From Bifidobacteriaceae bacterium (GTDB lineage Bacteria > Actinomycetota > Actinomycetes > Actinomycetales > Bifidobacteriaceae): DNA of 36,297 nt. The DNA lies in contig JALCOX010000012.1 in assembly GCA_022649925.1 (NCBI GenBank), positions 1 through 36,297 on the forward strand. The letters are read 5' to 3'. Both the position numbers and the translations under genes were made by a program. The notes below the pieces were generated by a model, which was not told the origin of the DNA, did no database searches, and saw nothing but the letters and a program-made list of their open reading frames with translations. Shown piece by piece: positions 1-36,297 of this stretch; within the stretch, counting starts at the first letter, position 1, and each line of letters starts with the position of its first letter.

Positions 1-53
1 TTCTGGGAATCTTCAGCCACTTGTGTTTCCTTAGTTTCTTGAGTATCGCTCAC
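1..53 (-). CDS. rpsE: 30S ribosomal protein S5, first 17 codons only
   Basis: Partial gene cut by the window edge. A GTG start at 53 reads [17 protein letters not shown], an acidic N-terminal tail of the kind seen on actinobacterial S5. The GTG overlaps the TGA of rplR by four bases (GTGA), and a GGAGGG ribosome-binding site lies just upstream inside rplR. S5 follows L18 in spc operons, which supports the call. Too little is visible to check the S5 fold, so the identity rests mainly on position and translational coupling. Confidence 0.8.
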
Positions 54-421
54 AGCTGCAGCCCTCCTTCACGAGCGCCGTCCGCAACTGCTGCGACGCG
101 GCCGTGGTACTGATAGCCACCGCGGTCAAACACGACTGCAGTGACGCCGGCCTTCTTGGCGCGGTCTGCAACGAGTTCACCGACCTTCTTGGCGGCTTCG
201 GTCTTTGTGCCCTTGAAGTCTGCAAAATCGGCGGTAATCGTCGAAGCGCTGGCCAGGGTGATGCCCTTCGTATCGTCGATCACCTGAGCGACCATGTGAC
301 GATTCGAGCGGCGGACAACCAGGCGGGGACGCTCTTCGGTTCCGACGATCCTCTTGCGAAGACGGACGTGACGACGAACGCGCGCAACAGCTGGACCCTT
401 ACCGAAAACTTTGACTGTCAT
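50..421 (-). CDS. rplR: 50S ribosomal protein L18
   Basis: 123-residue L18, a 5S rRNA-binding protein of the large subunit. The frame is open further upstream, but the ATG at 421 (MTVKVFGKG) follows the L6 stop by one base and gives the usual family length of about 120. The N-terminal stretch is rich in Arg ([11 protein letters not shown]), followed by the family pattern [12 protein letters not shown], and the C-terminus has [14 protein letters not shown], typical of L18. It lies between rplF and rpsE, as in other spc operons, and overlaps rpsE by four bases. Confidence 0.97.
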
Positions 422-422
422 A

Positions 423-962
423 TCACTTACCAGCCTTTCCAGCCTTGCGGCGAATGTGCTCGCCGACGTACTTGATGCCCTTGCCCTTGTAGGGTTCGGG
501 GGCGCGGAGCTTGCGAATGTTCGCAGCGACCTCTCCAACGGCCTGCTTGTCAGTACCGGTGACAGTCAGGTTGTTCGGAGACTCAACGATGAACTTGATG
601 CCTTCCGGCGGGTTCACCGTGATGGTGTGCGAATAGCCGAGGGAGAACTCAAGGCCCTGACCCTTAGCCTGAACGCGATAACCGGTTCCGACGATCTCGA
701 GCTTCTTTTCGAAGCCCTCGTGAACGCCCTTGACGATGGAGTCAATGATGGAACGGCTCAGACCGTGCTTTGCACGAGTCTCGCGCTCTTCGTTCGCGGC
801 CTCAACGAGGACATGTTCGCCCTCGACGCGTGCCGTGATGCCTTCGGGAATCTCATAGGAATCAGTTCCCTTAGCGCCCTTGGCACTGAAGGAATTGCCC
901 TCGATCTTCACGTCAACGCCGGCAGGAATGGTGACAGGAAGCTTACCGATATGTGATGCCAT
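423..962 (-). CDS. rplF: 50S ribosomal protein L6
   Basis: 179-residue L6, which binds 23S rRNA near the factor-binding site. It starts [16 protein letters not shown], a near-universal L6 N-terminus. It has the two tandem L6 folds, with [18 protein letters not shown] marking the second half and the conserved end [18 protein letters not shown]. Length is normal. It lies between rpsH and rplR; its stop is one base from the rplR start, so translation is probably coupled. Confidence 0.98.
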
Positions 963-978
963 AGTAGTTCAGCTCCTT

Positions 979-1377
979 TCACCAAACGTAGGCGACGATT
1001 TCGCCGCCGATGCCCTGCTGGAGGCATTCTTTTTGGGTCATGAGTCCAGCGCTCGTCGAAATGATCGCGATGCCGAGGCCGCCCAAAGGCATGGGCAGGC
1101 TGTCGGACTTCGTGTAACGACGAAGGCCAGGCTTCGAAACGCGCTTGATTCCCTCGATGCTTTGTTCACCGTTGGAACCGTACTTGAGCGTGAGCTCAAG
1201 TGTCTGGCCGACCTTTGCCTCTTTGGCAGCGTAGTCGGCGATGTAACCCTCGCGCTTGAGGATTTGTGCGATGTTTGCCTTGAACTTCGAGTACGGCATT
1301 TCAACCGTCTCGTGCTTGGCCGCACTTGCATTCCGCAGACGTGTCAACATGTCTGCGATTGGATCTGTCATAGTCAT
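979..1377 (-). CDS. rpsH: 30S ribosomal protein S8
   Basis: 132-residue S8, a primary 16S rRNA binder that in several bacteria also represses the spc operon. The N-terminus [17 protein letters not shown] and the C-terminus [11 protein letters not shown]...GGEIVAYVW are diagnostic. I chose the ATG at 1377 because an AGGAAGGG ribosome-binding site precedes it; an in-frame ATG at 1419 would add 14 unrelated residues. The ATG at 1371 is also possible. It sits 87 bases after rpsZ, the widest gap in the spc part of the cluster. Confidence 0.97.
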
Positions 1378-1464
1378 GTGGGCTTGTGCCCTTCCTCGCC
1401 GTGGTTTCCGCCGCCGCACTCCCCCCTAAGGGAATAACGGCCGCGGACCTTCAGCGTCGATTTT

Positions 1465-1650
1465 TCACCAGCTGGACTTCGTGATGCCTGGCAGTTCGCC
1501 TGCATGGGCCATGTTGCGGAAGCAGACACGGCACAGACCGAACTTGCGGTAAACGGAGTGAGGACGTCCGCAGACCTGGCAGCGCGTGTAGCCACGCACC
1601 TTGAACTTCGGCTTAGCAGCAGCCTTTTGCTTCAGAGCGGTTTTCGCCAT
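1465..1650 (-). CDS. rpsZ: 30S ribosomal protein S14, zinc-binding type
   Basis: 61-residue short S14 (type Z) of the small-subunit head. Cys24, Cys27, Cys40 and Cys43 form the Cx2C-x12-Cx2C zinc ribbon that defines the zinc-dependent paralogue. Many actinobacteria keep a second, longer zinc-free S14 elsewhere, induced in zinc shortage; none is in this window. The ATG at 1650 ([10 protein letters not shown]) is chosen over 1695, which would add 15 non-family residues and overlap rplE. The spacing to rplE is one base. Confidence 0.97.
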
Positions 1651-1651
1651 A

Positions 1652-2224
1652 TCAGTTCTCCTTGAACGGGAAGCCCAGGTGCTTGAGCAGCGCACGAGCC
1701 TCGTTGTCGTCCTTGGTCGACGTCACGACAGTGATATCCATACCGCGGCGATGATCGATGTTATCCGGATCAATCTCGTGGAACATCGACTGCTCAGTCA
1801 GACCGAAGTTATAGTTTCCGTTTCCGTCGAACTGCTTTCCGCTGATACCGCGGAAATCGCGAATTCGAGGAAGCGCGAGAGTCAGGAGGCGATCCAGGAA
1901 CTCCCACATGCGGTCGCCACGAAGGGTGACGTACGCGCCGATGGCCTGTCCCTCACGGAGGTGGAACTGCGCTACGGACTTGCGGGCCTTGGTGACCTTG
2001 GGCTTCTGACCAGTGATTGCGGTCAGATCCGTGATCGCACCCTCAATGAGCTTGGAGTCGCGAGCTGCTGCACCAACACCCATGGAGACGATGACCTTCT
2101 CAAGCTTCGCCACGTGGTTGGGGTTCGTGTAGTTGAACTCCTTCTCCATTGCGGGGAGGATTTCGTCCCTGTACTGCTTCTTAAGGCGTGGCACTGCCGG
2201 TGCTTCGATTACTGCATCGCTCAT
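1652..2224 (-). CDS. rplE: 50S ribosomal protein L5
   Basis: 190-residue L5, which binds 5S rRNA and contacts the P-site tRNA at the central protuberance. Recognisable blocks are [35 protein letters not shown], the [11 protein letters not shown] loop and the [18 protein letters not shown] end. It is slightly longer than the common 180 because of an N-terminal extension ([11 protein letters not shown]). Its ATG overlaps the rplX stop as ATGA, a standard coupling junction. Confidence 0.98.
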
Positions 2225-2559
2225 GCTTCCAGCTCCTTGCCTGACTTCTTCGCCACGCGAACGCGAACGTTCTTGGGCTTGCCGTCGCGTGCCTCCTGCT
2301 TGACGACGATGCCAACGCGAGTCGGCTTCTTCGTCTCAGGATCAACCAGCATGACGTTGGAACGGTGAATCGGGGCCTCCACGGACACGATTCCTGATTC
2401 CTGACCCTGCTGGGTTGCACGGATGTGCTTCTTGACGATCTGAATGCCTTCGACAATGAGCTTGTCGTCGGTCAGAACCTGCTTTACCTTGCCCTGGTTG
2501 CCGCGGTCTTTGCCACGGATGACCTGAACCAGGTCACCAGTCTTGATCTTCGCTGCCAC
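2221..2559 (-). CDS. rplX: 50S ribosomal protein L24
   Basis: 112-residue L24, an early assembly initiator that binds the 5' end of 23S rRNA. The KOW motif is visible at the N-terminus ([20 protein letters not shown]) and the family signature continues as [17 protein letters not shown]. The start is GTG at 2559, directly abutting the rplN TGA with no intervening base. Length and position between rplN and rplE are standard. Confidence 0.97.
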
Positions 2560-2928
2560 TCAGATCACCTCCGGTGCGAGAGAAACGATCTTCATGAAAC
2601 GGTGATCGCGGAGTTCGCGTCCAACGGGTCCGAAAATACGAGTTCCCTTAGGTTCGTTGCCAGTGCCGAGAATGACAGCGGCGTTTTCATCGAACTTGAT
2701 GTAGGAGCCATCGGTACGACGGCTCTCCTTGACGGTGCGGACGACGACAGCCTTGACGACCTCACCCTTCTTGACCGACCCGCCAGGAATTGCATCCTTG
2801 ACGGTGGCGACAATGACGTCGCCGATGCCGGCATAGCGGCGCTTCGAGCCACCGAGCACGCGGATAGCCAAGATCTCCTTGGCACCCGTGTTGTCGGCGA
2901 CATGAAGTCGCGATTCTTGCTGAATCAT
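2560..2928 (-). CDS. rplN: 50S ribosomal protein L14
   Basis: 122-residue L14, a subunit-interface protein that bridges to 16S rRNA. It is highly conserved over its full length: [38 protein letters not shown] and [13 protein letters not shown]. An AAGGAG ribosome-binding site precedes the ATG. A 79-bp gap with a hairpin separates it from rpsQ, the classical boundary between the S10 and spc transcription units, so rplN may be the first gene of a separately tuned segment. Confidence 0.98.
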
Positions 2929-2958
2929 TGATTCTCCTTAGCCGAGCTGGTTCTCTCT

Positions 2959-2984
2959 GCACACCACCGCAAAGGGCGGTGTGC
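2959..2984 (-). other. Hairpin in the rpsQ-rplN intergenic gap
   Basis: A short inverted repeat lies in the only sizeable gap of the early cluster. Seven bases GCACACC (2959-2965) pair with GGTGTGC (2978-2984); an alternative fold pairs CACCGC with GCGGTG. No T-run follows on the minus strand, so it is not a canonical terminator. It may be an attenuator, an RNA processing site or a stability element at the S10/spc boundary. Confidence 0.5.
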
Positions 2985-3007
2985 TGCGAGCCTTGCCGAA
3001 CTTTTAC

Positions 3008-3286
3008 TTACTTTGCACGCTCGACGATGTCCAGCAAACGCCAGCGCTTCGTCTTGCTAAGCGGCCGAGTCTCCATAATACTCACGAGGTCGCCAACATG
3101 AGCGTCATTCTGCTCATCATGTGCCTTGACAGTACGAGTGGAGCGAACGACCTTGCCATAGAGCGGGTGGGTGGAGCGCTGCTCGATCTCAACCGTGATG
3201 GTCTTGTCCATCGCCTCAGAGACGACGTAGCCACGGCGGACCTTGCGCGCGTTCCTCTCAGTTTCCTGAGCCTGTGCTTCAGCCAT
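3008..3286 (-). CDS. rpsQ: 30S ribosomal protein S17
   Basis: 92-residue S17, an OB-fold 16S rRNA binder. The family block [21 protein letters not shown] is followed by [19 protein letters not shown] and [19 protein letters not shown]. The first dozen residues ([11 protein letters not shown]) are an acidic extension common in actinobacteria. It follows rpmC with a two-base gap and precedes the hairpin-bearing gap before rplN. Confidence 0.97.
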
Positions 3287-3288
3287 TT

Positions 3289-3576
3289 TTACTCCTCAGA
3301 CTTCTTCGAAGACTTCTTGGAAGTCTTCTTCTCGGACGGTGCCGATTCTGCCGGCTCGGTGGTGATGCCGAGCTCACGCTCGCGCAACACTGTGTACATC
3401 CTGGCGATGTCGTGCTTCACAGCCTTGAGACGAGAGCTGTTGGACAGCTGACCCGTTGCGGACTGGAAACGTAGATTGAAAAGCTCTTCTTTGGACTTCT
3501 TGAGGAACTCCTGAATCTCGACATTGGTCTTTCCGTTGAGCTCCTTGATGGAGTATTCAGTTGTGCCGACTGCCAT
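3289..3576 (-). CDS. rpmC: 50S ribosomal protein L29
   Basis: 95-residue L29, at the polypeptide exit tunnel. The core helix pair is clear ([21 protein letters not shown], then [14 protein letters not shown]). It is longer than the usual 65-75 residues because of a C-terminal tail of about 20 residues rich in Lys, Ser and Glu ([15 protein letters not shown]), probably disordered. The ATG at 3576 is used because it lies one base after the rplP TGA; the upstream in-frame start at 3603 would overlap rplP. Confidence 0.95.
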
Positions 3577-3577
3577 T

Positions 3578-3997
3578 TCAGTTCTCACCACCTTCACGTG
3601 CAATGATCCTGCACTTCATCGGGAGCTTGTCGATTGCGCGACGCAGAGCCTCGCGAGCGACGTCTTCCGTCACACCGCCGAGCTCGAACATCACACGACC
3701 TGGCTTGATGTTGGCAACCCAGAACTCCGGAGCGCCCTTACCGGAACCCATTCGAGCTTCGGCGGGGTGCTTGGTCAGCGGGCGGTCAGGGAAGACCGTG
3801 ATCCACACGCGACCACCACGCTTGATGAAACGGGTCATTGCAATACGAGCGGCCTCGATCTGACGGTTGGTCAGATACGCGGGAGCAAGTGCCTGGATAC
3901 CGTAATCACCGAAAGCGATCTGGTTTCCACCCTTGGACATGCCCTTACGACCCGGGCGATGCTGCTTGCGATATTTTGTCCTCTTTGGGATAAGCAT
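3578..3997 (-). CDS. rplP: 50S ribosomal protein L16
   Basis: 139-residue L16, which binds 23S rRNA near the A-site tRNA. It starts [19 protein letters not shown], a near-invariant N-terminus, and contains the conserved [25 protein letters not shown] and [14 protein letters not shown] blocks. The open frame reaches 4126, but those 43 extra codons lie inside rpsC in another frame and lack any L16 similarity. Three bases separate it from the rpsC stop. Confidence 0.98.
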
Positions 3998-4001
3998 CTG
4001 C

Positions 4002-4805
4002 TCACTCCTTCGTTTCTTCAGCCGGCTTTGCCTCGGCTGCAGCGGCAGCCTGAGGTGCGGCGTTGCTCTGTGCGGCCTGAGCACGAGGTGCGCGGCGCGG
4101 ACGACGGGAATCGCCACGGCGTCCACCGCGGTTACCCTGTGCCGCCTGCTGCTCGTCGAATTCCTTAGCAGTCATGTCGCCCTTGTAAATCCACACCTTG
4201 ACGCCAATGCGACCGTAAGTTGTACGAGCTTCGAAGAAGCCGTAATCAATGAGTGCACGAAGCGTCTGAAGCGGAACGCGGCCTTCGCGGTAGAACTCGG
4301 AGCGGCTCATCTCGGCGCCTCCAAGGCGACCGGAGAGCTTGATACGAATTCCCTTTGCGCCTGCACGCATTGCGTCCTGCTGTGCCTTACGCATAGCGCG
4401 ACGGAACGTGACGCGATTGGTGAGCTGCTCAGCGATTCCCTGTGCGACCAACTGTGCGTCGATCGCGGGGTTCTTCACCTCGAAGATGTTGAGCTGAACT
4501 TGCTTGCCGGTGAGCTGCTCGAGCTTTGCACGAACGCGGTCAGCCTCTGCGCCACGACGTCCGATGACAATGCCGGGACGTGCGGTGTAGATGTCGACGC
4601 GAACGCGATCACGTGTGCGCTCGATGGTGATCTTGGAAACGCCTGCGCGCTCCAGATCAGCATTCATGGCCTTGCGAATCTTATCGTCTTCGCCCACGAA
4701 GTCGCGGTAACGCTCTCCCGGCTTCGTCGAATCTGAGAACCACTTGGAGCGGTGAGATTCGGTGATGCCAAGGCGGTAGCCGAACGGGTTAATCTTCTGT
4801 CCCAT
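4002..4805 (-). CDS. rpsC: 30S ribosomal protein S3
   Basis: 267-residue S3 of the mRNA entry tunnel. The N-terminus [14 protein letters not shown] is diagnostic. A type-2 KH domain follows with the loop [17 protein letters not shown] near residues 79-95, then the S3 C-terminal domain ending near residue 215. From there an Ala/Arg/Pro/Glu-rich tail of about 50 residues runs to the end, as in many actinobacteria and probably unstructured. Its ATG and the rplV stop are close upstream, and its own start overlaps rplV as TAATG. Confidence 0.98.
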
Positions 4806-5170
4806 TATCGGGCTCCTTCCTTGTCGAGCGTAGCAACGACAACGGTGATGTGGCTGGTGCGCTTGAGGATTCGAGCGGCACGTCCCTGAGCACGTGCGCG
4901 GAACCTCTTCAAGGTCGCGCCCTCGTCCACAAAGGCCTTGGTGATGACGAGGTCGTTCTCGCGGAACGGCTCGCTCGCCTTGTCGGCCTTCACTCGCGCG
5001 TTTGCAATGGCAGACTCAAGAGTCTTGCGAACCGGCACTGCTGCCGACTGCGGAGCAAACTTGAGGATGGTGATGGCTTCCGTCGCATTCTTGCCTCGGA
5101 TGAGGTCGACGACGCGGCGAGCCTTGCGCGGCGTCACGCGGACGTGACGGGCAATTGCTTTAGCTTCCAT
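4805..5170 (-). CDS. rplV: 50S ribosomal protein L22
   Basis: 121-residue L22, whose beta-hairpin lines the exit tunnel and is a known macrolide-resistance site. Visible blocks are [21 protein letters not shown], the [12 protein letters not shown] helix and the loop [17 protein letters not shown], followed by RTSHITVVV. The hairpin loop looks full length, with no obvious resistance-type deletion or insertion. Its stop codon shares a base with the rpsC start (TAATG). Confidence 0.97.
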
Positions 5171-5192
5171 GTGTCTATACTCTCCCTCGCCT

Positions 5193-5471
5193 TTAGCGGC
5201 GTGCCTTCTTGTCGTCCTTCACATGGCCACGGAAAGTGCGCGTAGGTGCGAACTCTCCGAGCTTGTGACCAACCATCGCTTCCGTGACGAACACCGGCAC
5301 ATGCTTGCGGCCGTCGTGGACGGCGAAGGTGTGACCAATGAAGTCAGGAGTGATCATCGAACGGCGCGACCACGTCTTGATGACGTTCTTCGTGCCCTTT
5401 TCATTCTGCTCGTCGACTTTCTTCTGCAAGTGGGCGTCAACGAATGGGCCCTTCTTGATGCTTCTAGTCAT
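5193..5471 (-). CDS. rpsS: 30S ribosomal protein S19
   Basis: 92-residue S19 of the small-subunit head, near the A and P sites. It begins [15 protein letters not shown] and includes the highly conserved [20 protein letters not shown] and [16 protein letters not shown] segments. The length matches the family. It sits between rplB and rplV with short gaps (14 and 22 bases). Confidence 0.98.
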
Positions 5472-5485
5472 CTGGTGACGCTCCC

Positions 5486-6316
5486 TTACTTGCGATTCTT
5501 ACCGGACGGACGGCGGCGAACAATCATCTTGTTCGAAGCCTTCTTCGGGTGACGGGTACGAACCTCGCCCTTGCCCCAAGGAGACTGTGGCGGCTTACCA
5601 CCGCGAGTACGTCCACCATGCGGGTGGTCGACGGGGTTCATGGACTCACCACGAGTGATGGGACGATGACCCTTCCACCGTGCACGACCGGCCTTACCGA
5701 GCTCGAGGTTGGAGTGATCGGAGTTGCCGACCTCTCCCACCGTTGCGCGGCAAGCAGCCTCGACGTTGCGAATTTCGCCGGACGGCATGCGCAGCTGCGC
5801 GTAGGCGCCATCCTTAGCAACGAGCTGGACGCCAGCACCTGCCGAGCGCGCGATCTTGGCGCCGCCGAGGGGGCGAAGCTCAATCGCGTGGACGATGGTA
5901 CCTGTGGGGATATTAGCGAGCGGCAAGTTGTTGCCGGGCTTGATATCCGCCTGTGCGCCAGTCTCAATGGTGTCGCCCTGCTTGACGCCCTCAGGAGCCA
6001 AGATGTAGCGCTTCTCACCATCAGCGAAGTGCAGGAGTGCGATGCGAGCGGTGCGGTTCGGGTCATACTCGATGTGAGCGACCTTTGCCGGAACACCGTC
6101 CTTGTCCCAACGCCTGAAGTCGATGAGACGATACTGACGCTTGTGACCGCCACCGCGATGGCGGGACGTGATGCGTCCGTAGGAGTTACGACCGCCAGTC
6201 TTGCTCAACGGACGGAGCAAGGACTTCTCGCCGTTGGAACGAGTCAGGTCGGAGAAATCCGACACTGAGGCGTTGCGACGGCCTGCAGTCATGGGCTTGT
6301 ATGTGCGGATAGCCAT
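5486..6316 (-). CDS. rplB: 50S ribosomal protein L2
   Basis: 276-residue L2, essential for subunit joining and peptidyl-transferase centre assembly. The start [18 protein letters not shown] and the block [16 protein letters not shown] are typical. The functional motif NPVDHPHGG, containing the conserved His near the peptidyl-transferase centre, lies in the last quarter, followed by KPPQSPWGK. Length is normal. A 30-base gap separates it from rplW. Confidence 0.98.
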
Positions 6317-6346
6317 AATTTAGTACCTAACTTTCTCGGCTAGCCT

Positions 6347-6646
6347 TCAGTTACCGAAGATGTCGATCTGCTGACCAGCTGCAACCGTAACGATTGCACG
6401 CTTCTGCGAAACGCGCTGGCCAAATCCCGTACGCGTGCGCTGGCGCTTGCCGGCACGGTTGAGGGTGTTAACAGAAACGACCTTCACTTTGAAGATCTGC
6501 TCAATCGCCTGCTTGATCTGAACCTTGTTCGCATCGGGAGCCACCACGAAGGTGTACTGGCCACGATCCGAATTTGCATAGCTCTTCTCAGAGACGACGG
6601 GCTTGAGGATGATGTCCTGCGCTGGCTTGTGAATTGCGTCTGCCAT
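6347..6646 (-). CDS. rplW: 50S ribosomal protein L23
   Basis: 99-residue L23, which sits at the exit tunnel and forms the docking site for trigger factor and SRP. Family blocks are [37 protein letters not shown] and the C-terminal [16 protein letters not shown]. It follows rplD with a five-base gap. No anomaly is seen. Confidence 0.97.
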
Positions 6647-6651
6647 CTAGC

Positions 6652-7332
6652 TCAGGCCTCCTTCTCTTCTGGAACGGTCTTCTCGACACGTGTGTTGAGG
6701 AACTCCTCGAAGCCGTCCTTGGTGAAGACGACATCCTCGGCGGTCACAACGTCATAGGTGTTGAGCTGGTCTGCGAAGAGGACGTGCACGTTCGTAAGGT
6801 TGCGGACGGACATCCACTCGTTGAGATTCTCACGGCTCACGACGACCGTAGCGAAGCGGTTGTCGATCAGCGGTGTGAGAGCTGCAAGTGCTGCCTTGGT
6901 CGACGGGGTGTCGTTCTTCAAATCGAAGGACTTCACGACGTGGACGCGACCCGCGTTGGCACGATCCGAGAGGACGAAACGCAGAGCTGCTGCCTTCATC
7001 TTCTTGGGAGTGCGCTGCGAGTAATCGCGCGGAACTGGTCCGTGGGCGATTGCGCCGCCTGCGAATTGAGGAGAACGAATCGAACCCTGACGAGCGCGAC
7101 CGGTTCCCTTCTGCTTCCAAGGCTTCTTGCCGCCGCCGGAGATGAGCGCACGGTTCTTCACCTGATGCGTTCCCTGGCGAGCAGCCGCGAGCTGTGCGAT
7201 GACAACCTGATGAACGAGCGGAACGTGTGAGTACACGTCTTCGCTGGAAATTCCGAAGACCTCTGCGGGTGCGTCTACCTTACCGGCGGACTTTCCCTTG
7301 GCATCGGTGACTTTCAGAGAAACATTTGCCAT
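6652..7332 (-). CDS. rplD: 50S ribosomal protein L4
   Basis: 226-residue L4, which reaches into the exit tunnel. The loop KPWKQKGTGRARQGSIRSPQFAGG-type sequence (split here as KPWKQKGTGRARQ and GSIRSPQFAGG) is diagnostic. I chose the ATG at 7332 (MANVSLKV), with a GGGAG ribosome-binding site about 11 bases upstream; an in-frame start at 7341 would add three residues and overlap rplC. In some bacteria L4 also represses the S10 operon; no such site can be recognised here with confidence. Confidence 0.97.
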   Translation of the reverse strand: MANVSLKVTDAKGKSAGKVDAPAEVFGISSEDVYSHVPLVHQVVIAQLAAARQGTHQVKNRALISGGGKKPWKQKGTGRARQGSIRSPQFAGGAIAHGPVPRDYSQRTPKKMKAAALRFVLSDRANAGRVHVVKSFDLKNDTPSTKAALAALTPLIDNRFATVVVSRENLNEWMSVRNLTNVHVLFADQLNTYDVVTAEDVVFTKDGFEEFLNTRVEKTVPEEKEA

Positions 7333-7337
7333 TGGTC

Positions 7338-7994
7338 TCAAGCTCCCTTCACTGCCGAGCGAACGAGAACGATGGAGCCCCTAGGACCAGGAACTGCGCC
7401 CTTGATGGCGATGATTCCTGCTTCGGTGTCAATGGAGACAACCTGAAGGTTCTGCACCGTGCGCTTGACGTTGCCCATACGGCCAGCCATGCGCTTTCCC
7501 TTAAGGATTCGGCTTGGCGTTGCGCACGCACCGACCGAACCGGGACGACGCTCGTTTTTGTGCGAGCCGTGCGTACGACGGTAGGAGGTGAATCCCCAAC
7601 GCTTGATGGTTCCGGCGAAGCCCTTGCCCTTGGAAGTACCCGTCACGTCGACGTCAGTTCCGTCGGCGAAGGTATCCACGGCGAGCTCCTGGCCCGGCTT
7701 GTAATCGGTCACGTCCTCGGTGCGGATCTCAACGAGATGGCGACGAGGGGTAACACCGGCCTTGGCGAAGTGTCCCGCCAGCGGCTTGGTGACCTTAGTA
7801 GGATCGATGGCGCCATAGCCGAACTGCACCGCTTCGTAACCGTCAGATTCAACGGTCTTGACTGCGGTGACAACGTTGGTGGAGACGTCGACGAGGGTGA
7901 CAGGAATGAAGAAGCCGTTCTCGTCCCAAATCTGGGACATTCCGAGCTTCGTGCCGAGCAGCGCCTTGCGCTCAGTGTTTTCTGAGATTTCCAT
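7338..7994 (-). CDS. rplC: 50S ribosomal protein L3
   Basis: 218-residue L3, an assembly-initiating protein reaching the peptidyl-transferase centre. The N-terminus carries ALLGTKLGMSQIWDENG, and the central signature is GTSKGKGFAGTIKRWGF followed by RRTHGSHKNERRPGSVGA. The C-terminal half shows KGKRMAGRMGNVKRTVQNL. Length is normal. It is the second gene of the S10 operon, 16 bases after rpsJ. Confidence 0.98.
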   Translation of the reverse strand: MEISENTERKALLGTKLGMSQIWDENGFFIPVTLVDVSTNVVTAVKTVESDGYEAVQFGYGAIDPTKVTKPLAGHFAKAGVTPRRHLVEIRTEDVTDYKPGQELAVDTFADGTDVDVTGTSKGKGFAGTIKRWGFTSYRRTHGSHKNERRPGSVGACATPSRILKGKRMAGRMGNVKRTVQNLQVVSIDTEAGIIAIKGAVPGPRGSIVLVRSAVKGA

Positions 7995-8010
7995 TTATTC
8001 TCCCCCTCCC

Positions 8011-8319
8011 CTACAGCTTGATCTCAATGTTGACGTCTGCAGGCAGATCGATGCGCATCAATGAATCAACAGCCTTAGGCGTTGGATCCACGATGTCAAT
8101 GAGACGCTTATGAGTGCGCATTTCGAAGTGCTCGCGAGAGTCCTTGTACTTATGAGGAGAACGGATGACAACGTACACGTTCTTCTCGGTTGGCAGAGGA
8201 ACCGGGCCGACCACCGTCGCACCCGCGTTCGTGACCGTCTCGACGATCTTCTTCGCCGACTGGTCAATGACCTCATGGTCATAGGACTTAAGCCTGATGC
8301 GGATTTTCTGTCCCGCCAT
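8011..8319 (-). CDS. rpsJ: 30S ribosomal protein S10
   Basis: 102-residue S10 (NusE), a head protein that also joins transcription antitermination complexes with NusB. It begins [19 protein letters not shown] and carries [35 protein letters not shown] (quoted only in part: [23 protein letters not shown]). It is the first gene of the ribosomal cluster, with an AGGAAAGGG ribosome-binding site. The str operon genes (tuf, fusA) that often precede it are absent here. Confidence 0.98.
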
Positions 8320-8580
8320 TGCCGTACGCCCTTTCCTTTTCGTATCGATAATTCAACCTATTTCGGCACTTCAGGGCGCAGCGGGCGGAATACTCCGACC
8401 GGAGACACATCAGTGCGCACCGCCCTTCTGCAATCCATGCAGAAACGGCACGCTCGCTATTAAATATACAAATCTGCGAGCCCTAAACAGGCAACTTGTC
8501 AATCAAACCACAACAACATCCCCTGGCGCAACCCGGGTGTGTCGCATTTCGCATGCTGCATAAAGCAATATTTTGCAGCA
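8320..8580 (-). promoter_or_regulatory. S10 operon leader and promoter zone
   Basis: Non-coding region upstream of rpsJ. It holds an AT-rich block (8458-8471) and a TTGACA hexamer on the minus strand (8497-8502), but these are 28 bases apart, too far for one promoter. A TTGCCT (8489-8494) and TTGTAT (8466-8471) pair with 17-base spacing is the best candidate, which would give a leader of about 140 nt. Inside the leader TTCTGCA (8426-8432) and TGCAGAA (8438-8444) form a perfect hairpin. A regulatory role is inferred only. Confidence 0.4.
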
Positions 8581-8591
8581 CTTTCCTCCTA

Positions 8592-8651
8592 TCGGAGAGA
8601 ATCGGTCGATGAGAGGCCACCGGGGCGCTCTCAGCGACCGAATTCCTCCGA
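8592..8651. repeat. 60-nt hairpin element, copy A
   Basis: A long imperfect inverted repeat: arm 8592-8608 pairs with 8635-8651, and an inner stem TGAGAG (8610-8615) pairs with CTCTCA (8628-8633). It begins 11 bases beyond the stop of the AbiEi/DUF559-like gene. A second copy in the same orientation lies at 9705-9764, with 42 of 60 bases identical by my alignment and both ends conserved. No T-run follows on either strand, so it is not an ordinary terminator. Confidence 0.75.
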
Positions 8652-8662
8652 AATACCGCGCA

Positions 8663-9619
8663 TCACCTGCGCGGAACTCCGAACTCAGTCAACAACTTTT
8701 TGAAGTATGCAGGGTTCATGAGCTCGGCATAGCCAAACCGCAACAGTCGAACATCATAAATGGAGAGTCGCGATTCGCGCGCCTTCTCCTTCTCTAATAC
8801 CTGCTCAACCGTGAGACCATTCCTCATTCCCTCATCCACATACTTCTGCCGACCATCAAACTCTCCCACGATCTGAATGCCGTTGGGAAGGGTCCACATA
8901 AAATCGGCCCTGTAGCGCCGATGTGTCACGGGGTCATTGAAGGCAACTTGCAGCTGAGGGAGCGCAAACCCCAGTTCGTACATCAGTGCTCGTGCCTTGG
9001 ACTCGCCGCCGTTTTCTGAAAGTGGATCGATCAATGAAAATGCAAGCCTCGCACTCTCCACTCCCCGAAAGCCTCGGTGTTCATCGAGGAAATCCGCGAG
9101 TCGAGGAGAAGATACCCACCTCTTGCGCACGGCTTGGTCGCAGATGCCCAGACTCTCTTCGAGCGGAAGTGTCCGCGCGCAGTCGAAAAGCGTTCGCTCA
9201 ATGCTGCAGACTCTCACGCCCCGCAGCCTGAGATCGCTTTTTTCAGAATCATCGAGGTACGACTGAACGATTCCCGCTGGAGTATAAGAATGGGAGCGAG
9301 GTGGCACAGCTACCATCACCTGCGATAACAAGCGGAAGGTCCGAGTCACTCCATATAACCACGCCGCGCACGACCCACTGAGGATCCACTGCGGATGCAG
9401 TTTCGCCAGCGTCTTGATGACGCAATCACCCTTCTGCTCGTACGTCAATGAGGACCACTGCACCGTTCGCACATACACGCCTCGAGCCGGAGACATCACC
9501 TCGCCACATCTTAGCCGCCGCTGAATTGCTCTGCGTTGGGGCTCGGTAAAACAGCACAGGCCAAACCCGCTGGACTCGGCCTGCTCAAATGCGCGCCAAA
9601 GGTCTGCGTGAATCTTCAT
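8663..9619 (-). CDS. AbiEi/DUF559-like protein: winged-helix-type N-terminus, nuclease-like C-terminus
   Basis: 318-residue protein resembling the actinobacterial family annotated as type IV antitoxin AbiEi-like or DUF559. Residues 22-50 look like an AbiEi-type N-terminus (LCCFTEPQRRAIQRRLRCGE, then ARGVYVR). Residues 205-260 resemble Vsr/DUF559 endonuclease folds: Glu206, Asp239 in RYRADF and the GEFDG motif with Glu253 and Asp255, then RQKY. Cleavage activity is not proved, and no AbiEii-type toxin gene is adjacent. It stands alone between adhE and rpsJ. A perfect palindrome lies 40 bases upstream and a hairpin copy on each side. The ribosome-binding site is weak. Confidence 0.7.
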   Translation of the reverse strand: MKIHADLWRAFEQAESSGFGLCCFTEPQRRAIQRRLRCGEVMSPARGVYVRTVQWSSLTYEQKGDCVIKTLAKLHPQWILSGSCAAWLYGVTRTFRLLSQVMVAVPPRSHSYTPAGIVQSYLDDSEKSDLRLRGVRVCSIERTLFDCARTLPLEESLGICDQAVRKRWVSSPRLADFLDEHRGFRGVESARLAFSLIDPLSENGGESKARALMYELGFALPQLQVAFNDPVTHRRYRADFMWTLPNGIQIVGEFDGRQKYVDEGMRNGLTVEQVLEKEKARESRLSIYDVRLLRFGYAELMNPAYFKKLLTEFGVPRR

Positions 9620-9658
9620 GATTCCACGATGGCAGAATCACAGAGTTCAGCACTCAAT

Positions 9659-9679
9659 ATTCGACCACTGTGGTCGAAT
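9659..9679. promoter_or_regulatory. Perfect 21-bp palindrome (candidate operator)
   Basis: ATTCGACCAC (9659-9668), a single central T, then its exact reverse complement GTGGTCGAAT (9670-9679). It ends 40 bases upstream of the AbiEi/DUF559-like start codon, where a promoter would lie. AbiEi antitoxins are known to bind inverted repeats in their own promoters through their N-terminal winged helix, so autoregulation is a reasonable inference. Confidence 0.65.
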
Positions 9680-9704
9680 GTGCCGACCCACCTTCCTGCA
9701 TCTA

Positions 9705-9764
9705 TCGGAGAAAATCAGCCGCTGGGAAGCCGTTTAGCAGCTCTCACCGGCCGTTTTTCTCCGA
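9705..9764. repeat. 60-nt hairpin element, copy B
   Basis: Second copy of the element at 8592-8651, same length and orientation. Arm 9705-9721 pairs with 9748-9764 at 15 of 17 positions; an inner stem TGGGA (9723-9727) pairs with TCTCA (9742-9746). The pair T8606-A8637 in copy A is C9719-G9750 here, a compensatory change, and other differences keep G-T wobbles. It lies between the adhE terminator and the operator-like palindrome. Confidence 0.75.
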
Positions 9765-9783
9765 CAGGTGCGGGATGAAGCGC

Positions 9784-9818
9784 AAAAAGAAGGCCCGCAC
9801 CTTTCAGTGCGGGCCTTC
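9784..9818 (-). terminator. Intrinsic terminator of adhE
   Basis: A perfect 12-bp GC-rich stem (GAAGGCCCGCAC at 9789-9800 with its complement at 9807-9818, six-base loop) is followed on the minus strand by TTTTTGC. It starts nine bases after the adhE stop codon and ends that transcript. Confidence 0.92.
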
Positions 9819-9826
9819 GTACGCAA

Positions 9827-12580
9827 TCATTGGATGCGTTCAGATGCCTCGAGCAACGAGTCGGCACCTTCGCGATCTGCACGGCGCTGATGAGCCTCGG
9901 CGCGCGAGATACCGTAATATGCGGCAATCGCGATGTCCTTCATGTCCTGAATGTTGGGGACGCGAGGATTGGCGGGCGTGCACTGATCCTCGTAGGCACG
10001 CATGCCAATCTGGTCGAGCACCGACCAGAAGTATTCCTCATCAACGCCTGCGGCCTGGAAGGTTGCATCCATGCCGAGCTTGTTATCGCGGTAATCCTCC
10101 AACGCCTTCGCGTAGCTCTCCACACCCTCTTCAGGGGTGGCGGCAGGAAGTCCGAGGGACTTAGCGATGTCCTGATAACGTTCGGCCGCAACGTACTTGG
10201 AGTACTTTGGCCAGCTCGTCGCCTCATCGGGAACTTCGCCGTTGTAACGGACGACATAGGGCAGCAGGATCGAGTTGGTGCGACCGTGTGCGATGTGGCA
10301 CAGTGCGCCAATCGTGTGCGCCATACCGTGGCACATGCCCAGCATCGCCGAACCGAAGGCCATACCGGCGATGGTCGCAGCGTTGTGCATCTTCTCCTGA
10401 GCCTTCGGATTAGCCGAACCCTCGGAGACCGACGGCGCAAGGTTTTGCCAGATGAGCTTAACGGCGTGCAGCGCCAGCCCATCGGTGTAGTCGTTTGCGT
10501 AGACGGAGACGTAAGCCTCAGTGGCGTGCGTCAGGGCGTCGAAACCGGAGTCGGACGCCAGCCTGCGAGGCTGGGTGCGTGCGAGAACCGGATCCACAAT
10601 GGCGACAGAGGGCGTCAGGGCGTAATCGGCGATCGGGTACTTGTAACCGGTCTTGTGATCCGTGATGACAGCGAAAGGCGTGACCTCTGAGCCCGTACCC
10701 GACGACGTCGGCACAGCGACGAGCTTTGCCTTGCTCCCCAATGCGGGAAGCTTGAAGGCGCGCTTGCGAATGTCGAAGTACTTCTCACGAATATCGGAGA
10801 ACTCAATTTCGGGGTGTTCGTACAGCAGCCACATGATCTTCGCGGCATCCATGGGCGAACCGCCGCCGATGGCGATGATGGTGTCGGGTTGGAACTCGTC
10901 GCGCATCATGGCCGCACCGCGCTGAACCGTTTCCACAGAGGGCTCTGGCTCAACGTAGTCGATAATGCGATAGGTCACCTTGTTTGGACGTTGACGCAGC
11001 ATCGAAATGGCCTTCTCGATGATGCCCAGGTCCTCCATGACCTTGTCGCAGACGAACACGACACGGTTGACTCCCTCCATGTCGCGCAAGTACTGGATTG
11101 CATTCGGCTCGAAGTACGTCTTCGCCGGAATCTTGAACCACTGCATATTGTTGTTCCTCCGCCCAATGCGCTTGACGTTGATGAGGTTGACTGCCTGCAC
11201 GTTGCCCGCGACGGAGTTGCCGCCGTAGGAACCGCAGCCCAGCGTGAGCGAGGGAGCAATGGCGTTGTAGATGTCGCCGATACCACCCAGCGAGCTCGGG
11301 GAGTTCCACACGATGCGGCAGGCGTGCATGCGCAGACCGTACTCGCGGACGAGCTCCTCGTTGTCAGTGTGGATGGTGGCGGTGTGGCCGGCACCATGCA
11401 CAAGCATCTGCTCGCACTGCGTGAAGGCGTCTTCCTTGTCCTTCGCCTTCATCACAGCCAGGACCGGGGAGAGCTTCTCGAAGGTGAGGGGCTCGTTCTC
11501 GCTGATCTCGGAGCACTCTGCCGCCAGCACGGTGACGTCGTCGGGAATCGAGAAACCCGCCGCCGTGGCGATGTACTGAGGAGACTTTCCAGGAACCACG
11601 CTGTTGAGAACGTGCTGAGGAGCGTCGGCACCCGCGAAGGCGGTCTTGCCGAACATGTACTTCTCGAGCTTTGCCTTCTCGTCACCCTTGACGAAGTAGA
11701 CGTGGCGACGCTTCATCTCGGCAATCACGGCGTCATAGACGTCTTGGTCGACGATGGCACCCTGCTCGGTCGCGCAAATCATGCCGTAGTCGAAGTGCTT
11801 GGAGAGAACGATATCGTTGACGGCGCGCACCACGTCGACATCGCTGTCGATATAAGCGGGCGCGTTGCCGGCACCGACGCCAAGGGCGGGCTTACCAGAC
11901 GTGTAAGCGGCCTTGACCATGCCCGGACCACCGGTCGCCAGGATGGTGGCGACGCCAGGGGCGTGCATGAGGAAGTTCGTCGCCTCGATGGACGGATGAT
12001 CAATCCACTGAATGCAGTCCTCGGGCGCACCCGCCTCGATGGCAGCGTCGCGAACGATGCGTGCAGCCTCCGAGGAGCACTTCTGCGCGAAGGGGTGGAA
12101 GCCGAAGACGATGGGGCAACGAGTCTTCAGGGCGATGAGCGACTTGAAGATCGTCGTCGAGGTGGGGTTCGTCACCGGGGTGACGCCCGCAACGACTCCG
12201 ACGGGCTCGGCGATCTCGACGATGCCGGAGATGGAGTCTTCACTGATGATGCCGACGGTCCGCTGCTTGGCCAGATAGTTCGTCACGTGCTCGCAGGCGA
12301 AGATATTCTTGACGGCCTTGTCTTCGACACGGCCTCGGCCGGTCTCGTCCACCGCCAACTGCGCAAGCACGAGATGCTTGTTGAGGGCTGCGATGGAAGC
12401 CTTGGCCACGATGTGGTCCACCTGCTCCTGATCGAGTTCCTCGAACTTCTTGAGTGCAACGAGCGCCTTGTCGACCTTCTCGTTCACTTCTTTTTCGGCT
12501 GCAGCGGTCGCGTCCTGCTTTGCTTTCTGGGCGTCGTCCGCTGAAATGGTCCCGGACGCACTCTTCTTTGAAACGGCCAC
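9827..12580 (-). CDS. adhE: Bifunctional acetaldehyde-CoA / alcohol dehydrogenase
   Basis: 917-residue AdhE, which reduces acetyl-CoA to acetaldehyde and then ethanol with two NADH; the family forms filaments called spirosomes. The N-terminal aldehyde dehydrogenase domain carries GVGAGNAPAY (234-243) and catalytic Cys269 in GMICATEQ. The C-terminal iron alcohol dehydrogenase domain has GGGSPMD (572-578) and metal ligands Asp681, His685, His751 and His765, whose spacing matches E. coli AdhE. Length is slightly above the usual 870-890. The start is GTG at 12580 with GAGGAGG upstream; an extension of about 25 charged residues precedes the ALDH core. It is monocistronic, with a terminator downstream and an elaborate control region upstream. 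Confidence 0.97.
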   Translation of the reverse strand: MAVSKKSASGTISADDAQKAKQDATAAAEKEVNEKVDKALVALKKFEELDQEQVDHIVAKASIAALNKHLVLAQLAVDETGRGRVEDKAVKNIFACEHVTNYLAKQRTVGIISEDSISGIVEIAEPVGVVAGVTPVTNPTSTTIFKSLIALKTRCPIVFGFHPFAQKCSSEAARIVRDAAIEAGAPEDCIQWIDHPSIEATNFLMHAPGVATILATGGPGMVKAAYTSGKPALGVGAGNAPAYIDSDVDVVRAVNDIVLSKHFDYGMICATEQGAIVDQDVYDAVIAEMKRRHVYFVKGDEKAKLEKYMFGKTAFAGADAPQHVLNSVVPGKSPQYIATAAGFSIPDDVTVLAAECSEISENEPLTFEKLSPVLAVMKAKDKEDAFTQCEQMLVHGAGHTATIHTDNEELVREYGLRMHACRIVWNSPSSLGGIGDIYNAIAPSLTLGCGSYGGNSVAGNVQAVNLINVKRIGRRNNNMQWFKIPAKTYFEPNAIQYLRDMEGVNRVVFVCDKVMEDLGIIEKAISMLRQRPNKVTYRIIDYVEPEPSVETVQRGAAMMRDEFQPDTIIAIGGGSPMDAAKIMWLLYEHPEIEFSDIREKYFDIRKRAFKLPALGSKAKLVAVPTSSGTGSEVTPFAVITDHKTGYKYPIADYALTPSVAIVDPVLARTQPRRLASDSGFDALTHATEAYVSVYANDYTDGLALHAVKLIWQNLAPSVSEGSANPKAQEKMHNAATIAGMAFGSAMLGMCHGMAHTIGALCHIAHGRTNSILLPYVVRYNGEVPDEATSWPKYSKYVAAERYQDIAKSLGLPAATPEEGVESYAKALEDYRDNKLGMDATFQAAGVDEEYFWSVLDQIGMRAYEDQCTPANPRVPNIQDMKDIAIAAYYGISRAEAHQRRADREGADSLLEASERIQ

Positions 12581-12663
12581 GGGGTCCTCCTCTCATGGAA
12601 GAAAGACATGAAGCCAGCCACCAAGGGAAACCCCTTCGTAACCGCACTTCTTGGTTGGTTGGA

Positions 12664-12683
12664 AGTCTAGCGAAAATCGCTAG
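12664..12683 (-). promoter_or_regulatory. adhE -10 box overlapped by a perfect 17-bp palindrome
   Basis: On the minus strand TAGACT (12664-12669) is the best -10 box for adhE. It overlaps the palindrome CTAGCGA-AAA-TCGCTAG (12667-12683), whose seven-base arms are exact complements. A protein bound here would block polymerase, so it looks like a repressor operator. The bound factor is unknown; it does not match the Rex consensus, which would be the usual suspect at adhE. Confidence 0.6.
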
Positions 12684-12688
12684 TAAGC

Positions 12689-12704
12689 TGTGAGCTTTCT
12701 CACA
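12689..12704. promoter_or_regulatory. CRP/GlxR-type site, proximal to adhE
   Basis: TGTGAGCTTTCTCACA matches TGTGA-N6-TCACA exactly on both half-sites. Its centre is about 40-42 bases upstream of the transcription start predicted from the TAGACT box, the classical class II activator position. The six-base spacer excludes the Rex motif, which would need eight. Confidence 0.75.
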
Positions 12705-12740
12705 CAATTCCTCAGTTACGCTAGCATCTTTGAAGATCGA

Positions 12741-12756
12741 TGTGAAATCCCTCACA
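12741..12756. promoter_or_regulatory. CRP/GlxR-type site, distal to adhE, between adhE and glgX
   Basis: TGTGAAATCCCTCACA is a second exact TGTGA-N6-TCACA match, 52 bases (about five helical turns) from the proximal site. It lies about -92 relative to the predicted adhE start and about -84 relative to the glgX start codon, so it could serve both genes. Confidence 0.72.
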
Positions 12757-12820
12757 GTTCGTGTCGCACACATAATGCGGCTTTGTTCGGTACTGCTCCC
12801 CCACGCAGATTCCAGAATGC

Positions 12821-12832
12821 GAGAATGAAAGC
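12821..12832 (+). promoter_or_regulatory. Candidate leaderless -10 box of glgX
   Basis: GAGAAT (12821-12826) lies six bases before the glgX ATG. The same arrangement, GAGAAT-GAAA-x-x-ATG, precedes the SenX3-like gene at 35413-35424. The hexamer is only a partial match to TANNNT, so confidence is limited; GAAAG could instead act as a weak ribosome-binding site. Confidence 0.35.
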
Positions 12833-15130
12833 ATGAAGAGACCCCCACTCCACCGATACGCGACTCGCCCCGGATTCTTCCCCACCCCCGACGGAGGTGC
12901 CGATGCTGTCATCTGGTCAGAGAATGCCGAGCGCGTATGGTTCTGCGTCGTCGAAGATGCCTCTGGACCAAGTGCACTGCAGGCCGACGCTGTGACGGCC
13001 GACGACGCAACCCCACTCTTCGAGTTTGCAGCGCGGCACCGCGTCACCACCCGCGTCGTCACCCACGACAGTGGAGCCTACCGAGAGACTCTGTTCGCCA
13101 TGAATGGACCAAATTATGGACGATGGTTTGTCCACCTGCCCCACGCCTGGAGCGGCATGCGATACGGCTATCGCACGGACGGCCCGTGGGATCCCAAGAA
13201 CGGCCTGCGCTTCAACCCCTACAAATTCCTCATCGACCCCTGCTCGAAGGGCTTGGAAGGCCACGTTGAATACTCGGAGGCCCTTTTCGCTTATGACTGC
13301 GAACTCGACGAACGGCGAGGCACGGTATACGGCAACGCCTTCGGACAGATGAGCACGCGGGACTCGCTGGGCTCGGTCCCCTTCTCGGTCGTCATCGACG
13401 ACTCGGATACCGCAAAGCACGCGGCAGACCCGGAGCATCCGCACATCCCGTGGTCGAGCACCGTCCTCTACGAACTCCACGTCAAGGGCTTCACTCAACA
13501 GGCACCCTGGTTACCCGCGGAGCTGCGGGGAACCTACGCCGGGCTCGCCGACCCCCACACCATCAGCTATCTCAAGGGACTGGGTATCACCTCTGTAGAG
13601 TTGCTGCCCATCTTCGCAAAGCAGACGGAACCCTCCGTCCAAGCGAGAGGCAAGACCAATTACTGGGGCTACTCCACGCTGAACTACTTCACGGCAGAAC
13701 CCAGCTATGCAACCTCAGCGGCCCAGGAAGCCGGACCCGTGGCCGTGCGCCAGGAAGTCATCGAGATGGTACGCGGCCTGCACGAGGCCGGTATCGAGGT
13801 CATCCTCGACGTCGTCTACAACCACAGCTGCGAAGGTGGCGTTGACGGATACAGCCTCTGCTGGCGTGGCATTGACGCTCACAGTTACTATCGGCGCGAG
13901 CCCGACAATCCCGGTCGGCTCATCGATACCACCGGCACCGGCAACACCTTCGACTTCATGAACACCCACGTCATCACCGGGGCGGTGGATTCACTCCGCT
14001 ACTGGGCCAAGCGCATCGGCGTTGACGGCTTCCGTTTCGACCTCGCCGCCAGCTTGGGCCGCCTCGAATACGACTTCACCCCTCACCACCCCTTCTTCTA
14101 CGCGATTCGCGCCGATCAACTTCTCGGCAACCTCAAACTCATCATGGAACCGTGGGACTTGGGCGGCGGCGGGTGGAGAACCGGTCAGTTCGGACTGCCC
14201 TTCTCCGAGTGGAACGACCACTTCAGAGACTCGTCCCGCAAGTTTTGGCTCACCGACGCCGCCAAGCTGAGGGCCTCTCGCCCGGCCGAGGTTGGGATGC
14301 AGGAGATGGCGACGCGCCTGTGCGGATCCTCCGACCTCTTCGCCACCCAACCGGGGAGGGGAGCCGTGGCCTCCATCAACTACATCTGCTCCCACGACGG
14401 ATTCACCGCGGCGGACCTCACCCGCTACAACGCGAAACACAACGATGCCAACGGTGAAGACAACGAGGATGGAACGAGCCTCAACAACTCGTACAACTGT
14501 GGAATTGAAGGGCCAACGGACGACCCTGGCGTCATTCTCAAACGTCAGCGCGCCGTACTCAACTTCATGGGAACGCTACTTCTCTCGATGGGCACGCCGA
14601 TGATCTGCGCCGGCGACGAATTCGGGCGCACACAGCGCGGCAACAACAACGCCTACTGCCAAGATAACGACATCAGCTGGATCGACTGGTCGTGGATGGA
14701 GTCGGAAGAGCTGGGTTGGCAGAGGCAGCGATATGAGTCAGTCAAGGACCTCATCGCGGTGCGCAACCGCCTCGAGCAGTTCCATCACGACGCCTTTTTC
14801 ACCGTCACCTCGAGACTGGGGCTGCTCAAGCAGTCAAACAGAATTCAGTGGTATCTCGCAGACGGCACCACGCCCTCCGAATCCGACTGGTTCGATCGGG
14901 GGCAACGCAGCTTCATGATGCGGTTGCGCTCGCACGACCAAGACGCCCTTGTCTCCATCAATGGGCTCACCTCAGAAATACCGTTTTCGCTGCCCAGTGA
15001 CGCTCGCTGGAATCTGCTGTGGAGTTCGCAGCCCGTGGATCTCAGCGCTCAAGAACACCGGGAGGCGGCACAGCCGCAGCCTGTTGCGATTCCGCAGCTG
15101 ACCATCAGCCTCTGGGAACAGAAAGAATAG
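12833..15130 (+). CDS. glgX: Glycogen debranching enzyme (GH13, GlgX/TreX type)
   Basis: 765-residue enzyme that hydrolyses alpha-1,6 branches in glycogen trimmed by phosphorylase. An N-terminal carbohydrate-binding CBM48-like domain (about 1-180) precedes the GH13 barrel. The four GH13 motifs are present: DVVYNH (326-331), GFRFDLA with nucleophile Asp403, IMEPWD with acid/base Glu439, and SHDG with Asp522. The SWIDW block (EDxDxxWxxW region) also fits the family. Length is somewhat over the usual 650-720. It is divergent from adhE and shares its control region. No ribosome-binding site of good quality is seen. Confidence 0.95.
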   Translation: MKRPPLHRYATRPGFFPTPDGGADAVIWSENAERVWFCVVEDASGPSALQADAVTADDATPLFEFAARHRVTTRVVTHDSGAYRETLFAMNGPNYGRWFVHLPHAWSGMRYGYRTDGPWDPKNGLRFNPYKFLIDPCSKGLEGHVEYSEALFAYDCELDERRGTVYGNAFGQMSTRDSLGSVPFSVVIDDSDTAKHAADPEHPHIPWSSTVLYELHVKGFTQQAPWLPAELRGTYAGLADPHTISYLKGLGITSVELLPIFAKQTEPSVQARGKTNYWGYSTLNYFTAEPSYATSAAQEAGPVAVRQEVIEMVRGLHEAGIEVILDVVYNHSCEGGVDGYSLCWRGIDAHSYYRREPDNPGRLIDTTGTGNTFDFMNTHVITGAVDSLRYWAKRIGVDGFRFDLAASLGRLEYDFTPHHPFFYAIRADQLLGNLKLIMEPWDLGGGGWRTGQFGLPFSEWNDHFRDSSRKFWLTDAAKLRASRPAEVGMQEMATRLCGSSDLFATQPGRGAVASINYICSHDGFTAADLTRYNAKHNDANGEDNEDGTSLNNSYNCGIEGPTDDPGVILKRQRAVLNFMGTLLLSMGTPMICAGDEFGRTQRGNNNAYCQDNDISWIDWSWMESEELGWQRQRYESVKDLIAVRNRLEQFHHDAFFTVTSRLGLLKQSNRIQWYLADGTTPSESDWFDRGQRSFMMRLRSHDQDALVSINGLTSEIPFSLPSDARWNLLWSSQPVDLSAQEHREAAQPQPVAIPQLTISLWEQKE

Positions 15131-15145
15131 CCACACAAATACAAG

Positions 15146-15176
15146 AATCCCCGACCACCGTAAGTGATCAGGGATT
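15146..15176 (-). terminator. Terminator after rpsI
   Basis: AATCCCCGACCAC (15146-15158) and GTGATCAGGGATT (15164-15176) fold on the minus strand into a 13-bp stem with two G-U pairs and a five-base loop, followed by CTTGTATTTG. On the plus strand the wobbles become mismatches, so it mainly serves the rplM-rpsI transcript, not glgX. Confidence 0.7.
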
Positions 15177-15223
15177 GTCGTAAACGTTCGCCGGTGGGGC
15201 CCAGGAGCCCTCCAGCGAATTGT

Positions 15224-15715
15224 TTAGCGCTTCGAGAACTGAGGAGCGCGGCGGGCCTTGTGCAGACCGGCCTTCTTGCGCTCGACGACGCGCGCGTCAC
15301 GAGTCAGGAAGCCCTGCTTCTTGAGCGCGGCACGGTTTGCGTCACGGTCGATTGCGTTCAGTGCACGTGCAACACCCAGGCGGATCGCTCCAGCCTGACC
15401 GGTGATGCCACCGCCGTCAACGAGGACGACAATGTCGAACTTGTTCTCGAGCTTGAGCAGCACGATCGGCGAGTTGACCTCGCGCTGGTGCAGGCGGCTC
15501 GGGAAGTACTTCTCCAAAGTGCGGCCGTTGATGGTCCACTTGCCAGATCCGGGAATCAGGCGAACGCGGGCAACAGCTTCCTTACGACGGCCAGTGCCGT
15601 AGCCGGGAGCAATGAGAGAGGTTCCGGTGCCAGCGCCGGAGTTGGTCTCAGAAGTGAACGAGGTGAGTTCCTCAGCGGATTCCTGGACCTCGGGAGCTTC
15701 AGTCTTTTCTGCCAT
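15224..15715 (-). CDS. rpsI: 30S ribosomal protein S9
   Basis: 163-residue S9, whose C-terminal tail contacts the P-site tRNA. The core has [15 protein letters not shown], the [19 protein letters not shown] block and the invariant C-terminus [18 protein letters not shown] 45-residue acidic N-terminal extension is present, as in many actinobacteria. The ATG at 15715 is preferred because AGGAAAG lies nine bases upstream; an in-frame start at 15745 would overlap rplM. Confidence 0.97.
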
Positions 15716-15741
15716 TTCTTTACTCTTTCCTAGTCCTTGAC

Positions 15742-16191
15742 TCACTTGGCCTGCTGTGAGACCTGCTTGATCTCATAAGCGGTGGGCTTCTGAGCAGCAT
15801 ACGGATATTCGGAACCGGTGAAGACGCGCAGGCGAGAAAGCTGAACCTTCGCGAGCTTGTTCTTCGGGAGCATGCCCCTGACTGCAGTCTTGATCATGCG
15901 TGCAGGGTCATCGTTGATGAGATCTCCATACGAATACGCACGCAGGCCACCGGGATACCCGGAATGCGTGTAGATATTCTTCTCGGCCTTGTTGCCGGTA
16001 ATGGCGATCTTCTCGGCGTTGATGATGACGACGAAGTCGCCCGCATCAGCGTGAGGTGCGAAAGTGGGCTTCTGCTTACCGCGCAGGAGCTGTGCAACCT
16101 GAGTTGCGAGACGTCCAAGAACGACGTCCGTAGCGTCGACGATATACCAATCATGGGTCAGATCGTTCGGCTTCGGTGTGAAAGTTTTCAC
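15742..16191 (-). CDS. rplM: 50S ribosomal protein L13
   Basis: 149-residue L13, an early 50S assembly protein. It carries [16 protein letters not shown], the [18 protein letters not shown] block, [11 protein letters not shown] and [10 protein letters not shown]. The start is GTG at 16191, with AAAGG upstream. It forms an operon with rpsI, 26 bases downstream, the standard L13-S9 pair. A promoter at 16333-16360 leaves a leader of about 135 nt. Confidence 0.97.
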
Positions 16192-16220
16192 AGTTCAACC
16201 TTTTCTATATTGTGTTTCAA

Positions 16221-16244
16221 GCGTTTGTAGCGAGCTACGCACGC
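16221..16244 (-). promoter_or_regulatory. Hairpin in the rplM leader
   Basis: GCGT-GC-GTAGC-TC-GCTAC-AA-ACGC on the minus strand forms a nested stem about 30 nt upstream of the rplM start. In other phyla L13 leaders bind L13 for feedback control; whether this does is unknown. Confidence 0.35.
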
Positions 16245-16332
16245 CAATTTATCCGTGGGCTCCCTGGAAAGTCCCGGCCGGCGAGTGGGAACGCGCTTTC
16301 GACTAGACCCGAGGGAAACACAACAATCCTCA

Positions 16333-16360
16333 AGTGTATCGCGTTTACCGACGAAGTCAA
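16333..16360 (-). promoter_or_regulatory. rplM-rpsI promoter
   Basis: On the minus strand TTGACT (16355-16360), a 16-base spacer and TACACT (16333-16338) form a good SigA-type promoter. It lies about 140 bases upstream of rplM, in the gap after malQ. Confidence 0.7.
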
Positions 16361-16401
16361 AGCGTGCGTCTTCTGCCACGCGCCTCGCCCATCGGAACGG
16401 A

Positions 16402-18561
16402 TCACTGATCCATCAGTCTACCCAAAGAACGCACTCTCGGCAGGTCGAAGAGCTCCTCCGCGTAAACGGGCTCACGAGCTGCGTTCGCCAAGGGGATTCT
16501 CCAATTGGGATATTCGTTATTCGTGCCGGGCTGGTTCTGCGAGCGCCGCTCACCCACCCCATCCACGACGGCCGCACACAACAATTTCGACGGCGAGGCC
16601 TTGAGCACCTTGTGCATCGCCTCGATGATGTGTTGCTCCCCCGCTGCCTCGTCGTCGAGCACGCGAGCGTCCAGCCATCCACCCCGGACGAGGAAGTCCA
16701 AGAGATTCGCGTGCTCGACGCGGGCCGTCTCCACGAAGTCTTCAGCCTCGGCCTTCCCGCCGAACAGCCCGAGTGCCGTGCGAAGCTGAACGTGCTCATA
16801 GTTGAGGTATCCGGCCGTCGGCGGCAGATCGTGCGTCGTCACGCTGGCGATGGCGTATTCACGGTAGGTCGAGGGGTCCTTGAATTCACCGTGATCGTCC
16901 TTTTCGAACCACTCGATGACAGAGCCCAGAAGCCCGTGGCTGCTGAGGGCCGAGGCGACATAGGGAGGGACCACTCCCAGGTCCTCTCCGATGACGACGC
17001 CCCCTGCGCGCGTGGCCTCAATGGCTAGGATTCCAAGCATGACGTCGGAGTTGTAGCCGACGTAGGTCCCCTGCCCCGCGGCATTACCCTCCGGAATCCA
17101 CCACAGTCGGAACAGACCGAGGATGTGGTCGATGCGGAGGGCCCCTGCGCCTGTGAACATGTGATGGATGAGGTCACGATACGTCTTGTACCCCGTCTTC
17201 TCGAGATAGCGCGGGTTGAGTGGGGGTTGGCTCCAATTCTGCCCCTGCTGGTTGTAGAAGTCTGGCGGCGCGCCCACGGTTGCACCCTTGGCAAAGCGCT
17301 CGGGGGCCGCCCAGACGTCGGACCCCAGGGGATGGACACCCACCGCCATGTCGAGCATGAGTCCAATGCTCATGCCGGCGGTCTTTGCTGCCTTCTGAGC
17401 TTCGACGAGTTGGGAGTCGGCGATCCATTCGAGCCACCGGTAAAACTCGAAGATGTCTCTGTTCTCCGCCACCAGTCGTTGAACTTCCTGAGAACCTAAC
17501 GAATACCGCTTGATCCACGAGTCGGGACTGGGAGTGGGCGCGCCCCAGAGGTCACAGGCGACGCACCACGTCGCGTAGGCGTCGAGGTCCGGGCCCTGAT
17601 CGTACTTGTACGCCTCGTATTCGCGCTCACGCTCAACGGAACGAGGAGCAGAGAAGACCTCCCACAGCGCGGGCATTTTCGCGTTCCACATGGCGTCGCG
17701 GTCCAGGTGGTCGGCATCGGAGTTCATCACGGCCGCCTTCGCGTGGGCGGTCTCGACCTTGGCACGCGACTGCTGGGTAAGCTTCGCATATTCTTCGATG
17801 TCCTCGGGGCGAATATACGTGAAATTGACAAAGCGGCGAGAGTCGGGTAGGTAGGGAGAGGGGGTCAGCGGACTCACCGGTTCCGCCGCGTGAACGGGAT
17901 TGATCAGCATGTAGTCCGCTTGCGTCTTCGTGCGTGCGTCGACGAGGAGCCGCTTGAGATCCGCGAAGTCACCGATCCCCCACGATTCTCGCGAACGAAT
18001 TGAATACAACTGCGCCATCCAGCCCCACAGCTGCCCCTCCTTCAGCTCGTCAAGAAGCGGAACGCGGGCGGGCGCCACAATGAGGCTCACGTCGGCACGA
18101 CGCTCCCCGGCGCTGACTCGCAGAGTATGGTATCCCATCGGAAGCGTGGCGGGCAGAGGCAGACTCGACGTGACGTAGCCGCGTACTGCCTGCGCGTGAG
18201 AACGCTCGATGGTGAGATCGTCAGAAAACATCTCACCGGATTCGAGCTCCACCTGGGCGCGAGGTATTTCGTTGTCTCGGTGATGAATCTCGACCGACGA
18301 GGAATCACCGAGCGTCACAAAAACCGTTCCGGGTACGAGGGCGGTTGCCCGCTGTGTCTCGATGGCGTCAAGGGAGGTTTGAATCTCGGCGTCATTCGAA
18401 GCCGCCACCCCCACGGCGTTGAGCACCTGCACGATGACATCGTCGTCAATCTCGTTGTAATCGCCTGTTTGCCCGATGTAGGACGTCGCTACGTTGCTGA
18501 GTTTCGCCAGTCTTATCAACGGCCGGGCAAGCCGCCTTTGGCTTTCCGTCTTTGGTTCCAT
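16402..18561 (-). CDS. malQ: 4-alpha-glucanotransferase (amylomaltase, GH77)
   Basis: 719-residue MalQ, which transfers maltosyl and longer units between alpha-1,4-glucans, feeding maltodextrin and glycogen catabolism. The GH77 catalytic set is present: RIDH with nucleophile Asp478, GEDLG with acid/base Glu526, and THDLP with transition-state Asp578. SPYLPDSRRFVN and the C-terminal PGTNNEYPNWR are family hallmarks. The N-terminal 170 residues form the extra domain seen in actinobacterial and E. coli-type long MalQ. The ATG at 18561 lacks a ribosome-binding site but sits six bases from a TAGACT box, suggesting leaderless mRNA. No clear terminator separates it from rplM. Confidence 0.96.
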   Translation of the reverse strand: MEPKTESQRRLARPLIRLAKLSNVATSYIGQTGDYNEIDDDVIVQVLNAVGVAASNDAEIQTSLDAIETQRATALVPGTVFVTLGDSSSVEIHHRDNEIPRAQVELESGEMFSDDLTIERSHAQAVRGYVTSSLPLPATLPMGYHTLRVSAGERRADVSLIVAPARVPLLDELKEGQLWGWMAQLYSIRSRESWGIGDFADLKRLLVDARTKTQADYMLINPVHAAEPVSPLTPSPYLPDSRRFVNFTYIRPEDIEEYAKLTQQSRAKVETAHAKAAVMNSDADHLDRDAMWNAKMPALWEVFSAPRSVEREREYEAYKYDQGPDLDAYATWCVACDLWGAPTPSPDSWIKRYSLGSQEVQRLVAENRDIFEFYRWLEWIADSQLVEAQKAAKTAGMSIGLMLDMAVGVHPLGSDVWAAPERFAKGATVGAPPDFYNQQGQNWSQPPLNPRYLEKTGYKTYRDLIHHMFTGAGALRIDHILGLFRLWWIPEGNAAGQGTYVGYNSDVMLGILAIEATRAGGVVIGEDLGVVPPYVASALSSHGLLGSVIEWFEKDDHGEFKDPSTYREYAIASVTTHDLPPTAGYLNYEHVQLRTALGLFGGKAEAEDFVETARVEHANLLDFLVRGGWLDARVLDDEAAGEQHIIEAMHKVLKASPSKLLCAAVVDGVGERRSQNQPGTNNEYPNWRIPLANAAREPVYAEELFDLPRVRSLGRLMDQ

Positions 18562-18567
18562 GCATCC

Positions 18568-18597
18568 AGTCTATCGCATAAAATGACAACGTTTGCT
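18568..18597 (-). promoter_or_regulatory. malQ leaderless promoter with LacI-type operator candidate
   Basis: TAGACT (18568-18573) ends six bases before the malQ ATG. The sequence TGACAACGTTTGCT (18584-18597), centred on CG, resembles the TTGCAAACGTTTGCAA-like operators of LacI-family maltose regulators and covers the -35 position. One half-site (GTTTGC) is perfect, the other degenerate. Confidence 0.45.
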
Positions 18598-18726
18598 GAA
18601 AGAGAGAGATTACTTTCCTGCTCGAATATTTCACCGACTTTCCCACGATTCCGCTCATACAATCGGCAGGTCACTCCACAAACGAGAGCTGCAAACTCTG
18701 TCGACACCACAAACAGGCGGGGCCTT

Positions 18727-18742
18727 ATTCACACGTTTGCAA
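18727..18742 (-). promoter_or_regulatory. Second LacI-type half-operator upstream of malQ
   Basis: ATTCACACGTTTGCAA has a perfect right half-site GTTTGCAA and a weaker left half, 144 bases upstream of the first site. Paired distant LacI-family sites can form loops. A chance match is possible. Confidence 0.3.
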
Positions 18743-18770
18743 AAAGGAATTCACCAATTTGATAGGGCCC

Positions 18771-19412
18771 TCATCGTGACTCGGCCGCGTGCCGCACTTG
18801 AATCTCGCTGTCCTGCTTCAACTGATCCACAATTCCCTGTGGCGTATTGGGGTTGAGCGCAACAGCTCGACGCACCATGGACGCCAACACGCTCGGGGCT
18901 TTGTCTTCAGCGCCCGTCCCCACCGTTGCCAAGAACTCAAGTGCCTCCGGGGTTGAGCGCGGATCCTGGGCCCCCTCGAGACGCATCTTCCACGACGTTT
19001 GTGGGTTGAGCAGAGCCGCCGTGCGCACGCTGGGGTCCTCATCCTTCGTCAGTCGGCCGGCCAACCAATTTTTGGAGTCCACATTCTTTGCCACCTCACG
19101 GCGCACCGCAGGCTCCGGATCCTCGGAGAGCTTCACCAGAATGTTGGGGAAGGGCATCGTCGAGGCCAAATAAACGCGATCGTCAACGGAGGTGTTCTGA
19201 TTCCCGGCCACCGCCTCCAGCAACGAGGTCGCACGCGAGAAGGCGGCAGCGTCGGAGCGTTCAGGCAAGGGGGCACGCGCCATCGCTGAGAGCTCCTCGC
19301 TGTCCGTGGAATGGCGCAGCCGCTCATAGGACTCCGTGAGCGTCTCGAAGTGAGTGCCGTCCTCAGTTTGCGCAGTGGAGGCCGCCGCGTCGGTCTGTGC
19401 TTCATCTGTCAT
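18771..19412 (-). CDS. HEAT/LRV-like repeat protein, function unknown
   Basis: 213-residue protein without signal peptide or membrane segment. At least four degenerate alpha-helical repeats are visible: SEDPEPAVRREVAKN (about 96-110), TKDEDPSVRTAALLN (122-136), the MVRRAVALN block (179-187) and KQDSEIQVRHAAES (199-212). The pattern D-x-VR-x-x-A-A-x-N is that of leucine-rich repeat variant and HEAT proteins, usually protein-binding scaffolds. The ATG at 19412 is used because GGGGGAG lies nine bases upstream; an earlier in-frame start would overlap yigZ. It probably forms an operon with the two upstream genes. No enzymatic motif is seen. Confidence 0.75.
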   Translation of the reverse strand: MTDEAQTDAAASTAQTEDGTHFETLTESYERLRHSTDSEELSAMARAPLPERSDAAAFSRATSLLEAVAGNQNTSVDDRVYLASTMPFPNILVKLSEDPEPAVRREVAKNVDSKNWLAGRLTKDEDPSVRTAALLNPQTSWKMRLEGAQDPRSTPEALEFLATVGTGAEDKAPSVLASMVRRAVALNPNTPQGIVDQLKQDSEIQVRHAAESR

Positions 19413-19446
19413 AGTGTTCGTTCTCCCCCGTGAATCGCCGAAAGTC

Positions 19447-20130
19447 TCATTCCAATGTACCTGCTGGCGAGACTTCGACGGCAATGTCGATGTCGCCGAC
19501 GGCCTCGACCGTCACCGAGCCTTGGAATGCCTCACGAACCCGATCGAAGAAACGCTCGAGCTCACTCGTGCGTATCACGACGACGCTGTGCACCACGTCA
19601 GAGTAGTCTCGCTGTTCCACCCGACCCGAGAGGGATTCAAGGACGTGATCCAAGGTACCCAACTGGGGATAGGAGACGGTGAGCTCACATCGAGTGTGAG
19701 GAATGACCCGCGCCCGCCTTGCCGCTTTCAAGGCACCGCTCGCAGCCGTGGAATAGGCGCGGATAAGGCCTGCGGAACCGAGGAGCACGCCGCCGAAATA
19801 ACGCGTGACCGTGACCACCACACCGCTCATCCCCGACTTGGTCAGCGCGTCGAGGATTGGTTTGCCAGCCGTGCCAGACGGCTCGCCGTCGTCGCTCATG
19901 CGCTCCCCTACTCCGCCGTGGGGGGCCTCGAAGATCGCCGCGAACGCGACGTGGCGCGCCTTGGGATGGTTCTGCCGCACGGACTCCACGAAGACCATCG
20001 CCTCGGCCTCGTTGTTGCAATGTGCCGCCTGACCGATGAACTCTGACTTCTTCTCGATCAGTTCGAAGCTCGACGGGGCGTCGGGGGTGTCCACAATCGT
20101 CTGCTTCAAGGTCCCAGAATCGAGCGACAT
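19447..20130 (-). CDS. YigZ / IMPACT family protein (UPF0029)
   Basis: 227-residue protein with the IMPACT signature: KKSEFIGQAAHCNNEAEA, then DDGEPSGTAGKPIL and VVTVTRYFGGVLLGSAGLIRAY. Bacterial members have an N-terminal UPF0029 domain and a C-terminal ferredoxin-like domain (DUF1949), both fitting here. The precise role is unsettled; the eukaryotic relative inhibits GCN2 activation. It starts two bases after the hydroxyacid dehydrogenase stop, with GGTGA as ribosome-binding site inside that gene, so the two are translationally linked. Confidence 0.9.
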   Translation of the reverse strand: MSLDSGTLKQTIVDTPDAPSSFELIEKKSEFIGQAAHCNNEAEAMVFVESVRQNHPKARHVAFAAIFEAPHGGVGERMSDDGEPSGTAGKPILDALTKSGMSGVVVTVTRYFGGVLLGSAGLIRAYSTAASGALKAARRARVIPHTRCELTVSYPQLGTLDHVLESLSGRVEQRDYSDVVHSVVVIRTSELERFFDRVREAFQGSVTVEAVGDIDIAVEVSPAGTLE

Positions 20131-20132
20131 CG

Positions 20133-21125
20133 CTAATTCACCAGGTTGAGATCGTCGCCACGCAAATACGCTCGCACATCCTCAAAGGTGAATTGCGCAA
20201 TATTTTCGGATGCTGCATCGGAGAACCATGCGGCGTGTGGAGTCAGGACGACGTTGCTCATCGCCCGGAGAGGGGATGCGGCAGGAAGCGGCTCCTGGTC
20301 ATAGACGTCGATGCCGGCGCGAATGTCGCCGCGCGCCAGGCGGCTTTCCAACGCACCTGGCTCGATGAGTTCCGCTCGCGCAGTGTTGATGAAAAATGAG
20401 CCGGGTGAAAGGAGCTGAAGGTGTTGCGAAGTAATCATCGCGGTGGTGGATTCATTGAAACCGACATGGAGACTCACCACGTCCGAACCTGCAAAAATCT
20501 CTTCGAGGGTGTCGCAAAATTCATAGCCCTGAGATTCAATCTCATCCTGATGGGCGGGCCTGGCCCACACGCGCACCCGCATTCCGAAGGCCGCAGCCAT
20601 CGCAGAAACGGCCTTACCAATGCCGCCAAAGCCAACTACGCCGAGCGTCTTGCCGTGGAGATCGATGCACTCAAGCGTGTTCCACTCCCCCGCCTTCATG
20701 CTGCGATCCATCGTGCTCACCTGACGCGCGACGTCGAGCATCAACGCGAGTGTGTGTTCTGCCACGGAGGCGTCACCGTAATGAACAATGTTGCGCACCT
20801 CGATTCCAAAGTCCCGAGCTCGCGCGAGGTCAACGTAGCTCGCAACCCCCGTGCCTCCGAAGACGAGGCACTTGACGGAACCGCTGATGCGTGAAAGCAG
20901 CTCGTCGTCGAAGTGAATTCCCATATTCACGGCGGCCTGCGCACCCTCGAACCTCTGAGCAACCGCATCTCTATCAGTGACGAAATCGTCGTAGATGCGG
21001 ACGCGCGCGACGTCTTTGAGAAGTGAGCTCGCCTTGACCAAGTCGTCGTACATTGCGTCAAAAACAACCGGAACCACCACGAGTGGCAGGTCCTTCCGCT
21101 CGGTCTGAGTCTCAAAATATTTCAT
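20133..21125 (-). CDS. D-isomer-specific 2-hydroxyacid dehydrogenase
   Basis: 330-residue enzyme that interconverts a 2-oxoacid and a D-2-hydroxyacid with a nicotinamide cofactor. The Rossmann motif is GFGGIG (165-170); catalytic residues are Arg250 (INTARAEL), Glu278 (DVYDQEPLP) and His297 (LTPHAAW). The cofactor loop VWARPA has no Asp at the position typical of NAD enzymes and has Arg189 instead, which hints at NADP. The substrate cannot be read from sequence. The ATG at 21125 is six bases after TAGGTT (leaderless); the GGAGG in between is too close to act normally. A GTG about 15 codons in, with AAGGA before it, is an alternative start. Confidence 0.9.
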   Translation of the reverse strand: MKYFETQTERKDLPLVVVPVVFDAMYDDLVKASSLLKDVARVRIYDDFVTDRDAVAQRFEGAQAAVNMGIHFDDELLSRISGSVKCLVFGGTGVASYVDLARARDFGIEVRNIVHYGDASVAEHTLALMLDVARQVSTMDRSMKAGEWNTLECIDLHGKTLGVVGFGGIGKAVSAMAAAFGMRVRVWARPAHQDEIESQGYEFCDTLEEIFAGSDVVSLHVGFNESTTAMITSQHLQLLSPGSFFINTARAELIEPGALESRLARGDIRAGIDVYDQEPLPAASPLRAMSNVVLTPHAAWFSDAASENIAQFTFEDVRAYLRGDDLNLVN

Positions 21126-21137
21126 GCCTCCAACCTA
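21126..21137 (-). promoter_or_regulatory. Leaderless -10 box of the 2-hydroxyacid dehydrogenase
   Basis: TAGGTT (21132-21137) followed by GGAGGC and the ATG, a TANNNT-N6-ATG arrangement. No clear -35 box is seen. Confidence 0.45.
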
Positions 21138-21208
21138 GCAGCAAAGGCGTGTCCCGCCATTTCTCAAGGATTTTCAGCAAACGACACGCACAGCTTCAAA
21201 AATCCAGT

Positions 21209-21236
21209 TTGCATAGGCCAGAAAATCCTGTACTAT
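21209..21236 (+). promoter_or_regulatory. tRNA operon promoter
   Basis: TTGCAT (21209-21214), a 16-base spacer and TACTAT (21231-21236) lie 26 bases upstream of tRNA-Asp. Confidence 0.65.
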
Positions 21237-21262
21237 TTCATCTCGGCTGCTTTTGCAGTCGT

Positions 21263-21339
21263 GGCCCCGTAGCTCAGTTGGTTAGAGCGCCGCCCTGTCA
21301 CGGCGGAGGTCGACGGTTCAAGTCCGTTCGGGGTCGCCA
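21263..21339 (+). tRNA. tRNA-Asp (GTC)
   Basis: 77 nt with encoded CCA. The acceptor arm GGCCCCG pairs with CGGGGTC at the 3' end (one G-T pair), and the discriminator is G. The anticodon stem CCGCC/GGCGG encloses the loop CTGTCAC with anticodon GTC. The T-loop GTTCAAGTC is standard. It is cotranscribed with tRNA-Phe, 30 bases downstream. Confidence 0.97.
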
Positions 21340-21369
21340 GAGCAGTCGTTCAAGACAGGCTGTTCATTT

Positions 21370-21445
21370 GGCTCTGTAGCTCAGTTGGTAGAGCGTACGA
21401 CTGAAAATCGTGAGGTCAGCGGATCGATGCCGCTCGGAGCCACCA
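21370..21445 (+). tRNA. tRNA-Phe (GAA)
   Basis: 76 nt with encoded CCA. The acceptor GGCTCTG pairs with CGGAGCC (one T-G pair), and the discriminator is A. The anticodon loop CTGAAAA gives anticodon GAA. The D-arm TAGCTCAGTTGG is canonical. It is followed directly by an intrinsic terminator. Confidence 0.97.
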
Positions 21446-21450
21446 CTGTT

Positions 21451-21484
21451 AAGTCCCAAGCATTTGCGCTTGGGACTTTTTTTT
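21451..21484 (+). terminator. Terminator of the tRNA operon
   Basis: An 11-bp stem, AAGTCCCAAGC (21451-21461) with GCTTGGGACTT (21468-21478), is followed by an unbroken T-run into 21484. A textbook intrinsic terminator six bases after tRNA-Phe. Confidence 0.95.
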
Positions 21485-21527
21485 ATTCTCTCCCCTGCCG
21501 CAGCATCCGCGTTGCACGCATAAAAAG

Positions 21528-21559
21528 GCCGCCCGATCACTTCCATGGTGACGGGCGGC
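21528..21559 (-). terminator. Distal terminator of the Nif11-like gene
   Basis: GCCGCCCG (21528-21535) pairs with CGGGCGGC (21552-21559), with an inner TCAC/GTGA pairing. On the minus strand it is followed by CCTTTTTATG. It is convergent to the tRNA operon terminator. Confidence 0.85.
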
Positions 21560-21572
21560 AAAAGAATGAGCG

Positions 21573-21605
21573 GCTTGGCATACCGGAATCGCCGGTAGCC
21601 CAAGC
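21573..21605 (-). terminator. Proximal hairpin downstream of the Nif11-like gene
   Basis: GCTTGG and TACCGG on one arm pair with CCGGTA and CCAAGC on the other, with a small asymmetric internal loop. On the minus strand CATTCTTTTG follows. With the next hairpin it forms a tandem terminator, unusual for a gene of this size. Confidence 0.6.
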
Positions 21606-21671
21606 GTTCTTAAACATCTCGAATGGTGCGAAATCGAAATTAAGAAATCTTAACTCGCTCGCTAAATTCCA

Positions 21672-21911
21672 TCAGTAAGCGACCACAAAACGATAGTCCT
21701 TGCCAGAAGCGACTGAACGGACGTAGTTTTCGAGATCCTGTCGAGTCATTCGAATTCCTTGGCTCTGGAATGCATACTGCGCACGTTGTGCAAAATCATC
21801 GACCGACTGGCCGGAGTATTCGTTCCTCAGCGTCGCGTCACTTTCTGAAACACGCTTCGCCATATCAAAGATGTTGCTCTTATTTGTCATAATCTTCGAA
21901 GTATTTGTCAT
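21672..21911 (-). CDS. Small Nif11-like peptide, possible RiPP precursor
   Basis: 79-residue protein without signal peptide. Residues 14-63 (IFDMAKRVSESDATLRN, then SVDDFAQRAQYAFQSQGI and TRQDLENYV) follow the Nif11 pattern: acidic D-x-x-L-R, helix with A-x-x-A, then G-hydrophobic and a D/E-L helix. Such domains serve as leader peptides of ribosomally made, modified peptides or as small stand-alone proteins. The end is VASG followed by KDYRFVVAY, so Gly70 could be a leader cleavage point. No maturation enzyme or transporter is adjacent. The ATG at 21911 has a full AGGAGG eight bases upstream, predicting strong translation. Confidence 0.6.
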   Translation of the reverse strand: MTNTSKIMTNKSNIFDMAKRVSESDATLRNEYSGQSVDDFAQRAQYAFQSQGIRMTRQDLENYVRSVASGKDYRFVVAY

Positions 21912-21928
21912 ACTTTTCACCTCCTTTT

Positions 21929-21949
21929 ATCTAGTCATCGTTGCTAGAT
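21929..21949 (-). other. Hairpin just upstream of the Nif11-like ribosome-binding site
   Basis: ATCTAG (21929-21934) and CTAGAT (21944-21949) flank a nine-base loop, ending next to AAAAGGAGG on the minus strand. It may stabilise the mRNA 5' end or affect initiation. Confidence 0.4.
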
Positions 21950-21974
21950 GTCTTCCTCGCATCAAGTCCACCTC

Positions 21975-22002
21975 ACCATACACCCACAAAATGCAGCTGC
22001 AA
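21975..22002 (-). promoter_or_regulatory. Candidate promoter of the Nif11-like gene
   Basis: On the minus strand TTGCAG (21997-22002), 16 bases, TATGGT (21975-21980). It predicts a leader of about 55 nt containing the hairpin and ribosome-binding site. Confidence 0.45.
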
Positions 22003-22110
22003 GCGAAATTGAGTTTCGGCGATTCTACCAGGACGCCTCAAATAGCATCTCAGTGACCGGATTTCTCCGCTGCATGGGTCAACAAACACGGCACGGAAAT
22101 ATTCCCTGCA

Positions 22111-22620
22111 CTACCCTCTCAGCTGCTCCCTCACATAATCAACGATGAAGGGGGCAACCTCCTCGATCTGATCAATGGCCACATTGAATTCCTGCGGCCC
22201 GCCGTACCAGGGATCCACGAGATCAATCGAATCGTCATAGGGCGAAGACGGCACACGCAGTGCTGGGTCAAAACTGCGGTAGAGGCGGACTGCCGCTGCG
22301 TGGGACGGCGGAACGAAGCGCATGAGCGCCCTCTTGTGAGCGGCCGTCATCGGCAGGAGCAAGTCTGTCTGCGCCGCCTCATCCGGGGTGATCTGACGAG
22401 CCGAGTGGCGTGGCACAGAATACCCGCGCTCACGCAGAACCTTCTGCGCCCGCGGATCGATGGGATGGCCAAACTCCTCGTCACTGACACCTGTCGAGTC
22501 CAGCGAAACAGCACTCGAGAGACCCGCTTCGGCAAACGCGGCCGAGAGGATCACCTCCGCCATCGGAGAACGGCAGATGTTACCGGTGCATACCGTCATC
22601 ACGGTGTAAGGCTTCGTCAT
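22111..22620 (-). CDS. Low-molecular-weight protein-tyrosine phosphatase
   Basis: 169-residue LMW-PTP, which dephosphorylates protein tyrosines through a cysteinyl-phosphate. The P-loop CX5R is Cys11-TGNIC-Arg17 followed by SPMAE, and the general acid Asp136 lies in DPWYGG. Length is typical (about 155-170). The start overlaps the dfrA stop as ATGA, so it is translated with dfrA. The pairing is probably transcriptional convenience. No capsule gene or tyrosine kinase is in the window to name a substrate. Confidence 0.93.
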   Translation of the reverse strand: MTKPYTVMTVCTGNICRSPMAEVILSAAFAEAGLSSAVSLDSTGVSDEEFGHPIDPRAQKVLRERGYSVPRHSARQITPDEAAQTDLLLPMTAAHKRALMRFVPPSHAAAVRLYRSFDPALRVPSSPYDDSIDLVDPWYGGPQEFNVAIDQIEEVAPFIVDYVREQLRG

Positions 22621-23372
22621 CTATTCAGGTCTCTCTCGCGATGCTCACGGCGTTCAAAATGTTCGGCGACTTCTTTAGCACGCCGGGCCTTCCACGGATC
22701 CGCAACGTGGACGTAGCGCACGAAGCGATACCGCGGAATCACCGCAGAATCCTTGACTTTCTGCGGAGTCAGCCACTCACCCACTTCAACTCGTTTCCAG
22801 TCGCCCTGTTCCGCGAGCTTGCGGACGTCGGGCGCGTAGACGTCGGCAGACACGACCGTATCCAGCTCCGTCACGTACGCCGCACTCGCCTCGGCTATGC
22901 ACTCCTTGAACAGGGTTCCACCGCCGATGATCCAGATCTCAGAGCGGTCGATGCCGTCGTCGGGAATCGCCTCTTCCTTGGCAAAGCCGAGTGCCTCGCC
23001 CAGCGACTCCACCACCGTGGCGCCGCTCGCCTTGTACTGCGCGTCGTGGCTGATGACAATGTTGTCCCGGTTCGGCAGAGGCCGGTAGTTCTCCCCCAGG
23101 GACTCCCAGGTCTTGCGTCCCATGATCACCGGATGCGACACCGTAAGGTCGGCGAAGCGCCTGAGATCCTCCGACAGGTGCCAGGGCATCCCTCCGGCAT
23201 TGCCGATCGCTCCGACCAAGCCATCAGTACTTCTGGCCTCGGCCCAAATCAGATTAATTGAATAAGAGGGCTCGTTCAGCTCCTGTGCTGGCTCGCCCCA
23301 CAACTTCCCCTCGTGCCCGTCTTCAACGGGCCCGGGTTCGTGATAACCGCTGCGACTACTGTCATGCTCCAT
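22617..23372 (-). CDS. dfrA: Dihydrofolate reductase with extended termini
   Basis: 251-residue DHFR, reducing dihydrofolate to tetrahydrofolate with NADPH. The core starts near residue 37 with INLIWAEA, followed by GGMPWHLSEDLRRF (catalytic acid in SED), VIMGRKTWESLG and IWIIGGGTLF. Both ends exceed the usual 160-190 residues: about 36 acidic, Gly/Glu/Pro-rich residues before the core and a basic Arg/Glu-rich tail (KARRAKEVAEHFERREHR). The ATG at 23372 has GAAGGAG upstream, so the extension appears to be translated; a TTG at 23396 is unlikely. It lies downstream of thyA and overlaps the phosphatase gene. Confidence 0.94.
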   Translation of the reverse strand: MEHDSSRSGYHEPGPVEDGHEGKLWGEPAQELNEPSYSINLIWAEARSTDGLVGAIGNAGGMPWHLSEDLRRFADLTVSHPVIMGRKTWESLGENYRPLPNRDNIVISHDAQYKASGATVVESLGEALGFAKEEAIPDDGIDRSEIWIIGGGTLFKECIAEASAAYVTELDTVVSADVYAPDVRKLAEQGDWKRVEVGEWLTPQKVKDSAVIPRYRFVRYVHVADPWKARRAKEVAEHFERREHRERDLNR

Positions 23373-23450
23373 TGTCGTTGAGTCTCCTTCAGACAAAATA
23401 ACACTGGCAATACTAGCGAAGTACTCTGACGAAATCAGGATTTCAGCTCA

Positions 23451-24326
23451 TCACACGGCCACGGGAGCCTTGATTGCGGGATGGTATCGATAGTTCTCCA
23501 CGTGGAAGTCTTCGTATTTGTAGTCGAAGAGGGAGTCTGCCTTGTCGAGTCGGAGCGTCGGAGAGGGATAGGGCGTTCGTGAAAGTTGCTCGAGAACCTG
23601 GTCAATGTGGTTGTCGTATACGTGGCAGTCTCCGCCGGTCCACACGAACTCTCCTGGCTCGAGACCCGTTTGCTGAGCAATCATGGTGGTCAGCAGGGCG
23701 TACGACGCGATGTTGAAGGGGACGCCGAGAAACATGTCGGCCGAACGCTGATAGAGCTGGCAGCTGAGGTGTCCATCCGCCACGTAGAACTGGAAGAGTG
23801 CGTGGCAGGGAGGCAGCGCCATCTGATCGAGTTCGGCGGGGTTCCACGCGGAGACGACCATGCGGCGAGAATCGGGGTGGTTCTCGATGAGATCCAGAAC
23901 GCGGGAGATCTGGTCGACCGTGTGGGTCGGGTCCTGCGGGGTCGGTGCCGGCCAGCTGCGCCACTGCACGCCGTACACAGGGCCGAGATCACCCGTTTCC
24001 GGGTCCGCCCACTCATCCCAAATGTGAACGTTGTTCTCCTGGAGCCACCGCACGTTTGAGGAACCCTTGAGGAACCACAGAAGTTCGTAGGCCAACCCCT
24101 TGAAGAACACGCGCTTGGTGGTCAGAAGGGGGAAGCCCTGTGCCAGATCGAACCGCATCTGCTGGCCGAACAGGGAAATCGTTCCCGTGCCGGTGCGATC
24201 GGACTTCAGAGTCCCCTCCGTGAGAATCTTGCGAACCAAGTCCTCATAAGGTGTCGCCACCTCGGATTGGGGACGGGGAGGAATGTGCTCGCGGATGCGA
24301 TCGAGATCACTGTGCGTCAAAGCCAT
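23451..24326 (-). CDS. thyA: Thymidylate synthase
   Basis: 291-residue ThyA, methylating dUMP to dTMP with methylene-tetrahydrofolate and yielding dihydrofolate, which the next gene product recycles. Nucleophile Cys174 lies in [19 protein letters not shown] with Arg44 binds phosphate, and [16 protein letters not shown] and the end [10 protein letters not shown] are conserved. Length is a little over the 264 of E. coli. The ATG at 24326 has no correctly spaced ribosome-binding site but lies six bases after TACTCT, suggesting leaderless mRNA. A 78-base gap separates it from dfrA. Confidence 0.97.
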
Positions 24327-24338
24327 ACCTTGAGAGTA
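24327..24338 (-). promoter_or_regulatory. Leaderless -10 box of thyA
   Basis: TACTCT (24333-24338), CAAGGT, then ATG: a TANNNT-N6-ATG arrangement. No good -35 hexamer is seen. Confidence 0.45.
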
Positions 24339-24425
24339 CGGAAAGTGCGCGACGTGAAGCCCAGGTTCTCCGTGGGCTTAGATACATTGGTGAGAGAATA
24401 AATACGTTTGAACGAAGGAGCAGCT

Positions 24426-24839
24426 ATGGGAAAAAGATTGTGGGTTGAGCGCAACAAGGACGGCTCTTGGGACGGATTCTCGGAAGACGGCGCCCACCTC
24501 AAGTTCGGCAAGGGCGAAGGCCTCTTCTCCCCCGGCGATCTCATGAAGATCGCACTGGCGGCATGCGGAGCACTCTCCTCGAGGTTCGCCATCGAAAACG
24601 CTCTCGGCGAGGGCAATGGGGCAAAGATCACCGTCGACGGCAAGTACGACTCGGACGACGATCGGTATCTCTCGTTTGAGGAGCACGTCGCGGTCGACGC
24701 CAGTGCCGCCAACCTGAGCGACGAGGACGCTGCAAAATTAGAAGAGCGGATTCGCCGTCACATCGACAAGGCTTGCACCGTGATGCACACGCTGAAGGAA
24801 GGCGCCCCCACGCGCTTGGATGTCGACATCCGCAAGTGA
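24426..24839 (+). CDS. OsmC/Ohr family protein
   Basis: 137-residue OsmC-like protein; this family reduces organic hydroperoxides with a Cys pair in the cytosol. Cys47 in IALAACGAL and Cys117 in DKACTVMHTL occupy the two catalytic positions, with FSPGDLMKIALAAC matching the family core. The ATG at 24426 is chosen for GAAGGAG seven bases upstream; the start at 24408 has none. It is a single gene, divergent from thyA and ended by a strong hairpin. The natural substrate is not deducible. Confidence 0.88.
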   Translation: MGKRLWVERNKDGSWDGFSEDGAHLKFGKGEGLFSPGDLMKIALAACGALSSRFAIENALGEGNGAKITVDGKYDSDDDRYLSFEEHVAVDASAANLSDEDAAKLEERIRRHIDKACTVMHTLKEGAPTRLDVDIRK

Positions 24840-24859
24840 GCGCGTGAGCGCGTGAGCGC
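24836..24859. repeat. Three perfect 8-bp tandem repeats
   Basis: GTGAGCGC is repeated three times without interruption; the first unit contains the OsmC stop codon. It is a slippage-prone microsatellite, but since it lies beyond the stop, copy changes should not alter the protein. Confidence 0.9.
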
Positions 24860-24876
24860 CATGTGCTCCAGACGCC

Positions 24877-24918
24877 GAGAAGGCTCCCACCGAGAGATTC
24901 GGTGGGAGCCTTCTCTTT
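24877..24918 (+). terminator. Terminator of the OsmC-family gene
   Basis: A perfect 17-bp stem (24877-24893 with 24899-24915) has a GAGAT loop and is followed by TTT on the plus strand. The T-run is short but the stem is very stable. Confidence 0.85.
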
Positions 24919-24936
24919 GTGCAAAGACGGATCAGA

Positions 24937-26079
24937 TCACTTCTCCGACTTCTCTGATTTCTCCGACTCAGCAGTTTCGTCAGAATGGTCGCTGTGGCTG
25001 TCGTCGTGATTCGGCCTGAGCGGATCGATTGCGGTATCGATTTCCTCTGCCTGCTGATGGGATCCCGTCGGCACTTCGATCCTCTGAACACCGGTGATCT
25101 CTTCCAGAGCCTTGCTCGGGACGTCTGCGGGAGAGTGCGGAACCGTATCCATCTCACGCTCTGCGGCTTCAACGTACTTGCGTGGAACCACGTACACCGG
25201 CGAGGTGGCGTGCTGGATCAGTCCCTGACTGGTGGACCCGAGAATCAACCCGGTGAATCCTCCACGGCCGCGGGAGCCGACGACGACGACATCGTTCGAG
25301 GCACTCGCCTGCGTCAAAGTGTCGACAGCCGATCCCGGAACGACCTCCGTACGAATGACCAGGTCGGGGTATTGCTTCTGAATGGGCTCGACGCGAACCT
25401 TGAGATCGTCGAGATACGAATCGATGATCCTGTCCGTGTCCTCCTTCGAGGGCGCCATCGAGAAAACCCCGCCGGACGCACCGTACACCGGAACTGCCGA
25501 GAGCACGGTGAGATCGGCATCCCAGCTGTTCGCAAAGTCGGCCGCAATCTCGAGCGCCTTGAGGCCCCACTTGGACTCGTCAGACCCGACGACCACGCGC
25601 GTGATCACGTTGTTGAGATGGAGAAGCTTGTCCTCATCATCAGTGAACGGAACCACCACGATCGGGCAGTAAGCATAGGCGGGAAGGCTCGACGAGGTCG
25701 TGCCCAGGAGGCGCTCCGCCAAACCGCCCTTGCCACGGTTGCCGATGACGATGAGGTTGTAATTACGCGACAACTCGACGAAGACCGATGAAGGGTCCCC
25801 CGTCACAATGAGGGTGGAGGCATCCACTCCCTGCTCGTCCGCAATCGCCTTTGCTCGCGACAAAATTTCCTGAGCGTCCGTATGCGCCACTGCATCGTCG
25901 CCCAAAGCTGTGTAGGTGGCATCAAAGGACACCGCCGCATAGCTGGGCAATGAATACGCGCAAACAATCTGAAGCGTCAATCCCGCGTGCTTTGCGTAGT
26001 TCGCGGCCCACCACACTGCCTTATAGCTGGCGTCTGTGCCATCGACTCCCACGAGGACGGCCTTGTTGTCCATGTTCAT
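24937..26079 (-). CDS. Tandem-domain universal stress protein
   Basis: 380-residue cytosolic protein with two UspA domains (about 8-150 and 158-298). Each ends in the ATP-binding motif: GNRGKGGLAERLLG near residue 116 and GSRGRGGFTGLILG near 267, both followed by a Ser and a PIVVV/PVYVV strand. Such tandem Usps bind ATP and act in dormancy and oxygen-limitation responses in mycobacteria. A tail of about 80 residues is acidic and His/Ser/Glu-rich, ending in repeats of SEK. A GAGAGG ribosome-binding site precedes the ATG. No DosR-type site was recognised. Confidence 0.93.
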   Translation of the reverse strand: MNMDNKAVLVGVDGTDASYKAVWWAANYAKHAGLTLQIVCAYSLPSYAAVSFDATYTALGDDAVAHTDAQEILSRAKAIADEQGVDASTLIVTGDPSSVFVELSRNYNLIVIGNRGKGGLAERLLGTTSSSLPAYAYCPIVVVPFTDDEDKLLHLNNVITRVVVGSDESKWGLKALEIAADFANSWDADLTVLSAVPVYGASGGVFSMAPSKEDTDRIIDSYLDDLKVRVEPIQKQYPDLVIRTEVVPGSAVDTLTQASASNDVVVVGSRGRGGFTGLILGSTSQGLIQHATSPVYVVPRKYVEAAEREMDTVPHSPADVPSKALEEITGVQRIEVPTGSHQQAEEIDTAIDPLRPNHDDSHSDHSDETAESEKSEKSEK

Positions 26080-26197
26080 GTCGAACCTCTCTTTCGGTTG
26101 GTATCGGCATTACGGCTCACGCCGTACGTTGCTTGCCACCTCAAGATTAACGCGAAATCGGCGTTGACCCTGAGAATGAACTGAAAAATAAACTGAA

Positions 26198-26225
26198 AAA
26201 GGCGCGGCTATAATGCCACGCCTTT
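26198..26225 (-). terminator. Terminator of the NlpC/P60 gene
   Basis: An 11-bp stem with one G-U pair (26198-26208 with 26215-26225) and the loop ATTATA is followed on the minus strand by TTCAGTTTATTTTTC. It starts 24 bases after the stop. Confidence 0.85.
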
Positions 26226-26249
26226 CTCTAAATGAAAAATGCCGAAGGA

Positions 26250-27011
26250 TCAGGGCAGAACGCGACGAATCGAGTAGCTACCTGAGAAGGCCCAGCTGAT
26301 GGGTGTGTTTGTCGTTCCCTTGCTGGGGTTCAACGCATTCACCACCATCCCGTTGCCGATGTAGATACCCGTGTGCTGACTGTTCGCGATGAGGTCACCC
26401 GGCTTCGCCTGTGCCAGGGAGGCAACCGCGCGTCCGGCCGATGCCTGTGCGCCCGAGTAATGGGGCAGGGAGACACCGAACTTGGCGTAGACGTAGGCGG
26501 TGAAACCTGAGCAGTCCCAGCCGCTGGTGGTTGAGCCACCGTAGACGTAGGGAACCTTGCCGACGAACTGCTCCGCGAAGGAGACCGCCGCCGAGCCGCT
26601 CTTGCTTGTCGGAAGAGTCACGTTGCTGACGCTGGAGCTCGATGACGACGAGGATGATGAACCCCTCGACGTGATTGCGGTGCGCGAGGCCGAACGGCTC
26701 GCTGCCTGCTGGCGCTGCTCGGACGCCCTCTGCGCTGCCGCTGCCTTCTTGGCCGCGACCTGAGCAGGAGAATCCGTCTTGGAGATCTTGAGGGATTCCA
26801 AACCGCCCCAGTTGCTCTTCTTTGAGACATCAACTGAAGTGGATTCCGTCATGATGCTCTGTGCGCTGACGCGCTTCTGCGCGGGAAAAGAACGTGTTGA
26901 AGCGACAGAAGTGGTATCGGTTGCAAAGGCTACCGGAGTCGCGACAACAGACGCGGTCACAGCTGCCAGAGCGAGAATTGCACTTGTGAGAACTCGTTTT
27001 TTCTTAGTCAT
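26250..27011 (-). CDS. Secreted NlpC/P60 peptidoglycan hydrolase
   Basis: 253-residue exported endopeptidase predicted to cut peptidoglycan stem peptides. The signal peptide spans about residues 1-30 (KKKR, hydrophobic ILALAAVTASVVAT, cut after AFA). A linker rich in Ala, Gln and Ser follows and includes a run of ten Ser. The NlpC/P60 domain occupies 140-253 with Cys167 (DCSGF), His213 (QHTGIY) and Asn225 as third residue. The ATG at 27011 is used: the longer frame to 27041 would add ten residues that run through the -10 box. No good ribosome-binding site; the promoter predicts near-leaderless mRNA. Confidence 0.93.
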   Translation of the reverse strand: MTKKKRVLTSAILALAAVTASVVATPVAFATDTTSVASTRSFPAQKRVSAQSIMTESTSVDVSKKSNWGGLESLKISKTDSPAQVAAKKAAAAQRASEQRQQAASRSASRTAITSRGSSSSSSSSSSVSNVTLPTSKSGSAAVSFAEQFVGKVPYVYGGSTTSGWDCSGFTAYVYAKFGVSLPHYSGAQASAGRAVASLAQAKPGDLIANSQHTGIYIGNGMVVNALNPSKGTTNTPISWAFSGSYSIRRVLP

Positions 27012-27019
27012 CGCCAGCA

Positions 27020-27048
27020 ATTTTACCAAGATCGCACACACATGCCAA
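27020..27048 (-). promoter_or_regulatory. Strong promoter of the NlpC/P60 gene
   Basis: TTGGCA (27043-27048), exactly 17 bases, TAAAAT (27020-27025): five of six consensus matches in each box. The -10 ends eight bases before the ATG. It overlaps an inverted repeat (GCACACATGC-type arms within 27034-27068), a possible operator. Confidence 0.78.
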
Positions 27049-27108
27049 CTCTATGTGCGCATGTGTGCCGGTATTCGCCCTGTTTGTCACACATTTCGAA
27101 CTCTGTGT

Positions 27109-27157
27109 ATTCCCACCATGACGGGAATGCTGGGGGCTTTTCTCCGTCGTGAGAAAA
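27109..27157. other. Two hairpins between the CHAP and NlpC/P60 genes
   Basis: ATTCCC/GGGAAT (27109-27114, 27123-27128) and TTTTCTC/GAGAAAA (27138-27144, 27151-27157). They follow the CHAP gene stop (27226) and may act together as its transcription end, although no clean T-run follows. Confidence 0.4.
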
Positions 27158-27225
27158 TTCCAAAATATTTTTCCGCCATGCCCTCGTATCACCCGGAATT
27201 CACTCGAGAGCCGAGCGCGCAGCGA

Positions 27226-28224
27226 TCAGTAGTGAATGTATTCGAAGTCGTGAACGTTGCTGAACGTTCGAGAGATCGTCTTTCCGTTGAGCGCGGCACC
27301 GGACTCCGAGGTGACGACCTTGCCGTCCTTGATCTTCTCGACGATGGCGACGTGGCCATAGGTGCCACTCGCACCCTCTTGCCCACGCTGGAAGACCATC
27401 ACGTCTCCGACCTGGGGGTCGGTATCGACCCAATAACCGAGCTTCTTGGCGGAATTGGCCCAGTCCGCACCGTTGCCGAAGTACGAGCCTGCGGGCAGTC
27501 CCAGCTGGTGGCGGCGCGTGTACGCCCACCATGTGCACTGGGAGAAGGCGTAGGCATCCCCCGAGTCACCGGTCGCATGCTTCGGGTTGAAACCTGCCGG
27601 GGGCTGCTTGGCCCCAGATTCCAACTTCTTCTGGACGGCCGCGTTGGACGACGTCGCGACAGAGACCTTCTTGGCGTCGATCGAGTCAACCGCAGAGCTG
27701 TCGAGATCCCAGTCTCCGTTTGTCTTTGTTGCCGCGGCTACCGAGGCCGCAGAATCGAGATCCACACGCTGAGTCGACCGCGATACCGCGGATCCGGAAT
27801 TAGCCGCAGTGGGGCTGAAGGAAATCGCAGAAACACTCGGCTCGGCGCTGCTGGCCGACGTCAGAGAAAAATGACTTGCATTCGCCGTGGTGACCACGGC
27901 ACCTGTTCCGATCATCGCAGTCAAGCCGAGGACGGCGACGAGTTTGACGGGAGACAGCCTGCTCAGTGCAAGAGTTGACATTCCATGCTGACCTGCACCC
28001 GAACGTCGATAGGCGCGACGCGGCTGTGCACGGTGCTTCGTTGCAGCGTGACGAACCATGACGCTCGTAGCCACCGATGAGGATGTCGCAGTCGAGCGGG
28101 AAAGAAGACCCGTCCGGGGTGCACGATGCGAAGTTGTCGCATGCGCACGCTGAGGGGAAGCAGTCAGAGAAAAGGCTGTTTTTCCTTTGGCGGCATGATC
28201 GGCACGATGAGCCGAATGCTTCAT
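27226..28224 (-). CDS. Secreted or membrane-anchored CHAP-domain hydrolase
   Basis: 332-residue protein with a C-terminal CHAP domain (about 220-332), an amidase or endopeptidase acting on peptidoglycan. Catalytic Cys230 is in FSQCTWWAY and His291 in YGHVAIVEKI. One hydrophobic segment lies at 94-112 (LVAVLGLTAMIGTGAVV), preceded by 93 basic, Ser/His/Arg-rich residues, so this is an unusually long leader or a type II anchor. An internal ATG at residue 82 would give a normal signal peptide, but the ATG at 28224 has GGAGG eight bases upstream and a good promoter. It lies next to another wall hydrolase. Confidence 0.9.
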   Translation of the reverse strand: MKHSAHRADHAAKGKTAFSLTASPQRAHATTSHRAPRTGLLSRSTATSSSVATSVMVRHAATKHRAQPRRAYRRSGAGQHGMSTLALSRLSPVKLVAVLGLTAMIGTGAVVTTANASHFSLTSASSAEPSVSAISFSPTAANSGSAVSRSTQRVDLDSAASVAAATKTNGDWDLDSSAVDSIDAKKVSVATSSNAAVQKKLESGAKQPPAGFNPKHATGDSGDAYAFSQCTWWAYTRRHQLGLPAGSYFGNGADWANSAKKLGYWVDTDPQVGDVMVFQRGQEGASGTYGHVAIVEKIKDGKVVTSESGAALNGKTISRTFSNVHDFEYIHY

Positions 28225-28257
28225 AGGGATGACCTCCATAGCAGGGAACCAAAAAGA

Positions 28258-28285
28258 ATCATACATGACCTTCACGAATTGTCAT
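28258..28285 (-). promoter_or_regulatory. Promoter of the CHAP gene
   Basis: ATGACA (28280-28285), 16 bases, TATGAT (28258-28263): each box matches the consensus at five of six. The start is predicted about 25 bases upstream of the ATG at 28224, leaving room for the GGAGG site. Confidence 0.7.
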
Positions 28286-28398
28286 AAGAGACGTGAGAGG
28301 GTGTGGAAAAGGCACGAAAGTTTTCCACCGTGCCGTCAACCTCCCCAAACACTATGTGAAAGCAACCTTCCTGTCACGCTGACTTCATGCGCCCTGAG

Positions 28399-28411
28399 TA
28401 AAGTGTGAGCC
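28399..28411 (+). promoter_or_regulatory. Leaderless -10 box of serC
   Basis: TAAAGT (28399-28404), seven bases, then the ATG. No matching -35 is evident. Confidence 0.45.
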
Positions 28412-29557
28412 ATGACACGCCACATCAGCCTTCCCGCGGACATCCTTCCTCACGACGGACGCTTTGGGTCCGGCCCCAGCAAGATCAGGCTGGAACAAAT
28501 CGACGCCCTCGTGCAGTCGAACCCGACAGTGCTGGGAACCTCCCATCGTCAGGCTCCCGTTCGCGATGTCGTCGCCTCCATCAAGGACGGCCTCGCAGAC
28601 TTCTTCTCCCTGCCCGACGGCTACGAGATCGTCTTTGGCAATGGCGGTGCCAGCGCCTTCTGGGAGATCGCCTGCGCCTGTTTCATCGAGAAGACCGCCG
28701 CCTTCGGTGTCTTCGGAGAATTCGGCGGAAAATTTGCCGCGAGTGCGAAGGCCGCTCCCTTCCTCTCCGATCCCGTGATTTTCGACAGTGCCTACGGAAC
28801 CACCCGTCTCCCCGAACTCACCCAGGACGCAGACGTCTACGCCTGGCCTCACAACGAGACGTCAACCGGCGCCGCCACTCATATCGCGCGCGTTCCCGGA
28901 AGCGCCGAGGCCGGAGCGCTCACCATCGTCGACGGCACGAGTGCCGCCGGCGGACTCCCCGTCGACATCTCCGAGACGGACGTCTATTACTTCTCCCCCC
29001 AGAAGGCCTTCGGCTCGGACGGCGGCCTGTGGGTCGCCATCGTCTCCCCCGCCGCCATTGAGCGTGCAGCGAAGATCGAGGCGGACGCCGCGGCGAGTGG
29101 CCGCTGGATACCCACTTTCCTCTCCTTTGGAACGGCGCTGCGCAACTCGCGCAAAAACCAGACCTACAACACCCCCGCCATCGCCACACTTGTTCTCATG
29201 AATGAGCAAATTGACTGGCTCAACCGCAACGGCGGTCTCGAGTGGTCCACCATGCGCTGCGCGAAGTCCGCCGCCACGCTCTACAGCTGGGCCGAGGAAT
29301 CGGATTTCGCGACGCCCTTCGTCACGGATCCGAAAGACCGCTCCAGCGTGGTGGTGAGTATCGATATCGATGAGTCGCTCGCCGCCGCCGACATCGTGGC
29401 AGGGTTGCGCGAAAACGGAATCGTCGACACCTTTGCGTATCGCAAGCTCAACCGCAACCAGCTGCGCGTCGGCGTGTTCCCCTCCGTGGAGCCCGAGGAC
29501 GTGCGCGCACTCACCGTGTGCATCGACGAGACGGTATCGCAGCTGCAGGGAGAATAG
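28412..29557 (+). CDS. serC: Phosphoserine transaminase
   Basis: 381-residue PLP enzyme converting 3-phosphohydroxypyruvate and glutamate to phosphoserine in serine biosynthesis. It resembles the actinobacterial SerC subgroup: FGSGPSKIRLEQI at the N-terminus, TSHRQAPVRDVV, a VDGTSAAGGLPVD block with the PLP-binding Asp174, and Schiff-base Lys198 in YYFSPQKAFGSDGG. Length is normal. serA and serB are not nearby. The ATG at 28412 fits a leaderless start. Confidence 0.94.
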   Translation: MTRHISLPADILPHDGRFGSGPSKIRLEQIDALVQSNPTVLGTSHRQAPVRDVVASIKDGLADFFSLPDGYEIVFGNGGASAFWEIACACFIEKTAAFGVFGEFGGKFAASAKAAPFLSDPVIFDSAYGTTRLPELTQDADVYAWPHNETSTGAATHIARVPGSAEAGALTIVDGTSAAGGLPVDISETDVYYFSPQKAFGSDGGLWVAIVSPAAIERAAKIEADAAASGRWIPTFLSFGTALRNSRKNQTYNTPAIATLVLMNEQIDWLNRNGGLEWSTMRCAKSAATLYSWAEESDFATPFVTDPKDRSSVVVSIDIDESLAAADIVAGLRENGIVDTFAYRKLNRNQLRVGVFPSVEPEDVRALTVCIDETVSQLQGE

Positions 29558-29588
29558 AGGATGATGTTCGGCGGTCGGAGAGCGGAGA

Positions 29589-29601
29589 TAGACTGAACCT
29601 C
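29589..29601 (+). promoter_or_regulatory. Leaderless -10 box of the DUF2530 gene
   Basis: TAGACT (29589-29594), seven bases, then the ATG. TAGACT also serves as candidate -10 for adhE, malQ and phoU. Confidence 0.45.
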
Positions 29602-29865
29602 ATGAATCTCGCACCGATCTTTGACCCCGAAGTTCGCAAGCCCGGCCCCAAGCCCGCCGCCGTTGACCTGCAAAAAGTCTTCATCGTCGGAACAATCATC
29701 TGGATCGTTGCACTGGCGGTTGTCGCCGTCCTCCTTTTCGTCTTCCAGATGCACGTGGCAACACTGCCGTTCCTCACCTGCATCTTGGGAATCGTCATCG
29801 GCATTCTCTTGCTGATATGGGAAAAGTGGTATCGTCCCGAGTACACCAAGCTCGCGGAGGACTGA
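29602..29865 (+). CDS. DUF2530 family two-helix membrane protein
   Basis: 87-residue inner-membrane protein. Two hydrophobic segments are visible (about 25-48 FIVGTIIWIVALAVVAVLLF and 53-73 ATLPFLTCILGIVIGILLLI), then WEKWYRPEY. The segment before the first helix (PGPKPAAVDLQKVF) is typical of DUF2530, a small actinobacterial family of unknown function often found near serC or a MarR gene. It starts 45 bases after serC and may have its own leaderless promoter. Confidence 0.8.
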   Translation: MNLAPIFDPEVRKPGPKPAAVDLQKVFIVGTIIWIVALAVVAVLLFVFQMHVATLPFLTCILGIVIGILLLIWEKWYRPEYTKLAED

Positions 29866-29875
29866 GCGGGGTTCA

Positions 29876-29893
29876 CGGGCCAGATAAGGCCCG
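29876..29893. terminator. Short hairpin between convergent DUF2530 gene and pstB
   Basis: CGGGCC (29876-29881) and GGCCCG (29888-29893) with loop AGATAA. No T-run on either strand; it may be a weak bidirectional end. Confidence 0.4.
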
Positions 29894-29909
29894 ATGAAAC
29901 TCTGCCGGA

Positions 29910-30689
29910 TCAGCCGAAGCGGCCGGTGATGTAGCTCTCTGTCTCCTGCTCAGCGGGATTCGAGAAGATCTTCGTCGTCTCATCCATCTCGACCAGGTGC
30001 CCGGGCTTGCCGACGCCCTGAATGTTGAAGAAGGCCGTGGTGTCGGAGACGCGCGCCGCCTGCTGCATGTTGTGCGTCACGATCACGATGGTGTATTGCT
30101 CCTTGAGCTCGGTAATGAGATCCTCCACCGCCAGCGTGGAAATCGGGTCGAGTGCCGAGCACGGCTCGTCCATGAGGAGCACCTGGGGATGCACGGCGAC
30201 AGCGCGAGCGATGCACAGGCGCTGCTGCTGACCGCCCGAGAGACCGGCTCCGGGGGCGTCCAGGCGATTGGATACTTCCTTCCACAGATTCGCACCCTTG
30301 AGGGCCCACTCCACGATGTCGTCCGCCTCGGAGGCGCTCACGCGCTGATTGTTGAGGCGCACCCCCGCAAGCACGTTGTCCCGGATGCTCATGGTGGGGA
30401 ACGGATTGGGGCGCTGGAACACCATGCCAATGTCGCGGCGCACGCTCACCGGGTCCACGCCCTTGCCGTAGAGGTCCTGACCCTCCAGCAGGATCTTGCC
30501 CTCAACATGGGCTCCCGGAGTCACCTCGTGCATTCGGTTGATGGAGCGCAGGAAGGTCGATTTTCCACACCCAGAGGGGCCGATAAAGGCCGTGACTGAG
30601 TTCGCCGCGATCTTCATGCTCACCCCTTCCACTGCCTTGAAAGACCCGTAGAACACGTTGACGTGCTCAACATCGATTCGCTGACCCAT
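29910..30689 (-). CDS. pstB: Phosphate ABC transporter ATPase
   Basis: 259-residue PstB that powers phosphate import. Walker [10 protein letters not shown] (37-45), the signature LSGGQQQRL (150-158), Walker B LLMDEP (171-176) and the H-loop [13 protein letters not shown] are intact. [15 protein letters not shown], typical of PstB, follows the Q-loop FQRPNPF. It is the last gene of the minus-strand Pst unit, 33 bases after the fused permease. Confidence 0.97.
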
Positions 30690-30722
30690 GGTGTATTACC
30701 TTTCTTACTAACCGCTAACCGC

Positions 30723-32774
30723 TCACTTACCCAAACGTTTTGAAGAGATTCTCGTGATGAGACGCCCGATGACCGTCAGAATCAGCACGAGAATGATGAG
30801 GACGAGGGCGGCACTCCAGGCGCGCTCCATCCTGATTTGAGGCACGCAGGGCGGACTCAGCGCCAGACCTTGCGATGAACATTGCGCCAGACCCTGCGAG
30901 TATTCGTCGTAGACATAGACCGGAAGCGTCATCATGCGCCCTGAAAAGAGATTCGCATTTGTTCCCGTGATCACGCCGGCGGCGATCAACAGCGGCGCCG
31001 TCTCACCGATGACGCGAGCGATTGCCAGGATGACGCCAGAGACGATGCCCGGCAGCGCCGTAGGCAGCACAATGCGCCAGATGGTGCGCGCTTTGGTGAC
31101 CCCCAGACCGTACGACGCCTCGCGCAGATCATTCGGAACGATGAGCAACATCTCTTCACACGTCCGGATGACGGTCGGCAGCATCAAGATGGACAGGGCA
31201 ACCGATCCGACAAAACCGTTGACAGTCCCCGGGCCAAAGATGATGGAGAAGACCGAGTAGGCGAAGAGGCCAGCGACGATAGAGGGAATGCCGCTCATCA
31301 CGTCGACGAGGAAACTCACGACGGTGTGCGGCTTGGTGCCCTGTGCATATTCGACGAGCCACACCGACGTCATGATGCCCACCGGTATAGAGATGAGCAT
31401 TGCGCCACCGGTGATTTCGAGAGTGCCAATCATCGCGTGGAGAATGCCACCGTAGGGGTACAGACCCCCGATGACGCCCTTCATGTTGTGGGTGAGGAAG
31501 TACCAATTGAACTGCGCGAGGCCGCCGGCAACGACCGTCCACAGGACGGAGATCAAGGGAATGACGGCAACGACGAGGCTCAGGTATATCAAGACACGCA
31601 TCGCGACGTCGAGGCGGTGACGGGAGCGCGCGGAGGAACGGGTGATGGTCGTCACCGATTCGAGCGAGGGATGCTCTCCTGCGGCTTCCTCGGTCTGAGG
31701 CACGGTGACATTCTCAGCCTGTCCGGCACCGCGAGAGCGTCGAGACGAGGCCTTCGCCCGCAGTGTCGTGAAGAAGCCCTTTTGTCCGGGTTTGTGGGTG
31801 GAAATCCTGCGGGCAGCGAAGTTCACCAGGAAGGTGATGACGAAGAGCACGAGACCTGTAGCGATCAGGACGGAGACACCCATGTCATCTGCCTCGGGGA
31901 ACTGCGCCGCGATGTTCGCTGCGATCGTCTGGTTCTGTGACGCCTTGAAGAGGTTGAAGGAGAAACTGCGCCCAGGAGACAGGATCATGAGGACGGCCAT
32001 CGTCTCGCCGAGGGCACGCCCTAGTCCGAGCATGGCGGCCGACACAACTCCCGACTTGGCAAAGGGAAGGACCGCTAGCCGAATCATTTCCCAGCGCGTG
32101 GCACCCAGCCCCAGCGCCGCCTCCTGCAAGAGAACCGGCGTCTGCTTGAACAGGTCACGCGAGACCGACGTGATGATCGGGACCACCATGACCGCCAGCA
32201 CGATCGACACCGTTCCCACGGTGCGAGGGGGATTCGCGGCAGGACCAGAGAAGAGCGGAATCCAGCCGAAAACCTTAGAGACCGCATCAGCCGCCCCAAA
32301 AACGCTGGGGACGAGGACGAGGCCACCCCACAGGCCGTAGATCACCGAGGGAATTGCAGCGAGCAGGTCGACGATCGAACTCACGAAGCCCGAGAAGCGC
32401 TGCGGGCAATAGAACGTGATGAAAAGCGCGATGCCGATGGAGATCGGAACGGCCAGCAGCAATGCGAGGAACGCGGTGAGCGCCGTGCCGAAGATCAGCG
32501 GTGACACGAAGCCCCAGAAGTTGTCGACCTCGCCTCCGGTAAAGGCCGCGATGGTCGACTTCACCGAAGCCGAGTCCCCGAAGAAGGCGGGCAGGCCGCG
32601 CAGCAGCAGGAAGATGGCCACCGCCGCGAGAAGTGCGAGGATGAAGAATCCGCAGAACTTCGCCACGGCCCCAAAGACAATGTTCGCCCGACGAGCGCGA
32701 CGGTGTTCCGAGAGCATGCTGGTGGAGACGGCGGAAGACGACTCCCCCGCTGGTATTTTCGTCATCTGTGTCAT
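30723..32774 (-). CDS. Fused phosphate permease PstC-PstA
   Basis: A single 683-residue chain carries both permease subunits that are normally separate. Residues 30-325 are PstC-like (SPLIFGTALTAFLALLLAVP, IPSVIYGLWG) with an EAA coupling loop EAALGLGATRWEMIRLAVLP at 218-237. A linker of about 65 hydrophilic residues follows. Residues 392-683 are PstA-like, with SGIPSIVAGLF and a second EAA loop EASYGLGVTKARTIWRIVLP at 552-571. The frame is open throughout, so this is a real fusion, not a sequencing join of overlapping genes, if the read is accurate. Its ATG overlaps the pstS stop (ATGA). The chain should pair with a PstB dimer. Confidence 0.95.
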   Translation of the reverse strand: MTQMTKIPAGESSSAVSTSMLSEHRRARRANIVFGAVAKFCGFFILALLAAVAIFLLLRGLPAFFGDSASVKSTIAAFTGGEVDNFWGFVSPLIFGTALTAFLALLLAVPISIGIALFITFYCPQRFSGFVSSIVDLLAAIPSVIYGLWGGLVLVPSVFGAADAVSKVFGWIPLFSGPAANPPRTVGTVSIVLAVMVVPIITSVSRDLFKQTPVLLQEAALGLGATRWEMIRLAVLPFAKSGVVSAAMLGLGRALGETMAVLMILSPGRSFSFNLFKASQNQTIAANIAAQFPEADDMGVSVLIATGLVLFVITFLVNFAARRISTHKPGQKGFFTTLRAKASSRRSRGAGQAENVTVPQTEEAAGEHPSLESVTTITRSSARSRHRLDVAMRVLIYLSLVVAVIPLISVLWTVVAGGLAQFNWYFLTHNMKGVIGGLYPYGGILHAMIGTLEITGGAMLISIPVGIMTSVWLVEYAQGTKPHTVVSFLVDVMSGIPSIVAGLFAYSVFSIIFGPGTVNGFVGSVALSILMLPTVIRTCEEMLLIVPNDLREASYGLGVTKARTIWRIVLPTALPGIVSGVILAIARVIGETAPLLIAAGVITGTNANLFSGRMMTLPVYVYDEYSQGLAQCSSQGLALSPPCVPQIRMERAWSAALVLIILVLILTVIGRLITRISSKRLGK

Positions 32775-33943
32775 CGTATCTCCATGAGGTGGCGAGCAAC
32801 TGCCGTGATGCGGCTTCTCAACTCATCCGGCAGAGGCGCGGAACCCGAATTTGAGGCGGCGAGCTTCTGGCCCTGTTCGCTGGCCTGGAACTCGATCCAC
32901 GACCCGACAAAATGCGCGGAAGTTGCATCGGAATACGTCGGGCAGACAATCGAATAACTCACCTGAGTAATGGGATACACAGAGTCTGAATCCTTTGCAT
33001 GGTTGAGGTGAAGACTGATGTCACCACCCTCACGTGAAGAAGATTTCAGGTTCTTGAGGGCGTCGTCGACGAGATTTGCCGCCTTCTGTGCATCGGGAGC
33101 GACACCGACGCGCGTGCCCGTTGCCGACTTCATGCTGACGGCCACCGTTCCAAGGTCGCCACTCTGGGCGGCGTCCGCGTATCCGATGGTTCCTTCCGCC
33201 TGGCTCAGCGCGCTCACGACTCCCGCCGTGCCCTTCGCTCCCTGACCCGTGGCGTTCGGCCAAGTCTCCTGCGGCTCATATGTCCATTGCTTGCCAGCTG
33301 CCTGATGCAGATATTCCTGGAAGGAGTTTGTCGTTCCGGACTTGTCGGAGCGCCACACGGGGGTGATCACCGTGTCGGGTAGCTTCGTGGCCTGCGTGGG
33401 ATTCAACGCCGCGATGCGCTGATCGTTCCACTGCGTGATCGTCCCGTTAAAGATGTCGGCGATGACATCCGCCGTCATGGTGAGATGCACGTCGTTGAGA
33501 CCCGGAAGATTGTAGATGACGGCGAGCGGTGAGATATACACCGGCAGGTCGATAGCCCCTTGCCCGGCACAGACGGCCTTGGAAGATTCCCGCTGCTTCT
33601 GGGTCAGCGGCTTGTCGGAACCCGCCCACAGTGTGGCGCCCTGCAGAAAACTGTTGACGCCGGCGCCTGACCCTGAGGGGTCGTAGGCGATATCGACAGA
33701 GGGCTGATAGACGTTGTAGCCAGCAATCCACGCTTCTACCGCTGCCTTTTGAGCTGAGCTGCCCGCGCCGGCAAACTGGCCGGACAGGTGCAACGCCTTT
33801 TGACCGATGTCGTTGGCGACATGGGGGTCCGACGTCATGTTGAGTGGGACGTTGTCGCCGCAGGCGGAGGCCAAAAGCACTAAAAAGGTTGCGCAGAATG
33901 CGGAAAGCACACGTCGAGTTCTATGCTCGGGGAACGATCGCAT
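32771..33943 (-). CDS. pstS: Phosphate-binding lipoprotein
   Basis: 390-residue PstS, the extracytoplasmic phosphate receptor. A signal peptide with basic start and LVLLASAC gives lipidated Cys28. Phosphate-binding patterns are present: GAGSSAQKAAVEAWI, DPSGSGAGVNSFLQG, the GSDKPLT loop and RSDKSGTTNSFQEYL. The ATG at 33943 is preferred over a TTG at 33973, because TACAAT ends seven bases before it, consistent with leaderless mRNA; no ribosome-binding site is seen. It overlaps the permease gene by four bases. Confidence 0.96.
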   Translation of the reverse strand: MRSFPEHRTRRVLSAFCATFLVLLASACGDNVPLNMTSDPHVANDIGQKALHLSGQFAGAGSSAQKAAVEAWIAGYNVYQPSVDIAYDPSGSGAGVNSFLQGATLWAGSDKPLTQKQRESSKAVCAGQGAIDLPVYISPLAVIYNLPGLNDVHLTMTADVIADIFNGTITQWNDQRIAALNPTQATKLPDTVITPVWRSDKSGTTNSFQEYLHQAAGKQWTYEPQETWPNATGQGAKGTAGVVSALSQAEGTIGYADAAQSGDLGTVAVSMKSATGTRVGVAPDAQKAANLVDDALKNLKSSSREGGDISLHLNHAKDSDSVYPITQVSYSIVCPTYSDATSAHFVGSWIEFQASEQGQKLAASNSGSAPLPDELRSRITAVARHLMEIR

Positions 33944-33956
33944 ATCTCTGATTGTA
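33944..33956 (-). promoter_or_regulatory. Leaderless -10 box of pstS
   Basis: TACAAT (33951-33956), seven bases, ATG. No -35 hexamer at 16-18 bases, which suits an activator-dependent phosphate-starvation promoter; a Pho-box-like direct repeat was not recognised. Confidence 0.5.
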
Positions 33957-34035
33957 CGGAATGCACATGCCAATACGGCGAGTTTTCACTGCGACAGCGC
34001 AAACACGCAGGTCTTCTCCCCCGAATGTGCGCAAA

Positions 34036-35412
34036 TTATTCGGTCTCTTGGGCCCCCGGGAGCGTCAGACTGAAAGTGCTTCCCTCTCCCGGGGCACTCC
34101 AGACACTCACCGACCCGTGATGCGTCAAGGCGACGTGCTTGACAATGGCGAGACCGAGACCCGTTCCGTGCTGCGGACGGGCACCCTGGTGGGAACCTCT
34201 CCAGAAGCGTTCAAAGATATGTGGTTGATCGCTCTTGGGGATGCCGATGCCATGATCGACGACCCTCAGCACGACGGTTCCATTTGCCCCTCTGGACGCC
34301 GCGATTCCCACGCTGGTGCCGTCGGAAGAATAATTGATGGCGTTGTCGACCAACTTGGAGATTGCGCCCTCGAGCTGATCCACCTGACCGTTGACCATGA
34401 GACCCGCCGGGGTTTGGGAATGAAGGACAATGCCTCTGCGGTTCGCCCCGGCGAGATGCTTCGCCACCACCCTGTCGACGACAGGCTTGAGATCGATGAG
34501 ATTCGCATCGCTGGCCTCGATGGGCTCCTGGGCCTTGAGCAGCAGTAGAAGGTCGGAGACGAGATGATTGAGATCTCCGGAGTAGCTGCGGACCTGCTCG
34601 GCATAGCGTGTGAGACTCTCTTGGTCCAACCGTTCGGATTCGAGCGCCGTTCCCAGTTGTTCCAAGGCTTGAGTCGGCTTGAGGAGCTGTTCGGTCACGT
34701 TGCTGACGAAGGCGTCTCTGATGCGGGCGAAACGCCGCTGCTCACTGACGTCCTCCATGAGGACCACGGCCTGCCGTGCGCTGAGGCGAGCCACGCTCAC
34801 CTTCAGCCAATTGCGGCGTGTCACCGTCGCGACAGGAATGTCCGTTCCCCTGGCGGAGGCGGCGTCTGTATCTACGTATTCGACGGGAGTGTGCGTCACG
34901 AGGTCGAATTGCTGTTTTCCTTTGCCACCGAATACCTTGTCGAGGGCTGCAACGAGCTTGGGCTCCACAATCGCGTCGTTTGCCACGACACCGAGCCTGT
35001 AAGCCTCTGGACTCGAGCGCAGTACCTCACCCTCCACGTCCACAATGACGGAATCCAGAGGGGTGGCCGAGAGGAGGGCCGTCGCCTCGGCTGGCAGCTC
35101 GTCATCATCGTCGAAGTCGGGGTCGAGATCCCTTCTCGCCTGACGTGCGCGACTGCGCAGGTGCCTCACGCGCGCAACGGATCTGCTCCACGATCTTTTC
35201 CACCGGGAACCGGATGCGGAATCATCGTCAACGTCGCTGTCGCTGGCTTCGCTGTCATCGTCTGTGGAGGTGAGTGCCGAACCGGTGGCGTGGGCACGGG
35301 AAGCCGCTGCTGCCCTCTGCCCCAGCTTGACGATCCAGTAAATGCCGGAGGCGAGCACCGCCGCAGCGATGAGGCCGAAGGTCGCGATAACGACAATGGA
35401 GATGAGATCCAT
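34036..35412 (-). CDS. SenX3/PhoR-like sensor kinase lacking the phosphoacceptor His
   Basis: 458-residue membrane sensor. One transmembrane segment (4-29), an acidic linker (50-110), a PAS-like region (115-222), DHp and HATPase domains. In the H-box, FVSNVTEQLLKPTQAL (235-250) aligns without gaps to the FVANVSHELKTPVGAL pattern, placing Glu241 on the phosphorylated His and Gln242 on the next Glu. The ATP-binding domain looks intact: N-box Asn357 (KLVDNAINYS), G1 DHGIGIP (386-392), F-box IFERFW and G2 GTGLGLAIV (416-424). It lies upstream of pstS and divergent from phoU, the usual senX3 place, but regX3 is absent. It cannot autophosphorylate in the standard way. Confidence 0.88.
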   Translation of the reverse strand: MDLISIVVIATFGLIAAAVLASGIYWIVKLGQRAAAASRAHATGSALTSTDDDSEASDSDVDDDSASGSRWKRSWSRSVARVRHLRSRARQARRDLDPDFDDDDELPAEATALLSATPLDSVIVDVEGEVLRSSPEAYRLGVVANDAIVEPKLVAALDKVFGGKGKQQFDLVTHTPVEYVDTDAASARGTDIPVATVTRRNWLKVSVARLSARQAVVLMEDVSEQRRFARIRDAFVSNVTEQLLKPTQALEQLGTALESERLDQESLTRYAEQVRSYSGDLNHLVSDLLLLLKAQEPIEASDANLIDLKPVVDRVVAKHLAGANRRGIVLHSQTPAGLMVNGQVDQLEGAISKLVDNAINYSSDGTSVGIAASRGANGTVVLRVVDHGIGIPKSDQPHIFERFWRGSHQGARPQHGTGLGLAIVKHVALTHHGSVSVWSAPGEGSTFSLTLPGAQETE

Positions 35413-35424
35413 AGTTTCATTCTC
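35413..35424 (-). promoter_or_regulatory. Candidate leaderless -10 box of the SenX3-like gene
   Basis: GAGAAT (35419-35424), six bases, ATG; nearly the same string as before glgX. A partial match to TANNNT only. Confidence 0.35.
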
Positions 35425-35498
35425 TCATTACGTCCCGCCTCGTCGACACGAATTCCGCTTGCGGAAGTCTCGCGCCCGCCTCCCGTCTCTCTGACACA

Positions 35499-35526
35499 TT
35501 TACCAATCGAGGCTCATCGATAGACT
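35499..35526 (+). promoter_or_regulatory. phoU promoter
   Basis: TTTACC (35499-35504), 16 bases, TAGACT (35521-35526). The start is predicted about 26 bases before the ATG, leaving room for the AAAGGGA ribosome-binding site. Confidence 0.55.
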
Positions 35527-35558
35527 AAAGCCATCGAAAACGAATGAAAGGGACAAGC

Positions 35559-36236
35559 ATGCGAGTGCTCTTCAACGAGGAACTTGAACAGGTCGCCGAC
35601 GACCTCGAGACCATGGTGTCCGACGTTCAAGCTTCCATCACGACCGCAGGCACGGCCCTGTTAAATTCAGACATTGAAGCGGCACAGTCGGTCATTGACG
35701 GCGACGCAAAGATCGATGACCTCGAGTCGAGCATCGTTGACCAGTGTGTGCAGCTGCTCGCCAAGCAAAACCCTGTCGCCACCGACTTGCGCGTCATCGT
35801 CTCCACGATACGGCTTGCCTCCACCTTCGAACGCATGGGAGACCTGGCGAGACACATCGCCGAATCGGCACGCCGTGCCTACCCGCAGCCTGCAGTTCCG
35901 CAACAGGCGCGCGACCTCTTCGTCAAGATGCAAAAGCGCGTCGAGGAGACGGCTGCTCAGGTAGTGGAGATGCTGTCCAACCGCGACACGAAGACCGCCG
36001 ACGAGATCATCGCTGGAGATGACGTCCTCGACGATCTCCATCACGCGACTTTCTCGGTTGCCACGTCGGACACGTGGGAAGGAACCTCTCAGGACACCAT
36101 CAATCTCGTGCTCCTGGGACGCTATTACGAGCGCTTCGGCGATCATGCCGTTTCGGCCGCCCGCCGCGTGGTGTACATCGTCTCCGGATTCGATCCGACC
36201 AAGGAACCCGAGCACACCGCTCCCGACCCTGACTAG
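35559..36236 (+). CDS. phoU: Phosphate signalling regulator PhoU
   Basis: 225-residue PhoU, a three-helix-bundle repeat protein that links Pst transporter activity to the sensor kinase and represses the regulon in phosphate excess. The two metal-binding-type motifs are visible as FERMGDLARHIAE (90-102) and YYERFGDHAVSAA in the second half. The ATG at 35559 is chosen for AAAGGGA upstream; 35544 is less likely. It is divergent from the SenX3-like gene. The C-terminus is a short acidic Pro-rich tail. Confidence 0.95.
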   Translation: MRVLFNEELEQVADDLETMVSDVQASITTAGTALLNSDIEAAQSVIDGDAKIDDLESSIVDQCVQLLAKQNPVATDLRVIVSTIRLASTFERMGDLARHIAESARRAYPQPAVPQQARDLFVKMQKRVEETAAQVVEMLSNRDTKTADEIIAGDDVLDDLHHATFSVATSDTWEGTSQDTINLVLLGRYYERFGDHAVSAARRVVYIVSGFDPTKEPEHTAPDPD

Positions 36237-36297
36237 GAATACATACACACGCTTGTTCGTGGAGTTTTGACCGCTGAGAAGCGCGCAGGGCGCACTC

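Follow-up and report, generated by a model that had tools for sequence, protein, structure and literature searches.

An AbiEi–nuclease fusion gene bracketed by cognate palindromes in Bifidobacteriaceae, and its likeness to REPtrons

Results

Architecture of the locus

The window, which is the whole 36,297-nt stretch analysed and constitutes contig C12 of the source assembly (1.70 Mb in 71 contigs, 77% complete), carries between adhE and rpsJ a gene for an AbiEi–nuclease fusion protein, P0001, flanked on both sides by palindromes of the TCGGAG type (Table 1). The palindrome cores are exactly 60 nt each (68 nt with their flanks), have the same orientation and are 71% identical over 63 nt, in line with an earlier note on this DNA that described two same-orientation 60-nt elements about 70% alike. 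Both form near full-length hairpins, as the note also held, with energies of -39.1 kcal/mol (8592–8651) and -29.7 kcal/mol (9705–9764) and plus-strand folding z scores of -6.3 and -4.4, respectively; none of 200 shuffles folded equally well. They are symmetric palindromes in which base i pairs with base 61-i, and the fold is strong on either strand. No T-run follows either copy, as observed before; a TTTTT lies within the 3' arm of the 9705–9764 copy, and this run is not conserved among the palindrome family. The adhE terminator, with a perfect 12-bp stem (9789–9818), is located between adhE and palindrome 2.

Table 1. Features of the window. Positions are those of contig C12.
Feature	Position	Strand	Remarks
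AbiEi–nuclease fusion gene, P0001	8663..9619	-	318 aa
AbiEi-like part, residues 1-198	9026..9619	-	winged helix and antitoxin-type domain; PADLOC profiles, fold match 6y8q
Vsr / EDxHD-homing-endonuclease-like domain, residues 203-316	8672..9013	-	fold matches 3r3p and 1cw0; invariant columns
Palindrome 1, TCGGAG type	8588..8655 (60-nt core 8592-8651)	.	11 nt past the gene's stop codon
Palindrome 2, TCGGAG type	9701..9768 (60-nt core 9705-9764)	.	86 nt before the gene's start codon
Palindrome-gene-palindrome segment	8578..9788	.	missing between adhE and rpsJ in congeners G001 and G002
Truncated TCGTGG-type palindrome	36253..36297	.	right end of contig C12

The base pair T8606–A8637 of palindrome 1 is replaced by C9719–G9750 in palindrome 2, exactly as stated in the note, and six copies carry C-G three times, A-U twice and U-A once at this position. 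The paired changes are real, but a compensatory change alone is no proof that the structure was selected, as the note had supposed, since paired changes also arise from template switching or from gene conversion among copies.

The rpsJ–adhE junction, whose comparison in relatives the note had proposed, spans about 360–400 bp in G001 and G002, with neither gene nor hairpins, versus 1,507 bp in the source genome, where conservation covers the rpsJ leader to about position 8577 and returns with the adhE terminator region at about 9789. The site is thus empty in two congeners, but no target duplication is visible at the unit, and an integron-like or TSD-bearing insertion was rejected on this ground. 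Loss of the unit in G001 and G002 could be an alternative to insertion. Family genes of another subgroup are found closely upstream of rpsJ in genomes G009, G015 and G024 (L137, L138, L156), so that the site has been occupied more than once.

An AbiEi-like fold joined to a nuclease-like domain

The PADLOC AbiEi profiles match residues 28-178 of P0001 (E 3.5e-6), and no model in Pfam or NCBIfam matches the protein. An AlphaFold2 model built from 54 sequences has a mean pLDDT of 93.5. Structural alignment with VIA-align relates residues 2-198 to the Streptococcus agalactiae AbiEi (6y8q; Z 12.0). The rmsd of this match is high, at 7.6, which perhaps reflects a different placement of the two sub-domains. 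Residues 203-316 align with the homing endonuclease I-Bth0305I (3r3p; Z 10.8, rmsd 2.3 over 94 of 97) and with Vsr (1cw0; Z 9.7); a Foldseek search gave no match at E<=0.001. Six residues are invariant in the 54 sequences (E202, E206, D239, E253, D255 and K259), of which E206, D239, E253, D255 and K259 are candidate catalytic residues on the strength of this conservation. The earlier reading of the protein as AbiEi/DUF559-like therefore stands in its AbiEi half, by profiles and fold; DUF559 has no Pfam match, and the fold of the C-terminal domain resembles those of Vsr and I-Bth0305I.

No gene for a toxin partner (AbiEii nucleotidyltransferase) is present beside the window gene, its neighbours being adhE and rpsJ. 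Among 73 relatives, a neighbour read in the same direction lies within 100 nt in only nine. The phage search returned no relative of P0001, and the plasmid search returned a single weak one, on a 900-kb Collinsella record.

Two palindrome types, two genes

A pattern search of the source genome for TCGGAG..CTCCGA gave four more exact 60-nt copies. The covariance-model search suggested in the earlier note uncovered a second end type, TTGTTCGTGGA..TCCACGAACAA (the TCGTGG type), and a model built on both end types finds at least 28 full-length palindromes, six of the TCGGAG type and 22 of the TCGTGG type. A paralog 53% identical to the window protein is encoded at C3:42376-43329 and is flanked on both sides by TCGTGG copies, which are inverted to each other and nearly identical (59 of 60 nt). 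Both genes have one copy upstream, 81-86 nt ahead of the start codon, and one downstream, 11-19 nt after the stop codon, and all 28 full copies belong to the two types found at these two genes.

Most copies are located away from the AbiEi–nuclease gene. They are intergenic, with 27 of the 28 sites past the 3' end of a gene on at least one side, and seldom fall between divergent genes. Three further palindromes are cut by contig ends. The last 27 nt of the window are the first 27 nt of contig C19, into which C12 probably continues, and contigs C15 and C16 likewise end inside palindromes; the assembly is broken by the palindromes, and the copy number is therefore underestimated. A reading as uptake sequences was rejected, since nearly all TTGTTCGTGGA words in the genome fall within palindromes. 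On contig C40, a pair surrounding one gene (L052:3982-4049 and 4799-4866) has differing end types and a common rare core, CCGCTTAC, as if neighbours had exchanged cores. Rfam returned only weak, chance-level matches, and a pattern search for the source-genome palindrome in GTDB genomes, a set that perhaps does not include the source genome, returned none.

Over 25 copies from the source genome, 85.3% of cells are paired, compared with 71.0% in shuffles and 37-44% in slid alignments, and both sides have changed in 24 of 30 pairs. In 21 copies oriented by the upstream gene, sense-strand mismatches are G.T in 31 cases and A.C in 23 (p=0.34), near equality as expected for a palindrome kept at the DNA level; nothing singles out RNA folding, and the protein-binding RNA considered in the earlier note is not favoured. 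The longest T-run in the 3' arm measures 1-5 nt on the sense strand, and at most 2 nt at nine of these 21 sites.

The same arrangement in relatives

The set of relatives comprised 80 named members from Bifidobacterium, Collinsella, Olsenella and Gordonibacter, in which 78 family genes were scored with 500-nt flanks. A repeat shared between the two flanks occurs at 53 of the 78 family genes, compared with 5 of 116 direct neighbours and 7 of 646 other genes of the same loci; at the remaining 25 family loci, no flank-shared repeat was found. Restricting the comparison to intergenic DNA leaves 37 of 55 versus 5 of 135 (p=2e-20), and long palindromic arms on both sides are found at 24 of 78 family genes versus 4 of 232 controls (p=2e-12). 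Together with a paralog that has its own hairpin type, these counts bear out the earlier note's central claim that gene and hairpins belong together. Sixteen more distant relatives, examined by the same method and without a control set, include ten with a flank-shared repeat.

In other Bifidobacteriaceae most family genes have a repeat common to both flanks, and it differs from gene to gene, even among the five paralogs of G009. Across the gut actinobacteria surveyed, the repeats likewise vary between genes and are often long palindromes. The two members of a protein pair have a flank repeat in common in all 18 pairs with at least 75% identity, which are syntenic orthologs whose common repeats are not independent, compared with 6 of 115 pairs at 50-60% identity. 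Once protein identity falls below about 75%, orthologs seldom keep a common repeat, and most loci are therefore separate cases.

Dispersed copies were seen in several of these genomes and are weak in some. Each of four Collinsella genomes contains 4-11 exact-pattern copies of the 55-nt palindrome that flanks its gene; the pattern has no match in genomes where the family gene is without that type, and a reversed-pattern control gave 0. In 400 kb of the distant actinomycete G039 there are 19 occurrences of the flank motif GTGATCATG, with 1.3 expected; seven of the 19 lie at the gene, some of the sites elsewhere are chance matches in coding sequence, and others have the longer half-site GGGGCGAACNTGCATGATCAC. 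The flank repeat of G024 recurs at just two other places, and no dispersed copies of the flank repeats were found in G009. Dispersal thus holds in the source genome, the four Collinsella genomes and G039.

Four palindromes similar in design are present in congener G001, but the one family gene detected there (36% identical) carries a different repeat. At the convergent ilvN / ABC-F junction, palindromes are present in both the source genome and G001 (L076:3605-3672 and L084:3425-3492) with stems that differ and pair fully in each; the same is seen past the glycerate kinase gene. In G015, from another genus of Bifidobacteriaceae, 55-nt palindromes of the form ATCTGGAAAAACGTACGCTGA..TCAGCGTACGTTTTTCCAGAT (L090, L091, L094) have a core resembling that of the source genome, and none were found at that genome's own family genes.

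Discussion

The AbiEi–nuclease gene and its palindromes probably form a REPtron-like unit, in which the gene for a DNA-binding nuclease is bracketed by its own cognate palindromes and further copies are scattered through the genome; we place the probability of this reading at roughly 0.6. The cognate association between gene and palindrome is well supported. A nuclease-like domain with invariant acidic residues, encoded by a gene that lies between palindromes of its own and tracks them, suggests that proteins of the P0001 type cut DNA there and drive the spread of these palindromes through repair, a role ascribed to homing endonucleases and REP transposases at their respective sites. Among the options raised in the earlier note, palindromes as substrates of the nuclease-like protein would fit best. 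That note had set a gene-linked unit against a general REP-like repeat; many copies do lie away from the gene, but the two descriptions are not mutually exclusive.

The AbiEi antitoxin is an autorepressor that acts on its promoter by binding a palindromic inverted repeat as long as 23 bp (PMC3985639). Because this fold binds such a repeat, it is natural to expect, by analogy, that the AbiEi part of P0001 would bind its cognate palindrome. The nuclease part may then cut at the palindrome or close by, most likely while the palindrome is in an extruded or single-stranded state. Repair of the break would copy the palindrome to new sites and keep its copies similar to one another. The palindrome upstream of the gene may double as the gene's operator.

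A purely regulatory role, with the palindromes as operators through which an AbiEi-like protein represses itself and genes near the scattered copies, and with a nuclease-like domain that is only structural, appears unlikely. The autorepression of AbiEi and the regular placement of a palindrome before both genes of the source genome would accord with it, but the copy after each gene is just as regular, the scattered copies of the source genome sit almost wholly past 3' ends and rarely between divergent genes, the place expected for operators, and the nuclease domain has acidic and lysine positions that do not vary across the 54 sequences. It is quite improbable that the palindromes are the ends of a mobile cassette that moves the gene itself, an option also raised in the earlier note. 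The empty site in two congeners, the two units in the source genome and the near-identical inverted pair around the paralog are features such an element could leave, but most palindromes stand alone, the source genome has no Y1 transposase, no target duplication accompanies the unit, and no family pair with more than 70% identity occurs at different places, so that no recent movement of whole units is seen among family pairs. Bidirectional terminators or insulators multiplied by recombination, with the nuclease gene merely caught between two of them, are very improbable: the position past gene 3' ends and the retention of palindromes with changed stems at two orthologous G001 junctions speak for them, but the T-run is not conserved, palindrome 2 stands beyond a perfect adhE terminator, and bracketing is not seen at the other genes of these loci, a gene-specificity that argues against them.

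REPtrons consist of a TnpA-REP / RAYT gene with its cognate REPs (PMC8266576, PMC3733652). The REPtron-like unit proposed here resembles them in that a single-copy DNA-processing gene is bordered by cognate palindromes, with others spread between genes genome-wide. It differs in its enzyme, an AbiEi and Vsr/homing-endonuclease-like protein in place of a Y1 HUH transposase, and in its palindromes of 55-68 nt; inspection of source-genome copies by eye showed no obvious unpaired GTAG or CGTC tag at one end of the palindrome. A Y1 transposase (PF01797) was matched in none of the source genome, G001, G002 and G015, while control genomes were positive; a Y1/RAYT protein was accordingly rejected as the mobiliser of the palindromes, the fold of P0001 also being different. 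Because this defining transposase is absent, the unit is not classed as a REPtron.

P0001 shares with the AbiEi antitoxin of type IV AbiE systems (6y8q) its N-terminal fold and a long palindromic site beside the gene. In contrast to that antitoxin, it has no adjacent toxin partner and possesses an extra nuclease-like domain, and its palindrome is found after the gene and scattered as well. The C-terminal domain has the fold of Vsr and I-Bth0305I (1cw0, 3r3p), whereas here it is joined to an AbiEi part and encoded between palindromes, not in an intron.

Our survey of the literature, incomplete in its coverage, found no paper joining AbiEi and DUF559 and no matching description of such palindromes, and there is a fair chance that AbiEi–nuclease units are a separate class of their own. 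More tentatively, with close to an even chance of being right, they may represent a widespread class of element in Actinomycetota, in which the fusion protein propagates and preserves its palindromes through homing-like cutting and repair. If true, this would provide a counterpart to the REPtron that relies on an unrelated enzyme, as well as a candidate mover for palindrome families in genomes that have no RAYT transposase, and it may constitute an undescribed route by which short repeats spread in genomes. With a distinct nuclease family in place of the REP transposase and a different palindrome for each gene, the question is directly testable. These units also offer a role beyond toxin neutralisation for the large set of genes known solely by their AbiEi likeness.
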